DNA from: Ignavibacteriota bacterium
GTDB taxonomy: Bacteria; Bacteroidota; Ignavibacteria; SZUA-365
Direction of reading: 5' to 3'
Assembly (NCBI GenBank): GCA_016218045.1
Contig: JACRFB010000057.1
Coordinates: 1-59,857, forward strand
DNA length: 59,857 bases
The notes beneath the pieces were generated by a model that did not search any database, was not told the origin of the DNA, and saw only the letters and a program-made list of their open reading frames with translations. Positions 1 to 59,857 of the stretch are shown here, one piece after another. The translations under genes were made by a program, and so were the position numbers. Each line of letters opens with the position of its first letter. The stretch's first letter is position 1.

Positions 1-43
1 CCCCGTCCCCCGTCCCTCGTCCCCCGTCCCCCGTCCCCCGTCC
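1..43. repeat. CCCCCGT low-complexity tract
   Basis: The window opens in a C-rich microsatellite made of CCCCCGT units with one variant (CCCTCGT). A near-identical tract closes the 52-bp repeat array at about 54205-54250, so this is a recurrent intergenic sequence type of this genome and not a one-off. The left end of the tract is outside the window. Confidence 0.85.
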
Positions 44-101
44 ACATGGACTCCGACGGTCTCATATCGTATCTTCAGCGGGACACAGCCGGATACTTCC
101 A

Positions 102-1586
102 ATGAAAACCCGCACCCTGCTGACATCCATCATTCTTTTCACCACGGTGTTCTCTGGCACGGGGCTCGCGGCGGACGGAAGCACGAGCGAGCCATCGCCC
201 TGGATGATCCTCCCCTTCGTGGTTCTGCTGCTCGCGATCGCACTCATGCCCTTCCTCGCGAAACACTGGTGGGAGAAATACTACCCGCACGTGGCCTGTA
301 CGCTGGGCGCCATCACCGTGTCGTATTATCTGTTTCTGCTGAAGGACACAACAGCCATCATTCATTCGGGCATCGAGTATGTGGGCTTTCTCAGTCTGGT
401 CGGCTCGCTCTTTGTGGTCTCCGGCGGCGTGTTTATTCGCCTGCGGGGCTATTCCACTCCCGTGTCGAACGTTCTCCTGCTTCTCTTCGGCGCGCTGATC
501 TCGAATTTTGTCGGCACCACGGGCGCATCCATGATTCTGATCCGACCATGGCTGCGCAACAACAAGTACCGCATGCATCCCTACCATGTGGTGTTTTTTA
601 TTTTTCTCGTCAGCAATATCGGCGGCGCTCTTACACCCATCGGTGATCCTCCGCTCTTCCTCGGCTACCTGAAGGGCATCCCCTTTTTCTGGGTGACGGA
701 ACACCTCTGGCCGATGTGGCTGCTCGCGACGGGACTGCTGCTCGCGGTGTTTTATGTGATCGATTCCCGCTTCTATCACAAGGTTCCGAAACACGTGCGA
801 GACGAAAAGTCCGCGCTCGGCGAGTCGGTGGCAGTCGAGGGTCTGCACAATCTCGGCTTCCTGCTTGTGATTCTTGTCGCTGTCTTTATTCAGAATCCGC
901 CCTTCCTGCGCGAACTGATCATGATTCTCGCGGCGGCCGGATCTTTCTACACCACCAGGCGCCACATCCATGCGGCGAACGGCTTCAACTTCCATCCCGT
1001 GAAGGAGGTCGGCTTCCTTTTCCTCGGACTTTTTGCCACGATGGTTCCGGCGCTGCAATGGCTGGAACTTCATGCGACCACACTCGGCATTCATTCACCC
1101 GCATCGTTCTACTGGGGCACGGGGACGCTGTCGGCAGTGCTGGATAACGCGCCCACCTATCTCAATTTCCTCAGCGCCGCCGTGGGGCTGTTCGTCGCGC
1201 CGGAGTCCATCGCCGCGATACAATCCATTTTCGCCGCTCCCACACCGGCGCAGCTTGCGCAGTATCCGATGGAGATTCAGAAGACCGTCGCGATGCTTCA
1301 GAGCCGCTTCGGTGTTGTGAATGGCGCCGCGGCGCCGTCCGCCGCAACAATTCAAATCGCCTACCTGCTCGCGGTGCATAGCATTCATATCACCGCCATC
1401 AGTGTCGCGGCGGTGTTTTTTGGCGCGATGACCTATATCGGCAACGCGCCGAACTTTATGGTGAAGGCGATCGCCGAACAGAACGGCGCCCGTGTTCCGT
1501 CGTTTTTCGGCTTTATGGTGCGTTTCTCCCTTCCCGTTCTGCTCCCCATTCTGATTCTCGTCTGGCTGATCTTTTTTATGGGCTGA
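102..1586 (+). CDS. NhaD/CitMHS-like sodium:proton antiporter or anion transporter
   Basis: A 494-aa inner-membrane protein. A signal-like first helix (residues 5-24) is followed by about a dozen hydrophobic segments, with the family-like loops NFVGTTGASMILIRPWLR (about 143-160), NIGGALTPIGDPPLFLG and LDNAPTYLNF. These match the sodium:proton antiporter branch of the ion-transporter superfamily (putative citrate transporter, CitMHS_2 type), which couples cation or anion movement to the membrane gradient. The ATG at 102 is preceded only by a weak GGAT. The gene is monocistronic and ends at a strong rho-independent terminator 35 nt downstream. The exact substrate cannot be read from sequence; sodium/proton exchange is the likeliest guess. 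Confidence 0.85.
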   Translation: MKTRTLLTSIILFTTVFSGTGLAADGSTSEPSPWMILPFVVLLLAIALMPFLAKHWWEKYYPHVACTLGAITVSYYLFLLKDTTAIIHSGIEYVGFLSLVGSLFVVSGGVFIRLRGYSTPVSNVLLLLFGALISNFVGTTGASMILIRPWLRNNKYRMHPYHVVFFIFLVSNIGGALTPIGDPPLFLGYLKGIPFFWVTEHLWPMWLLATGLLLAVFYVIDSRFYHKVPKHVRDEKSALGESVAVEGLHNLGFLLVILVAVFIQNPPFLRELIMILAAAGSFYTTRRHIHAANGFNFHPVKEVGFLFLGLFATMVPALQWLELHATTLGIHSPASFYWGTGTLSAVLDNAPTYLNFLSAAVGLFVAPESIAAIQSIFAAPTPAQLAQYPMEIQKTVAMLQSRFGVVNGAAAPSAATIQIAYLLAVHSIHITAISVAAVFFGAMTYIGNAPNFMVKAIAEQNGARVPSFFGFMVRFSLPVLLPILILVWLIFFMG

Positions 1587-1621
1587 ACCCGTCGATTTAA
1601 AGATCCGCTCCTGCAGCGGAC

Positions 1622-1658
1622 AAAGGCGCCCCGGAATCCACTCCCGGGGCGCCTTTTT
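1622..1658 (+). terminator. Rho-independent terminator of the transporter gene
   Basis: Thirteen-base-pair stem: AAAGGCGCCCCGG (1622-1634) pairs with CCGGGGCGCCTTT (1644-1656) around a 9-nt loop, followed by a T run to 1658. Its place just after the stop codon at 1586 makes it the terminator of the upstream gene. Confidence 0.9.
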
Positions 1659-1842
1659 GCTGCAAATTCGAGATTACGCTGTTTTTCAGCCCTAGAGTCA
1701 CCCCTGAAAATTATGTGGAAAAACACGTAGTACCACGTATTTCCATTCGCTCTTCCATATGCCATCTTTGAGCAGCACCGAACTTCATGTTGTACCCGTC
1801 ACGGAGGGCGGTATATGTGAGACTAGGGCGTTCGGTACATAG

Positions 1843-1892
1843 ATAAGGACCAAGAAAATCAGGGAGGTTAGTTCTTGGCCCTTATTTTTTTT
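1843..1892 (+). terminator. Second terminator-like hairpin with T8 tail
   Basis: ATAAGGACCAAGAA (1843-1856) pairs, with a single G-T wobble, with TTCTTGGCCCTTAT (1872-1885), and eight Ts follow directly. No protein gene lies between this hairpin and the terminator at 1622-1658, so the transcript it ends is unknown. It may back up the first terminator or end a small RNA starting after 1660. It also faces the 3' end of the convergent DUF4139 gene. Confidence 0.65.
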
Positions 1893-1940
1893 GGCGTCGG
1901 TTTTAACCACGGAGTGCGGGTAGGCCGGTTGCACCGTAAT

Positions 1941-2016
1941 AAAGTAGCAAGGTGGCACAGTTGCTTTGTCGTGATGTAGAGATGTGGCAAAGCAGCAAAG
2001 TAGAGCGGCAGCCACC
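1941..2016. repeat. Diverged GTAGCAAGG-family intergenic repeat
   Basis: The stretch AAAGTAGCAAGGTGGCACAG with later GTGGCAAAGCAGCAAAGTAG resembles the GTAGCAAGGTGGAAAGTAAAAG hairpin repeats at 12.2-12.4 and 16.1-16.4 kb, but the inner arm has decayed. The rest of the 1587-2067 gap holds the two terminators and no convincing gene. Confidence 0.5.
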
Positions 2017-2067
2017 TTCTCTCCCTTTACCTCTTTACCCTTGACCCCTTCACCCCTTCACCAATTA

Positions 2068-3834
2068 TTATCTCCAGAAATAATTCCATGTATAACCCAG
2101 CTCCATCGGTTTTTGTGGGGTAAGTGATACCGTCCAGGTTATGCGGCCCACGCCGTTGAAGTGATGCCACCACCATGGCCAGGAGAACCAGCCCCACCAG
2201 GCGGGCATGGGTCCGCGGCCGCTCGAGTAGGATACATCCTCGAACACGTTCACCATTTCGATCCTGCCCTTGTTGCCCGCGCTCTCCACATTGCCGAGTA
2301 CATGCCGTGTCACCTCCACTTCCACCGCGTCGTCGCGGTAACTCGTGAGTGTGATACTGCCCGCGAGATCCACACGCCCGTATTGGTCGCCCTGGAAGGT
2401 GGAGGCGTTCGGCACTCGCCGCGTCTCGTTGTCGGATTTTTTCACGCGGATGTCGAGCGCCATGGTGATTTCGAGATCGGTGTTGTCGCCCGCCGCTGCG
2501 TAGGTCATCAGTCCCTGGGCAAGCAGACGCGAGTCGCGCAAGATCAACGCCGGCGCGGTGGTCAGCGGATACTCGCTTGTGTTGAAGAGCCGGATTTTGT
2601 GCCGCACCTTGGGCGCGTTCAACAGCGAGGCGAGTTCACCCTGCCTGCCGCCGTCGAGATTACGCCACACTTCCATCGGTGGTGCGAAGGGGATGTCGAG
2701 GGTGTACACGTCCTTGTACTTCAACGTGAACTCGCCGATCGGAAACACCATCCGCTGCCCTTTTCCGAGTGTCACGTGTTTGATGGTGAAGACGTAGAGG
2801 TCCTCGTTTTTCCCGGACTCCGCCACCTCCGGACCCAGATCCACCGGACCCCGTCCACCGTCGCCATCCCTGCGCCGCATATCGTCCATCGGCATGGCCT
2901 GCTGTGTCATGAGGGCGTTCGAGAATCCGTAGCCGGTTTCCGACTCCTGGCGGAAATGACTCGAAAGCTGCGCCACGGCCTGCTGCAGCGAGATGGGATC
3001 GTTGGTGGACTTGAACACAAAGTTCGGCACACCGATCACAAGGTGTGCGGTCACGTCCTGCAGATCGGCGATCTCGTTGATCAGCGTGGCCTGCAGTGTG
3101 ACCAGTGCCTGCCCTTTCCCGTCGATGACCACCTTGTACTGCGGTATCCACCGGATGCCGCGCTGCAGATACAACAGGCCGACGTTGGCCTCTTTCTGCA
3201 CTGTGCCACCGGCCCAGTCGAGTTGTAATGTGAGCAGATTGCGGAGTTCTTCCCGCGGCAGCACCTTCTTATACGAGCCCGTGAAACTTACGTCCTGGAT
3301 GTGGTCCATGTGTACGGCCTTCACGCCGCCGCTGGTTTTTAGCAGCACGATGTCGCTTTTTCGTGTCAGTTTCTCGCCGGAATACGGCTCGTCGGCCGCT
3401 TCAAGTTCGTCGCTGCTCTGCGCGGGCACGTCGATGATGGTGGCCCTGTATGGCGTGGGTGCGGGTGTACCCGTCTCGGTCACGAGCACCTCGGCGCCGA
3501 TGTTTGCTTCGATCAGTTCCCGGAGCTGCAGCGCGGTACGGTCCACCAGCACCGTGCGCCTGCTCGCTGTAACCGACGAAAGTGCGGCCCTGCTGTCGGA
3601 GGAGAAGGGCCAGAACGTGCCGATCACCGGATTGGGCAGATAGTCCATCACCACGTTGCCCTTGTCGTCCACGGGCATCCTGCCGCTGTGCAGCATGAAG
3701 GCGTGGCCGTCCTTGAACACCGTCACTTCCTTCACCGGCATACGCGCCAGAGCTTTGTACGGGGTGTGAGATTCGGCACGCAGAACGCCGAGGGAAAACA
3801 CGAGGAATACCAGGGTCCCGATGAAACGTGTCAT
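2068..3834 (-). CDS. DUF4139 domain exported protein
   Basis: A 588-aa protein with a signal peptide (residues 1-20, FIGTLVFLVFSLGVLRAES). The body fits the DUF4139 family: an N-terminal beta domain (VKEVTVFKDGHAFMLHSGRM), a central segment with an extended QQAM/GDGGRGP linker, and a C-terminal domain of long beta strands. The C-terminal end is Trp-rich (AWWGWFSWPWWWHHF). DUF4139 proteins are exported and poorly understood; the mucoidy inhibitor A group belongs here. The start is put at the ATG at 3834, not the TTG four codons upstream, because the signal peptide then begins directly. It converges on the transporter and no operon partner is evident. Confidence 0.8.
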   Translation of the reverse strand: MTRFIGTLVFLVFSLGVLRAESHTPYKALARMPVKEVTVFKDGHAFMLHSGRMPVDDKGNVVMDYLPNPVIGTFWPFSSDSRAALSSVTASRRTVLVDRTALQLRELIEANIGAEVLVTETGTPAPTPYRATIIDVPAQSSDELEAADEPYSGEKLTRKSDIVLLKTSGGVKAVHMDHIQDVSFTGSYKKVLPREELRNLLTLQLDWAGGTVQKEANVGLLYLQRGIRWIPQYKVVIDGKGQALVTLQATLINEIADLQDVTAHLVIGVPNFVFKSTNDPISLQQAVAQLSSHFRQESETGYGFSNALMTQQAMPMDDMRRRDGDGGRGPVDLGPEVAESGKNEDLYVFTIKHVTLGKGQRMVFPIGEFTLKYKDVYTLDIPFAPPMEVWRNLDGGRQGELASLLNAPKVRHKIRLFNTSEYPLTTAPALILRDSRLLAQGLMTYAAAGDNTDLEITMALDIRVKKSDNETRRVPNASTFQGDQYGRVDLAGSITLTSYRDDAVEVEVTRHVLGNVESAGNKGRIEMVNVFEDVSYSSGRGPMPAWWGWFSWPWWWHHFNGVGRITWTVSLTPQKPMELGYTWNYFWR

Positions 3835-3963
3835 GGCACACACCAAGCTGATCCGGATAGAAGGTACGGATTGAAGGTACTGGAGCGCGTACCCAGCGGC
3901 AACTGCTTTTTTCTTCCCTGATGCAGAAATGGATGAAGACTGGCTCCCTGCGGAGCATGTCGT

Positions 3964-4119
3964 CTACGAACCGCGCGGCCTGTCCCTCTCCGCCCTGGCG
4001 GCCTCGAGGCGCTGCTTCTCCCGATTCATCCGCTTTTGTGACACAAGAAACGCAACCAGCATCGAGCATGACAGCAGGAAGATCACCACTGTCACACCAA
4101 AGATAATCATGGGGTCCAC
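3964..4119 (-). CDS. Small single-pass membrane protein
   Basis: The real product is about 50 aa: one hydrophobic helix (IIFGVTVVIFLLSCSMLVAFLVS) followed by a charged, coiled-coil-prone tail (QKRMNREKQRLEAARAERDRPRG). An AGGAGG at 4124-4129 lies 4 nt from a GTG (4119) and 13 nt from an ATG (4110), so either may initiate; the longer frame upstream to 4284 has no sign of being coding. The topology, with a short N-terminus and a basic cytoplasmic tail, resembles small accessory membrane proteins, but no family is recognised. It lies between the DUF4139 and porin-like genes on the same strand. Confidence 0.55.
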   Translation of the reverse strand: MDPMIIFGVTVVIFLLSCSMLVAFLVSQKRMNREKQRLEAARAERDRPRGS

Positions 4120-4359
4120 ACTCCCTCCTCTCGAGAGTTGTACAGAAGTACCGGGCTGCCTGTTCCGCCGCCGCGCCTGCGCACCGCAACGGACCTCGGA
4201 CGGCCGTGTCACACCGTGTGTATCGATCAGTTTCCCGCCTGACGACGCCTCTGCGCCGCACAATACCGACGTTTCCGCGAACATACGGATTTTTTTATCA
4301 AATGCAAGAGGTGAAAAGGAGTAATGTCTCCTTTTATAACACTACATGGCACGATGGTG

Positions 4360-5634
4360 TCAGAACTGTACTCCCAATCCCACTCCAAACGTATTCTCGG
4401 TGTTGCGGGAATCGAGACCGAGCCGACGGAGGCGATATTCGAGTTTGACGACTGCGGCATCGAGAAGTTGTAGCGCGCATCCCGCGGCAAACTCGTGGCG
4501 AGACCAGCGCGGATCGTCGGGCGCCACTGTCATGCTTCGGAAAACACTGTCATAATATTCACCACGCGCAAAAAGGCGCAGCGCATGCGCCAGCGAGGTC
4601 TCCTCCGCGCCGCCGGTGCAAAGGTGTGGAAGCACATCATACGAGACCTCACAGTACGCGCCGGCCGCGGCACGCCCCGGTACACTGTTGTCAGCAGTGG
4701 GCTCGGGTTGCCGTGTATCCGCGAGGGACTCGGCGTGTTCCAGTGTTCCATACAGAAGCAGCGCTCGAAGGCGCAACGGACCGTGCTGTATCTCGGCATC
4801 AGCTTCCGCTATACCCACGTCGATGGCAGTATTATGCGCCAATGCCGACTTGCTCGACCCCGCCTTGCCGTAGTACACACTCAGTCCCGCCGACAGGTTG
4901 TCGTGGATATGGCATTCAGCGCGGCACACGTAGGCAAGGCTCGCCGCGTGGACACTGCCGGTTCCGCTCTGATGACCGTCGCGGATCCACGCGTGGCTGC
5001 TGAATCCGGCTGCGTCGAGGCCGCTCACCACCGCGCCGTGCACGGTGAATTGCCCCAGATCGGCTGCGGCATACACGCCGATCTCGTGCCAGGTTCCGGG
5101 GAGAAGGTTCTCTTCTACTGCGGACGGGGAAATGGTCGCATATTCCAGCGGTTTGTCTCTCCCGGGAAGCAGTCCAAACGGTAGTACAAGATGTCCCGCG
5201 CGTAGGTGCAGCCACGACGCGGGGCGAACGGTGACGGCGATTTCACCGATCGCCAGCGAGGGCCCTTGCGCCGTGTTCCCGGCGACGATTCCCGAGTTTC
5301 CGCTTCCCGTCACCACATCTGCAGTCGAGACGGCCCCTGCCCCGCGAACTTCCATCTCGCAGACGAAGGAGATTCTTGGATCGCTCTGCCACTCGAGTCC
5401 AAGCGTCAATTCCTCGAACACGAGCGCATTCCGCAGCCGCGGGGCTGTCTGCCACGAATATCCAAAATAATTGAGACGGGCTGCACCGGTGAGTCGTGGC
5501 GGAGTCGCGGCCGGCTCGTCGCCTCCCATAGCTCGCGCGGCGAGTGTCTGGAATATAAGGAGCGCTGCCGCCAGACAAACCCGTACCGACAGGGGACAAC
5601 GTGTGTCGGTCGTGCACATGGCATTGCCGGCCAT
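4360..5634 (-). CDS. Porin-like outer-membrane beta-barrel protein
   Basis: About 424 aa from the chosen ATG. A signal peptide (VRVCLAAALLIFQTLAARA) is followed by alternating amphipathic beta strands (LVFEELTLGLEWQSDPRISFVCEME, LHLRAGHLVLPFGLL) and a C-terminal strand ending in Phe (NTFGVGLGVQF), as expected for an outer-membrane barrel. The layout, with an N-terminal strand carrying a tracer-like GHLVLPFG motif, resembles phosphate-selective or general porins of the FCB group. The start is uncertain: ATGs at 5721, 5634 and 5616 are in frame and none has a good ribosome site; 5634 gives a normal signal peptide. A 19-bp palindrome lies about 175-190 bp upstream. Confidence 0.7.
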   Translation of the reverse strand: MAGNAMCTTDTRCPLSVRVCLAAALLIFQTLAARAMGGDEPAATPPRLTGAARLNYFGYSWQTAPRLRNALVFEELTLGLEWQSDPRISFVCEMEVRGAGAVSTADVVTGSGNSGIVAGNTAQGPSLAIGEIAVTVRPASWLHLRAGHLVLPFGLLPGRDKPLEYATISPSAVEENLLPGTWHEIGVYAAADLGQFTVHGAVVSGLDAAGFSSHAWIRDGHQSGTGSVHAASLAYVCRAECHIHDNLSAGLSVYYGKAGSSKSALAHNTAIDVGIAEADAEIQHGPLRLRALLLYGTLEHAESLADTRQPEPTADNSVPGRAAAGAYCEVSYDVLPHLCTGGAEETSLAHALRLFARGEYYDSVFRSMTVAPDDPRWSRHEFAAGCALQLLDAAVVKLEYRLRRLGLDSRNTENTFGVGLGVQF

Positions 5635-5807
5635 ATGAGCGACGCCGCGATACGTACGACGAAAGGCGCTTCGAAAATAACGCGGACAGGTGTTGCGGGG
5701 TGTTGATGTACGGAGGGTCATACAATGCGGAGGGAGGAGGTGCGGAGCAGTGTGAATCAGTGGGGAATGTCGCCGCCACGTTCGAAACGTATCGGACTAC
5801 CGCCACT

Positions 5808-5826
5808 ATTTAGACGTAGTCTAAAT
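5808..5826. promoter_or_regulatory. Perfect palindrome ATTTAGAC-GTA-GTCTAAAT
   Basis: Two perfect 8-bp arms separated by GTA sit in an AT-rich patch of the 270-bp gap between the DUF2339 gene and the porin-like gene. The shape (TTTAG...CTAAA, 19 bp) resembles operators bound by dimeric metalloregulators of the DtxR/MntR type. That match is by pattern only and no such regulator is in the window. The nearest gene whose promoter could be controlled is the porin-like gene on the minus strand. Confidence 0.45.
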
Positions 5827-5906
5827 TAATAAATGATTCACATCCGTGCAACCCTCGGTTTCAATGGCGGGAGAGCCCGCAAAGCCGCATGAAACACCCC
5901 TTCCTG

Positions 5907-7565
5907 CTATGCGTCAGGTCGTGCGGTAGTGTCCATAGAATGGTTAGAATTCTGCGCTGCCCGGAAATACAGCGCGGAAATGACGAGCAGTACCAGGCCG
6001 ACGAGCACAAACAGGAGCACCCGATATTCGATCGACACGCCCGACATCGTGAAGAGCAGCACATACGCCACGGTGGCCAGCAGCGTCGCGAGAGCCATCA
6101 CCCGGTATTTCTTGTTCCGCAGCACCTTGCTCAATCCGTAATACGCGGCCGCGACACACAGCCAGGACATGGCCACATACTGCGCCGGGAGCATGGAATA
6201 CAACGACAACGGGATGATCACAGCGCCGGCGACGAGGTACGAACCGCGCATCACATCGGTTCTCAATTCGAGACGGTCGCGCTGCCAATTCAGAATGCGC
6301 GCACTCAGCAGTGCCGTGATGCCGAACACCATTCCGATCCCGGTCACACCCTCCGCGACAATCAAATACCCGACAAACATCATCACGAAGATGATGTAGT
6401 TCGCCACGACAATAATGCGCGAACGAAACCACACCGCTACGGACAGCACCAGGATGCCCTGCAGCGCGAGCCAGAGGAACAGATCGGGCACGGGTTCGGC
6501 GTGGATGATGCCGCAACTCATCGCAATGAATCCGCTCATCGCGTAATGGAAAGTGGAGTACATGCTGCGTCGCCGCACCCAGAACATCACCGCAAGGCCC
6601 AGAAGTACTATGGACGCGGCCAGATACAACGGCGCCTTGCCGACGGCGGCACCCAATTCGACGATGATGACAAACATGCCGAAACCCATCGCCGCATTCA
6701 TGAAGGAAAAGGCGGTGGCGAAGAGCATCTCCGATCCGTCTTCCTCCTTCCTCGCCCACAACGTGCCCACCGCGAACACGACGATGTACGCCAAGGCGAA
6801 GATCAGATTCGTTTCGGCCCCGGTCACAAGCTGCAGCGGGTGGCCCATGACGGGATTGCCCAGGAACCACATAAAATGTGCGCCGTACGTGCACATGGCC
6901 GGGAACCAGATGAGTGTCATCCAGCGCCGTGTCGAAATCCACACCGACAGAACCGCGGTGCAGAGAATGAGCGGGAGTTGCACGTATGGGACGTCGCTCA
7001 CGATGGCCGTGACATAGCCGAAGCCAAGACTCAGCGCGGTGAGATACACCGACTCCGACCGCCATGCCAAATACAAACACAGGGTGGAGGCGCCGAGGAG
7101 CAGAATGACCTCGACCACCGTGCTGCTGACAAGCGGGACGGGGGTGAAATGCCCGAGGCGCAAAACCGAGAAATAAAACACGGCGAGCGCGCCGCCGAGC
7201 AGATAGCCCGCAAATTGCCGCAGCGAAGTGCGCCAAATGCGCGCGAGGCCGTACAGTGTCGCCGAGATGACGGTGCCGATCAGACTTGGCAATGCGGTGG
7301 CCGACGTGCCGTACGGCAGGGTCAGCAAAAACACGCAGCCGGTGATCAACATGACGATGCCCGCGCGGGCCAACCAGAATTGTCCGATGCGAAACTCCAA
7401 TCGGTCCTCGTCCTCGGTTTCACGCTCCACGGGGATTGCGGAAACAGACGTGTCCCCGTCCGCCGTTACGTGTAACCGTTGTTCGACTTCGGCGACTCGA
7501 TGATTGAGCGCCTCGAGAGTTGTGAGAATTTTTTCCAACCCGGCGGTTGTATCTGCTGATGTCAT
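5907..7565 (-). CDS. DUF2339 multi-pass membrane protein
   Basis: About 552 aa. A short N-terminal coiled coil (LEKILTTLEALNHRVAEVEQRL, about 9-30) leads to the DUF2339 entry signature FRIGQFWLARAGIVMLITGCVFLL (about 58-81) and then some 15 further hydrophobic helices. The start is fixed at the ATG at 7565 by an AGGAGC six to seven bases upstream; the longer frame to 7616 lacks such a site. DUF2339 proteins are predicted inner-membrane proteins of unknown function. It is oriented with the redox module upstream (166 bp gap) but need not be cotranscribed. Confidence 0.8.
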   Translation of the reverse strand: MTSADTTAGLEKILTTLEALNHRVAEVEQRLHVTADGDTSVSAIPVERETEDEDRLEFRIGQFWLARAGIVMLITGCVFLLTLPYGTSATALPSLIGTVISATLYGLARIWRTSLRQFAGYLLGGALAVFYFSVLRLGHFTPVPLVSSTVVEVILLLGASTLCLYLAWRSESVYLTALSLGFGYVTAIVSDVPYVQLPLILCTAVLSVWISTRRWMTLIWFPAMCTYGAHFMWFLGNPVMGHPLQLVTGAETNLIFALAYIVVFAVGTLWARKEEDGSEMLFATAFSFMNAAMGFGMFVIIVELGAAVGKAPLYLAASIVLLGLAVMFWVRRRSMYSTFHYAMSGFIAMSCGIIHAEPVPDLFLWLALQGILVLSVAVWFRSRIIVVANYIIFVMMFVGYLIVAEGVTGIGMVFGITALLSARILNWQRDRLELRTDVMRGSYLVAGAVIIPLSLYSMLPAQYVAMSWLCVAAAYYGLSKVLRNKKYRVMALATLLATVAYVLLFTMSGVSIEYRVLLFVLVGLVLLVISALYFRAAQNSNHSMDTTARPDA

Positions 7566-7731
7566 CACCGTGCTCCTGACTCTGTGACGTGAAAGAGGTG
7601 TGAGGTGCGTGCGCATTCAAGTGCTGACGCTGATGCAGGTACTGACACTGTTGCAGGTGCTGTGACTGTTGATTGCGCGTATCCGGAACGAGATGTCACG
7701 CGGTTTTTGCGCGACCGGTCACACATAACGG

Positions 7732-8889
7732 CTAGGTCTCGTGCCTCTGGAAGAATGGGAACAGTTGGTCGAAAACCCTGAGCAGCAGAAACGGGGCGAT
7801 GATCAACAGAAACGAAACAAGCAGACCTTCTTTGTCGAAGATTCCCGGAAAATATTCCGTGAATCCCCGCATGCTCTTCGAAAGCAGTTGCCCGCCTATC
7901 ACCACATTCCATCGCATAAAAAGCACCTGCAGCAACAACATGCCCGACGAGAGCCAGATCAGGATGTTTCTCACGCGCGTGTCGAGGCGCTTCGCCAGCG
8001 TCGTGACCGAAAGCAGAAAAAACGGCACCAGTGAAAACAGACCGATTTGGAGATACACATACGAGACACGGAGCTTGCCGTTGATCAGCGTCTCAAGAAT
8101 GGCCCACTTCTCGGTGCGTTCGTACGAGATGGAAAGGATTTCCATCAATTCGAGTACCACGGCGATGATCATAAATCCCCACAGCCACTTCGCCATGAGA
8201 TCGATCGAGTCCTGTGCTACCGGAAGTTTTCGGGTCCAATGGATGATGAGATACAGGAATATCAGCACCGCGAGCCCCGACACGATGGCCGAAAAAATAA
8301 AGATGATGAACATCAGCGGCGTGGACCACCACAGATTCGCCTTGATGGATCCGAAAAGGAAGCCGACGTACCCGTGCAGTACACACGCCACGGGAATACC
8401 GAGACCCCCGAGAAAGACCACGAGTTTGCGATCCACCACGCGCGTCTCCTCGGTATCGCGCGTCTGTCCGAGCAGGAGCACCGAATACAAACGCCGGGCA
8501 AGCCCGCGCGCCGCCTCGTGCCGGCGGATGAATGTGACTCGATAGCTGAACCAGATTTCGAGAAACACGATGATCATGTAGAACAGATAGATGAAACCGA
8601 ATCCGCTCATGGCGGACGAGAAATTGGGAGTTACAAGGATGTTGAACGCCCGTTCGGGCTTCCCGAGATGGTTCAGCAACGGCACCGTGGCGAACAGAAG
8701 GAACGCGAACGACGACACGAGCGCGTATTTGGCGATAGGCCGCAACTTCTCCATGCCGAACACATGGTAGAACGATGAGACGATGAACGCTCCTGCCACC
8801 ATGCCTGTGATATACGGGTACAATACGATCATCACCGTCCATGTGACGTGTAATTCGTTTGGGAACACGTATCCCGCGCCGGCATCCAT
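7732..8889 (-). CDS. NrfD/PsrC-type quinone-interacting membrane subunit
   Basis: A 385-aa integral membrane protein with about eight to ten helices and the NrfD/PsrC pattern (LHVTWTVMIVLYPYITGMVAGAFIVSSFYHVFG at 12-44, LLNHLGKPERAFNIL at about 67-81, STPLMFIIFIFSAIVSGLAVLIFLY). Family members anchor an electron-transfer complex and oxidise or reduce menaquinol at the membrane. Its ATG at 8889 shares one base with the stop of the upstream Fe-S gene (TGATG), so the two are translationally coupled. The long upstream extension of the frame overlaps the Fe-S gene and is not used. Confidence 0.88.
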   Translation of the reverse strand: MDAGAGYVFPNELHVTWTVMIVLYPYITGMVAGAFIVSSFYHVFGMEKLRPIAKYALVSSFAFLLFATVPLLNHLGKPERAFNILVTPNFSSAMSGFGFIYLFYMIIVFLEIWFSYRVTFIRRHEAARGLARRLYSVLLLGQTRDTEETRVVDRKLVVFLGGLGIPVACVLHGYVGFLFGSIKANLWWSTPLMFIIFIFSAIVSGLAVLIFLYLIIHWTRKLPVAQDSIDLMAKWLWGFMIIAVVLELMEILSISYERTEKWAILETLINGKLRVSYVYLQIGLFSLVPFFLLSVTTLAKRLDTRVRNILIWLSSGMLLLQVLFMRWNVVIGGQLLSKSMRGFTEYFPGIFDKEGLLVSFLLIIAPFLLLRVFDQLFPFFQRHET

Positions 8890-9671
8890 CACTTCACCTC
8901 CATGTCGAGTCCGACATAAAAACACTTGGGATTGGTCCCGAGGTCGGGTTTCAGAATACCGTAGCGCCTCTCGTGCAACGTCCGGATTATGGGACTCTCG
9001 GGATCCTTGAGGTTGCCGAATACACGCGCGCCGCGCGGACACGCCATAACACAGGCGGGCGATTCGCCGCGATGGATGCGGTGATAACAGAAGGTGCACT
9101 TGTCCGCTGTACCCCGTGAATGATCGATATACCGGCATCCGTACGGGCATGCCTGCACGCAGTAGCCGCACCCAAGGCAGTGCTCCTTGTCGATCAACAC
9201 GACGCCGTCGGGCGAGTGGAAAGTCGCCCCAACGGGACACACTTGTGTGCACGCGCTGTTCCTGCAATGATTGCAGAGTTTCGGCACAAAGAAGGCTTTC
9301 ACTATCCGCGCGTCTTCCCCGTCCCTTGATGTGAAGCTCGACATGGCGCCGTCGGGCGAATCCACCGAAACAACGTCGTCGGCGTTGATCTCGAATCGTT
9401 CAACCCAGGTACGGAAGTAGGTGTCGGGCACGTCGTTCTCGGCTTTGCATGCGCGCACGCAGGCGCCGCAGCCGATGCAGCGTGTTGTGTCGATCAGGTA
9501 GCCCCAGTCGAAGTTCTGCAGGTCTTGCTCGCTGCGCACCTCGGTGCTCCGCGGCAGTGCGCTGTATACCGTGAGACTGCCCGCGAGCACTCCGGCGCCG
9601 CTCACCAAAGCCAGGCGAACAAAATGTCGCCGGTCCATCGTGCTGTCACCCTCTGTTCTCTGTTCGCTCAT
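8889..9671 (-). CDS. Tat-exported 4Fe-4S ferredoxin-type subunit
   Basis: 260 aa. An N-terminal DRRHFVRLALVSGAGVLAGSL is a twin-arginine-like signal. Four cysteine clusters follow: CIGCGACVRAC (about 70), CNHCRNSACTQVCP (about 138), CLGCGYCVQACP (about 170) and CTFCYHRIHRGESPACVMACP (about 195), the pattern of four-cluster DmsB/NrfC/PsrB subunits. It would carry electrons between the NrfD-type subunit and the multihaem cytochrome on the outer face of the membrane. AGGAGG six bases before the ATG at 9671 settles the start. It lies in a module with the cytochrome gene (46 bp upstream) and the NrfD-type gene (1-nt overlap). Confidence 0.9.
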   Translation of the reverse strand: MSEQRTEGDSTMDRRHFVRLALVSGAGVLAGSLTVYSALPRSTEVRSEQDLQNFDWGYLIDTTRCIGCGACVRACKAENDVPDTYFRTWVERFEINADDVVSVDSPDGAMSSFTSRDGEDARIVKAFFVPKLCNHCRNSACTQVCPVGATFHSPDGVVLIDKEHCLGCGYCVQACPYGCRYIDHSRGTADKCTFCYHRIHRGESPACVMACPRGARVFGNLKDPESPIIRTLHERRYGILKPDLGTNPKCFYVGLDMEVK

Positions 9672-9717
9672 ATCTCGCCTCCTGGGCAATGCGGTGAGAC
9701 GGTAAAGTGGTACGGGT

Positions 9718-10902
9718 TCACCATGGCGCGTCGTGGCAGGTGCCGCAGTAATCCCTGGTATGGCAGGTCCTGCACACGGGCATCCCGCGTTTCGTTACCT
9801 CGTCGGAATGGGCCTCGCCGAAACCCTGCGGATGCGGCATGGGCGTCTTGTGGCAGTCAGCACAGAACGGTGCCGTGTGGCAGTCGCTACACCGCGCGTC
9901 GGCAAGCCGTCCGGAGTACCGGGTCATCAGGAAGGCCCTGTGTCCCGTGCGCCATTCGGCAGGGTGTGGACTTCCAACCGTGGTACTGCGCATCGCGTGA
10001 ATGTGATCGCGATGGCATTCCAGGCACAGCCGCTGATCCACCGCGTCCACGTACGGAATACGCCCGATGTGTGCGGGCCAGGATATCTTCGGTGGATTGT
10101 CAGGATCCTTGAAGGATTTCTTTTCGTGACAGAGCAGACAGAACATGGCGTTGCCATTTTTATACATCCGTCCCGCCCGCTCATTCTCGAGATGAAAAAG
10201 ATGGCAGGTGCGGCATTCGACTTTCCCCGCGTGCGGGCGCTGCGCGAAGGAACGCACGATGTCGCCGTGACAGTCGCGACATTGGAAAATGGTGGGATGA
10301 TCCGCCACCTCGGTCACATCGCCCGCGGGCTGCGTCTCGTGGCAGTCGGTGCACCGCGACACGACCGGGTGCAGACGGGCCTTGCGGGCCTCGACCAGCA
10401 GAAAGATCGGTTCGTGCGGATTGTGACACGCGATGCACGGTGTTGTTGGATCGTTGACATGCAGGAAGGTGTAATGCGCGCGGGGATCCACCTGCGGAAA
10501 ATCCTTCGGCCGCGCCTTCAACTGGCGGTGGCAGAAGAGACAGCCCTCCAGCGTGTATTCGCGGGGCATGCGCGCTCCTGTCGCGGAGATCGTGTCGGAG
10601 CCGGGATCGCGCCTGTGATAGGCAACATGCCGCGCGTTTGCGCCGTGACAATCCACGCACGGGACGTTGTAATGCGCATCCTTCTCGTGAAGGAGCCACA
10701 CGTCCTTATGACAACCGATGCAGGTTTTTGTGCCCGCGAGTGCCACACCCTGCGCGCGGATTTCTTGCAGCGCGTTCCATCGAAAGTGGCCGTGTTTGCC
10801 GAAACTCTCCGGGCGCAGCAGGCCCGTCGTGAAGAAGACGAGCACCAGCACCGCGCCGGTGAGAGACAGTATCAGAACCGCGTGACGACTGTTTTTCCAC
10901 AT
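9718..10902 (-). CDS. Thirteen-haem membrane-anchored cytochrome c
   Basis: 394 aa with an uncleaved N-terminal anchor (HAVLILSLTGAVLVLVFFTTGLL) and thirteen CxxCH haem motifs counted by eye: CIGCH, CVDCH, CLFCH, CIACH, CTDCH, CRDCH, CRTCH, CLLCH, CLECH, CSDCH, CADCH, CRTCH, CGTCH. The last motif lies six residues from the C-terminus. It heads the module with the Fe-S and NrfD-type genes, so it most likely passes electrons to or from the quinone pool outside the inner membrane. No molybdopterin oxidoreductase, nitrite reductase or other terminal enzyme is next to it, so donor and acceptor are unknown. Related layouts are the Qrc, Nrf and alternative-complex-III families. Confidence 0.88.
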   Translation of the reverse strand: MWKNSRHAVLILSLTGAVLVLVFFTTGLLRPESFGKHGHFRWNALQEIRAQGVALAGTKTCIGCHKDVWLLHEKDAHYNVPCVDCHGANARHVAYHRRDPGSDTISATGARMPREYTLEGCLFCHRQLKARPKDFPQVDPRAHYTFLHVNDPTTPCIACHNPHEPIFLLVEARKARLHPVVSRCTDCHETQPAGDVTEVADHPTIFQCRDCHGDIVRSFAQRPHAGKVECRTCHLFHLENERAGRMYKNGNAMFCLLCHEKKSFKDPDNPPKISWPAHIGRIPYVDAVDQRLCLECHRDHIHAMRSTTVGSPHPAEWRTGHRAFLMTRYSGRLADARCSDCHTAPFCADCHKTPMPHPQGFGEAHSDEVTKRGMPVCRTCHTRDYCGTCHDAPW

Positions 10903-11530
10903 GGGCTTCCCGTTGGATGATGAGAATCCTGAAACGGTACTGCACTCTATATGAAGCCCAGTGGACCGGGACGCCTGCGGCGCATGCTGCTGGCGCGGTC
11001 GGGATCAGAAGGAATGGGAGGTACAACGACGCTGGCGACGAGGCCGTGGAAGTCACTCTACTGGCGCTTCCCGGCAAAAGCGATCGGCTGCGCTAGGTAT
11101 GTGCGGATGGAAAGTGCAGGGTGCGCGCTCCCGCGTCGGTCCGGCATGCCGGTCGCCGACGGTGGCTGTTCTTTTCTGATGCGGGGAGGAACATGGGATG
11201 GGAGAGCGGTGGTGCAGCGGTGATGGTGCGTGTTTCGTGTGAAAATAGACGGATGTTTGACAAAGTCAAGTACGTAATCTCTATCACGCAATTATTTTTC
11301 ATAAACCATCCCTCATTGATAGTGGAATGTGAAAAGTGGCAAAGTGGAAAGTGAAAAAGCGTAAGGTGGAAAATTGAAGAGCTCCCCCGCGACGTGCCAC
11401 TTTTCCACCTTCCACTTTCTACTTGCAACTTTCTACTTTCTACTTTCCACTTTCCACTTTGCTACTTTCTACTACTTCCAACGTGCTCACGTGTTACATC
11501 GCCCCATCCCCCACCTGAGAAAGGTCCGAC
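10903..11530. other. Intergenic region with purine/pyrimidine repeats
   Basis: This 628-bp divergent gap presumably carries the promoters of the cytochrome and the RibD_C-like genes. Between about 11328 and 11480, purine-rich AAAGTGGCAAAGTGGAAAGTG is followed by pyrimidine-rich CCACTTTTCCACCTTCCACT, giving a long imperfect inverted repeat. The left 400 bp shows no convincing gene; open frames there lack ribosome sites and recognisable products. Confidence 0.6.
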
Positions 11531-12196
11531 ATGTCACGACTTGTTGTCAGAAGTTTTGCAATCTCCATCGACGGCTACGGCGCCGGTCACTCGCAGGACC
11601 GCGCGCATCCCCTGGGTGTGCGGGGCCAGGAGATGATGCACTGGTTCTTTCCCACGCGCACCTTCCGGGCAATGTTCGGCAACGCTGACGGTGAGACGGG
11701 CGTCGATGACGGCATCGCCGCGCAGGGCTTCGAGGGCATCGGTGCGTCGATTATGGGACGCAACATGTTCGGTCCCGTCCGCGGTCCCTGGCCCGATGAG
11801 AGCTGGAAGGGCTGGTGGGGAGACGATCCGCCGTACCACACGCCCGTGTTTGTGCTGACCCACCACGCCCGCGCGCCGATCACCATGGCCGGTGGCACGG
11901 TATTTCACTTCGTCACCGGCGGCATTCACGAGGCGTTGGAACAGGCGAAGGACGCCGCGGGCGGCAAGGATGTGCGCCTCGGCGGCGGTGTCGCCACGCT
12001 GCGCCAGTATCTGCACGCCGGCCTGGTGGACGACATGCACCTCGCCTTGAGCCCCGCCCTGCTCGGCGCGGGCGAACACCTCTTCACCGGACTCGACCTC
12101 CACACCCTCAGCTACACCTGCGACCGCAGCATCGCCGGCGAACGCGCCACGCATCTGTTCTTTTCACGACGCGAGCAGGGAGGCGAAGCGAGGTGA
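11531..12196 (+). CDS. RibD C-terminal/dihydrofolate-reductase-like protein
   Basis: 221 aa, the usual length for the dihydrofolate-reductase-family RibD_C proteins (YyaP type). Seen: an N-terminal strand RLVVRSFAISIDGYGAG, the ASIMGRNMFGP nucleotide-binding-like loop (about 75-85), the VFVLTHHAR strand, the GGKDVRLGGGVATLRQYL Rossmann-like glycine loop (about 147-165) and LVDDMHLALSPALLGAGEHLF. These proteins are predicted NADPH-dependent reductases with unknown substrates. GAGAAAGG seven bases before the ATG supports the start. It is flanked on both sides by the GTAGCAAGG/GTGGAAAG repeats and stands alone. Confidence 0.82.
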   Translation: MSRLVVRSFAISIDGYGAGHSQDRAHPLGVRGQEMMHWFFPTRTFRAMFGNADGETGVDDGIAAQGFEGIGASIMGRNMFGPVRGPWPDESWKGWWGDDPPYHTPVFVLTHHARAPITMAGGTVFHFVTGGIHEALEQAKDAAGGKDVRLGGGVATLRQYLHAGLVDDMHLALSPALLGAGEHLFTGLDLHTLSYTCDRSIAGERATHLFFSRREQGGEAR

Positions 12197-12205
12197 TATC
12201 GTCCT

Positions 12206-12426
12206 AATGTGGAAAGTGGAAAGTAGAAAGTAGAAAGTGGAAAGTGGAAAGTGGAAAGGTGGAAAGTAAAAGACCTGCCGCTCCGATTTTTTTACCTTGC
12301 TACTTTGCAACTTTGCTACTTTGATACTTTGCTACGTTCAGTGTGGAAAGTAGCAAGGTGGAAAGTAAAAGAACTGTCGCTCCGATTCTTTTACCTTGCT
12401 ACTTTGCTACCTTGCTACTTTCAACA
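12206..12426. repeat. GTAGCAAGG hairpin repeats (two copies) plus GTGGAAAG tract
   Basis: A run of GTGGAAAGTAGAAAG units leads to two hairpin units. The clean copy at 12350-12402 has outer arms GTAGCAAG/CTTGCTAC and inner arms GTAAAAGA/TCTTTTAC around a variable GC-rich loop. The copy at about 12256-12303 lacks the first bases of the left arm. The same 53-bp unit recurs at 16.1-16.4 kb. It fills the gap between two convergent genes. Confidence 0.85.
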
Positions 12427-12466
12427 TGGACACGTGTAACGTGGACACGAGCAACGTGCCCCCTGC

Positions 12467-15400
12467 CTACTCGACCACCCGCACCATCCGCAACCGTACG
12501 GCCTGTCCCGACCGCGCTTCTAAGTAATACACGCCGACGACGGGATTGCCGAGGCGAACTGTGTGTGTGCGGCCGGTGGCGCCTGGATCCAGCGTGGCTG
12601 TGTGTACAATACGGCCGAGTATGTCGCGCAGGGTGAGTGTGAGCGGTTGTACGAACGGATGCGGGAATGTGATGGTGAATTCACCACGGCTGGGTTCGGG
12701 GTACACGTCGAAGTCCGTCGCGCCCTCAATTTCGACTACTCCCAGCGTGCCCACATCAAATGTCGCCGAAGCGCTGCTGCACCCGTTGCTGTCGGTGACG
12801 GCCACATGATACACACCCGTGGCGACGGCCTGATGTGTGTACGTTGTGGAGCCCGCTATGGGCGTGTTGTTGTGATACCACTGGTATCGCGCGGCCCCCT
12901 CGCGTGTGCTCAATCGATCGCCGCTGCGTGTGATGAGCGGCACGGGAGGACGTGGCAGCACCTGTACCACTACGGGATTGGAACTCCCGCTGCAGCCGCC
13001 GGTACTTTCCACGCTCACGGTGTAGGTTCCCGCCTCTGTCACCGCGATGCTGCGTGTCTGCGCACCGGTGGACCAGCGGTACACGGTATACCCGTCACCC
13101 GCATCCAGCACGGCGGTGTCACCCGCACACAGGGTGCTCGAGCCGTGTACGGTGATCACGGGAATGATGCTGGACCCGAGCAGTACAGGCAGTGTGGCAC
13201 TGCCGGTGCAGAGCCCCTGCGTCACATCGACGCCCACATGTGCAGTGTCGGTGGCGGTCCATCGAATTACCACCACCGTATCGAACGCCCCGCGCACGAT
13301 GAGGCCGCCGCGTATGTCCCATCGTACGGATGCACCCGCGTTTCCGTGCACGCCGTACTGTGTTTCAGCGCTCCTGCAGGCCCGCTGAGGACCTGCTATC
13401 ACCGGCAGAGGACGCTGCTCCACCCGGACCACTACCGAATCCGACAGGGCGCTGCAACCAGAAACATCCGATACTGTCACGGCATAGAGCCCCTCCTTCC
13501 GCACGGTGATGCTGCGTGTACGGCTGCCGTCGGACCACAGGTAGGCGGCATATCCCTCCTCCGTCTCAAGCAGTACCGAATCCCCTTCACAGATTGTGGT
13601 GGAGGGCTGCACACGGATCTGCGGGTGGGAAGGCCGCGTTATCCGGACACGCAGGGTATCGAACGCCGTACATCCGGCAACACTGTCGCTCAAAGCGCCG
13701 ATGACCAGCCCGTCTCCATTCTTTCCCCAGCGCACACGCACGCTGTCACTGCCCTGCCCTGTAAGCACCTCGCCACCAAAGACGGACCACGCATATCGTG
13801 TTCGCAACCGGCGCGGCATGGAGTAGACGGCCTCGGTATTCGAACAGACATTCGCCGTACCGCCGACGGAAATCCGGGGGCCCGCGGCTGTTGTTATATG
13901 AAGTGCGTCCGATCGACCGACACAGCCGTTGCTGTCCACCACAGTCACATAATACGATCCGGGCTGTGAAATCATGGCCACGGAATCGCGCGCGCCGTTG
14001 GACCAGACATATGACACGTATTTCCCCACTGTGCGGAGTGGCACCACGGAGCCCTCGCACAGGGTCAGTGCGCCTGCAAGTTCCAGCACAGGTATCACCG
14101 GCGCGCGGTACAACACCTGCACCGTATCGGAATAGCCCGTGTTTCCATACCAGTCCGTCACGCGATACCAGAACATGCCCACGCTTCGTACACGCAGCGT
14201 GGGTGTGGTGTCGCCGGTGGACCAGTGTATGGATGCAAAACCCTGCGCGCCCTGCAGCAACACACTGTCGCCCGCGCAGACGAACACAGGTCCGGCAGGA
14301 TTCACCCGTGGTTGTGCGGCGGGGATCCAGACTTTGTAACAACAGAGAAACGGCAGATGATTGTTGAATGTCGTGGTGTAGCAGATACCGATCGTGTCGC
14401 CCTTGAGACGCGGACGTACAGCGACTTCCCACGTCGCCTGCGCTGTGGATCGGAGCGGCACATCCTTCGGCGTGAGCTGCTGGGTGGTTGTCGTCGGCTG
14501 CACGAGCACAAGATCACGTGTATCGAAACCGATGGTCATAAACGCGTTGATGGCCTCGCGGCTTCCGGAGTTGGAAATGGCGCCGGAGAAAAACTGGGGT
14601 TCGGGACTGTATCGGCCCGCGGCAGCGTCCCATTTCAATGGAGGCACATACATGGGCTCACACCGCAATTCCGGTTTGCGCCGGGCGATGGTTATCAATC
14701 CGCTCTGCAGCATCGGCCGCAGGCAGCCGCTCGTGAAGTGCCAATCGTGAAGGTTCAACGTCAGACGTACCGTATCCGTCGCGGTGATATCCTTGAGGAC
14801 AAAGGTCAGCAGGGCCAGCGTATCTGTCGTTGTCGGGCCGGAGAATTCTGTTTTTCCCAAAGTTTCGATGTAGAGTGTGTTTCCGATCCGCGACCATTGT
14901 GTCGGCACTCCGGCGAGCAGTGAACCGGGGGGAGTTTGTATACCGATGAAGGTTGCCACAGTGGTGTCGACCTCGAGCGCACAGACGGCAGGCTGCAAGG
15001 TCGTACCGCCCTGCAGCGGTGCAAGAAGGCGCAACGGAAGCGTCACAGTCGAGCCACCCATCGCGTCGATACTGTCGAGGCCGATATTCACCGATGTAAA
15101 GCTCGAAGTATCGTGCGCGGCCTTGTAAGACCGGCCTACCATGACCTCCCCATTACATACCCCGAGTACTGATAATTCCACTCTGCGCGTCGTGCCGTCT
15201 TTACACACGGCCTGGTACGAGAGCATACAGTCCGTCCAGCCATGTCGGACCAGATCGAGAATCTCCGAAAGAAAGGCCGGGACTTCAGCCGCGGATTGTG
15301 CCTGGTAATAGCGGCCGCCAGTAGACGTTGCTGCACTTTGCAAGGCTGCGGATGGAGCCGTCGTACCTAATCCGATAGTGAATATTCGTAATCTATTTCT

Positions 15401-16012
15401 TATGGCCAGGTCTTGCGAGTCATACAAATCGTGGGTGCTCGCGTTGTCGCCGCCGTCACAGAGCACTATCACCGCGCTGCAGGGATTAGCGCCTGCAGCG
15501 ATGGTGTGCTGTACCGCGTTGTATATGCCGTCCCATACCGCTGCTCCTCCAGAGGCCGGGAGTCCGTCTATGGCGGTGTGTAGGAGGGTGGTGTCGGAGG
15601 TCATGCCCTGCGCCATGGTTACGGTGCCTGAATACCAGAACACGGCGCACTGATCGGTGCCGGGAGTGAGGGCGCGAACAAATCCGTGCCCCGCCTCTTT
15701 GGCACCGGTATTCCATGCTCCCACCATCGAGGAACTTGCATCAAAGGCCACCGCGATGGAGGCCGGGCACGGTGTGTTCAGATCCGGGCATGTCACCGTG
15801 AACTTCGTGATGTCGACACCCTCTTCACGCACGCGGTAGTTGGCCGGATCGAGAGGAAACTGAGGTGTGCCATTACACGACACTGCAAAATGCAGCTCTA
15901 TCGTCGGCCAGAGAATGTTGATCCGTTTGAAGTTCAGTACCGGCTGCGCCGCCGATCCCGTCACCACACTCACACACAGCACCACGAAATACAACATCCG
16001 AAAAGCAGACAT
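12467..16012 (-). CDS. Secreted vWA protein with Ig-like repeats and T9SS-type sorting domain
   Basis: 1181 aa. Signal peptide (1-22, ending GSAAQP); a vWA domain (about 80-260) with the metal-ion site motif DASSS and a DGGDN strand; a cohesin-like beta domain (about 320-440); one CxxxxVPPLxW repeat module; then several Ig/PKD-like modules each with xCxGDSVLL...SxGxxTxxxxVxxxGxYxVxVxDxxGC; and a C-terminal domain (FDVYPEPSRGEFTITF ... GVYYLEARSGQ) like T9SS type A sorting domains. It is probably a cell-surface or released adhesin-like protein. Its first half is paralogous to the 1972-aa protein at 26.4-32.3 kb (identical phrase QPVLNFKR after the signal peptide). No clear ribosome site precedes the ATG. 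Confidence 0.88.
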   Translation of the reverse strand: MSAFRMLYFVVLCVSVVTGSAAQPVLNFKRINILWPTIELHFAVSCNGTPQFPLDPANYRVREEGVDITKFTVTCPDLNTPCPASIAVAFDASSSMVGAWNTGAKEAGHGFVRALTPGTDQCAVFWYSGTVTMAQGMTSDTTLLHTAIDGLPASGGAAVWDGIYNAVQHTIAAGANPCSAVIVLCDGGDNASTHDLYDSQDLAIRNRLRIFTIGLGTTAPSAALQSAATSTGGRYYQAQSAAEVPAFLSEILDLVRHGWTDCMLSYQAVCKDGTTRRVELSVLGVCNGEVMVGRSYKAAHDTSSFTSVNIGLDSIDAMGGSTVTLPLRLLAPLQGGTTLQPAVCALEVDTTVATFIGIQTPPGSLLAGVPTQWSRIGNTLYIETLGKTEFSGPTTTDTLALLTFVLKDITATDTVRLTLNLHDWHFTSGCLRPMLQSGLITIARRKPELRCEPMYVPPLKWDAAAGRYSPEPQFFSGAISNSGSREAINAFMTIGFDTRDLVLVQPTTTTQQLTPKDVPLRSTAQATWEVAVRPRLKGDTIGICYTTTFNNHLPFLCCYKVWIPAAQPRVNPAGPVFVCAGDSVLLQGAQGFASIHWSTGDTTPTLRVRSVGMFWYRVTDWYGNTGYSDTVQVLYRAPVIPVLELAGALTLCEGSVVPLRTVGKYVSYVWSNGARDSVAMISQPGSYYVTVVDSNGCVGRSDALHITTAAGPRISVGGTANVCSNTEAVYSMPRRLRTRYAWSVFGGEVLTGQGSDSVRVRWGKNGDGLVIGALSDSVAGCTAFDTLRVRITRPSHPQIRVQPSTTICEGDSVLLETEEGYAAYLWSDGSRTRSITVRKEGLYAVTVSDVSGCSALSDSVVVRVEQRPLPVIAGPQRACRSAETQYGVHGNAGASVRWDIRGGLIVRGAFDTVVVIRWTATDTAHVGVDVTQGLCTGSATLPVLLGSSIIPVITVHGSSTLCAGDTAVLDAGDGYTVYRWSTGAQTRSIAVTEAGTYTVSVESTGGCSGSSNPVVVQVLPRPPVPLITRSGDRLSTREGAARYQWYHNNTPIAGSTTYTHQAVATGVYHVAVTDSNGCSSASATFDVGTLGVVEIEGATDFDVYPEPSRGEFTITFPHPFVQPLTLTLRDILGRIVHTATLDPGATGRTHTVRLGNPVVGVYYLEARSGQAVRLRMVRVVE

Positions 16013-16082
16013 ACCGTACTCTCAACTGATGAAGTGCATCACGTTCCCGCACGGAATGTAGCATAGCGCGTTGAATGTAGAA

Positions 16083-16372
16083 AGTGAAAAGCGATGTGGA
16101 AAGTAGCAAAGTAGCAAGGTGGCATAGTAAAAGAACTGCCGATCCGATTCTTTTACCTTGCTACGTTGGATGTAGAATGTGGAAAGTAGCAAGGTGGAAA
16201 GTAAAAGATCTACCGATCCGATTCTTATACCTTGCTACGTTGGATGTAGAATGTGGAAAGTAGCAAGGTGGAATGTAAAAGATCTACCGATCCGATTCTT
16301 ATACCTTGCTACGTTGGATGTAGAATGTGGAAAGTAGCAAGGTGGAAAAGTAAAAGAACGGCCGCTCCGATT
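16083..16372. repeat. Array of GTAGCAAGG hairpins, four units
   Basis: Units begin at 16111, 16186, 16260 and 16334. The first three are complete 53-54-bp hairpins ending at 16164, 16238 and 16312; the fourth loses its right arm after about 16372. The last three are exactly 74 bp apart because a GTTGGATGTAGAATGTGGAAA linker is copied with them. The arms GTAGCAAGG.../...CCTTGCTAC and GTAAAAGA/TCTTTTAC (varying to TCTTATAC in units 2 and 3) would fold into a long stem with an asymmetric bulge. They lie between the divergent vWA and sensor-kinase genes. Confidence 0.9.
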
Positions 16373-16411
16373 ATCGCGTAATACTCGCGTCATTGTCAAT
16401 ATCGAAGTCGT

Positions 16412-16575
16412 CCCGTCGCGCTTCGACAAGCTCAGCGTGACACTAGGTCGCTGTCCCGCTGTCCCGCTCTCCCGCTGTCCCGCTCTCCCGCTGTCCCGCT
16501 CTCCCGCTGTCCCGTCGCGCTTCGACAAGCTCAGCGTGACACTAGGTCGCTGTCCCGCTCTCCCGCTGTCTCGTT
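16412..16575. repeat. Two CGTCGCGCTT..CTCAGCGTGAC palindromes in a CCCGCTGT/CCCGCTCT tract
   Basis: Two identical blocks start at 16412 and 16511, 99 bp apart: GTCGCGCTT-CGACAAG-CTCAGCGTGACACTAGG. GTCGCGCT can pair with AGCGTGAC. Each is followed by tandem 8-mers of CTGTCCCG and CTCTCCCG. The same outer sequence recurs at 21478-21517 with a different core and, with compensatory stem changes, in the array at 53858-54190. Confidence 0.85.
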
Positions 16576-16684
16576 GTCCATTTGTTTCCTGTTCTCAGAG
16601 GTGTAGATTCCGCGATATTCACCCAGAAAACAGGATCTCGTTCGCTTGAGTCAGGTCGGGAGGTGCCGCCCCTCGTTCAACCGT

Positions 16685-16706
16685 CATGCCTGCAGTTGCA
16701 GGCATG
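16685..16706 (+). promoter_or_regulatory. Perfect hairpin covering the ribosome site of the sensor kinase
   Basis: CATGCCTGCA (16685-16694), loop GT, TGCAGGCATG (16697-16706): a perfect 10-bp stem ending two bases before the ATG at 16709. The only Shine-Dalgarno-like bases at a workable distance (AGG, 16700-16702) are in the right arm, so folding would hide them. An in-frame GTG at 16706 also lies at the edge of the stem. Confidence 0.5.
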
Positions 16707-16708
16707 TG

Positions 16709-19700
16709 ATGTTGCTCGTGCTGCTGTGTGTGCTGCCCGGCGCCGCGGCTGCACAGGATCTGCTGCGCATGCAGAAACTGTTCGAGTTCACGCGGAAATC
16801 GGTGGACGCGGGATTGTCGCAATCGGATGTCACGTCTGTCGTGCAGGATCGTATCGGCTTCATGTGGATCGGCACGAGGGCCGGCCTGAACAAATTCGAC
16901 GGGTACCGCTTCACGCAGTATCTGCATCGGCCGGGCAATCCGCGCAGTCTCAGCGACAACACGGTCAACACACTGCTGGTGGATCGCGCGGGTGTGTTGT
17001 GGATCGGGACCATGGACGGACTCAACCGTTTCGATGCGCGGACGGAACAATTCATCCATTACCGGCACGACGCAAAAAATCCGCGCAGCATCAGCCACAA
17101 CGAGGTGCTCTCATTGTGCGAGGATGCATCCGGCACACTCTGGGTCGGCACGGCGGACGGACTGAACAAGCTCGATCGTCGCACCGCAACGTTCACACGT
17201 CTTTTCCATCCACTTCTCGACCCCGCGCAGCCGTTGATGCGGCGCGTCAGCGCCCTCGCGGCGTATCCGGGCAAGGATGCCAACAAAGTGCTCGTCGGCA
17301 CCTGGGGATCGGGGCTCTATATTTACAACACGGGCACCGGACGCTTCTCGCGCTGCCTCGGCGAAGATGGTACTCCCAGCGCACAAAGCAGGGAATGGGT
17401 CAACCACATCACCGTCTCGATCGACGGACGGATCTGGGTCACCGACGGGATGTTGCATCAATTTCTCCCCGACCGCGAACAGCTCCGCCGTGTGCTTGCC
17501 GTATCGTCCACGCCGTTCGCGGATATATTCAGCGTGGCCGCGCTGTCATCGGGAGAAATCGTGGTCGGGTGTCGACCGGGCGGTCTGATAGTGCTCGATA
17601 CACTCCTGCAGACCAGCGCGACGTATATCCACGACCCGCTCTCCGAACGAAGTCTCCCCAGGGGGAACATCAACACGATGTTCCTCAGCACGTCGGGCAT
17701 GCTCTGGATCGGATCCACCAGCGGCGTCGCGCTGACAAACACGCGGCGCGAGGACTTCTTCCCCTTCTTCCCGCGAGGTCAGAATCCGCGCGGCTTGCAC
17801 GAGGGCTCGCTCGCTGCCGCGGTGCCCACGCGCTCAGGCAAGGTGTGGATCGGGTATCAGCAGGGTGGACTCACCTGCGTCGACGAGGTCAGGCAGCAGG
17901 TGACACACATCCAGGCAGCGCGGAACGGACGCGGAGGTTTATCGAACAACTATATCGCGGCGATCTACGAGGACACGCGAGAACGGCTCTGGATCTGCAC
18001 CTGGGGCAGCGGTGTCGACATGCGCGATCCGGTGAGCGGCCGCTTCCGCAACCTGCGCTGGAACGCGAATGATCCCCACAGCTTGTGCGACGATTTTGTG
18101 GAATCCATCTGTGTGACACGCGAGAATGAACTGTGGGTCGGCACCGTCGGCGGCCTGTCCGTCCTGCATCTCGACAGTCTCGATCGAGGACGATTCACCC
18201 GCTACCTGCACTCCCCCGCCGACACCACAAGTCTCAGCGCCCCGCGTGTCAGCGCCATCATGCAGGACAGCAAGGGACACGTGTGGATCGGTACTTCCGA
18301 TGGCGGCTTGAATCTTTTCGACAGAAAAACACGCACGTTCCGCCGCTTCCGACACGACCCCTACGATCCGCATTCGATCGGCGCGAATCGTATCCTCTCG
18401 ATGTTCGAGGACAGCAACGGCCGATTGTGGATCGGCACCTGGGGAGGCGGACTCGACATGTACGATGCCGCGCGCGACCGTTTCACCCATCTCACAGAGG
18501 ATGACGGACTGCCGAGCTGCAGGATTTCCGGCATAGCCGAGGACGCACAGGGAACGATCTGGCTCAGCACCAACGTCGGGCTTTCGACCTTCGATCCGGT
18601 GACACGGCACGTCAGGAATTATGAACCGCGGGACGGACTGGCGGGCGCATCGTCGGCGTTAAACGCCCTGCGCCTCTGTCCGCGCACGGGCAGGATGTAC
18701 CGCACGAGTTACGGCGGCCTGACGGTGTTCCACCCCGACAGCATCGGGACAAACAGTTTCCTGCCGCCCGTGGCGCTCACATCCGTAAGCTGGTTCACAC
18801 TGGCGCAGGATGAGCCGGAGCGGATATCCCGCCGCGGCGTGGGGCTGTTGAAGGAGCTGGAGGTCACACACAACGATGTCGCCCTCACGTTCGAATTTGC
18901 GGCGCTCGAATATTTTACACCCGAGCGGAACACATACAGATACATGCTCGAGGGTTTCGACGACCGGTGGACACAGCTCGGAACACGGCGCGACATCTCC
19001 TTCACCAATCTCGATCCGGGGGAATACCGTCTGCGTGTGCAGGCATCAAATTCCGACGGTGTATGGAATCGCGACGGCATCACGCTGCGTATCATCGTGC
19101 TGCCTCCGTGGTGGAAGACGCGCTGGGCATATGCGGCGTACGGCGTGCTTCTGATGCTCTTGATTTTCGCCACCGCACAGATGCAGCGGAAACGTGTGAT
19201 CCGCGCTGAGCGCCTGCAGGCGTCGGCGCGCGAACGTGACTTGCGCATACAGGCGGCGGAGGCGCGGTCGCGCGCACTTGCGGCCGACAATGAACGCAAG
19301 GAGACGGAACTGCGGAAGTCGGAGGAATTACGCACGGCCTACGCCGCGCTGCAGAACGCACACGCGGATCTTGCCGCGGCCCAGCAGCGCCTCTCGGCCG
19401 TGGTGTCGGCCGCGCCCATCGTGCTCTTCGCCATGGATGCCGAGGGTGTGTTCACCATTTCGGACGGACTCGGACTGCGGCAGCTCGGCGTCGCACCCGG
19501 TGAGTCAGTCGGTCGATCCGTGTTTGACGTCTATCAGCAGAGTCCGCCCGTCCTCGAATTCTCGCGCCGTGCGCTCGCGGGCGAAGAGTTCACCTCGGTG
19601 GTGGATCTTGGTCCCGTGGTCTTCGAAGTGCGCGCCAAGCCGCTGCACGATGCGTCGGGCGCTTTTATCGGCACCATCGGTGTTGCGACCGATGTGACGG

Positions 19701-21424
19701 AACGCGCGCGTGCGCAGGAAGAGATCGTGAAGCTGTCGCAGGCGGTGGAACAGAGTCCGGCCATCGTGCTCATCACGGACACGCACGGCCGTATCGAATA
19801 CGTCAACCCGAAGTTCACACACGTGACGGGATATACTCTCGACGAGATCCGCGGGAAGACGCCGCGTATTCTGAAGTCGGGCGCGCAGTCCGACGAGGAA
19901 TACGCGCGGCTGTGGAAGGCGATCAGCAGCGGGACGGAGTGGAAAGGCGAACTGCACAACAAACGCAAGGACGGCAGCTCGTACTGGGCGTCGGCCTTCA
20001 TCAGTCCGCTGTTGTCCGCGGATGGAAAACTCACGCATTACATCGGGATTCAAGAAGACATCACCGAGAGGAAACGCACCGAGGAAGCACTCGCGAAGCG
20101 GACCGGGGAACTCGAAACCATCGACAGGATTGTGAAGGTCGTGAACCGGGAGTTCGAACTCGTCCCCCTGATCCGCGCACTGCTCGAACAGGGTATGAAG
20201 CTGCTGCCAACAGCACAGGCAGCGGGGGCTTTCATTTACGACGAATCGCTTGACGGTTTCCGCTGGGTGGCCGCTGTGGGGTATGAGATAACGGTGGAGA
20301 TGAGTTCCGCATTGACGCCGGATGAGATCACCGAACGGTTCACACAAGCAACGGAAATCGAGGCGGGCGTGTTTATACTCCGCCGCACGGAATCGCTGCT
20401 GGGCGACGACACACTGCCGGCGCTCCCATGGGCACACTGCATGTTGATCATGGCGGTGGACTGGGACGCGACACGCAGCGGAAACGACGGGTATCTCGTC
20501 TTCGACAATCTCCGAGATCCCGACGCGTTTACACCGGACGACGCGCGAAAGCTGAATCGTTTCCGCGAGCACGCGATCTCGGCGCTTGCGAAGGCCAGCT
20601 CGCTGCAGGCGCTGACGATGAAGAATCAGGAGATATTGCGCACGCAGCAACAGCTCCATCTGCAGCAAAAGATGGCGGCTCTCGGGCAGCTCACCGCGGG
20701 TGTCGCGCACGAGATCCGCAATCCCCTGAATTTTATTGTGAACTTCGCCTCGCTCGGAACGGAACTCGTGGAGGAGTACAAGGACACCGAGACACGCGGC
20801 GAGGATGTCACAGGAATGATCGACGAGATTGCGCTGATCATCCAGAAGATACACGAGCACGGAAAACGCGCGAACGGCATCGTGTCGGACATGCTCCAGT
20901 ATGCGCGCGGACAGGTGGGACGCCTCGAGCACGCGCAGGTGCACGATGTGATCGAGAAGGCGATCGAGCTGGCCGGTCCGGGCGGCGCCGAGGGCGGCGG
21001 CACGCAGGACGTGTCCATCGTCCGGCAGTTCACACCCGATCTTGTATCGATGAATCTGTTTGTCGAGAACATGACACGCGCTCTCCTGAATCTTATCGGC
21101 AACGCGCTGTATGCCGTGCGTCAGCGCGCGCGATCGGGGTCGGCCGAACCGGGATACGTCCCCGAAATATGCCTGACGACGACAAACATTCCCGACGGCA
21201 TCGAGATACGCATCCGCGACAACGGACCCGGCATCCCGAAAGAGACACTCGCAAGTATCTTCGATCCGTTCTTCACCACCAAACCCACCGGTGAAGGCAC
21301 CGGGCTCGGTCTCACCATCACCTACGACATCATCGTCAAGGACCACGGCGGCACACTCACTGTCGACAGCACACCCGGTGTGGGCACGGAGTTCATCATT
21401 GCCCTGCCGTTGAAAAAATCGTGA
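16709..21424 (+). CDS. Sensor histidine kinase with regulator propeller, Y_Y_Y, two PAS and GAF
   Basis: About 1571 aa from the ATG at 16709, which starts a clean signal peptide ([16 protein letters not shown]). The periplasmic part (about 25-740) is a regulator-type beta-propeller of repeated [VL]WIGTxxGLNxFD units, followed by a Y_Y_Y domain ([29 protein letters not shown]; about 745-800) and one membrane helix (about 805-825). The cytoplasmic part has a coiled coil, PAS (about 890-1000), PAS (about 1010-1130), GAF-like (about 1150-1290), a HisKA box with His1334 in [12 protein letters not shown], and a GHKL ATPase with [19 protein letters not shown] and GTGLGLTI. No receiver or DNA-binding domain is fused and no response-regulator gene adjoins, so its partner is elsewhere. 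An alternative TTG start at 16646 would spoil the signal peptide. Confidence 0.9.
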
Positions 21425-21477
21425 GACGTGAGACGTGAGACGTTAGACGGGGAACGGGGAAACGCGTGACAACGAAG

Positions 21478-21517
21478 TAGTGTCACGCTGAGTCCCGCTA
21501 GCGGGAAAGCGCGACGG
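21478..21517. repeat. CGTCGCGCTT..CTCAGCGTGAC palindrome with TCCCGCTAGCGGGA core
   Basis: Read on the minus strand this is CCGTCGCGCTT, then the perfect palindrome TCCCGCTAGCGGGA, then CTCAGCGTGACACT. The outer parts are identical to the repeats at 16412 and 16511, where the core is only CGACAAG. It sits just 3' of the sensor-kinase gene. Confidence 0.8.
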
Positions 21518-21625
21518 AACGGGGAACGGTTGAACGGGGAACGATTGGTCGAAGTGCGCGTCATGGCGCCGATGCGTTGTATCGGCATGAGACGTCACAA
21601 TCACTAGTAATCCGCAGGGGCGACC

Positions 21626-21964
21626 GGCGGTCGCCCCTGGTCGAGAGCTTGGCACGGCTATCCCGTGACTCCATTGCGGTCACAGCGGTCCACCCACCTG
21701 ATTACTGCGGCGGTCGCCCCTGGTCGAGAGCTTGGCACGGCTGTCCCGTGACTCCATTGCTGTCACAGCGGTCCACCCACTTGATTACCCGCGGCGGTCG
21801 CCCCTGGTCGAGAGCTTCGCACGGCTGTCCCGTGACTCCATTGCAGCCACAGCGGTCCACCCACCTGATTACCCGCGGCGGTCGCCCCTGGTCGAGAGCT
21901 TGGCACGGCTGTCCCGTGACTCCATTGCAGCCACAGCGGTCCACCCACCTGATTACCCGCGGCG
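21626..21964. repeat. 84-bp tandem repeat, four copies
   Basis: Units start with GGCGGTCGCC at 21626, 21709, 21793 and 21877 (periods 83, 84, 84), each running through GTCGAGAGCTTGGCACGG and CACAGCGGTCCACCCACC to GATTACCCGC. Each unit begins with one arm (GGTCGCCCCTG) of the bounding REP palindrome, so the array looks like repeated copying of a half-palindrome with its flank. The few differences (for example GCGGTCACAG versus GCAGCCACAG) show near-perfect homogeneity. The array ends 11 bp from the RAYT stop codon. Confidence 0.92.
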
Positions 21965-21975
21965 TAAACACCGTG

Positions 21976-22569
21976 TCATTTAGGCACCAGACGTTGCCAT
22001 TCACGAGCAGGATTATTGCGAATGTACCTCCGAGTGATCCGCAACATGCGTAGAGAGCGAATGATTTTATCGTGGTAATTTCTTTGCCACACGATCATCT
22101 GACCCGAACCGGATGCCTCGCGAATGCGCCGTGTCACCAGCGACTTATAGCCCGCAACGAACGCCCCCAAAGTACGCGGCAACGGGCCGTTGCGGCGATG
22201 TCTTGCTGCACATCCTGCCTCGTCGTTTGCCCGTCGCCGAAGATAGGGAGACTTGTGCACACTCCTTCTCGCGTTGGATAATCCGAAATCCATCGAATGA
22301 TTGATCCGAATAATAGCGTGGATATGATCCGGCATGATCACGTACGTGTCGAGACGGAGTTCCGCGCGAATGGATTCAGACCGAAGAAGCTCTTCTTCCG
22401 CAATCCTGCCATATGCGCTTAACACCACACCTTCTTGAGTAAGCAGACCAAAGAGATGTGTTTGTACTGCCACATGCAATGTGACATGGTACACTCCATC
22501 GCCATAATATGTCTGAATTGGATACCGGCGCGAATTCCTCCTCCGATATCGTGTCGCCGCAACACTCAT
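21976..22569 (-). CDS. REP-associated tyrosine transposase (RAYT, Y1 HUH family)
   Basis: 197 aa from the ATG at 22569, preceded by AAGGGGG five bases upstream; the much longer upstream frame runs through the 40-bp repeats and is not coding. Seen: an entry strand YHVTLHVAVQTHLF (about 24-37), the HUH metal-binding motif in YVIMPDHIHAIIRI (HIH, about 86), GAFVAGYKSLVTRRI (about 142), and the catalytic tyrosine region WQRNYHDKIIRS (about 168) followed by RYIRNNPAREW. These are hallmarks of single-domain Y1 transposases tied to REP sequences, which cut single-stranded hairpins. It is complete, and GGGGCGACC palindromes flank it on both sides. Confidence 0.9.
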   Translation of the reverse strand: MSVAATRYRRRNSRRYPIQTYYGDGVYHVTLHVAVQTHLFGLLTQEGVVLSAYGRIAEEELLRSESIRAELRLDTYVIMPDHIHAIIRINHSMDFGLSNARRSVHKSPYLRRRANDEAGCAARHRRNGPLPRTLGAFVAGYKSLVTRRIREASGSGQMIVWQRNYHDKIIRSLRMLRITRRYIRNNPAREWQRLVPK

Positions 22570-22649
22570 TCGTTCCCCCTTCTGCCTTCGTTGTACTCTC
22601 TCCGTGGTACGGACATCGTCGCACCGCGGACATCCTTTATACGCACATA

Positions 22650-22856
22650 GCGATCCTCGTGTTCCCGTGGTGGTCGTTGTGTCGCCCTGGCGATCCTCGT
22701 GTTCCCGTGGTGGTCGTTGTGTCGCCCTGGCGATCCTCGTGTTCCCGTGGTGGCCGTTGTGTCGCCCTGGCGATCCTCGTGTTCCCGTGGTGGTCGTTGT
22801 GTCGCCCTGGCGATCATCGTGTTCCCGTGGTGGTCGTTGTGGCGCCCTGGCGATCC
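22650..22856. repeat. 40-bp tandem repeat, five copies plus a partial
   Basis: Units start with GCGATCCTCG at 22650, 22690, 22730, 22770 and 22810 (the last as GCGATCATCG), with a sixth beginning at 22850 before the sequence departs. Each has the form GCGATCCTCG-TGTTCCCGTG-GTGGTCGTTG-TGTCGCCCTG with single substitutions. The period is exactly 40 bp, so reading frames drift; it is not a protein repeat. It lies between the 5' end of the RAYT gene and the right boundary palindrome. Confidence 0.93.
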
Positions 22857-23112
22857 AGGTTGCAAATCCGTAATTAGGGCGACCACCGGTCGCCCCTGCG
22901 GACGTGACGCGGTCGCACCGGAGACGTGGTGTACAACGAACGTGATCGTGTTTCCGCAGCCGCGGCCCCTTCATCATTCCGCGTCCTTGAATCATTCCCT
23001 TTCCCGCAATACATTATTTCCCATTCGCACACATCGGAGAGAGAATGGCACAGGTCGGCACCACACACGCCGATATACCATATGTTGGTCGGAAGCACAC
23101 CGGAGCCGCGGG

Positions 23113-24276
23113 ATGAGTCTGCTTTTTGTAGCCGGAATCGGCGTCGCCGTCTTTATCGAATTTCTGCTCCTGAGCAAGAAGAGGAAGTCGTCGTCGGACG
23201 TTATACTGACTGTGTGGATGGTTCTCATCATCCTGCATCTGTTTCTCTTCACGCTGTTCTTTACCGGCGATCATCTGCGTGTGCCCTTCCTGCTCGGCAT
23301 CGAACATCCGCTGCCACTGCTGCACGGTGTGTTCCTTTACTACTACGTCGCCTCCGTCACGGAACAACTGCCGAAACGCCGCACCACACTGCTGCTGCAC
23401 CTGCTGCCCGCGCTGTTGATGTATGGGTATCTCGTGTCCTTTTTTTCCCTGCCGGACGAGGAAAAAATCGCGGTGTACAGGAACAAGGGCGCTGGCTACG
23501 AAGTGTTCGGCGCAATCAAGCTCTACACCATCGCTGTCTCCGGAATCGTGTACGTCGTGGTGTCGAGTGTGCTGCTTCGAAGACACAGGCGAAATGTGCG
23601 TGACAGCTTCTCCGATCTTGCGCAGGTGGAGCTGCAGTGGTTGCGGGTACTGACCATCGGATTGGGAGGAATCTGGCTGTTGATCCTGCTCTTTCGCAGC
23701 GAGATACTGATTTTCTCGGGCGTTGTGACCTTCATTTTCCTGATAGGATTTTTTGGTGTACGACAGGGCAACATCTTTTCGCACGGTCGCCTCGACGCCG
23801 CTCCTGGTCCGGAACCGGATGTTGCTGATGAGGAAACAGCCATGCTGCCGCTTCAAGGGGACGTGACAGCGGAGCAGCCGAAAAAATACTCGAAGTCGGG
23901 ACTCGGTGACGAGGCCGCGGCCGCGCTGCACACGGCCCTGATCCGTCTCATGGTCGAGAAGCAGCGCTTCAAACAGCCCGATCTGACTATCGACGATCTT
24001 GCCGCCGAGCTGGACGCGCCACCGAATCACCTCTCGCAGGTGATAAATCAGATGGAAGCGAAAAACTTCTACGATTTTGTGAACGCGTACCGGGTCGCGG
24101 CATTTAAACACCTGATCGAGGTGGGAAAGAACCGGCAATTCACCCTGCTCTCCCTCGCTTTCGACTGCGGATTCAGTTCAAAATCATCCTTTAATCGCTG
24201 TTTCAAGAAGGAAACGGGTCAGACACCCTCGCAGTTTGCCGCGTCGTTTTCCGAGGGTGTCGAAGAGGCCGTGTAG
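23113..24276 (+). CDS. Membrane-anchored AraC-family transcriptional regulator
   Basis: 387 aa. The N-terminal half has seven or so membrane helices (SLLFVAGIGVAVFIEFLLLS ... VVTFIFLIGFFGV, to about 220), then a linker and a C-terminal AraC/XylS DNA-binding domain (about 270-380): DLTIDDLAAELDAPPNHLSQVINQ and the second helix-turn-helix FTLLSLAFDCGFSSKSSFNRCFKKETGQTPSQF. This seven-helix plus AraC architecture is common in Bacteroidota and probably couples a membrane signal to transcription. The ATG at 23113 follows a GGAG with a 7-nt gap; the upstream open frame is repeat-derived. Its target is unknown; the downstream hydrolase gene begins 140 bp later. Confidence 0.87.
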   Translation: MSLLFVAGIGVAVFIEFLLLSKKRKSSSDVILTVWMVLIILHLFLFTLFFTGDHLRVPFLLGIEHPLPLLHGVFLYYYVASVTEQLPKRRTTLLLHLLPALLMYGYLVSFFSLPDEEKIAVYRNKGAGYEVFGAIKLYTIAVSGIVYVVVSSVLLRRHRRNVRDSFSDLAQVELQWLRVLTIGLGGIWLLILLFRSEILIFSGVVTFIFLIGFFGVRQGNIFSHGRLDAAPGPEPDVADEETAMLPLQGDVTAEQPKKYSKSGLGDEAAAALHTALIRLMVEKQRFKQPDLTIDDLAAELDAPPNHLSQVINQMEAKNFYDFVNAYRVAAFKHLIEVGKNRQFTLLSLAFDCGFSSKSSFNRCFKKETGQTPSQFAASFSEGVEEAV

Positions 24277-24416
24277 GCCGGGCACAGTGCCATCGTACAC
24301 GGTGGCACGTCGATACGGGGTCCCAACTTCCACGCTGCGCCGAAACGGCTGCGCGGCGCGGGTACATTTGCGCCAGAATTTGGTCACACATCCAATCACC
24401 AATCTGGAGCAACACC

Positions 24417-25406
24417 ATGAAACACCCCATGTGGACAATCCTTTCCGCGGCCCTGTTTGTCCTGTCCGTCAGCGCCTGCGACATCCTCGAACCCGGACTG
24501 CCGGGAGATCTGGTTCCGAAAACAGTGGACGAAGACTCTTCCCTACCGTCCATCGCGGTCAATGGCACCCTTCTTCATGCGGAAAGTTTCGGCAATCCGC
24601 GTGATCCCATGATCGTTGTGCTGCATGGAGGTCCGGGAGGCGACTACCGCGCGATGTTGAACTGTACAACGTTTGTGGACGACGGTTTTTATGTTGTATT
24701 GTATGATCAGCGCGGCTGCGGACTCTCCCGCAGACACGACAAGTCCCTGTACGCCAAGTCCGGTCCCACACTCTTTATTGACGATTTGGCCGGCGTCATC
24801 AGCCATTATCGCTCGCCCGGACAGAAAGTAATTCTCCTCGGGAAGTCGTGGGGCGCCATGCTCGCGACGGCCTACGTCAATGAACATCCGGGCGACATCA
24901 GCGGCGTGATCATGATGGAACCGGGCGGCTTCACCTGGGACGACACGAAGGAATACATCCGCCGCTGGCGCAGTTTCGATCCGCTCGACGAAAGCGCCAA
25001 CGATGCGGCCTTTGTTGATCAGGTGATCACCTCGAGTGATCACGCCCGACTCGATTACAAGGCCGCGATACAGGGTGCTGCCGAGTATGCGCCGGGGAAT
25101 GCGCTGGGTATTGCGGGTCCCTATCCCTTCTGGCGCATGGGCGCCGCCTGCGCCATGGGTGCTGACGAGTACGTGCGGACACATTCATTCGACTTCACCA
25201 CACAACTCGCCGCCTACACCCGTCCGGTGCTGTTTGTGTACAGCGAATACAACCGCGTCTATGGCAAAACACACGCCGAGCGTGTGTCCTCGGCCTATCC
25301 GAACGTGCAGCTCGCAGAGATACACGGCTCGGGTCACGACATATCAACATCAGGATGGGAATCGTTCTATCCCATCGCCAAGTCCTATCTCTCCACAATT
25401 CGATAA
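24417..25406 (+). CDS. Lipoprotein alpha/beta hydrolase, proline-iminopeptidase-like
   Basis: 329 aa with a lipoprotein signal (lipobox LSVSAC, Cys21). The hydrolase core shows the oxyanion-hole motif LHGGPGGDYR (about 65), LYDQRGCGLSR (about 97), the nucleophile elbow LGKSWGAML (Ser about 145), and a C-terminal HGSGHD with the catalytic His near 309. This combination is typical of proline iminopeptidase/epoxide hydrolase-like enzymes; lipidation places it in the cell envelope. The ATG has GGAG eight bases upstream. It is followed after 28 bp by the barrel protein gene on the same strand, so the two may be cotranscribed. Substrate unknown. Confidence 0.85.
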   Translation: MKHPMWTILSAALFVLSVSACDILEPGLPGDLVPKTVDEDSSLPSIAVNGTLLHAESFGNPRDPMIVVLHGGPGGDYRAMLNCTTFVDDGFYVVLYDQRGCGLSRRHDKSLYAKSGPTLFIDDLAGVISHYRSPGQKVILLGKSWGAMLATAYVNEHPGDISGVIMMEPGGFTWDDTKEYIRRWRSFDPLDESANDAAFVDQVITSSDHARLDYKAAIQGAAEYAPGNALGIAGPYPFWRMGAACAMGADEYVRTHSFDFTTQLAAYTRPVLFVYSEYNRVYGKTHAERVSSAYPNVQLAEIHGSGHDISTSGWESFYPIAKSYLSTIR

Positions 25407-25434
25407 TAAGAAAAACATCATACCAGAGGATATC

Positions 25435-26103
25435 ATGAAAACGACCTGTCTCGCCCTGATTGTTCTTGCCCTCACCGTTGTGACTGCACACGCACAAAAC
25501 GTGAATTGGAAATCCATCGACGCGCAACGTCCCAACCGCCTGCAACTGAACCTCGGATACGATTACGCTGCCACCACGTCGCTCGCCTACAGCAGATCCT
25601 TCACCGCAGTGCGGCCCGTTGTTGCGGGGATCCATGTGGCTCTGCCCATGGGTGAACGTGTGTTCGACGACGTCGCCATTCGGACGGGCGCGCAGGTGTC
25701 GGTGTTCGAATGGCGCGGCTTCACGGCCACCGCAAAAATCGAATCCAATTTCCGCCGCTTCCAGAACGCCATGGTGCGCATGGTGAGTTTCGGCGCCGAC
25801 CTGACGGCGATGGCCGGGTACTACGATCCGGCATGGTACGCCGCCGCCGAGTTCGGCTTCGACAAGGCCGTGACCACACAACTCGTGCATTCCGCCGCGA
25901 TGCGCCGGTACGGCTACGCCGGCATCCGCGACGGATGGTATGTGCCCACCGGCGGCAATTACCACTACGGCGTACAGGCGGGTCTTGTGGTCACACACGG
26001 CGCCGACCTCTCGTTGCGCCTCGGCGCCACCAACGCGCAATTCGACGACACCAACGCCATGCTGCCCTATTATCTGCAGTTCGGGTGCGGTGTGACCTTC
26101 TGA
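25435..26103 (+). CDS. Small outer-membrane beta-barrel protein
   Basis: 222 aa from the ATG at 25435 (AGAGGA five bases upstream). Signal peptide TTCLALIVLALTVVTAHAQN, then about eight short amphipathic strands (RLQLNLGYDYAATTSLAYSRSF, PVVAGIHVALPMG, GVQAGLVVTHGADLSLRLGATN) and a terminal strand YYLQFGCGVTF ending in aromatic Phe, as in outer-membrane barrels of the OmpW/OmpA size class. No function can be assigned. It follows the lipoprotein hydrolase closely. Confidence 0.75.
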   Translation: MKTTCLALIVLALTVVTAHAQNVNWKSIDAQRPNRLQLNLGYDYAATTSLAYSRSFTAVRPVVAGIHVALPMGERVFDDVAIRTGAQVSVFEWRGFTATAKIESNFRRFQNAMVRMVSFGADLTAMAGYYDPAWYAAAEFGFDKAVTTQLVHSAAMRRYGYAGIRDGWYVPTGGNYHYGVQAGLVVTHGADLSLRLGATNAQFDDTNAMLPYYLQFGCGVTF

Positions 26104-26115
26104 ACAAACGCACCC

Positions 26116-26205
26116 ATGAAAATCCCGGGAATTCACATCCTGCGCATTCTGCTCTTTCTCGGCAGCCTGCTCTTGTGGATCATCGCCATTGTGCTGGTGT
26201 GGTGA
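26116..26205 (+). CDS. 29-residue single-helix membrane peptide
   Basis: A 30-codon frame starting 12 bp after the barrel gene: basic N-terminus MKIPGIHILR followed by one continuous hydrophobic helix (ILLFLGSLLLWIIAIVLVW) ending at the stop. The composition is that of small membrane proteins. There is no obvious Shine-Dalgarno, but the position suggests translational read-on from the gene before. Conservation could not be tested. Confidence 0.4.
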   Translation: MKIPGIHILRILLFLGSLLLWIIAIVLVW

Positions 26206-26249
26206 GTTCCCAACAGGTGTCGCCGCGTATGCACAACCAACATACTGAA

Positions 26250-26294
26250 GCCCCGCCCCCGTACCGCATGGAGTCCGCGGTGCGGGGGCTGGGC
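26250..26294. terminator. 18-bp hairpin between convergent genes
   Basis: GCCCCGCCCCCGTACCGC (26250-26267) pairs with GCGGTGCGGGGGCTGGGC (26277-26294) with two mismatches around a 9-nt loop. It lies between the small peptide gene and the 3' end of the giant vWA gene, a place where it could stop transcription from both sides. There is no T run, so it may instead be a repetitive palindrome. Confidence 0.4.
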
Positions 26295-26416
26295 GTTAAG
26301 GGTGTGTACGAATGACGTGGGTACTCGCTCGCCGTTGTGCGCGAGATTTGTGTCAGCGAACCGGAGAAAACGAGTTCGAAGTTATTACGCCAGACTTCCC
26401 GTGATATCCGTCAGCT

Positions 26417-29400
26417 TTACCGGGCGAGAACCATTCTGAGCGTTTTCGAGTACTGGCCTGCATCGAGGCGGTACACGTAGGTGCCCGAGGCCAGCACCGA
26501 GGCGTCGAAGATGTAGGCGTATTTGCCGGCCTTCTGCTTCGTATTCACCAGCGTTGCCACTTCGCGACCAAGTTGATCAAACACCACCAGCTTCACCGCC
26601 GTCTCGTCGCCGATCTCGTATTCGATCACCGTCGACGGATTGAACGGATTCGGCGTGTTCTGCGCCAGGTTGTATCCGCTCCCGCCCACCAGAGGCACGA
26701 TGCAGTAACCCGCGATGGTTATCAGACCATTTTCGAAGGTGATTCTCACCTCCTTGCCCGGAGAATCATCGTGTATGCTGTTCATGGATGAAACGAATAC
26801 TTTCTCAGACCCGGCAATGTCTGCTTTAATGGAATCGATAAATGTCAATGAATCAACCCGTATTCCGGTTGATTTCTCGCCTCCGTTGTATACCGCCTCG
26901 AACACCAGCCCCACCAGGATGCCCTCACGCCGCACGTTCAGAGGCGAACCGGTGGTGAAGTCTTCGATGCGCACTATGTTCTCGGGTGCCGTGTCGGGCA
27001 GACCCGACTCGCGGTAGAGTACGCCGCGCGGGCCGGTCCAGCCGCGTGCCGTCAGCGTGTTCATGCTCACTGCATCCACGAAGCGCACCACCTCGGGATC
27101 GAACTTCACGTTGATCTTGTATGTGAAGATGTCCTTGCCGATCGTCGTGTCTACATACACCGGCACCGTGATCTTTTCGCCGAAACGCCCCACGTTGTCC
27201 TGCGGCAAGCGGAGTCTCACGATCTTCGGTGCGCCTTCGATCGTCACGTCCATCGCGCATGGCGTGGTCTGATCGATATTGTCGGCGCTCCAGCGTACCG
27301 CGAAATGTCGCAGCGCGTCGGCGGATTGCCGCTGCGGTACAATGTTCCAGCTCACACTCGCCGAGCCCTGCACGAGCAGGTTGCCGAGATCCTTTATGCC
27401 AGTTTCACCGGCGTCGAGAGACACGCCCTCCGGCAGAAGTAGGGTTGCGCGCAGACGGTGCGCCTGTGCGGCGCCGATGTTCTGCAGTCGTGCCGTGACG
27501 GTGAAGACGTTGTAGTTGCCCGCCGAGCCCTTCGTGCCGATGTCGTCGCGATAGTCGCCGATCGAGTAGTCGAACGTGAGAACGTTGTTCGTGTTCTTCA
27601 TCGAGGATTCCATACCGCAGGTCAACACCGGACGGCCCACTTCGGGGATAAACACCGGTGTGATACAGTCGGTGGACGGGAGATCGTCGGCGGTAACCAC
27701 GAACTGGATGTTGATGTCGCCGGACAGCACACGCGGTATCGCGTACATCTCCCAACGGATAGTGTCGGTGGACTGTTTCGGATCGAGACGCAGGGCGACG
27801 AAACGCTCGGGATCGCCCAGCACCTTCACTTCGTTCGACTGCGGCAAACACACGACGCGAACGTTGTGTGCCGGACGGTCGCCGTCGTTGCGTACCTTCA
27901 CGGCGATCCAGATTGGATTCTTTTCATATTCACCACGGGCATGGTCCACCACCAGCGCGCGGAACTCGGCCTCGCAGCTCAGACTCAAAGCCGCCTTCGT
28001 GGCCGCTGCGATCACGACGTTGTCGCAGCACTCGCCCTCCTTGCCGAGTTTGTCCACCACGCGTGCGCACAGCATCAGCGAGCGCGGCACACCCGTCGTG
28101 TTTGCGATCGGCTTCACCAGCCAGATCACTTGGGTCGTACCGTTTGGAGCGAGGTCGCCGAGCTGCTTCGTGGCGGTCTCCCCGCTTGTGAAAATCAGGC
28201 CCGGAGGTAGCATCGCGGTGATCTCGAGGTTCTGCCCGAGCGCCAGGCCGGCGTTGCGAACGTTCACCTTGAACTGGAAGGGATCCGGGATGTATGTGCC
28301 CGAAGCATTGTCGAATTGAATGGCATCCGGCGCGTCGCAAGCGAGCTGATACTCGGCGGCGCGTGCGGGAGGCACGTACACGGGGACGCGGCACTCGCCG
28401 ATGATGAGGCGATTACCGAGACCCCCGCGGCCCTGAATTTGGTACACGAGTTCATCCCACCCGCCCAATGTGCGGCGGAGCGGAACGAGTCGCCACGAGT
28501 GAGTGACCGTGTCGCCCACATCGACGATACCCTTGGGCATCGTGCCCACGTTCACTATCGGTGTGTTGTCGTCCGGCGTGAAGCGCGGGGGACCCACAAA
28601 CAGAAGCTGACAATTCTCGGCACGTGTGTCACCCGTGTTCACCACTGTCGTGACGACCGTGAACGGATTCGGCACGTAGTCGTTGAGCTGATCGTCGAAG
28701 GTCAGCCGGTCGGGTGTCGCGACGCAGGTCATTGTGAAGCGTGGACGCTGCTCACGCTGCACCCACACCGGGAACTCACAGGTTGCCGAGGGGATACCGT
28801 CGCTGATCACCACGACACGGATCGTGTCGAAGCCGTCCGTGTCACGTGGATTTACGCGCAGACGGAACGGGGTGTTCAGCGATTCGTCGTCGAAGTCGAT
28901 CAACCGGCCCGGAGGCAGGTCGCCATAATCGCGCGAGGCCGGTGGCAGGATGTTGAAGCGGGTACCCTGCAGCACGAAGGCCTTCACGTTGTAGGCGTCG
29001 CCGCTTCCCACGTTCCTGATCTGGATCTTGAGATCGAACGGCGACGGTTCGTACGTGTCGATGTTGAAGTATATCGTGTCGGGAGCCAGCAGCGCGCATT
29101 CGAGCTTCGGCATCACGACCGGCTTGATCTCGACAACGGTTTCGCAGCCGGCGTCGATGGGTGGTGTTTCCTTGGACTTGTACTTGATTGTATAGTTGAG
29201 GAATTCCGGCACAAGTTTCTGGTTTGGATTCGACAAACGGAATCCCCACTGGAACGTCTGCGAGGATGCCGGGAAGAGCACGCCGATGGTCTTCGGATTC
29301 GAATTGTCGGCGAAGCCCGGGTTGAACTCGGCGAGGTAGCCGACCAGCGAGGAGTCGCGCAGTTCGATTTCGGCTTCCACGTTCGTGATCGGAGCGCCGC

Positions 29401-32335
29401 CGGTGTTGGTCAGCGTAGATGCGATCACCCACTCCTTCGGCGCGTATTCCTGCAGCACCGGATAGTACACGACCTCCGAGACGTCGGTTTGCACATCACA
29501 GACGAGTGATGTTCTGAGGTTCGCGATGGGCAGGTCATCCGGACAGATGACTGGGTTGCCTTCGTCGTCGTAGGCCACTCCGGTGAGTCTCACGAGGCGG
29601 CGTGTGATGCGGTTCTGCACGGCGATGGTCCATGTCACGCTCAGCGTGTCGTTCGGGCCGAGCGCGCGGTTCACATTCCGAGTTACAGGTGTGCCGGGTG
29701 ATACCGTCAAACCTTCGCCGAACGGGTACTGCAGCGTGACAGTGGCGATGGTGGCCGTCTGTTTGCTCGTGTTCCACACACGGTACGTCACGTCGAAGGG
29801 GTTCGGTTCTACATCGGTTTCCGTCGCATTCAGCGAGATCGAATCGGGCATGCTGATGTCGCATGCGAAGGACGGCTGCAGGCCGGGCACACGGACGCGG
29901 CACCAGGATTCGACCGAATCGGTCGGAAGGCCCGTTGGGCCGACGCCGCCAACAACAAACTTGAAGTCGAGGTAGGTGTCGTAGCGAAGTTTTTTTGTGT
30001 ACGTGACGTCCCACGTGACGGCCGGGAATGGGTCGCCTGGTGTCCATTCGTTCATCGGACTCGGGAACGACTTGCGCAGCGGTTCTGTGGGATTCGCGAG
30101 CACGGTGTTTGCGGGCAGATAGATGAACCCCGTCACATTCGTGGCGGGCAGGCCGCCGCGGTTGACGCAGCCGAGCGACACCTGGAAGGGATTCGGCACA
30201 TAGGCGCTGATGTTCTCTTCGAAATGCAGCGAGTCGGGCATGCGGCATGTGGGCGCCAGGACGGGCGCCTCCAGAGGTGGAATGATCACCTTCACCTCAC
30301 AGTATGAGGAGTCGGCATTCGATGTCCGCACCCATATTCCCACGAGATAGTCCTTCGTGGTGAGCGTAATCGGGTGCCACAGCGTCCACGACACACCGCC
30401 GCTCTGTCCCGGATTCAGAATCGCGGGCAGCACACGCTTCGTGTTGCGGTTCGGTGCATCCGGACCGTAGAGTCGCAGGTCCGCAGGCACGATGATGCGG
30501 GCGAACACCGAGTCGGACTTCTTGCCGCCCTCGTTCGTTACGGTTACTGTGATATCGAATGGCATCGGATTGTATCTGGTGTTCACCCTGTCGGCCTTGA
30601 TTTCGGGTGTGATTGCGGAGCAGCTCAGCACTGCATCCGCGGACGGCACCCACACCTTCTTGCAGCAGCGCACGGAGTCGTGGTTGTCGAAGGCGGCGAC
30701 GATACAGATGTTCACCGAATCACCCACCGTACGGCGCTTTGCCAGGACGTCCCAGCGGCCCTCGGAAATGCCCGACGGCTTCAGGTCTTTCGGCACGCCG
30801 TTCTGCACATTGTTGACCGGAGCGACAAGGGAGAGATCGTTTTTATTGTATTCGATCTTGAAGCGGACGTTTCGCGCATCACGATCGCCGATGTTCGACA
30901 GTGCCGCCGTGACCGGGAAGGGATTGGGGTTGTAATCCTTCAGGCCGCGTTCCCAGTTGATGGTCTGCGGCATCTGCAGTTCGCAGTGTACCTCGGGCTG
31001 CCTGGGTATGATGCATATCTTGCCGTTTTGTAACACGGGCCGGAAACAACCCGCCTCGAACACCCAGCTTATGAGCTGCAGGTCGCAACACACCGTGTCC
31101 TTCCCGTCGGGATCGGATGTTCTGAATCGTAGTTCAGCGAGCATCGCAGGCACATCGTTCACTTCCACCACCTTCTTGTCCATGATCTGGAACGTCACGG
31201 TTCCCGGCAGCGGCGTAATGATGATGGGTACGTTTTCGAGCACACTGCCCGGAGGAGTCTCGATGTCCTTGAACTGCAGACACGATTCGTCGTACTTGAT
31301 CGTGAACGTTGCGCCGTAGAAGATTTCCGGCGGCGTGATCGGATCCGTCAGTTCCAGCGGCACCTTCACATCCTGGTTGCCGCGTCCCTCGCGTGTGCCG
31401 AGGCGGATGTTGAGCGGCCTGTACGTGGAAGTGTCCTTCGGGGCTTTAAAGCTCTTCGTTTTTGTATCGGAGCCATTGCAGAAATTGAGGATGGAGAGAT
31501 CCACCTTGCGCATGCCGCCATCCATACACTTGGCCTGATACGTAATGAGGCACTCCTGAAAGCCCTGGAAGATGATCGATGAGATTTCCTGGTAGATCGC
31601 GGTCAGTTGCGAGGCGTTCGGCGATTCGTAGTATTTGCCGCCTGTCTGGTCGGCGATGTTTTGCAGCACTGCGGGCGTGGGATTGTTGCCGAGCCCGATG
31701 GTGAAGACACGAATACGATTTCGCATTGCAAGTGAGATACATTCCCCTGGTGAACGCTGGCTTCCGGTATCATATCCGTCGGTGAGAAGTATCACCGCGC
31801 GGCACGGATTGACACCATCATTGATCACATTGTTGATACCGGTATACAAGCCGTCCCATGCATTTGTCCACAGTGCTGTCGGATAATTGTCGATGGCCGC
31901 ATGAAGGAGGTCCCTGTACACCGTCATCGGCTGTGAGACGACGACGAACTGGTTGAACATGATCACGCAGGCCTCGTCTGTTGCCCCGTCCATCAGATCG
32001 ACAAAGGCGTGTCCGGCCGCCTGTGCGCCGGCAACGCCGGAGCCGTTCATGCTTAAGCTGGCATCGAATACCATTGCGACGGAAATGGCGCAGCGGACAG
32101 TCGGGTCAGGGCACCAGAGCTCGAATTCACCAACCTCGAGGCCGTTCTCGTAGACTTTGAAGTACCGCTTGTCCGTGAAATAGGCCGGAAGACCATTACA
32201 CGTGGTGGAAAAAAAGATCTCGACCGTCGGCCAATTGTTCACGAGACGTTTGAAGTTCAGCACCGGCTGCGCGTAGCTCCCGACGCCTGCACAGAGAATG
32301 AGGGACGAGAATATGAGGATACGAATGACGCGCAT
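26417..32335 (-). CDS. Giant secreted vWA protein with about ten NPF repeats and T9SS sorting domain
   Basis: 1972 aa. Signal peptide (1-22); vWA domain (about 75-250) with DASLS metal site and TDGYD; a cohesin-like beta domain (about 305-440); about ten tandem modules of 110-130 aa (about 450-1690) with a shared core of Cys, then Y[VNE]PNPFxVxxxVxNxGxxxAxNV, then LPxGxxxxxW, i.e. CARDB/DUF11-like beta domains; a second cohesin-like domain (about 1700-1860); and a T9SS type A sorting domain beginning NLAQNTPNPFNPSTVIEYE (about 1890). It is the largest gene in the window and probably a surface fibre or adhesin. GAGG six bases before the ATG supports the start. It is a paralogue of the 1181-aa protein at 12.5-16.0 kb. 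Confidence 0.92.
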   Translation of the reverse strand: MRVIRILIFSSLILCAGVGSYAQPVLNFKRLVNNWPTVEIFFSTTCNGLPAYFTDKRYFKVYENGLEVGEFELWCPDPTVRCAISVAMVFDASLSMNGSGVAGAQAAGHAFVDLMDGATDEACVIMFNQFVVVSQPMTVYRDLLHAAIDNYPTALWTNAWDGLYTGINNVINDGVNPCRAVILLTDGYDTGSQRSPGECISLAMRNRIRVFTIGLGNNPTPAVLQNIADQTGGKYYESPNASQLTAIYQEISSIIFQGFQECLITYQAKCMDGGMRKVDLSILNFCNGSDTKTKSFKAPKDTSTYRPLNIRLGTREGRGNQDVKVPLELTDPITPPEIFYGATFTIKYDESCLQFKDIETPPGSVLENVPIIITPLPGTVTFQIMDKKVVEVNDVPAMLAELRFRTSDPDGKDTVCCDLQLISWVFEAGCFRPVLQNGKICIIPRQPEVHCELQMPQTINWERGLKDYNPNPFPVTAALSNIGDRDARNVRFKIEYNKNDLSLVAPVNNVQNGVPKDLKPSGISEGRWDVLAKRRTVGDSVNICIVAAFDNHDSVRCCKKVWVPSADAVLSCSAITPEIKADRVNTRYNPMPFDITVTVTNEGGKKSDSVFARIIVPADLRLYGPDAPNRNTKRVLPAILNPGQSGGVSWTLWHPITLTTKDYLVGIWVRTSNADSSYCEVKVIIPPLEAPVLAPTCRMPDSLHFEENISAYVPNPFQVSLGCVNRGGLPATNVTGFIYLPANTVLANPTEPLRKSFPSPMNEWTPGDPFPAVTWDVTYTKKLRYDTYLDFKFVVGGVGPTGLPTDSVESWCRVRVPGLQPSFACDISMPDSISLNATETDVEPNPFDVTYRVWNTSKQTATIATVTLQYPFGEGLTVSPGTPVTRNVNRALGPNDTLSVTWTIAVQNRITRRLVRLTGVAYDDEGNPVICPDDLPIANLRTSLVCDVQTDVSEVVYYPVLQEYAPKEWVIASTLTNTGGAPITNVEAEIELRDSSLVGYLAEFNPGFADNSNPKTIGVLFPASSQTFQWGFRLSNPNQKLVPEFLNYTIKYKSKETPPIDAGCETVVEIKPVVMPKLECALLAPDTIYFNIDTYEPSPFDLKIQIRNVGSGDAYNVKAFVLQGTRFNILPPASRDYGDLPPGRLIDFDDESLNTPFRLRVNPRDTDGFDTIRVVVISDGIPSATCEFPVWVQREQRPRFTMTCVATPDRLTFDDQLNDYVPNPFTVVTTVVNTGDTRAENCQLLFVGPPRFTPDDNTPIVNVGTMPKGIVDVGDTVTHSWRLVPLRRTLGGWDELVYQIQGRGGLGNRLIIGECRVPVYVPPARAAEYQLACDAPDAIQFDNASGTYIPDPFQFKVNVRNAGLALGQNLEITAMLPPGLIFTSGETATKQLGDLAPNGTTQVIWLVKPIANTTGVPRSLMLCARVVDKLGKEGECCDNVVIAAATKAALSLSCEAEFRALVVDHARGEYEKNPIWIAVKVRNDGDRPAHNVRVVCLPQSNEVKVLGDPERFVALRLDPKQSTDTIRWEMYAIPRVLSGDINIQFVVTADDLPSTDCITPVFIPEVGRPVLTCGMESSMKNTNNVLTFDYSIGDYRDDIGTKGSAGNYNVFTVTARLQNIGAAQAHRLRATLLLPEGVSLDAGETGIKDLGNLLVQGSASVSWNIVPQRQSADALRHFAVRWSADNIDQTTPCAMDVTIEGAPKIVRLRLPQDNVGRFGEKITVPVYVDTTIGKDIFTYKINVKFDPEVVRFVDAVSMNTLTARGWTGPRGVLYRESGLPDTAPENIVRIEDFTTGSPLNVRREGILVGLVFEAVYNGGEKSTGIRVDSLTFIDSIKADIAGSEKVFVSSMNSIHDDSPGKEVRITFENGLITIAGYCIVPLVGGSGYNLAQNTPNPFNPSTVIEYEIGDETAVKLVVFDQLGREVATLVNTKQKAGKYAYIFDASVLASGTYVYRLDAGQYSKTLRMVLAR

Positions 32336-32442
32336 AGTATGCCTCTTGGTCGGTTGCTGGACCAGGAATCAATTGATCTTCCAAATTCGGTAATTGAATG
32401 ATGGAGATCAATATCTTCAATTGATATTTAGGGCCATACACG

Positions 32443-32638
32443 GGACGGCCCTCCGGGCCGTCCGTTTGTTTTGGCGCACCGCGGTCGGCGCGCGTGGATG
32501 CGGCATATCCACGGACGGCCCTCAGGGCCGTCCGATCGTTTCGGCGGTTCGATCATCCCGGCTGCCCGATCGTTCCAGCCGCCCCCTGATTGGCACACGT
32601 GTTCGTATTATACACGGGACGGCCCTCCCGGGCCGTCC
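32443..32638. repeat. Three GGACGGCCC palindromes
   Basis: GGACGGCCC-TCC-GGGCCGTCC at 32443-32463, GGACGGCCC-TCA-GGGCCGTCC at 32513-32533 and GGACGGCCC-TCCC-GGGCCGTCC at 32617-32638: perfect 9-bp arms with 3-4-nt loops. The first and third are both preceded by ATACACGGGAC or TACACGGGAC, so some flank was copied with them. They occupy the gap upstream of the giant vWA gene and may separate it from the AhpD-like gene. Confidence 0.9.
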
Positions 32639-32710
32639 CTGTGTTGTACGTGTCTCTTTGTTCACATGTATGAACGTCGTTGTGCCGGACGTTTCACGGC
32701 CTCGGCGGGA

Positions 32711-33106
32711 TTACGCCGGAGTTGCGGCCATGGAGCGGACGTAGCGGCTGATCGTCTGCATTTCTTCCTTGAACACGTCGTAATCGATCTGCATGCCGTT
32801 CAGGTATGCACTCCAGCCCGCGCTGGACTTGGCAAAATGCACTGCGTCCTCGATCTCCTCGTCCGTTGCACCGTTGAGGCGCGCCGCTTCCACATGAAAA
32901 AGGATGCAATAGCGGCATTTCGACACCGCCGCGATGCCGATGCCTATCAGCTCGCGGTATTTGTTGGGAATCGGCCCTTCGTCGAATTGCACCCGTTTCA
33001 TTAAGCTCCACTCCATTTCGAGGGAGGAATCCGGGATGCTCTTCAGGAAGGTCGGGACGATGCCGAACATTCCTTCTATTTCCTGATACACTTGTTTTCG
33101 TGTCAT
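32711..33106 (-). CDS. AhpD-like carboxymuconolactone decarboxylase-family protein
   Basis: 131 aa from the ATG at 33106 (AAGGACG upstream); the longer frame to 33280 overlaps the next gene and is Arg-rich noise. The family core is ELIGIGIAAVSKCRYCILFHVEAARLNGATDEEI (about 52-85), with the CxxC...H redox motif of AhpD-like alkylhydroperoxidases, then helices DAVHFAKSSAGWSAYLNGMQ. Family members are small all-helical proteins with peroxidase or decarboxylase activity. The exported-protein gene lies 29 bp upstream on the same strand, so the two may form an operon. Confidence 0.85.
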   Translation of the reverse strand: MTRKQVYQEIEGMFGIVPTFLKSIPDSSLEMEWSLMKRVQFDEGPIPNKYRELIGIGIAAVSKCRYCILFHVEAARLNGATDEEIEDAVHFAKSSAGWSAYLNGMQIDYDVFKEEMQTISRYVRSMAATPA

Positions 33107-33134
33107 CGTGCGTCCTTTCGCGAGACGGGATATG

Positions 33135-33500
33135 TCACATGTCGTGGAATGCTTTGATCTGCGCCTGCGTGAAGACCTGTACCGGCACGGCCTTGGCCTT
33201 TGCGCGCAACGGTTCGGGGACGTTTGCCAACGCCTCCTCGGTTGATGTCGCCCGGACGTCCGCATACCCGGTGTGATCACCGGCCATGCAGCCCCATTTC
33301 CACTGCGAAAGATTCTTGGCGCCCATCGCGGAGGCCTTGTCCAATGCGGCTAAACACTCTTCCTTCGTGTGGGAAGAGACGACGAGGTAGCTTTGCAGCT
33401 TGCCCTTCGGCTTCGGATTGCCGGCGAATACCGAACCGGCAACCAGGAGACACAGGACGAGCGACACGACGCGTGCAGAGGTCTTGCCCGTGATTTTCAT
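33135..33500 (-). CDS. Small exported protein of unknown function
   Basis: 121 aa from the ATG at 33500, with AAAGGAG nine bases upstream. A signal peptide (VVSLVLCLLVAGSVFA) precedes a compact 95-aa domain: SYLVVSSHTKEECLAALDKASAMGAKNLSQWKWGCMAGDHTGYADVRATSTEEAL ... VQVFTQAQIKAFHDM. The alternating strand-helix pattern with two Cys suggests a ferredoxin-like alpha/beta fold, but no family is recognised with confidence. It probably forms an operon with the AhpD-like gene. Confidence 0.7.
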   Translation of the reverse strand: MKITGKTSARVVSLVLCLLVAGSVFAGNPKPKGKLQSYLVVSSHTKEECLAALDKASAMGAKNLSQWKWGCMAGDHTGYADVRATSTEEALANVPEPLRAKAKAVPVQVFTQAQIKAFHDM

Positions 33501-33769
33501 GGGAAGACTCCTTTCTGGGATTGTTGGACAATAATTCGAGGTGCGGTCCGCTCGATATGCGTCCAATACCACAAAGTGCCGTGGCGTGGCTGATGTATGA
33601 TCAGGAATGACACCGCCATATTAGCCGCCCTTGCAGGCAAATGCAAGGATAAAGTGACGCTCCCGGGCAGAAAGGTGGCAGACGATTGCCATCTGACGCG
33701 GTTCTTACTTGTACGCGCGTTGCGTTGATTCCGACGATGCCGTACTGTATTGAGTTTGTATGGAGGTGA

Positions 33770-34366
33770 TCATCCTCGCGCAAAAGCGATAAGCGGAGCC
33801 ACATCCCCTTTGTCCGCAGACCGCAGAGCTTGTAGATACTCCTTACGCGCCACACCCTGTTGAGTGAGCGTGACGCTTCCCCACGTGAAAATCGGTCGCT
33901 CCAGAGCTTTCTCGATGAGTACGTCAGCAATCAACCGGGAATGCCGTCCGTTACCATTAGGGAAGCAGTGGATCAGAACCAGACGGTGGCTGAACCTCAC
34001 AGCGATTTCGTCTGCGGGATATGTCTCGTGCTCGATCCAGAACCTGCAGTCGTCAAGGAGATTGCGGAGCTCGATGCCGATCTGGAATTTATCCACACCG
34101 ATGTTTTTGTTTGTGCGACGAAAATCCCCTGCCCATTTCCACACGTCTGAAAACATGCGTAGGTGCAGCCGACGCACGAAATCCTCGGTCAGGATTTCGG
34201 AGACAGTGAATGAGCGCGACATCGTCCACTGGATGGCATTCTCAATGTTTTGCTGCTCGAACTCGTCGAGTTCCGATCGAAGGGTGAGGGTCGGGATGAG
34301 TAGCCCGTACTTCTCATCCTCGTCAATGGGTGTTTGACCAGCGATGTATTCGAGATTTAATCCCAT
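33770..34366 (-). CDS. Mobile mystery protein B, Fic/DOC domain
   Basis: 198 aa. The Fic core is clear: HCFPNGNGRHSRL (about 133-145) matches HxFxxGNGRxxR, with Asn where AMP-transferring Fic enzymes usually have Asp/Glu; preceding helices FSHRLVLIH and ENAIQWTMSRSF and the flap region KNIGVDKFQIGIELRNLL fit the family. It matches the TIGRFAM-defined mobile mystery protein B, always paired with the HTH protein A. Its ATG overlaps the end of gene A by 10 bp (GAGG five bases upstream), indicating coupling. Fic proteins modify targets with nucleotides; here a toxin-like role is inferred, not shown. Confidence 0.88.
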   Translation of the reverse strand: MGLNLEYIAGQTPIDEDEKYGLLIPTLTLRSELDEFEQQNIENAIQWTMSRSFTVSEILTEDFVRRLHLRMFSDVWKWAGDFRRTNKNIGVDKFQIGIELRNLLDDCRFWIEHETYPADEIAVRFSHRLVLIHCFPNGNGRHSRLIADVLIEKALERPIFTWGSVTLTQQGVARKEYLQALRSADKGDVAPLIAFARG

Positions 34367-34821
34367 AGGTACCTCGGCATCATGCGGACAAGCTCCTCGG
34401 CCTTCGACCGGACCGCCTTTTCTATGCGCACCGACGATACCTCCTGATCTTCAAGTTCCATCGACATGGAGGTTCGAAGTACGATGGAGCGTGCAACCAT
34501 TATTGCACGCTTCTCGATCATCGCCTCAAGGGACTCTGCTTTCGGAATCAGGACGTACACAAGTTCTAAATCGAGGGCTTTGGCGGCCTCGCGAAGAGTC
34601 TTGAGAGTGATAGAAGCATCTGCTTCGCGGTCCTCGATCTCCTTGACGCTTTGAGTCGATATTCCGAGTCTGCCGCCAAGCTGGCGAAGTGACATTCCAA
34701 GCGCAGTCCGAATGGCGTGGAGCCACCCTCGTTCAGGTACTATCGCTCCACCGAGCGGCTGGAAATCACGGAGCTTTCTATCGAGCTGCTCCAGCACCAA
34801 TTTCCTGTTTTCGCGTTTCAT
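34357..34821 (-). CDS. Mobile mystery protein A, HTH regulator
   Basis: 154 aa from the ATG at 34821 (AAGG eight bases upstream; the ATG six codons earlier has no ribosome site). Central XRE-type helix-turn-helix: LHAIRTALGMSLRQLGGRLGISTQSVKEIEDREADASITLKTLREAAKALDLELVYVLIP (about 40-100), then a charged C-terminal helix region. It is the fixed partner of the Fic protein and by analogy with HTH/toxin pairs likely autoregulates the operon. A TTG-N20-TATGTTTG promoter and three 33-bp-spaced repeats lie directly upstream. Confidence 0.88.
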   Translation of the reverse strand: MKRENRKLVLEQLDRKLRDFQPLGGAIVPERGWLHAIRTALGMSLRQLGGRLGISTQSVKEIEDREADASITLKTLREAAKALDLELVYVLIPKAESLEAMIEKRAIMVARSIVLRTSMSMELEDQEVSSVRIEKAVRSKAEELVRMMPRYLWD

Positions 34822-34848
34822 ACGGATACCTTTTTTCATTCACAAGAA

Positions 34849-34879
34849 CAAACATAAGGTTACATCCTGATGGAAGCAA
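34849..34879 (-). promoter_or_regulatory. Bacteroidota-type promoter for the mobile mystery operon
   Basis: On the minus strand: TTG (34879-34877), 20-bp spacer, TATGTTTG (34856-34849), an exact fit to the TTG-N19/20-TAnnTTTG consensus of the primary sigma factor in Bacteroidota. It leaves a leader of about 20-25 nt to the ATG at 34821. The first operator-like repeat lies inside the spacer. Confidence 0.7.
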
Positions 34880-34937
34880 GTGTATTTTCTGGTTATTACC
34901 TGATTGCCATGCAACCATTTTACGTCTATATCCTGAT
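34856..34937. promoter_or_regulatory. Three iterons with exact 33-bp spacing
   Basis: CCTGAT occurs at 34866, 34899 and 34932, each preceded by a related decamer (AAGGTTACAT, CTGGTTATTA, ACGTCTATAT), giving a consensus NNGKYTAYWW-CCTGAT. Between the hexamers an ATTTT is also kept in register. The spacing is three helical turns, so bound proteins would lie on one face of the DNA, and the first copy overlaps the promoter spacer. They are probable binding sites of the HTH protein A. Confidence 0.6.
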
Positions 34938-35018
34938 TTATTGATCTCCTTACTGGCGATACAACTTGAGCCGTATCAACTATTTTGTTTTATATGAATA
35001 GGTTAGAGAATCGATATC

Positions 35019-35228
35019 ATGCCCCGTTCGCGACTTTCCTCAAAGTATGAAACGGGATTGTTCCGAACCACCCACCCCGTGTTCTTCGACACCTACCGGG
35101 CCTTGCGCGTCCCCAAGGCCCTCGCCGTCCGCTACCGCAAGGAGAACGGCCAGCTCGAGGAAGGACAACCCATCCCCGACACACCCACCCCCGCCGCCGT
35201 CCAACCCACCGCCGCCGCGCTCAATTAA
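35019..35228 (+). CDS. Small hypothetical protein, 69 aa
   Basis: The frame MPRSRLSSKYETGLFRTTHPVFF... ends in a Pro/Ala-rich tail (PDTPTPAAVQPTAAALN). It has strongly GC-ending codons although the DNA just before it is AT-rich, which argues that it is coding. GAGA is the only ribosome-site-like sequence upstream. The final codons and following palindrome are echoed at about 37467-37540 (frame ATAAALK-stop), so the 3' end exists twice. No family is recognised. Confidence 0.45.
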   Translation: MPRSRLSSKYETGLFRTTHPVFFDTYRALRVPKALAVRYRKENGQLEEGQPIPDTPTPAAVQPTAAALN

Positions 35229-35272
35229 CACACACTCCCCTATCCCCTTCACCCGGAGACGTCCGGGTGGTG
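35216..35272. repeat. CACCCGGA palindrome repeat, left copy
   Basis: A shared block CGCTCAATTAACACACACTCC then CCTATCCCCTTC, ending in the palindrome CACCCGGA-GACG-TCCGGGTG (35250-35269) and a G run. A second copy in the same orientation lies at 37479-37540. The two flank the HNH endonuclease and lipoprotein genes. Confidence 0.85.
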
Positions 35273-35348
35273 GGGGGGGGGTATGTTTGGTTGTTTGCGC
35301 TTACTGTGACTCCGCTTTTCGCAAGCGCGCGTTGTCGAAGTGTCCAGT

Positions 35349-36593
35349 CTAGGATAGCGTCCTATTTCGTTTGGGCGAGGAACTGAGCCTCGTAAGCTCG
35401 GCCAGAAGAGGGTCGATTTGTTTGAACTTGGCACTATCTCGTAGCAAGTAATGCGCGAGAAAGTGACATGTTGGGCATAGTGTGACGAGATCTTCAAGCT
35501 TAGTCTTTTGGGGATACTTGTATTCACCTATTGGATCAAGATGGTGGACATGGACGATCTGATCTTCAAAGTGAAAATTACATGCGCGGCAGGTATGGCC
35601 GTCACGATTCTTCGTTTCTTTGACAAGTTTAGCGCTGCGTCGGATCCGATAGCCTGTGAATTCCTCCTTGTCTCCTTCGAAAGCAGCAGCGTCTTCCTCG
35701 TTCCGCACATCGAAAACAACTGAAGTCAGCCTTTGTTCCTTCTTGCTCTTCTTGTCGAGCCACAGCGGTAAAATATCTCTCGAGTAAAAGAACCATCGAT
35801 ATTTATTATCTGCTTCTTCGCCGTTACCATGAGAATCGAAAAGTGTGTTTCGGATCTGTTTCAACAATATTTCAACATCCCGGGATGGGTTTTCAACCAC
35901 ATGTCCAAACACAGCACAAATTTGCCTTCGGTGCGCTGCCGAAATTATGGATTCAAAACGTTCGGGAGCGGCAAGGTGCATCAATGCAGAGTGAATACCG
36001 CACTGCTTGGTAACAGCGAAGTTCTCCTTAGCAGAAACGCCTTGATACATAGCAGAATGACAGACTTCAGCGATTTTCTCCTTTAACTCTTTCAATTCAG
36101 AGAGACCAGGGGTTGTTGTGATTATATAAAGAACCCTCAGCGCAGCGATAATCTCCCAATATTTGTTCCGCAGATACCATGAGCCTGGATCTGCGATGAT
36201 ATGAGGAGAAACAAAATAGAATTCATCACCGCTGACGACTAGTTGCGTATCGGGAAACCACCTCTCGGCATAAGCCCGTTTCCTCTTCGGGGAGATATTC
36301 TGCATGGGCATTGCCCAAAGATATTCGACATTGGCAAAGACGATTTTAGTTTGTATTGCCGCACCTTCGAATTGGCGTACCACCTTCTCTTCGAAATGCT
36401 TTTCGGAATCATCGAATGCTGCGACGAACCTCGCTTTGATTTCTTCAAATGCCGCCTCAAAATCTAGATATTCGTTGTGCCGTGTTACGTAACTCTTCCG
36501 CTGGAGCACGAAACGATCTAGAAACTCGTCGAAAACGCGGTAGGCGTGGAAACGGCGCCAGTTAAACGGAACGTATTTCATGACCTCATACAC
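35349..36593 (-). CDS. HNH endonuclease with large N-terminal domain
   Basis: 414 aa. The C-terminal HNH domain (about 325-395) shows DGHTCRACNFHFEDQIVHVHHLDPIG ... LEDLVTLCPTCHFLAH: a CxxC pair on each side of the HH catalytic motif, as in McrA-type nucleases. The N-terminal 320 residues are mixed alpha/beta (VPFNWRRFHAYRVFDEFLDRF, FEEKVVRQFEGAAIQTKIVFANVEYLWAMP) and not assignable; they may recognise a modified or foreign target. Codons are far more AT-rich than the backbone genes, which suggests acquisition. A defence nuclease is the likeliest role. The start at 36593 has AGAAAG seven bases upstream; an ATG four codons later is an alternative. Confidence 0.75.
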   Translation of the reverse strand: MYEVMKYVPFNWRRFHAYRVFDEFLDRFVLQRKSYVTRHNEYLDFEAAFEEIKARFVAAFDDSEKHFEEKVVRQFEGAAIQTKIVFANVEYLWAMPMQNISPKRKRAYAERWFPDTQLVVSGDEFYFVSPHIIADPGSWYLRNKYWEIIAALRVLYIITTTPGLSELKELKEKIAEVCHSAMYQGVSAKENFAVTKQCGIHSALMHLAAPERFESIISAAHRRQICAVFGHVVENPSRDVEILLKQIRNTLFDSHGNGEEADNKYRWFFYSRDILPLWLDKKSKKEQRLTSVVFDVRNEEDAAAFEGDKEEFTGYRIRRSAKLVKETKNRDGHTCRACNFHFEDQIVHVHHLDPIGEYKYPQKTKLEDLVTLCPTCHFLAHYLLRDSAKFKQIDPLLAELTRLSSSPKRNRTLS

Positions 36594-36740
36594 ACACTTT
36601 CTAGTTGATTAATACCCCGTTCGCACTATGCTCAAATCTTATCATGCAGGCAAGACTACCATGATAATGCAAATGATACTGGTAACGGCATTAATACGGA
36701 CATCCGGATTTAACTCTCCATAGGATATGTAGCCACAGCA

Positions 36741-37085
36741 TTATTTATTTTGTTGTATCACAAGAAGAACCAGCGATGCAATTACAGCAGTCAAATATAT
36801 GCTAAGAGTCACTTCACCAGCATACGCTGCGCCCTTTGCAATATGGGCCGCTGCGATCATGTTAGACTGGTGTTCCGCACATGCCTGTTCTTTGATTTTA
36901 AGCAACTCCAGCTCCTTAAGTGTCAACGATTCAATATCTTTTGTTTTAAGATGTAGGAACGTACCATCTTTGCATGGTGATGAGGGATGATTTAGCCCGG
37001 TTGTTATTTGATCTGAGACTGAAGGCGCGCAGCCATACATGACGATCGACAACAGCATGAATCCGACAGTGATTCTCATTTTCAT
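36741..37085 (-). CDS. Small lipoprotein with C-terminal membrane helix
   Basis: 114 aa from the ATG at 37085 (GGAG eight bases upstream). Lipobox IVMYGC puts a lipidated Cys at about residue 18. A middle helix is Leu/Lys/Glu-rich (DIESLTLKELELLKIKEQACAEHQ) and a hydrophobic C-terminal helix (LSIYLTAVIASLVLLVI) ends the protein. AT-rich like the HNH gene beside it; no family recognised. It sits with the HNH gene between the direct palindromic repeats. Confidence 0.6.
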   Translation of the reverse strand: MKMRITVGFMLLSIVMYGCAPSVSDQITTGLNHPSSPCKDGTFLHLKTKDIESLTLKELELLKIKEQACAEHQSNMIAAAHIAKGAAYAGEVTLSIYLTAVIASLVLLVIQQNK

Positions 37086-37478
37086 TTTTCCACTCCGTTG
37101 TTTGAACAATTATTGTGAGAATAATTAGTTGTGAATAGATGCTGTGCTACATCTTAATCCATGTTTTCACTTTCGCTCTCCCCGCTGTAACGGATTTACA
37201 ATTCTCAGCTTTTCCATCAATGAGAATGATAACGATGATCGTACGACGCGATGACCACAGAGCAACCTGCTCATGCATGCGATACGGATCATCACGACAT
37301 CTCCTCCGTCCGTGTGAAGAACACAAAGCATCGCGCAAGAACGCCATCCCAACATTTTGCAGCAAGTGAGCCTGATTTCGACATATTAGAACCCACGGTT
37401 GGATTCGACGCGGGGTACATCCCGCTCAAAATTTAGAATCTGACGATTTGAAAGTCAAGGACTCTGAGCAACCGCCGC

Positions 37479-37540
37479 AGCGCTCAAATAACACACACTC
37501 CCCTATCCCCCTCACCCGGAGACGTCCGGGTGGAGGGGCG
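37479..37540. repeat. CACCCGGA palindrome repeat, right copy
   Basis: The block CGCTCAAATAACACACACTCC then CCTATCCCCCTC leads to CACCCGGA-GACG-TCCGGGTG (37513-37532) and GAGGGGCGAGGG, a direct copy of 35216-35272 with few changes. The codons just before it read ATAAALK-stop, matching the tail of the 69-aa frame next to the left copy. Confidence 0.85.
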
Positions 37541-37565
37541 AGGGATAAATCCACGCCCTACCCCC

Positions 37566-37646
37566 TCAAACCCACTCCTCACACAACAACTCTGCCTGGG
37601 CGAGCACGGTTTTGACGGCTTCTTCCTGTAGGCCTGGATGGCAGGT
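37566..37646 (-). pseudogene. Remnant of an hsdR C-terminus
   Basis: On the minus strand the frame ends CHPGLQEEAVKTVLAQAELLCEEWV-stop. It aligns with the last residues of the intact HsdR in this window ([26 protein letters not shown]). Only about 26 codons are left, and upstream of them the sequence is unrelated. The orientation is opposite to the intact operon and the same as that of the hsdM remnant at 51984-52742, suggesting the two are ends of one lost type I operon. Confidence 0.7.
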
Positions 37647-38117
37647 TATCATCCAAATAGTTCTTCTAGTTCTTCCCAATGCGACCTTAAAAACGCAGTG
37701 GGTCAACACACTTGTCCATTTTTCATGGTTCGTTCATCATTCTGGACTCCTGAGTTCGGGAAAGTTGGCTGCGTCGGTCATTTCACAGCATCGCCTCCTT
37801 TTCCGCTCGTCCTCGTGTTTCGAGGAGCATGAGTGCAAAATATCTCCGTGTAGTGCCTGACTATGGACATATGATGTACTGTTAGTGCAAATCCATCCAA
37901 ATCGGTCCATGTATTCCAAAAATCCACCCAAACCACCTCAGTCTCGCGATCCGGAACTGGTTCTGCATCAGCATATCCGGCCGATTGGAGTACCTTGTCA
38001 TTCGATCTAAATCCGAGTATCTTTTCGTGTTCTTGCTCCCAATTGGCTGATCTTCTCCCTCACAGGAAGGATCAGCAGCACCCCTCTGAACGCTTCAACC
38101 AGTAGCGCGGACCAATC

Positions 38118-39761
38118 ATGCCCCGGGGAAAGAAAGAAAAACGCACAGATACAGGGTCAAATTCTAATCTTGGTTTTGAAGCCACACTCTGGGCGGCGGC
38201 GGACGCTCTGCGCAATAACATGGATGCCGCCGAGTACAAACACGTGGTCCTCGGCCTCATCTTCCTGAAGTACATCTCAGATGCGTTTGAAGCCCATCAC
38301 GCTGAACTCGAGAAGCAGAAGAAGCATGGCGCTGACCCCGAAGATCCAGATGAGTACAAAGCCGAACACATCTTCTGGGTGCCAAAAGAGGCACGCTGGT
38401 CGCGCCTGAAGGCCAATGCACCCCAGCCCACAATCGGGACCATGGTGGACGATGCCATGACCGCTATCGAGCGCGACAATCCATCGCTCAAGGGCGTGTT
38501 GCCAAAGGAGTACGCTCGTCCCGGTCTAGATAAACAGCGTCTCGGGCAAATCATTAACCTAGTGAGTGACATTGCACTCGGGTCGGCCGCGGACCGCTCA
38601 AAGGATACTCTAGGACGAGTGTACGAGTACTTCCTTGCTCGTTTTGCCAGCGCAGAGGGGAAGAGTGGTGGACAGTTCTACACTCCATCCCATGTGGTGC
38701 GCGTGCTTGTCGAAATGCTCTCCCCATACAAGGGCCGGGTGTACGATCCATGTTGTGGCTCAGGCGGCATGTTCGTCCAAAGTGAAAAGTTCATCGAAGC
38801 TCATGCCGGGCGTATCGGCGACATCTCCATCTATGGGCAAGAGTCGAATTACACAACATGGCGTTTAGCCAAGATGAACCTCGCCATCCGTGGCATCGAC
38901 GCGCAGATCGCCCATGGTGATACGTTCCACTCGGACGGGCATCCAGACCTCAAGGCCGACTATGTCCTCGCCAATCCCCCGTTCAACGACAGTGACTGGC
39001 GCGGGGAATTGCTCAAGGACGACAAGCGCTGGGTGTATGGAGTACCGCCCAAAGGCAATGCGAATTTCGCGTGGGTGCAGCACTTCATCCATCACCTTGC
39101 TCCAAATGGAGTGGCGGGATTTGTGCTTGCCAATGGCTCAATGTCGTCCAATCAGTCTGGCGAAGGTGAGATCAGAAAGGCGATCATCGAAGCAGACCTC
39201 GTGGACTGCATGGTGGCGCTCCCTGGCCAGCTCTTTTATTCCACACAAATTCCAGTGTGTCTCTGGTTTCTGACAAAGAACAAAAAGGCACGCACAGTGA
39301 AGCACGGGGACGGTGATATACCTAACTGTATCCGTGACCGGAGTGGAGAGACCCTCTTCATCGACGCACGGAAAATGGGCACACTCACTGACCGTGTGCA
39401 TCGGGAACTCACAGAGGAAGACCTCGAAAAAATCGTAAGCACTTATCACGAATGGCGCTTCGATCAGCGTGCGTGGCGCGGGGAAGCCGAGAAGGCCGGA
39501 GCATGCATTCCACCTGCTGATGAAGGCTATCAAGACATCCCTGGCTTCTGCAAATCCGCTACTACATCCGAGATCGCCGCCCACGGCCACGTCCTTACCC
39601 CCGGCCGTTATGTTGGCGCCGAGGATGTAGAAGACGACGGTGAGCCCTTCGAGGAAAAGATGGCACGGCTTGTGGCTGAATTGAACGATCAGTTTGTGGA
39701 GTCCGCGAAATTGGAGAAGGCGATCAAGGCGAACCTGCGGGAACTGGGTTATGGCGGGTGA
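38118..39761 (+). CDS. hsdM: Type I restriction-modification methyltransferase subunit HsdM
   Basis: 547 aa, full family length. N-terminal helical domain with the signature [37 protein letters not shown] (about 15-53); SAM-binding motif [14 protein letters not shown] (about 205) and N6-adenine catalytic motif NPPF (about 286); C-terminal coiled region for contact with HsdS. It methylates adenine within the target read by HsdS, protecting host DNA from HsdR. The ribosome site before the ATG is weak (GCGGA). The 3' end overlaps hsdS by 11 nt. Confidence 0.95.
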
Positions 39762-41079
39762 GTGGACAACTGCCACGATTGAGGAAGTTGCCGAACGCGT
39801 GTCAATGGGCCCGTTCGGCTCTTCTATCAAAGTTTCCACATTTGTTGAAAACGGTATCCCTGTTATCAGCGGGCAACATCTTCACGGCTCGTGCCTCGAA
39901 GATCACGAATACAAATTCATCACGGAGGAACATGCCCAAGTGTTGAAGAACGCCAATGTCCGAAAGGGCGATGTGGTTTTCACTCACGCCGGAAACATAG
40001 GCCAAGTTGCTTATATTCCTCCAACATCTAAGTACGACCGATACGTGATTTCGCAGCGGCAGTTCTATATGCGCTGCAACCTGGCCAAAGTTATCCCGGA
40101 ATATATTGTCTATTTTTTCCGCTCACCTGAAGGCCAGCATAAACTCTTGGCGAACACTTCTCAAACCGGTGTTCCCTCGATAGCTCAGCCGGTTACTTAT
40201 CTGCGTACGATTCGTATCCCACTCCCCCCTCTCGCCGAGCAAAAAGCCATCGCGTCGGTGCTTGGGGCGTTGGACGACAAGATCAAGCTGAACCGACGGA
40301 TGAACGAGACGCTGGAGGCGACGGCACGGGCGCTGTTCCAGAGCTGGTTCGTGGACTTCGACCCTGTGCGCGCCAAGCTCAACGGCAGCCCCCCTTCCGC
40401 CCTCGACGCCGCTATCGCCGCCCTATTCCCCCCAGACTTCGAAGACACCGCCATCGGGCATGCGCCAATTGGTTGGGACGTGAAGCCACTCTCAGAGCTT
40501 TGCCAACTCGGGCGTGGTGCTTCGCCGCGACCCATCAACGACTACATGAATGGTGAAGTTCCATGGGTGAAGATTGCAGACGCTACATCCGCTGCTGGTC
40601 CATTCCTGTTCGAGACAAGGGAGATGGTCAAAAAGGAGGGAGCTGAGAAGAGCGTCGCAGTCGCCCCAGGTGACCTCATCCTCTCCAACAGCGCTACGTG
40701 CGGTATTCCGATGTTCGTCGAATTGCACGGCTGTATTCATGACGGCTGGCTCTACTTCAAGAATCTCCGCTCAATCTCGAAACTCTACCTGTTCCACGTT
40801 CTCATCGAGTTGGCGGAACACCTCGTTCACATCGCTGATGGCTCGGTCCAGAAGAACCTCAACACGAACTTGGTCGGCCAGCAAAATGTACTCGTCCCAC
40901 CGAAGGAGATAGTCGATGCCTTCGATGCCCACGCTAGTGTCTGGTTCGCCAAAATGCGCCTGAACAGTCTTGAATCCCGCACCCTCGCCACCCTGCGCGA
41001 CACGCTTCTACCCAAGCTCATGTCAGGTGAATTGCGAATACATAATGCCGATAAATTCCTCACCGAGGTGACAACATGA
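39751..41079 (+). CDS. hsdS: Type I restriction specificity subunit HsdS
   Basis: 442 aa from the ATG at 39751 inside the hsdM end. Two target-recognition domains: the first at about 1-150 ([23 protein letters not shown] ... [17 protein letters not shown]), the second at about 235-390 ([37 protein letters not shown]). Each is followed by a conserved helix ([43 protein letters not shown] at about 155-197; a shorter one at the end). It sets the bipartite DNA sequence recognised by the complex. It overlaps the Mrr-like gene by 4 nt (ATGA). Confidence 0.95.
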
Positions 41080-42050
41080 CAAATGTTTGGTGTGTCCGGG
41101 CAAGCGGTGGAAAGTATACGGCAAATTATCTCAAAGGAGGATATGCTGGAGTTGGTGCGGACGAAATTCCATTTTCACTCGCTCATATAACATCTCGAGA
41201 TGAGCTGTATCCACTTTTCAAGGATGCATATTCTGATGTTGCCAGTCCAGTAGTCATTGGACTGTGGGTGGGACAGATGGGCCGATTTCTACTCGAGATC
41301 CAACCTGGTGACTATATCATCACTCCTGCCGAAGACACAGAATGGTTTCATTATGGCCTCGTACAGTCTGCTCCACTGTACATCTACTGGGATGGGGAGG
41401 ATGGTTGCCCGTATCGTCATCGCCGTCCCGTAGCATGGGCAAATGACCGTAAGCGCCGGAGTGAGTTCTCTGTTCCCTTCCAGCGTACAATGACATCGAT
41501 GCAGAGTGTGTTTTCTGTATCCCAGAGAGATGAGTTCTTCCAAGTTATCGGTCGTACGGATCTCGTTACAACAGTGTCTAAGTCGACCTACGATCCATAC
41601 GCCGCGGTCATCGAACAAATCCTCGAACTCGATCCAACTGAATTTGAAATCCTTGTCGGTCATCTTCTCACTGCGCTCGGATTCGAGGGGTCTGAAGTTG
41701 TTGGGAAAACGGGTGACGGTGGAGTTGACGCAATCGGCGAACTGAATGCATCAAACCTCGCGAAGGTGAAAATATTTGTTCAGGCCAAGCGGTATAAGCA
41801 GGGGACGAAAATCTCCGCGTCAGCAGTCAGGCAGCTCCGGCAGGCAATTCCATTTGGCGGTCAAGGCGCATTCATCACTACGGCAGATTTCCAGTCGAAG
41901 GCGGCAGAGGTTGCCACGGAGCAAGGCTTCCCACGCATCGGCCTCATTAATGGACGTCAGCTCGTCGACCTCCTCATCGAACACTGGAATGACATTCCAC
42001 AGGATTTCCAGGAATTGCTTGGCTTGAAGCCCGGACTCGTGCTCGCATGA
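41076..42050 (+). CDS. EVE-like plus Mrr-type restriction endonuclease
   Basis: 324 aa. The N-terminus (about 1-130: [55 protein letters not shown]) resembles the PUA/EVE-like fold found at the front of COG4127-type nucleases, which in relatives binds modified bases. The C-terminus (about 185-300) is an Mrr catalytic domain: [33 protein letters not shown] ... [12 protein letters not shown] with the D...QxK active-site residues. It is joined to hsdS and hsdR by ATGA overlaps on both sides, so it is made with the type I complex. A second cleavage activity, perhaps against modified DNA, is inferred. Confidence 0.85.
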
Positions 42051-45000
42051 CACACTTCATGACTGAATCAGTTGTTGAGGAAGCGACCTTGCAATGGCTG
42101 CATGGTCTGGGATACGATATCTCCTACGGTCCATCCATCGCAGTTGACGGCAACACTCCAGAGCGTTCAGATCCACTTTTCCGAGATGTCATTCTCGAAG
42201 GTCGGCTTCGGTCCTCGTTACAGCGATTGAATCCACTGCTGCCCCAGGAGGCACTCACCGAGGCATTCCGCAAGGTGACGCGGCAGGACTTCCCTTCACT
42301 TCTGCAGCGCAACCACGCCATGCATCGCATGCTCCTCGATGGAGTGCAGGTGGAGTACATCCGTCCTGATGGATCCATTTCCGGCGGATTGGCTCGCATT
42401 ATCGACTTCGACGTCCCAGAGAACAATGACTGGCTCGCCGTCAACCAATTCACTGTGGCGGAAGGACAGCACACGCGCCGGCCGGATGTTGTGATCTTTG
42501 TAAATGGATTGCCACTCTGTGTCATTGAACTCAAGAACGCCGCGGACGAAAATGCCACAATCTGGACGGCACACCAACAGCTTGTCACGTACCAGCACCA
42601 GATCCCATCCCTGTTCAATTCTAATGCGGTTCTCGTCATCTCTGACGGCATCCAGGCACGCATTGGTGCACTGGGGTCGGGGAAGGAATGGTTCAAGCCC
42701 TGGCGCACGATAGACGGCCTTGGGGACGCGCCCTCTGCACTCACAGAATTGCAGGTCATGCTGCAGGGCGTTTTCGAGCGGCAGAGGTTTCTCGATCTCA
42801 TCCACTACTTCATCGTGTTCGAGGATTCTTCCTCGGGCGGCGGCGGCGGGTCGCTCACAAAAAAAATTGCTGGGTATCACCAGTACCACGCCGTGAATAT
42901 AGCGGTCGAGGAAACATTGCGTGCCGCCCTCGAAAGCGAGAGACCCATAGCCGCGATGGAGAGAGGCACATACATGACACGGAAACGCCCGGGTGGTGAA
43001 CCGGGTGACAGGCGGGTCGGTGTCGTGTGGCACACACAGGGATCTGGCAAGAGTCTTACGATGGCGTATTACGCGGGGCGTATCATTCTTCATCCAGCAA
43101 TGGAAAATCCCACCATCGTGGTCCTCACAGATCGTAATGATCTGGACGATCAACTCTTTGGCACTTTCGCTCGGTGCAAGGACCTGTTACGACAACCTCC
43201 TCAACAAGCAGAGGACAGGGCCGATCTCCGGTCAAAACTGACTGTCGCATCCGGGGGAGTGGTCTTCACCACGATACAGAAGTTCTTCCCGGATGAAAAA
43301 GGAGATCGCCACCCCATTCTCTCGGAACGCAGGAACATTGTTGTTATTGCAGATGAAGCACATCGGAGTCAATACGATTTCATCGACGGATTCGCACGAC
43401 ACATGAGGGATGCACTCCCACATGCCTCGTTCGTCGGATTCACCGGTACACCCATCGAATTGACAGATGCCAACACTCGTGCCGTATTTGGTGATTACAT
43501 CAGTGTCTACGACATCCAGCGTGCCGTGGCTGATGGTGCGACCGTACCCATCTATTACGAGGGGCGGCTCGCCAAACTAGACCTTAGTGAAACAGAGCGG
43601 CCACATATCGATCCTGATTTCGAGGAGGCAACAGAAGGTGAAGAGGTCGAGAAGAAGGAGCGGCTGAAGAGCAAGTGGGCGCAGTTGGAGGCAATTGTCG
43701 GATCAGAGAAGCGCATGCGGCTCGTCGCACGCGACATTGTGGACCATTTTGAGAACCGCCTGTCCGTCATGAATGGCAAGGCGATGATCGTTGTCATGAG
43801 CCGCAGGATCGCGATCGAACTCTATCGTGAACTCGTCTCTCTTAGGCCCGAGTGGCATGGCGAGGGAGATGACACTGGGACGCTCAAGGTGGTAGTAACT
43901 GGATCTGCATCAGATCCACTAGACTGGCAGGATCACATTCGCAACAAGTCGAGACGCGAGATACTTGCCACACGATTCCGCGATCCCAAGGATCATTTCC
44001 AGATCGTCATTGTTCGCGACATGTGGCTTACTGGATTTGATGCTCCAAGTATGCATACCATGTACGTCGACAAACCCATGCGTGGACATGGACTCATGCA
44101 GGCCATAGCACGCGTGAATCGTGTGTTTAAGGACAAACCGGGCGGACTAGTCGTAGACTACCTCGGTCTGGCAGATGACCTGAAGAATGCACTTGCCACC
44201 TACACGCAAGCCGGTGGGATTGGAAATACGGCAATCGATCAAGCCGCTGCAGTTGCAGTGATGCTGGAGAAATATGAAGTATGCTGTGGTCTATTTCATG
44301 GATTCGACTGGCATGAGTACTTCACTCCAGATCAGATCAAACGACTGACTGTCTTGAAACAAGCCCTGGAACATATTCTCGCCCAGGATGATGGGAAGCC
44401 ACGGCTCTTGAGAACTGTGACTGAATTGTCGCAAGCATTCGCCCTCTCTGTCCCACACGCGGAAACATACAAGATCCGGGATGATGTCGGATTCTTCCAG
44501 AACATCCGGTCCGTGCTCGCCAAGTCCGAACCCACAGATCAAAAAACCGATGAGGAACTAGATTTCGCTATCCGCCAGATTGTCTCAAAGGCCATCACGT
44601 CTGACTCAGTCATCGACATCTTTACTGCTGCTGGACTCAAGAAGCCAGATATCTCCATCTTGTCCGATGAATTCCTCGTAGAAGTGCGAGGGATGCGTCA
44701 GCGAAATCTTACCGTTGAACTCCTCGAACGACTACTCAAAGGAGAGATCAAGACAAGAGGTCGCCATAACATCGTGCAAGCAAGGTCATTCGCAGAGTTG
44801 CTGGAACAATCCCTCCGCCGCTACCAGAATCGCGCGATTGAGACGGCACAGGTGATCGAAGAACTCATTCAGCTCGCCAAAGACATGAAGGCAGCAGCTG
44901 AACGTGGAGAAAAACTGGGACTCACGACCGACGAGCTTGCCTTCTATGATGCACTGGAAGCCAATGACAGTGCCGTCCTCGAACTTGGAGACGCAATACT

Positions 45001-45217
45001 CAAACAAATCGCTCGAGAGCTCGTCGTGAAGGTTCGAGAAAGTGTCACCATCGACTGGACGATCAGGGAGAACGTCCGCGCCCAGTTCCGCGTAATTGTC
45101 AAACGTATCCTGCGGAAGTACGGCTATCCGCCCGACAAGCAGGAGAAAGCTACACAGACAGTCCTGGAGCAGGCAGAAGTGCTGTCGGAGGGGTGGATCG
45201 AAGTACATACCGAATGA
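42047..45217 (+). CDS. hsdR: Type I restriction endonuclease subunit HsdR
   Basis: 1056 aa, full length. An N-terminal PD-(D/E)xK nuclease in [22 protein letters not shown] (about 143-165); translocase motor with Walker [12 protein letters not shown] (about 330) and DEAH-box IADEAHRSQ (about 436), GFTGTPI, and motif VI-type [14 protein letters not shown] (about 680); a helical C-terminus that contacts the methylase ([19 protein letters not shown]). It pumps DNA and cuts at a distance when unmethylated sites are met. The start overlaps the Mrr-like gene by 4 nt. It ends the operon. Confidence 0.95.
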
Positions 45218-45261
45218 CGTTTATCTGGCGCCACAGCGATGCAATCTCGTTGCTCATAAAT

Positions 45262-46104
45262 CTACTGATTTTCTATCCATAGAATGTATGGTCGAACAAA
45301 ACGTCGCCACAAGTACTTTCTAATAATCTTCGTCGTGATCGTCCCGGTTACTATCGCCAAGCACGCTGTGAATCCCCATCGAAAGAAAAACAACCTACTC
45401 GCTAAAGATAGACTGTCTTGGCAAATAAATGTTCTTATGAACGTAATGCCTGACAGGTAATCCGCCAAACTGGGGCCATACCACAATGCAAACAATGGAG
45501 TTAACACAAGCAAAATGGTAATTAGGTCTATTGGATCATTTCTAGTACTCGGAGGCGCTGGGGTATAGGTCTGCACGTTCATTACCGACATGACATCTGA
45601 CGCACCATTCAGAAAGTTATCAGTCGAAAACGAGATGTCGCTCCCCTTCTCGGTAATAACGTCAATTACGATCCTCGCGCGCCGTTTTAATCGTTTAAAT
45701 TCAACCTTTAGCACTGAGTCGCGAAGTGTCACACGAGATCCTGTCGTATCCTCTGCATCACAAACAGCGTCGATTAATTGCGTCTCTCCGGATATATTTA
45801 TTTTCAATACGGAATTAAGATCTTCCGGTTTTATAATTTGGTCAGACGTATTGGTAATAACTATATTCCAAATATCAACTTCCTGACCGTATTTACTGAC
45901 GAGGGCCGCTAGTTTAGCTCGAGTTGTATTCGATATCACAATTGCTGAATTGGACAGGTCCGCATTACTCGGGAGCCTTCTCGCTTTTATCCTCAAATTA
46001 CGGATCCGATATGTGCGATGATAATACCATTTTGAGAATAACCACGTTGGAATGGCTGATAGAAGCGCACCGAAGAGCAGCAATAGAATATCTTTGGTTG
46101 TCAT
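45262..46104 (-). CDS. Membrane protein of unknown function in defence region
   Basis: 280 aa. One N-terminal helix (DILLLLFGALLSAIPTWLFSKWYY, 4-27), a soluble beta-rich middle (about 35-180: NAIVISNTTRAKLAALV, DIWNIVITNTSDQIIKPEDLNSVLKINISGE), and three C-terminal helices (DLITILLVLTPLFALWYG; SLASRLFFFRWGFTACLAIV). AT-rich codons. TTAGGA lies six bases before the ATG. It converges on hsdR and faces the IS element. Membrane proteins of this kind are often effectors in defence islands, but nothing specific is recognised. Confidence 0.65.
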   Translation of the reverse strand: MTTKDILLLLFGALLSAIPTWLFSKWYYHRTYRIRNLRIKARRLPSNADLSNSAIVISNTTRAKLAALVSKYGQEVDIWNIVITNTSDQIIKPEDLNSVLKINISGETQLIDAVCDAEDTTGSRVTLRDSVLKVEFKRLKRRARIVIDVITEKGSDISFSTDNFLNGASDVMSVMNVQTYTPAPPSTRNDPIDLITILLVLTPLFALWYGPSLADYLSGITFIRTFICQDSLSLASRLFFFRWGFTACLAIVTGTITTKIIRKYLWRRFVRPYILWIENQ

Positions 46105-46186
46105 AAACTTATCCTAATAGTACCTTATTAGAAGAATAAACTTTTTACATGTCTTCAATTGCAAATATAAGTAAAAAGCGGTAACC

Positions 46187-46206
46187 TAAAGCCCTAATTT
46201 GGTCCA
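46187..46206. repeat. Extra copy of the IS left end
   Basis: TAAAGCCCTAATTTGGTCCA, followed by a decayed flank, repeats the IS terminal sequence TGAAGCCCAAATCTGGTCCA found 49 bp further right; the flank ...AGAGGTTTTTGCTTG resembles ...TGAGATTTTTAATTT. It is either a solo end from an earlier insertion or a duplicated boundary. Confidence 0.55.
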
Positions 46207-46272
46207 CTCAATACTAGAGGTTTTTGCTTGTTGCCTGAAGCCCAAATCTGGTCCACACAAAATTTGAGATTT

Positions 46273-47066
46273 TTAATTTACGACGATTTGTGATTCGGCA
46301 AACTCCTTCGGGGTTTTGTTCGCAAGTGAGCTGTGCGGACGAAGCTCGTTATACTCCGTGCGCCAGGCCTCGATCTTCGCGGTGGCATCTTCCAGGGACA
46401 AGAACCAATGCACATCCAGACACTCGTCGCGGAAGCTGCCGTTGAACGATTCAATAAACGCATCGTCTGTCGGCTTTCCGGGCCGCGAGAAGTCCAGCGC
46501 CATATCGTGCTCGTACACCCATTGTCCAGTGCCTTCGAGATATATTCACTCCCGTTGTCGACCTGGATCCGCTTCGGCAGTCCGCGGTCTGCTTTCAAAC
46601 GGTTCATAACGTCCACCACATCACTCCCCTGTGAGCGCTGGTGCCAAGTGGATCGCCGGGCATTCGCGTGTACAATTATCGACTATGGTTAACGCCCGGA
46701 ACCTGCGCCCAGTGGACAGACTGTCGGTCACAATATCTATGCTCCAGCACTCGTTGATGCTCGTGGCACGAGGTTGAAACAGACGGTGGTAGGCGCTCAC
46801 ACGGCTGCGGGGGCACCGTCGCCGTAGGTGCAGGTCCTCATCCCGGTACGGGCGATTCACCTTCTTCTGATTCACGATGTGCCCTTCGCGGCGAAGCAGT
46901 GTGTGAATGCGGCGGAAACCGTACCGGACACGCACCGCTGCGATCTCACGGATACGTATACGCATCGGCAGATCGTCATCGCGCGTGCCGACGTAGCTGC
47001 GACCTGAACAGGTCCGTGACGGTGCAGGAGCGCCGTTCGCTCACCCAGTACGCTTCCTACAAATGG
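46273..47066 (-). pseudogene. IS3-family orfB transposase, frameshifted
   Basis: The transposase is spread over three frames. The middle part (46965-46621) reads MRIRIREIAAVRVRYGFRRIHTLLRREG ... ECWSIDIVTDSL ... then stops; the next segment [28 protein letters not shown] (46619 to about 46520) is in another frame; the last, [30 protein letters not shown] ... [13 protein letters not shown] (46503-46273), in a third. The DDE residues (IDIV, VDNG, IESF) are all kept. The N-terminal piece before 46965 is shifted as well. Confidence 0.85.
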
Positions 47067-47399
47067 GCCGCTACGGCCCGCTTCGCAACGGACCTCAGAG
47101 TTTTTTTGCAGCACGTCCTGCAGCATCTGTTTATCCAGGCTCAGGTCCGCCGCCAACTTCTAGAGCTGACGGCTGTCTTCTTCCAACTGTTTAAATCGTC
47201 GCAACTCCGTCATTCCCAACCCTCCGTACTTCTTCTTCCTGACGTAAAATGACGTCTCCTCGATCCCCAGCTTACGACAGCCCTCCTCCACATTGATCCC
47301 GCCCTCCGCCTGGCGGAGCGCGAATTCAATCTGTTCCTCGGTGAACTTCGACCTCTTTATCGGCACCTCCATCCTCTTTCTTTGACGGGAATATGCCAA
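47067..47399 (-). pseudogene. IS3-family orfA with premature stop
   Basis: KRSKFTEEQIEFALRQAEGGINVEEGCRKLGIEETSFYVRKKKYGGLGMTELRRFKQLEEDSRQL is the usual HTH plus leucine-zipper orfA. A TAG at 47162-47160 interrupts it; the same frame continues with the expected KLAADLSLDKQMLQDVLQKN, showing that the stop is a mutation. Confidence 0.85.
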
Positions 47400-47590
47400 A
47401 CAACTCTACTTCTTGCCGGACCAGTTTACAGGTGTCAGGTTAATGGGTGTTTCTATGAAACCGATGAACGGTGCATTCTGCAGGACGTCGTGTAGTTGCT
47501 CGCGAAGAACTAGGATAAGCTGCCTTTCCTTTCAATCATGTTACCACCGTTGTGGAATTTACGTGATACCTTAGCCGAGGAAGGAGCAGT

Positions 47591-48763
47591 CTACTGTGCC
47601 TCCAACCAATCGACGAATCCCGAAGTGTCGTATCTAGCAAGTTTTAGTAACTCAACCGTCTCGTGCACCAGAGCGGATCTAATCGCAGGATTATCACGAA
47701 GTATGGTATCAACGCATTTCCGATTCTTGATGTGCCTAACCGTGGCAGAGGCAAGTTTACACTCGGTAGGCAGATCATCGACTACTTTGGCAAGCCCCAT
47801 AGGATCCGGAGCGGCCGCAAATGTCGGATCGAATTTAAACGCAATTGAAACTAAATCATTGTGTTTCGCATTGTGCTTTATTCGATAGGTCAACGTGCTC
47901 GAAATGGTAACTGCAAAAGGCGGTTGCTGGACTGTGCCTATTCCTATCATCCACTTGCTCAAGGCGACTAAAAACACGGAAAGGTGCCCGTCCGGAGTGA
48001 TCACCGCTTTGCTTAATTCATCTTCGTCGGCTATCCCAAACTCTATAGATGACTGTTCCTTAAACAACTCGCAATCGGCTAAGTTGCTGCGATATTTATC
48101 AGTCAGAATATCCAACACATCCTTATGGATATCCTGTTTACCCGTTCTTGTGGTGAGAAATAATAGCCAAGGCTGCTTTTGTTTAGCTTGGAGCGTCATC
48201 AGCCTAATTATGGCGTTGTAATAATTGATGTCTATGGTACCCGGTTTATGTCTCGCAAAGCCGTTGCACAAATCAATGTTCACTACGTTGAAAGGCCCGT
48301 ATTCCCTAACACGGCTCCAAGCCAGCGAACTATCGTCAGCCAGAAGGCAGAAATCATCTTGGATGACGTCGGAGCGAGCATCAACCCTTGGCATCTTTCG
48401 AACCTCGTCGAGTGATATATTCAACTCAATCTGGTCGTCATGTTGGGATTGCGCTGCATTGTTAAACCCAAGGAAATACAAGGCGAGATTCTTAGGTACA
48501 CAAAGCGTTTTATGAAAATGCCTTATGTCTAACAAATCCGTCCCAGGTAACCCTAAATACCTGAGGGTCTGTGCTTCAAGTGCACCAATATTGGCAAGTT
48601 CTTCAATTTGGTGTTGCCATTGCTCTTTACGGACATAGTGTTTTCTTGGACGATGCCAAGGTAAAAACTTTCTTTTCGAAGGTTTCGGTGCCTCGTACTT
48701 GGCGTTGTCGAAGGACGTATCCATCAAACCAATTGCTTGGCCACTACCTTTATTCGTCATCAT
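47591..48763 (-). CDS. Unknown protein, third gene of methyltransferase/ATPase cassette
   Basis: 390 aa. No family recognised. A basic N-terminal patch (PKPSKRKFLPWHRPRKHYVRKEQW, about 26-49) precedes an alpha/beta body with a strand-turn of Rossmann/methyltransferase type, YGPFNVVNIDLCNGFA (about 152-167), followed by a helix and the strand QPWLLFLTTRTGKQDI (about 194-209). The C-terminus is mostly helical (TVELLKLARYDTSGFVDWLEAQ). The start shares ATGA with the end of the ATPase gene, so the protein is made with it. It is either a modifying enzyme, a nucleic-acid-binding scaffold or the effector of the system; the sequence does not decide. Confidence 0.75.
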   Translation of the reverse strand: MMTNKGSGQAIGLMDTSFDNAKYEAPKPSKRKFLPWHRPRKHYVRKEQWQHQIEELANIGALEAQTLRYLGLPGTDLLDIRHFHKTLCVPKNLALYFLGFNNAAQSQHDDQIELNISLDEVRKMPRVDARSDVIQDDFCLLADDSSLAWSRVREYGPFNVVNIDLCNGFARHKPGTIDINYYNAIIRLMTLQAKQKQPWLLFLTTRTGKQDIHKDVLDILTDKYRSNLADCELFKEQSSIEFGIADEDELSKAVITPDGHLSVFLVALSKWMIGIGTVQQPPFAVTISSTLTYRIKHNAKHNDLVSIAFKFDPTFAAAPDPMGLAKVVDDLPTECKLASATVRHIKNRKCVDTILRDNPAIRSALVHETVELLKLARYDTSGFVDWLEAQ

Positions 48764-50739
48764 TCCTCAGGTGCTGTAAGAATTTTATAGGTTGCACGAA
48801 GAAGCCCCTCTTGCTTGCTCTTATTGAGAGAGTCGAGCAATCCATAAGCAGCGAGCACTTGGGCAATCGACTTAAGTTTCTCCTCAAGAATTGCCTCGTG
48901 AGCACGCTGTTTCTGAGTCAGAATCTTTTTGCCTTCAGGAATAACAGCAGTGCGACTAAAAACATATATATCGCTTCCAGTTCTCGCTTTTGCTTCCGAG
49001 TCTGTAAACTCTATCTGGGGTGGTATTGAATCAAAGTCTCCTGATTCCTTCATCCAAACATCTAACGCTACTTGCTGGATGCCTGAGACCGCCAAATCCT
49101 TGCTTGCGTCTCGGGTTCGTTGCCGAGCTTCGTGCGCTAGCTTTTTCTGAGTGTTCGTGAGTTGTAAAAGTGCTTGGTGAAGCCATTTTGTTATGAATAC
49201 AGAATGTGGGTGGGATGCATTGAACGATTCACGATCAATGTTCAGAGCGCCCTCTAAGCCCTCCTGAACAAAGATCTCACAGGTAATTTGTCTCAACCTT
49301 ATCAGTTCAGCAGTCTGGTAACGCAAGAATGTTGAATCGAAAAGAGTCCCGCTCGATCCATGAATTCTGACTAATGCTCCTTGGTGTTCAGTAGGTGCTA
49401 TCTTCGGCGTCCAAAACAAGTACGCCTCAAACTCCAAAGGACCGCCACTAAATTCTCTAGGTATTTTCTCAAAAGTTTCTCTCAGCTTACCGATGAACAC
49501 CAGCGGTGTAGTTAACGCACCTCGACTCTCGGGGAGTTTTTCGAACTTGAGCGGACGGGCAAGTTTTATTTCATCAAACCAGATATCAAAGCGGCCAATT
49601 GAGCCGGCTGGATCCATGAGTGCTAATCGCTCTCGGATAGTTTGCCCTTTTTTGAAGGAAACAGGTGTTGCAACCTCTTTCGGCTGATTTGAAAGCTCGT
49701 AAACATTAGCTAAACCTTTGGGTTCGAGGTCGAAAAGATGTCGGTCCACATAGGGAAGAGGAATGGACAGAGCCAACTGCCACACCATTTGGAGATAGTT
49801 GTCAAAGATCCTCTCAAGTTTTGGATTCGGGCCTGATGGACCAATTTCGTCCCAGACCGCCTGCACAAGCTTACTGAATGCTACTTCTGGGTCATCATTT
49901 TTATCCCAAGGCAGTGAGGAATAATACGTGCCTGCCCTTTTTAATAGCCGTTCATCAGAGGAGACGCGGCCAATATGAAATCGAGGCGGTGTCAAGATTG
50001 AACTACTATCCGAGTCGTCGGACCGTTCAGACTGTTCGATTGCTGCCCATGTATCTCGGCTTCGAAGCGTATCCTTGGCTTGTGGCCTTATACTTGTCAG
50101 GACAATTGTCGTACCATGTGAATCAACATCGCTCGCAAATTCTCGCCAAATATTGACCCTTCCAGATTCATACCTTTTTTCGCCCAGCGGGAGGCCTTCG
50201 ATAGGATCGTCAGCGTATTGCTTTAGTACAATTGTCGCGATTGTACGAAAATTGTCTCCCTCAACCTTAGTTATAACTTGGAATGTACGTGTAAGTTGTG
50301 AGACGGAAAACAATCCAATCCCAATTTTTCCAATCAAACGGCGGCCACCCGGACTGTGAAACTGACTATCAGCTGCCGCAACACCAAGGGATTGTCCTTC
50401 CTTACTCCTTTTGGCACTTCCCCCGATGTGGAAAATCATGTGAGCCAACACTTCAGGGCTCATGCCATGGCCGTTATCTTCAACAGTAATTCGATCGAAA
50501 CGTGGGGCATCGGTCTTGATCACGACTCTAGTTGCATCTGCGTCATAGGCGTTCGAGATCAATTCACGGATTGCTGACCCTGGGCGGCGATAAATGCCAT
50601 CGGTAACTCGTGCGATTACTCTTTCATCTGTCCGTAAAGTAGTCTCGGCGACTTCACCGCTACTTTCACTATTGTGAATTTTAGCAACAAGATCCTTCTC
50701 GGCAGAATCGATAACCCAATATGGTGATGGCGTTTTCAT
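48760..50739 (-). CDS. GHKL (MORC/HSP90-like) ATPase of a putative restriction system
   Basis: 659 aa. N-terminal GHKL ATPase: ELISNAYDADATRVVI (Bergerat N box, about 58-73), VEDNGHGMSPEVL (about 88) and GGRRLIGKIGIGLFSVSQL (about 131-149). A transducer-like alpha/beta region follows, then a middle domain with FDLEPKGLANVYELSN and a helical, charged C-terminus. MutL/MORC-type GHKL ATPases coupled to DNA methyltransferases in bacterial restriction-like operons are established in the literature (Iyer, Abhiman and Aravind). ATP-driven clamp closure on DNA is the expected mechanism. Its start shares one base with the methyltransferase stop (TAATG). Confidence 0.82.
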   Translation of the reverse strand: MKTPSPYWVIDSAEKDLVAKIHNSESSGEVAETTLRTDERVIARVTDGIYRRPGSAIRELISNAYDADATRVVIKTDAPRFDRITVEDNGHGMSPEVLAHMIFHIGGSAKRSKEGQSLGVAAADSQFHSPGGRRLIGKIGIGLFSVSQLTRTFQVITKVEGDNFRTIATIVLKQYADDPIEGLPLGEKRYESGRVNIWREFASDVDSHGTTIVLTSIRPQAKDTLRSRDTWAAIEQSERSDDSDSSSILTPPRFHIGRVSSDERLLKRAGTYYSSLPWDKNDDPEVAFSKLVQAVWDEIGPSGPNPKLERIFDNYLQMVWQLALSIPLPYVDRHLFDLEPKGLANVYELSNQPKEVATPVSFKKGQTIRERLALMDPAGSIGRFDIWFDEIKLARPLKFEKLPESRGALTTPLVFIGKLRETFEKIPREFSGGPLEFEAYLFWTPKIAPTEHQGALVRIHGSSGTLFDSTFLRYQTAELIRLRQITCEIFVQEGLEGALNIDRESFNASHPHSVFITKWLHQALLQLTNTQKKLAHEARQRTRDASKDLAVSGIQQVALDVWMKESGDFDSIPPQIEFTDSEAKARTGSDIYVFSRTAVIPEGKKILTQKQRAHEAILEEKLKSIAQVLAAYGLLDSLNKSKQEGLLRATYKILTAPEE

Positions 50740-51833
50740 TAATTGGCTTTCTTTAGTGCAACCTTCACCGCTTCAGCAATACTATTTGCCATTGGAGGCG
50801 GGACGGCATTCGAGATCTGTGAAACTTGTTCAGAGAGGTTACCTTCGAGCACAAAACTCTTTGGGAATCCTTGTAGCACCATCGCCTCGTAAATACTCAG
50901 CCGTCGTTGCCCATCTGGATGAACATGGATTTCACGATGGCCAAAGGCGATTGTAGGACTCGGCCTATCCCAGGCGAGTCTTCTGAAACTTCGGCCGCCA
51001 ACTGTAGTCGCCGGATTTGTGAATCGCGAAGACTTCGGCTTCATCGTCCAATGATTTGGATGAACCGGGAATTCACTCGCTGTAAGTCCACGGGTAAAAA
51101 ACACTGGGTCCGGCAGCCCGGCGATGGCGTCACTAACCGTCGCAGGTCCCTTCCGCTTTTTCGGAGCCGGGAGTTCGCAAGCCAGATCACTCCGCATTGC
51201 TGTTAGAATGAGCCGCCTCCGATTCTGCGGCACACCGAAATCCAAGGAACACAGTTCGTTCTCAGTTACGTCGAATTGCAGGCCTTTGAGATCTTTTAAA
51301 AGTGCATGAAAGGTTGGTAAGTGCTTCTTGTCTTTCATTCCGAGAACGTTCTCAAACACGACAAAATCAACCGAGTAGTGCTGCCTGAGGTACCGAACGA
51401 TTTGGATGTAGAGAGAAGGTAGTTCATTGCGTGGATCATCGGTTCGAGAATTTTGGTTTCCTCGAGAGAAGCCCTGGCATGGGGGACCTCCGATGATACC
51501 TATTCGTTCCCCTCGTGGAATCCTTGAAGTAACACGGGCTAGAACACCGATCGGCCCAAGTTTTACCAAATCGGCAATTACTCCGTGCGTTTCCTGAAAA
51601 TTTCGTTGGTGCGTCTTGATTGCAGCAGCGGTGAAATCGATTGCGAGAGGTATGATAAAACCTTGCTGGCGAAATCCCAGATCTAGACCGCCTGCCCCAG
51701 AAAAGAGGCTTACAATCTTCGGAAGAGCGGCATCCGAAGGTCCTGATTTTTGGGCGATACCATCTTCCTCGCCGTTGTGTTGTGTCGTGGTTCGCCGTCT
51801 ACTGGTACCGATGTCTTGGTTGTGAAGAAGCAT
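50739..51833 (-). CDS. C5-cytosine DNA methyltransferase
   Basis: About 364 aa. All key motifs are present: motif I SLFSGAGGLDLGF (about 43-55), motif IV GGPPCQGFSRG with catalytic Cys (about 115), motif VI FENV (about 156), motif VIII QNRRRL (about 207), and motif X near the end (ISNAVPPPMANSIAEAV). The variable target-recognition part lies at about 225-310. It would methylate a host sequence and so mark self for the coupled ATPase cassette. An in-frame TTG two codons upstream (51839) is an alternative start; no strong ribosome site is seen. First gene of the three-gene operon. Confidence 0.92.
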   Translation of the reverse strand: MLLHNQDIGTSRRRTTTQHNGEEDGIAQKSGPSDAALPKIVSLFSGAGGLDLGFRQQGFIIPLAIDFTAAAIKTHQRNFQETHGVIADLVKLGPIGVLARVTSRIPRGERIGIIGGPPCQGFSRGNQNSRTDDPRNELPSLYIQIVRYLRQHYSVDFVVFENVLGMKDKKHLPTFHALLKDLKGLQFDVTENELCSLDFGVPQNRRRLILTAMRSDLACELPAPKKRKGPATVSDAIAGLPDPVFFTRGLTASEFPVHPNHWTMKPKSSRFTNPATTVGGRSFRRLAWDRPSPTIAFGHREIHVHPDGQRRLSIYEAMVLQGFPKSFVLEGNLSEQVSQISNAVPPPMANSIAEAVKVALKKAN

Positions 51834-51983
51834 TTTCAATCAGTGATTTGCGTGTTGCGCCAGCCTGGGCGAGAAATTCAAGGATTATTCAACAGAGCGA
51901 ATTGGAGACTTTCCTACAGTCCGTACTGTGAAAGCGACCGGCTCTTCGCCCCAGAGGCACTGCATCATTTTTCTTACCTTTTT

Positions 51984-52742
51984 TCATGCCGTATGATATT
52001 TGCTTATGATTTTATATAGATCGGCTTCGGTCAGCACGTGGTGTACGCGGTCGATGAGAGTCCCGAGTTTGCGGGCGTCGATCAACTTGGAGTGCTTGCT
52101 TCTATCGCCAAGATCGCGTTTTGTAACGGTTCTTCGGGTCTTCAAGAGAAACCATAAGCAGGCCTTTATCTGCGTGCCGTAATATAGCTGGCAGAGGCAG
52201 ACGATCATACTATCCATGAGGTAGGCCTCGTTACAGACGCGGTGGTTGTCGCCTCCGCCGCTCTGGTTGGGGAACATTCTGCCGTTGGCTAGGACAAACC
52301 CGGCCATGCTCTGCTGCTCGAAGTGATGGCTGAAATGCTCTGCCCAACCGTGCCCCGCATTGCCTCCCTTGAGGCGCACTTTGTCGATCTCGATGGCAAC
52401 CATCGCATCGTCCACTGCCTTGCCGATGGTGGGCTGTTTGGCATTGGCCTGGAGCTGCGCCCAACGCGCCTCTGCCGGCACCCAGAACACGTTCTCGGCT
52501 TTGTATTCGTCGGGATCTTCGGGATTGGCGCCGGCGTAGTCGCCTACGCCCGCGAGGAGTTTTGTGCGGTGTTCCTCGAAGGTGTCGGAGATGTACTTGA
52601 GGAAGATGAGACCGAGGACGACGTGTTTGTATTCCGCCGCGTCCATATTGTTCCGCAGCTTGTCGGCGGCGAGCCAGAGCTTGGCCTCGAACCCGATGTT
52701 GGCGGTGGACTGTGCGAAGGTCTTGGTTTTTGTACGGGGCAT
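51984..52742 (-). pseudogene. Internally deleted hsdM of a second type I system
   Basis: 252 codons. The start is a good HsdM ([45 protein letters not shown]), running to about residue 118 (DKVRLKG). It then jumps to a segment equivalent to residues 325-345 of the intact HsdM ([21 protein letters not shown]) and ends at LTEADLYKIISKYHTA. The roughly 200 residues with DPxCGSGG and NPPF are lost, so no methylation is possible. It is distinct in sequence from the intact hsdM and lies on the opposite strand. Confidence 0.85.
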
Positions 52743-53188
52743 GTGTTACGTGAGGAGGTGGGTCAAGAAACGATTCGCCATGCCGGCGCAGTTATCGGCA
52801 GGGAGGAAAAACGTATGCAGAGTGGAAGTGAATTGGCAGGTATCCCTGTCGGGGAAATGGCAAACCACAATTCGATTGTTCACGTGTAATGGTGGTACAA
52901 CAAAATGTACAAAATCGGACAGATAGAACGGAATTCCCTGAATGAATCAGACTACCACACACACTTCATACTTCGACGACCCACGTCTCTCAGTAATTAT
53001 GCCGCAATGTGCGAAGGAAACGGGAGTGAATCAAACTGTGGGCAGCCGTTGTCCCACCTTTGTGGTACCGCGCACCGACCGAAGCAGGAACATCATATCA
53101 GCCATTAATCCAGCAACCATGGGTTGCCTTCCTGGCCTAAACAGGGGAATCTCATGTGCGGTTGTACTGCGGGATGGTTGACTCACCT
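52743..53188. other. 446-bp gap without a recognised gene
   Basis: It holds the former upstream region of the broken hsdM. Short frames run through it but none has a ribosome site or recognisable product. No strong hairpin, tRNA or repeat of the families seen elsewhere is visible. Confidence 0.5.
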
Positions 53189-53644
53189 TCACTTCCGTAG
53201 GAGCTGGTCCACGTAACTCCGAAACTCCGTGTATGCCGAGAATTCGTCGCGGTATGTCTTCCACTCCCTATCCACGACCGGACTCTTGATCGTCCGTTCG
53301 AGTTCCTGTTTCCAGATATTCCAGACATCCTTCGAGAGCCATCCCTTTTTCACAAGGTAGTACTCTTCCGAGCACAGATTCAGGTAACGCAGAATGAAGC
53401 GATTTGCTTCCGGGCTGATCGTTTCCGGCGGAGGGTTTGCGTCGAACAATGTCGAACGTTCTTCGACGGAGAGCTGATTGATAATGTCTTCAAAACGCCG
53501 CGTGTATTCGAAAAACGCCTGGACGTTGATTTGCCGGCGGTACGTCCAGACGCCGATAAGCAAACTCACGGCTGCTGCAACCGCTGAGAGTACAGCCGCT
53601 GCTACAGCCGGATCGGACATGAATCCATTCATGAATGCGAGCAT
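53189..53644 (-). CDS. DUF4760-like small membrane protein
   Basis: 151 aa from the ATG at 53644, fixed by AGGAGG six bases upstream. One N-terminal helix (VAAAVLSAVAAAVSLLIGVWTYRRQ) then a cytoplasmic helical domain (VQAFFEYTRRFEDIINQL, RFILRYLNLCSEEYYLVKKGWLSKDVWNIWKQELERTI). This one-helix plus alpha-domain layout resembles DUF4760-type proteins of unknown function. It stands alone. Confidence 0.65.
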   Translation of the reverse strand: MLAFMNGFMSDPAVAAAVLSAVAAAVSLLIGVWTYRRQINVQAFFEYTRRFEDIINQLSVEERSTLFDANPPPETISPEANRFILRYLNLCSEEYYLVKKGWLSKDVWNIWKQELERTIKSPVVDREWKTYRDEFSAYTEFRSYVDQLLRK

Positions 53645-53857
53645 GTGATTCCTCCTCAAACATGGTTGATCTGGTAGCTGTTTGGAACACCTTCGAGATA
53701 GGCCCCTGTTCCATGAGTTTTATTAAGTGCCGGTTCGCCACTCTGAAAACAAACGTATTGGAAAACGGGAGTACAGTTCAACAAAACCATTTAGACGTGC
53801 GGAAATATTTCCTAAGACTTCCAGCAACACCGCACCACTAGTACCTCCTCTCTGCCC

Positions 53858-54190
53858 CGTCGCACTTCGACTCCGCTCAGTGAGACACAGCTTCGTTGTT
53901 CCGCTGCCCCGTCGCACTTCGACTCCGCTCAGTGAGACACAGCTTCGTTGTTCCGCTGCCCCGTCTCACTTCGACTCCGCTCAGTGAGACACAGGATCGT
54001 TGTTCCGCTGTTCCGTCGCACTTTCCGTCGGCGGCGGACTCAGTGAGACACAGGTTCGTTGTTCTGCTGTTCCGTCGCACTTCGACTCCGCTCCGTGAGA
54101 CACGGGTTCGTTGTTCTGCTGTTCCGTCGCACTTCGACTCCGCTCCGTGAGACACAGGTTCGTTGTTCCGCTGCCTCGTCGCACTTCGAC
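53858..54190. repeat. 52-bp palindromic repeat array, seven units
   Basis: Units start at 53858, 53910, 53962, 54014, 54073, 54125 and 54177: CGTCGCACTT-CGACTCCG-CTCAGTGAGACAC and a linker AGSTTCGTTGTTCYGCTG. All periods are 52 bp except the fourth (59), whose core is TCCGTCGGCGGCGGA instead of CGACTCCG. Arms GTCGCACT/AGTGAGAC pair; in the third unit they are the exact complement GTCTCACT/AGTGAGAC. The last unit is partial. Confidence 0.92.
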
Positions 54191-54262
54191 TCCCAACTCC
54201 CAACTCCCCCGTCCCCCGTCCCCACTCCCCCGTCCCCCGTCCCCGCTCCCCGTCCTCGTCAG
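54191..54262. repeat. CCCCCGT low-complexity tract
   Basis: CAACTCC units pass into CCCCCGTCCCCCGTCCCCACT and a related copy. The tract matches the one that opens the window (1-43). It sits between the 52-bp array and the sigma factor operon. Confidence 0.85.
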
Positions 54263-54405
54263 GTCTCCACACAGTGTGTTGTCTTGTAGTGTGATGAAGG
54301 GCATCTGAACCTTCAGACCCCGCCTTCGCAACACCCGACACCGCTGGCATCTGTAACTTTTAATCTGCCGGTGAGTTGTGTAGACATGAAGAACCTGATT
54401 ACAGC

Positions 54406-54984
54406 ATGACACCGCTGGATACTGAAACGCAGATGGATGTGACACGATTCGGCCTGGAAACGGACGAAGAACTGTTCCAACACGTGCGCTCGGGCGGCGG
54501 AGAGGAGGCGTTTCACCTGCTGTATCAGCGGCATGCGCCCGGGATCTTTGCCTACTGCATCCGCATGCTGGGCAGCCGCGACGACGCGAAGGATGTGTTT
54601 CAGGAGTGTTTCATCCGCTTGTACCGCAAGGCGCTCACGGCGGAGGCCGCGGTGCGTGTTGCACCATATCTCTACACCATCGCCCGCAACCGCTGCCTGA
54701 CGGCGCTGCGCGATCGTAAACACACGGTCCCGGCCGAGGAGTATACGTTTGGTGTGGAGGACACGGCGCTCGAGAGAACGGAACGCGCGGAACTCGTGCG
54801 CCTCGCCATAGAACTGCTTCCGCTCGAGTTCAGGGAACCGCTGATACTGCGGCAGTACAATGATCTCCCCTATGCCGACATCGCCGAAATCCTGGGCATT
54901 CCGATTTCGACGGTGAAGATCCGCCTCTATCGGGCGAAGGAAAAACTTCGCACCATCCTCGCGCCTTATTTCACGGAAAACTGA
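54406..54984 (+). CDS. ECF-type RNA polymerase sigma factor
   Basis: About 192 aa. Region 2: EEAFHLLYQRHAPGIFAYCIRMLGSRDDAKDVFQECFIRLYRKA (about 32-75). Region 4: ELLPLEFREPLILRQYNDLPYADIAEILGIPISTVKIRLYRAKEKLRTIL (about 138-186) with its helix-turn-helix. It directs RNA polymerase to alternative promoters. The start is placed at the ATG at 54406; the TTG at 54376 and the ATG at 54433 are also in frame and no ribosome site is strong. The anti-sigma-like gene follows after 20 bp, which makes a standard sigma/anti-sigma pair. Confidence 0.9.
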   Translation: MTPLDTETQMDVTRFGLETDEELFQHVRSGGGEEAFHLLYQRHAPGIFAYCIRMLGSRDDAKDVFQECFIRLYRKALTAEAAVRVAPYLYTIARNRCLTALRDRKHTVPAEEYTFGVEDTALERTERAELVRLAIELLPLEFREPLILRQYNDLPYADIAEILGIPISTVKIRLYRAKEKLRTILAPYFTEN

Positions 54985-55004
54985 TTCGTACGAGGTAGAG
55001 ATAC

Positions 55005-56315
55005 ATGGCTTCCACATACGACATGAACGACGACATGATGCTGCATGCCCTGATAGAGGGCGAGCTGAATGATGTCGAGCAGCAGGACGTGTTCCGCCGT
55101 CTGTCGCGCGACGTCGCACTGCAACGCCGCTACCGTGAACTCGTGCGGCTTCAGAGCGCCATGCAGGAGGACGCCCGCTCGCTGTCCGTCCCGCCCGCCT
55201 ACACCGCCGCGGTGTTTTCGTCGCTGGGCCTGGCCATTCCCGAAGCGGTAACACACACGGCCTCACCGGCAGGTGTTGAAATCGCGGCCCCCGCTGCAAC
55301 TGTGCCCGGGGTGCAGACGGCAGCGGCAGTCTGGTGGACCACAGGCCGCCTGGCCGGTTTGCTCGGTCTGCTCGGTACGGCCGCCGTCATGGTATTTCTA
55401 TGGCGATCGCCGTCCGTGTCGCCATCCGCGGAGAGCAACACAGCCATCCCGGTACAGGAAGCCGAACAGCTTCCACCTGTATACACGATTCCGCCGGTGC
55501 CGGACACAGCCGCCGGCAGTTCTGTCACGAACACATTGCGGACGGAGATCACAGCAACAAAGTCTCACGTCAATCATTCTCGTCACATGGCAACACAGCC
55601 GCGTATCAACGGGGAAAGATCCATTACTCTCGGCGCCCCTTCTGAGGATGCAGCCACGCGGGAATTACGCATCACACTCCCTCCTGCCGCGACCGTGCAC
55701 ACACCCGCGGTAATGCCGCCGATACGGAGTGATGCGGGAACACCCGGACTCAGGGCAGACTCGTCAGTGCACGTGGATACGGTGTCGAAACACACAGACG
55801 ACGTTTCTCACAACGAAGGGACATTTCTCCGGGGAATGGTTCTTGTGCTGCGGTATTCGGCGGGCACTTCATCACCCGCGGTGACTATCGGTTCGAAGTC
55901 GTCCACCGCGCTGCGCGATCTCGCCTTCGCAGCCGGATATGCCGTGAGCGGCAAGGACAGGGTCGGTGTGGAGCTGGGCCGCGAGGCGTTCGCGCAGCGC
56001 TTCGGTGTACTCGAGACGGAGGGATATGCGCGGTATCAACAGAATCCGCTCGAGTACTGGCTGTCGGCCTACTACGAGCGTGCACACGTGTCGCTGTTCT
56101 CCGGTCTGCTGACCGTGTTCACAAAGATCAACGCCGGCGCGGTGAATGAACTCGGACCCATGCTGCGCGGCAGCGCGGGGGTCCGCGTCCCCATCACGGG
56201 CAGTGTGGAAACATATCTCGCCGGTGAAGGTGTAATCGTGGCGTACCGCCACAGCAATCTCTGGTTGACAAGCAAAAAATACGGACCGACCGCCGGACTG
56301 GCGGTCACATTCTAG
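55005..56315 (+). CDS. Anti-sigma-like membrane protein with barrel-like C-terminal domain
   Basis: 436 aa. The N-terminus (1-60: MLHALIEGELNDVEQQDVFRRLSRDVALQRRYRELVRLQSAM) is a helical anti-sigma-type domain; one membrane helix (about 115-133, GRLAGLLGLLGTAAVMVFLW); a long Ser/Thr/Pro-rich periplasmic linker (about 135-270); and a C-terminal domain (about 275-436) of amphipathic strands ending in Phe (KKYGPTAGLAVTF), like an OmpA-size barrel. A barrel-like domain joined to an inner-membrane anti-sigma factor is unusual. The position right after the sigma gene supports the anti-sigma role. GGTAGAG precedes the ATG. Confidence 0.78.
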   Translation: MASTYDMNDDMMLHALIEGELNDVEQQDVFRRLSRDVALQRRYRELVRLQSAMQEDARSLSVPPAYTAAVFSSLGLAIPEAVTHTASPAGVEIAAPAATVPGVQTAAAVWWTTGRLAGLLGLLGTAAVMVFLWRSPSVSPSAESNTAIPVQEAEQLPPVYTIPPVPDTAAGSSVTNTLRTEITATKSHVNHSRHMATQPRINGERSITLGAPSEDAATRELRITLPPAATVHTPAVMPPIRSDAGTPGLRADSSVHVDTVSKHTDDVSHNEGTFLRGMVLVLRYSAGTSSPAVTIGSKSSTALRDLAFAAGYAVSGKDRVGVELGREAFAQRFGVLETEGYARYQQNPLEYWLSAYYERAHVSLFSGLLTVFTKINAGAVNELGPMLRGSAGVRVPITGSVETYLAGEGVIVAYRHSNLWLTSKKYGPTAGLAVTF

Positions 56316-56327
56316 GAGCATTCACGC

Positions 56328-56984
56328 ATGAAGATCCGCATCATTGTCCCTCTGCTTCTGTGTATCATCGCCGCATGTACATCCCCCATCGACATTGACA
56401 CGCCGCGTGAACGCGATGTGGACGGGATAGATTCGCTCGGTAGGGCGCGCGTGTCGGTCGCCCTGGTCTTCGACGCGAGCGGCAGCATGCTCGGGGCGGG
56501 CAACAGCGCCGCGATCGCGGGCGGCCTGCGTTTTGTCGACTCCCTCGACGGGAGCCAGGACGAGGCGACCATTTTCTCGTTCACGTCCGTCATCATTCAG
56601 CGGATGACGATGACCACGGATCAGGATTCGCTGCGCGGAAGTATCTACGGATTGCCGGTGGGCGGAGCGACAGCGGTGTGGGATGCGATATACACCGGCA
56701 CGAACGCACTCCGCGCGTCCGCGAAAAATCCGTCGCGCGGTGTCATCGTCTTTTCCGACGGCGCCGACAACTCCAGCACACACACGCGCGGCGAGGCACT
56801 CGATTTCGCCGTACAGAACAAGGTGCCGGTGTTCTTCATCTACTTCGACACGGGCGGACAGAACGCGGCCGACTTCACCGCCTTCGCCGATTCGACCGGA
56901 GGCAGCTATCTAGGGATCACGAACAACACACAGTCGGAGGCCGCGTATCTACAGGTCCTCCAGACGTTACGCACGCGGCGCTGA
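56328..56984 (+). CDS. vWA-domain lipoprotein
   Basis: 218 aa. Lipoprotein signal with Cys16 (LLLCIIAACTS), then a full vWA domain (about 42-215): VSVALVFDASGSMLGAG with the DxSxS metal site, TAVWDAIYTG and GVIVFSDGADNSS. AGGAG lies nine bases upstream of the ATG. It starts 12 bp after the anti-sigma-like gene, so it belongs to the same operon and may be one of the proteins made in response to the sigma factor. Confidence 0.88.
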   Translation: MKIRIIVPLLLCIIAACTSPIDIDTPRERDVDGIDSLGRARVSVALVFDASGSMLGAGNSAAIAGGLRFVDSLDGSQDEATIFSFTSVIIQRMTMTTDQDSLRGSIYGLPVGGATAVWDAIYTGTNALRASAKNPSRGVIVFSDGADNSSTHTRGEALDFAVQNKVPVFFIYFDTGGQNAADFTAFADSTGGSYLGITNNTQSEAAYLQVLQTLRTRR

Positions 56985-57095
56985 AACTCCGCACACGATA
57001 GAAGCTCCGCACCCGCGAACAGCGGCGCACGAGACGAATTCCACAGGACCTGATTCTTACCTATTATTACACCACCTGATCAGCACGGAGCGATC

Positions 57096-58319
57096 ATGAA
57101 ACGCAGCCACACATTTCCGCTGTTCCTCCTTGTCCTGCTGCTCGCGGCGACGGCCGCGCAGGCGCAGACAAGCGCACGCGTCACGACTGTACAGGCGACA
57201 CAGGGTAACGTGCAGGCACGGACGACGTTACACGTCCTCTGCAACGGACTCACGTACTACGGTCTCGAATCCTCGAAGATTGTGCTCACCGACAACGGCA
57301 GACTCGTGCAGCAGTTCACCATCGGGAATTCGGCTTCTGCGCAGACACGCAAACCGTTCAAAGCGATGCTTGTGCTGGATGTAAGCGGAAGCATGGCCGG
57401 ACAGGGTCTCGATGGACTCAAGACCGCGGCAACAACACTCGTCCGATACATGGATCCGGCTACGGATTCACTCGGCATCATCACCTTCAGTTCCAAGCCG
57501 AATCTGATTCGTCCATACACCGCCGACACCGCGGATCTCATCGCGGCCATACGCAGCTTCGCCGCGACCGGCGCCACCGCAGTATGGGACGCCACATATA
57601 TGGGACTGGAATACACAAACGCCATGAACGACACCTCGTCGCAGGCCGTGGTGGTGATGACGGACGGAGGTGACAATTCCAGCATGCGATCACCTGCCGA
57701 TCTGGTGGCACTGGCGAACAGAAGCAACCGCCGCATCTTCAACATCGGCCTCGGCACCGGTGTCAATGGCTCTCAACTGGATATGATCTCGACACTGACC
57801 GGCGGCATGTACTTCTTTGCACCAAATGCCAACGATCTCTCAACCATTTTCCTGCAGATCGCGAGTTTCGCGCGGCGCGGCTTTGACGAGTACCATATTA
57901 TGTACAGAACACCCGATCCCGACGCGACATCACACGAAGTCGTGGCCACGGTGAATCTCTGTGATACCATCGTGTCGGGCAGCGCCGTCCGTCCGAGCAT
58001 CCCCGCAACGACGGCAGTGGATGATGTTGCGGCTCCTGTGTCCGCGCGGCTCGACGTGCTGCCGCTCTCGCCGAATCCGCTGCGCGGTGCGGTGCTCACC
58101 TGCCGCTACAACGTCGCCGCCGGCGCGAGCAATGAACCCGTGTATATCGATGTGTACGATGCCGCGGGCCGGCTGTGTATTCCGCAGGCGCAGGTATCCG
58201 GAACACCGGGCAGGCACGCCGTGCCGGTACACATCGGCGCGCTCTCGTCGGGTGTGTATCGCGTGCAGGTGCGCCTCGGCGGTGAGACACGCAGCGTGAC
58301 CGCGATCATCGCGCGCTGA
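57096..58319 (+). CDS. Secreted vWA protein with short C-terminal sorting-like domain
   Basis: 407 aa. Signal peptide ending AAQAQ (about 24); short beta region; vWA domain (about 88-265) with LVLDVSGSMAGQG, TAVWDATYMG and VVVMTDGGDNSS; and a C-terminal beta domain (about 320-407: LSPNPLRGAVLTCRYN ... IDVYDAAGRL ... LSSGVYRVQVRLGGETRSV) that fits T9SS type A sorting domains. GGAG is six bases from the ATG. It follows the vWA lipoprotein by 111 bp and likely belongs to the same functional group. Confidence 0.88.
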   Translation: MKRSHTFPLFLLVLLLAATAAQAQTSARVTTVQATQGNVQARTTLHVLCNGLTYYGLESSKIVLTDNGRLVQQFTIGNSASAQTRKPFKAMLVLDVSGSMAGQGLDGLKTAATTLVRYMDPATDSLGIITFSSKPNLIRPYTADTADLIAAIRSFAATGATAVWDATYMGLEYTNAMNDTSSQAVVVMTDGGDNSSMRSPADLVALANRSNRRIFNIGLGTGVNGSQLDMISTLTGGMYFFAPNANDLSTIFLQIASFARRGFDEYHIMYRTPDPDATSHEVVATVNLCDTIVSGSAVRPSIPATTAVDDVAAPVSARLDVLPLSPNPLRGAVLTCRYNVAAGASNEPVYIDVYDAAGRLCIPQAQVSGTPGRHAVPVHIGALSSGVYRVQVRLGGETRSVTAIIAR

Positions 58320-58429
58320 GCGCAAAACAACTGGAGTACAGACCTCCAGGGAAAGGCTGCCGCCTCTGCATGAACGGAATTTTGTTATCGAAACATGCGC
58401 GAGGCGATGCATTGAAATCGCATGCGAAA

Positions 58430-58942
58430 TTACAACTCGTCAACAAGTTGTTTTGCTGACTGTATTGATATATACAGATGATTTTGGTTCTCAGTCAAAG
58501 GAATAAACCCAAAATTCTGGTAAAAAATACGCGCCCTATCCCCCAATGCATCAACCTCGACAGCACGAACTCCGATATGATTGGACACTTGTACAGCTCT
58601 GCGCAATGCGTCAACGAGCATCGCCGAACCCAGTCCGAGTTTTTGATACGTAACATCTGTAGCAAGCCTACAAAGGCGAACAACTGGTACAGGATATTGA
58701 GGCACCTTTTTCAACTCATCCGGGGGGAGCAGTGCACAAGCGAACTCACCAGCACAGATTGTATAATATGCCATTACGCCAGGTACACCACCTGCGAGCA
58801 TAACATATGTCTTGCTGTATCCAGCCTTACTATTTTGAAGCGCATGTTGTTTGAGAAAAACGTTAAGAGATTCAATTCCACAATCGAAGCTCGCACGGTC
58901 ATGCGCCTTTCGCAAAAGGAATACACTGTGGTTAGAAGCCAT
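58430..58942 (-). CDS. GNAT-family toxin-type acetyltransferase
   Basis: 170 aa, the length of TacT/AtaT-like toxins. Typical features: SFDCGIESLNVFLKQHALQNSKAGYSKTYV (about 18-47), PVPVVRLCRLATDVTYQKLGLGSAMLVDALRRA (about 84-116, the acetyl-CoA pyrophosphate loop with QKLGLGS), and AVEVDALGDRARIFYQNFGFIPL (about 127-149). Toxins of this kind acetylate aminoacyl-tRNA and stop translation. Its start overlaps the antitoxin end by 11 nt, so the pair is coupled. Confidence 0.88.
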   Translation of the reverse strand: MASNHSVFLLRKAHDRASFDCGIESLNVFLKQHALQNSKAGYSKTYVMLAGGVPGVMAYYTICAGEFACALLPPDELKKVPQYPVPVVRLCRLATDVTYQKLGLGSAMLVDALRRAVQVSNHIGVRAVEVDALGDRARIFYQNFGFIPLTENQNHLYISIQSAKQLVDEL

Positions 58943-59444
58943 CCGAATGCGCCACGATTTTTTTGTACTGTTTGGCCGCCTTCTTTAGCGCTTCATTTGG
59001 TGGCGGCGGATTCGAAAGTATTTCCTGGAAACGTTTCCAATCTGCGAGCGAGACCTGGGTTCGCGAATGATCATTGATCACTTGCTGTGCGTCACTTACG
59101 GACTTCGAAACAACAAAGGCACTGATGGACTGCCCCAGCAAAGCTGCTGCTTTTTCAATCAGCTCCTTGATTGATTTCTCTACGCGGATTTCGATACGGG
59201 CTTCCTTTTCCTCGCTTCTACTTGTGAGGATTTTTGAGGAAGTACTTGCTGTATTCTGAACAAGCAGTTTCTTCCCACCACGCGGTTTCGCTGTACTTGC
59301 GACAGACTTAACAACGCGTGCTGCCGCGGCTGGGCTGGTCGCTTCAAAGCCATGCAATTTTGCTGAGGAGCCGGAAATCTGAAGGGATTTCGAACTCTTC
59401 CTTTTTGGAGCTACCCTTTTCTTACTTCCACGATGGGGTTCCAT
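58932..59444 (-). CDS. DUF1778 antitoxin with long basic N-terminal extension
   Basis: 170 aa from the ATG at 59444 (AAAGG eight bases upstream). The C-terminal 95 residues are a normal DUF1778/TacA antitoxin: KEARIEIRVEKSIKELIEKAAALLGQSISAFVVSKSVSDAQQVI (ribbon-helix-helix) and a toxin-wrapping tail WKRFQEILSNPPPPNEALKKAAKQYKKI. The first 75 residues (MEPHRGSKKRVAPKRKSSKS ... AAAARVVKSVASTAKPRGGKK) are Lys/Ser/Ala-rich and not usual for the family. A later start near SRSEEKEAR would give the usual length, but lacks a good ATG. Confidence 0.82.
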   Translation of the reverse strand: MEPHRGSKKRVAPKRKSSKSLQISGSSAKLHGFEATSPAAAARVVKSVASTAKPRGGKKLLVQNTASTSSKILTSRSEEKEARIEIRVEKSIKELIEKAAALLGQSISAFVVSKSVSDAQQVINDHSRTQVSLADWKRFQEILSNPPPPNEALKKAAKQYKKIVAHSDGF

Positions 59445-59835
59445 GTCTACGCCTTTCCAATAATCAGGTTCAAACACATTGCTTCAATTAACGTACGGCG
59501 TATTGCCGGGTTTGTCAATAGACCTTTACGATAATTTTATGGTACAAGCGTGGAACAGATATACAGGGTTCCCTGCGTTCTGCGACCTTCGCGGTTGAGA
59601 GCCACCATGACCGCCCCTAACGGGATAGATCGCTTAGGGTATGGCATGCGCGTAATTACTCGCACGAATTCCGCTTGACTCTCCGCCTCCCACGCTTTAA
59701 GTTTGTTCAACCATGACCACCGACAGCCCCACATACTGCGATATCTTTCGAGTTGTTCGCACGTATTTGGTCCGCGAATAGCCCGCAAGACAGGAATCCG
59801 TAAAATAAGTCATTGGAAAACAGAGATTAATATAC
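59445..59835. other. Gap between antitoxin and tRNA
   Basis: 391 bp. The promoter of the toxin-antitoxin operon should lie next to 59445. A minus-strand frame at 59537-59788 (GAVMVALNREGRRTQGTLYIC) has no ribosome site or family and is not annotated. The last 60 bp is AT-rich and probably carries the tRNA promoter. Confidence 0.5.
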
Positions 59836-59857
59836 GCGGGAGTAATTCAGTGGTAGA
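59836..59857 (+). tRNA. tRNA 5' end, probably tRNA-Gly, cut by the window
   Basis: GCGGGAGTAATTCAGTGGTAGA matches a tRNA acceptor arm followed by T8-A-x-x-TCAGTGGTAGA, the D-stem and D-loop. GCGGGAGTA...TCAGTGGTAGAG is the usual opening of bacterial tRNA-Gly. Only 22 of about 72 nt are present, so the anticodon is not seen. Confidence 0.8.

Follow-up and report, generated by a model that had tools for sequence, protein, structure and literature searches.

Organization of the locus

The window analyzed in this work is the whole stretch of 59,857 nucleotides (contig C57 of a 4.77-Mb genome in 72 contigs). Within it, a gene of the HUH/Y1 type lies between two inverted hairpins and is accompanied by two tandem arrays (Tandem Repeats Finder). 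The following features were distinguished:

16646..21424, plus strand: hybrid sensor kinase (Reg_prop, Y_Y_Y, PAS, HisKA, HATPase), left neighbour, outside the unit
21611..21640, plus strand: left REP; foot TCC-GCAG, 8-bp stem GGGCGACC/GGTCGCCC, 3-nt loop GGC, foot outward
21625-21964: 84-bp array, 4.1 copies, 96% matches
21976..22569, minus strand: RAYT (TnpA-REP) gene, 197 aa; HUH motif DHIH, WQ motif, catalytic-type YIRNNP
22650-22856: 40-bp array, 5.2 copies, 97% matches, upstream of the RAYT start
22873..22906, minus strand: right REP; foot GTCC-GCAG, stem as in the left REP, loop GGT, foot outward
23113..24276, plus strand: membrane protein with an AraC-type HTH, right neighbour, outside the unit

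A preliminary description of this DNA had reported 14-bp inverted palindromic ends, two arrays and a complete Y1/HUH gene, all of which were confirmed. The exact 14-mers (21612-21625 on the plus strand and 22888-22901 on the minus strand) have no other mismatch-free copy in the whole window, and the ends are even longer, with 26-nt inverted arms (21611-21636 and 22877-22902) that are 96% complementary. Folding against shuffled sequences revealed a strong DNA hairpin in each arm (z = -4.2 and -3.3), whose stability beats essentially all shuffles, so the unit has the inverted REP flanks expected of a REPtron. The stem GGGCGACC/GGTCGCCC has a base of three G-C pairs, as in the canonical subclass 2.4 REP, and in the left copy CAG/CTG lengthens the pairing. 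Moreover, GGGGCGACC occurs six times in the window versus 0.77 expected, a count reached by no shuffle.

The RAYT gene and its product

The minus-strand open frame spans positions 21976-22995. Since homology starts near the ATG at 22569, this codon is the likely start, giving a predicted product of 197 aa; upstream of it the frame just passes open through the 40-bp array, the period of which is not divisible by 3.

The sequence, the motifs and the predicted fold all identify the gene as a RAYT (TnpA-REP). Its product has what characterizes RAYT proteins, namely HUH and W[QE] motifs and one catalytic Y within YI..NP. The profile of the protein matches the E. coli TnpA-REP structure 4er8 (3.7e-6), a RAYT bound to a REP hairpin, and the same structure was the best Foldseek match of the predicted model (pLDDT 82.7) in the PDB (E 2.6e-7), followed by IS200/IS605 transposases. 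Residues ~95-130, between HUH and Y, form a low-confidence insert in this model. Six residues (H82, H84, W161, Y182, N186, and P187) are invariant in 52 homologs from many phyla, and both they and the reading frame are intact. The scores obtained with NCBIfam REP_Tyr_transpos (NF047646; 55.2 bits, curated cut-off 80) and Pfam Y1_Tnp (21.8, cut-off 23) were below threshold. Its motifs and REP type, rather than a tree, place the protein closest to subclass 2.4, which equals RAYT group 4 (PMC6006769). The search of viral contigs with this RAYT gave no relatives.

REP population and guide tags

The application of a covariance model indicated about 40 REP copies in the 4.77-Mb genome, which, together with the motifs and the fold, bore out the earlier proposal of a RAYT with cognate REPs. 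The ends are therefore not unique to the unit. Among 99 relatives, 11 of them of the same family, the model gave one match, although weak relatives of the REP may be missed because the search filters were strict. No RAYT matching the window protein as closely as the paralog described below turned up in these 99 genomes. REPs therefore co-occur with the RAYT and are genome-specific, this co-occurrence representing one origin only, and the palindromes were absent or nearly so in the 99 relatives, contrary to the equal abundance in genomes lacking the gene that the preliminary description had named as an argument against its proposal.

The tetranucleotides at the hairpin foot were ACAG (20 copies), GCAG (12), ATAA (5), and GTAG (2). 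Both REPs of the window unit carry GCAG, and the paralog on contig C52 has ACAG on both sides; neither is the canonical GT[AG]G tag of subclass 2.4, which was found in 59 of the 66 homologous RAYT loci with GGGC-based hairpins. This distribution fits a tag-specific partnership between each gene and its REPs, with the reservation that it concerns two genes and that the three C52 copies on the downstream side arose as one tandem expansion. Cleavage of a GCAG-tagged substrate by the Stenotrophomonas enzyme was barely detectable (PMC8266576), therefore the tag shift would need an altered enzyme. The guide-contact residues were considered as the cause of the shift. They are D-K in the window protein, D-R in the paralog and E-H at most GT[AG]G loci, but three GT[AG]G loci also have D-R and five loci without this tag have E-H, so that no conclusion can be drawn from them.

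The change of the tag to GCAG could also mean that the system has decayed, i.e., that function was lost and the REPs are remnants. The near inactivity of the Stenotrophomonas enzyme on GCAG (PMC8266576), the low Pfam and NCBIfam scores and the two GTAG-type hairpins that are left would agree with this. Decay is nevertheless improbable in our view, as the reading frame is uninterrupted and no invariant residue has been lost, GTAG copies are outnumbered 32 to 2 by GCAG and ACAG copies, many of the latter with identical cores, and two paralogs exist, each of which has kept one tag type.

The dinucleotide CT, known as the cleavage site (PMC8266576), was found by list inspection at most two bases 3' of the stem in all six full REPs flanking RAYT genes versus 5/34 scattered copies, which are not independent of each other. 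Where scattered REPs lie no more than 200 bp apart, most of the pairs are direct tandems with a spacing of 107-177 bp. The main replicating unit is thus not a REPIN, a short inverted doublet of one REP, and the inverted pairs combine a GCAG-type with an ATAA-type REP. Four such pairs, with feet outward and 96-349 bp apart, are located at C7:2870-3000, C28:330-560, C5:37568-37950, and C5:43716-43881; possibly, they are a REPIN-like composite with two different tags. A RAYT that would match the ATAA tag was not identified. A separate class of GTAG-tagged hairpins, GTAGGGGCGAACGGCAGTTCGCCC, occurs at C11:6561-6677 (L176), C31:716-750 and C5:37391-37425, in one place repeated with an 84-bp spacing, and no cognate RAYT of this class was seen.

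Paralogous and other Y1 loci

The sole close paralog of the window RAYT (55% amino acid identity, contig C52) is also flanked by REPs on both sides, hence the gene without palindromes, which the preliminary description had regarded as contrary evidence, was not encountered. Arrays of 98 bp and 115 bp, both containing REPs, lie upstream and downstream of the paralog, respectively, and it has no array sequence in common with the window unit. The REP feet point inward at the paralog and outward at the window unit.

Inverted flanks of at least 14 bp were present at five of the seven Y1 genes of this genome versus 3/286 other genes. For homologs elsewhere, identical inverted flanks of this length were found at 19/100 loci versus 2/178 control genes, with feet pointing outward in some cases and inward in others. 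The outward polarity of the REPs was considered as a signature of transposon ends and rejected, since the paralog has inward feet and the homologs show both arrangements.

At C46:36065-36400 (L067 6427-8048), a Y1 gene lies between inverted hairpins of another class (AGCCC...GGGCGACATTC), with hairpin-containing 72/74-bp arrays and 110-bp arrays on both sides. The Y1 gene at C50:337-672 (L073) has a flanking 31-bp inverted repeat, ACGGAGCCCGAGCGCAGCGAAGGGCGACACA, and a 15-bp array of the GCACGTATCACGTC type is located at the end of this contig. At C18:77942-78079 (L074), a partial Y1 match lies between 42-bp inverted repeats consisting of two palindromes (AGCGGAGGGCGGCACATGC and TAGCCCCGGGCGAAGCCCGGGG). 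In contrast to these loci, two tandem Y1 genes at C1:332229-333133 (L072) have neither REPs nor arrays.

A complete transposase gene enclosed by 26-nt inverted ends, and the existence of a paralog with REPs on both sides, may suggest a transposon with REP-derived terminal inverted repeats, moving as one 1.29-kb unit. However, a DNA search revealed one copy of the window unit in the genome, which departs from the multicopy state of IS200/IS605 elements, and the paralog is 55% identical in protein, has no common array sequence and shows the opposite REP polarity. Furthermore, HUH-Y1 elements such as IS200/IS605 use subterminal hairpins on the same strand, not inverted ends. Movement of the whole unit, put forward in the preliminary description, is thus very unlikely. 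The empty-site comparison proposed there provided no informative empty site, since the AraC orthologs of three family members (60-65%) are situated in neighbourhoods unrelated to the window.

Tandem arrays beside the gene

The loop of the left REP marks the start of the 84-bp array, and the 3' half of this REP (GGCGGTCGCCCCTG) is present in every unit, in agreement with the earlier remark that one array was seeded by a REP half; the ends of the array have the short motif CGGCG in common. The 40-bp array was also considered as REP-derived, and this was rejected, because it has no significant similarity to the REP (an equally good match was obtained for 28% of random 40-mers from the genome). 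Two further arrays of the window, at 16093-16372 (74 bp, 3.7 copies) and 53852-54193 (52 bp, 6.4 copies), have no Y1 gene found nearby.

Counting arrays with a period of at least 30 bp, we found a strong association with the Y1 genes of this genome, three of the seven being flanked by arrays on both sides versus 1/286 other genes (p = 3e-5), and five of the seven, versus 15/286, have an array on at least one side; it should be noted that these counts comprise seven Y1 genes, the arrays of which may have a common history. This link is not due to intergenic length, because an array was found in 1/37 intergenic gaps having at least 300 bp outside arrays. Homologs in other genomes showed a weaker excess (10/100 versus 4/178 controls, p = 0.008). 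In another genome of the class (L024, G083:C73), a RAYT homolog with a 30-bp inverted REP and a GTAG tag has arrays on both sides, with hairpins upstream every ~35 bp.

The preliminary description had further supposed that hairpin nicking drives repeat expansion. The association of arrays with these genes is real, but not every array can be attributed to the RAYT, because the 40-bp array lacks a significant REP match. An alternative to be taken seriously, above all for the 40-bp array, is an ordinary REPtron whose arrays arose by replication slippage with no involvement of the RAYT, Y1 genes and REPs having settled in non-coding DNA that is prone to repeats. Many short tandem arrays elsewhere in the genome, the dissimilarity of the 40-bp array to the REP, the common CGGCG at the ends of the left array (as slippage would yield) and the bare Y1 pair of C1 are all consistent with it. 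On the other hand, arrays with a period of at least 30 bp are rare away from Y1 genes (seven in 400 kb sampled from this genome, and the 1/37 gaps given above), and each unit of the C52 and C46 arrays has a hairpin. On balance, we consider slippage as the source of the arrays quite possible, though somewhat below even odds.

Proposed model and its significance

The most probable explanation (about 0.8) is that the locus is a REPtron, that is, a single-copy, domesticated HUH/Y1 single-strand nuclease (RAYT) kept between its own REP hairpins. The likelihoods assigned to this reading and to slippage overlap, because slippage would explain no more than the arrays and can go together with a REPtron. 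The observations behind the REPtron are its anatomy, homology, the co-occurrence of RAYT and REPs, the tag types and the array association, and the inferred part comprises binding, nicking by the enzyme and the growth of arrays.

In a single-stranded state of the region, e.g., on the lagging strand, the RAYT would bind a REP hairpin together with the guide tag at its 5' side and may then nick at a nearby CT and rejoin the ends, which would leave scattered REPs and BIME-like units across the genome. Repeated nicking and rejoining, or polymerase slippage at the hairpin, could cause head-to-tail growth of the flanking DNA, so that REP-containing arrays would accumulate beside the RAYT gene, and the element as a whole would stay put, with no transposition. 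Starting from GT[AG]G, the guide tag would have drifted to GCAG here and to ACAG at the paralog, with the protein presumably changed alongside. It is plausible, as a hypothesis, that the RAYT assists REP-containing units in their tandem growth. The fuller proposal, that the guide specificity of two paralogous RAYTs moved away from GT[AG]G, to GCAG in one and ACAG in the other, each with a REP population of its own, and that, at the same time, hairpin nicking drives the adjacent arrays, is a rather speculative one, to which we give roughly one chance in five.

The inverted flanking REPs, presented as new in the preliminary description, were published as RAYT units in 2010 (PMC2817692) and are called REPtrons. 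What remains of note is, first, that a RAYT pair resembling group 4 has a shifted guide tag and, second, that Y1 genes are statistically linked with arrays on both sides. Two RAYTs that are 55% identical, with REPs differing chiefly in the foot tag, constitute a natural tag-swap experiment in RAYT group 4, while the published activity assays considered here concern groups 2 and 3, and this pair bears on the question of how RAYTs spread REPs. The link to two-sided arrays makes the seeding of tandem repeats by hairpin nicking a directly testable idea; if nick-driven growth is true, RAYT genes become nuclei of new arrays.

Comparison with known systems

The window unit appears to share with IS200/IS605 the HUH/Y1 fold and the recognition of a hairpin plus guide, whereas it is not a multicopy element and its hairpins are inverted and polar instead of subterminal on the same strand.

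Tandem REPs together with flanking DNA were described previously (PMC3733652, PMC3116915). The REPIN/REP clusters of P. fluorescens SBW25 (PMC3116915) and the tandem REP groups (PMC3733652) resemble the present arrays in their head-to-tail arrangement of REPs and flanking DNA, but here the arrays adjoin the RAYT gene and one of them lacks significant REP similarity. The Stenotrophomonas REPtron Sm (PMC8266576) is alike in its 8-bp perfect stem, 3-nt loop and tetranucleotide directly at the foot; in contrast, its enzyme hardly cuts GCAG and belongs to RAYT group 3.

According to Nunvar 2010 (PMC2817692), RAYT genes always lie between two inverted REPs, forming a transposon-like unit, and one third of these units sit in modular BIMEs; as REPtrons, they apparently do not transpose as units (PMC6006769). 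The present locus agrees with them in having one gene between inverted REPs and cognate REPs elsewhere in the genome, and it differs from these gammaproteobacterial units in the far smaller number of REPs (~40), the tag other than GT(A/G)G and the two flanking arrays with different unit sequences. The subclass 2.4 REPtrons of Cyanobacteria, Bacteroidetes and other phyla (PMC6006769) have in common with it the NH/DH[I]H, WQ and YIxNNP motifs, a variable insert between HUH and Y and long flanking REPs with a stem base of three G-C pairs (GGG/CCC), whereas subclass 2.4 has a GT[AG]G tag and NH[IFV]H, replaced here by GCAG (ACAG at the paralog) and DHIH.
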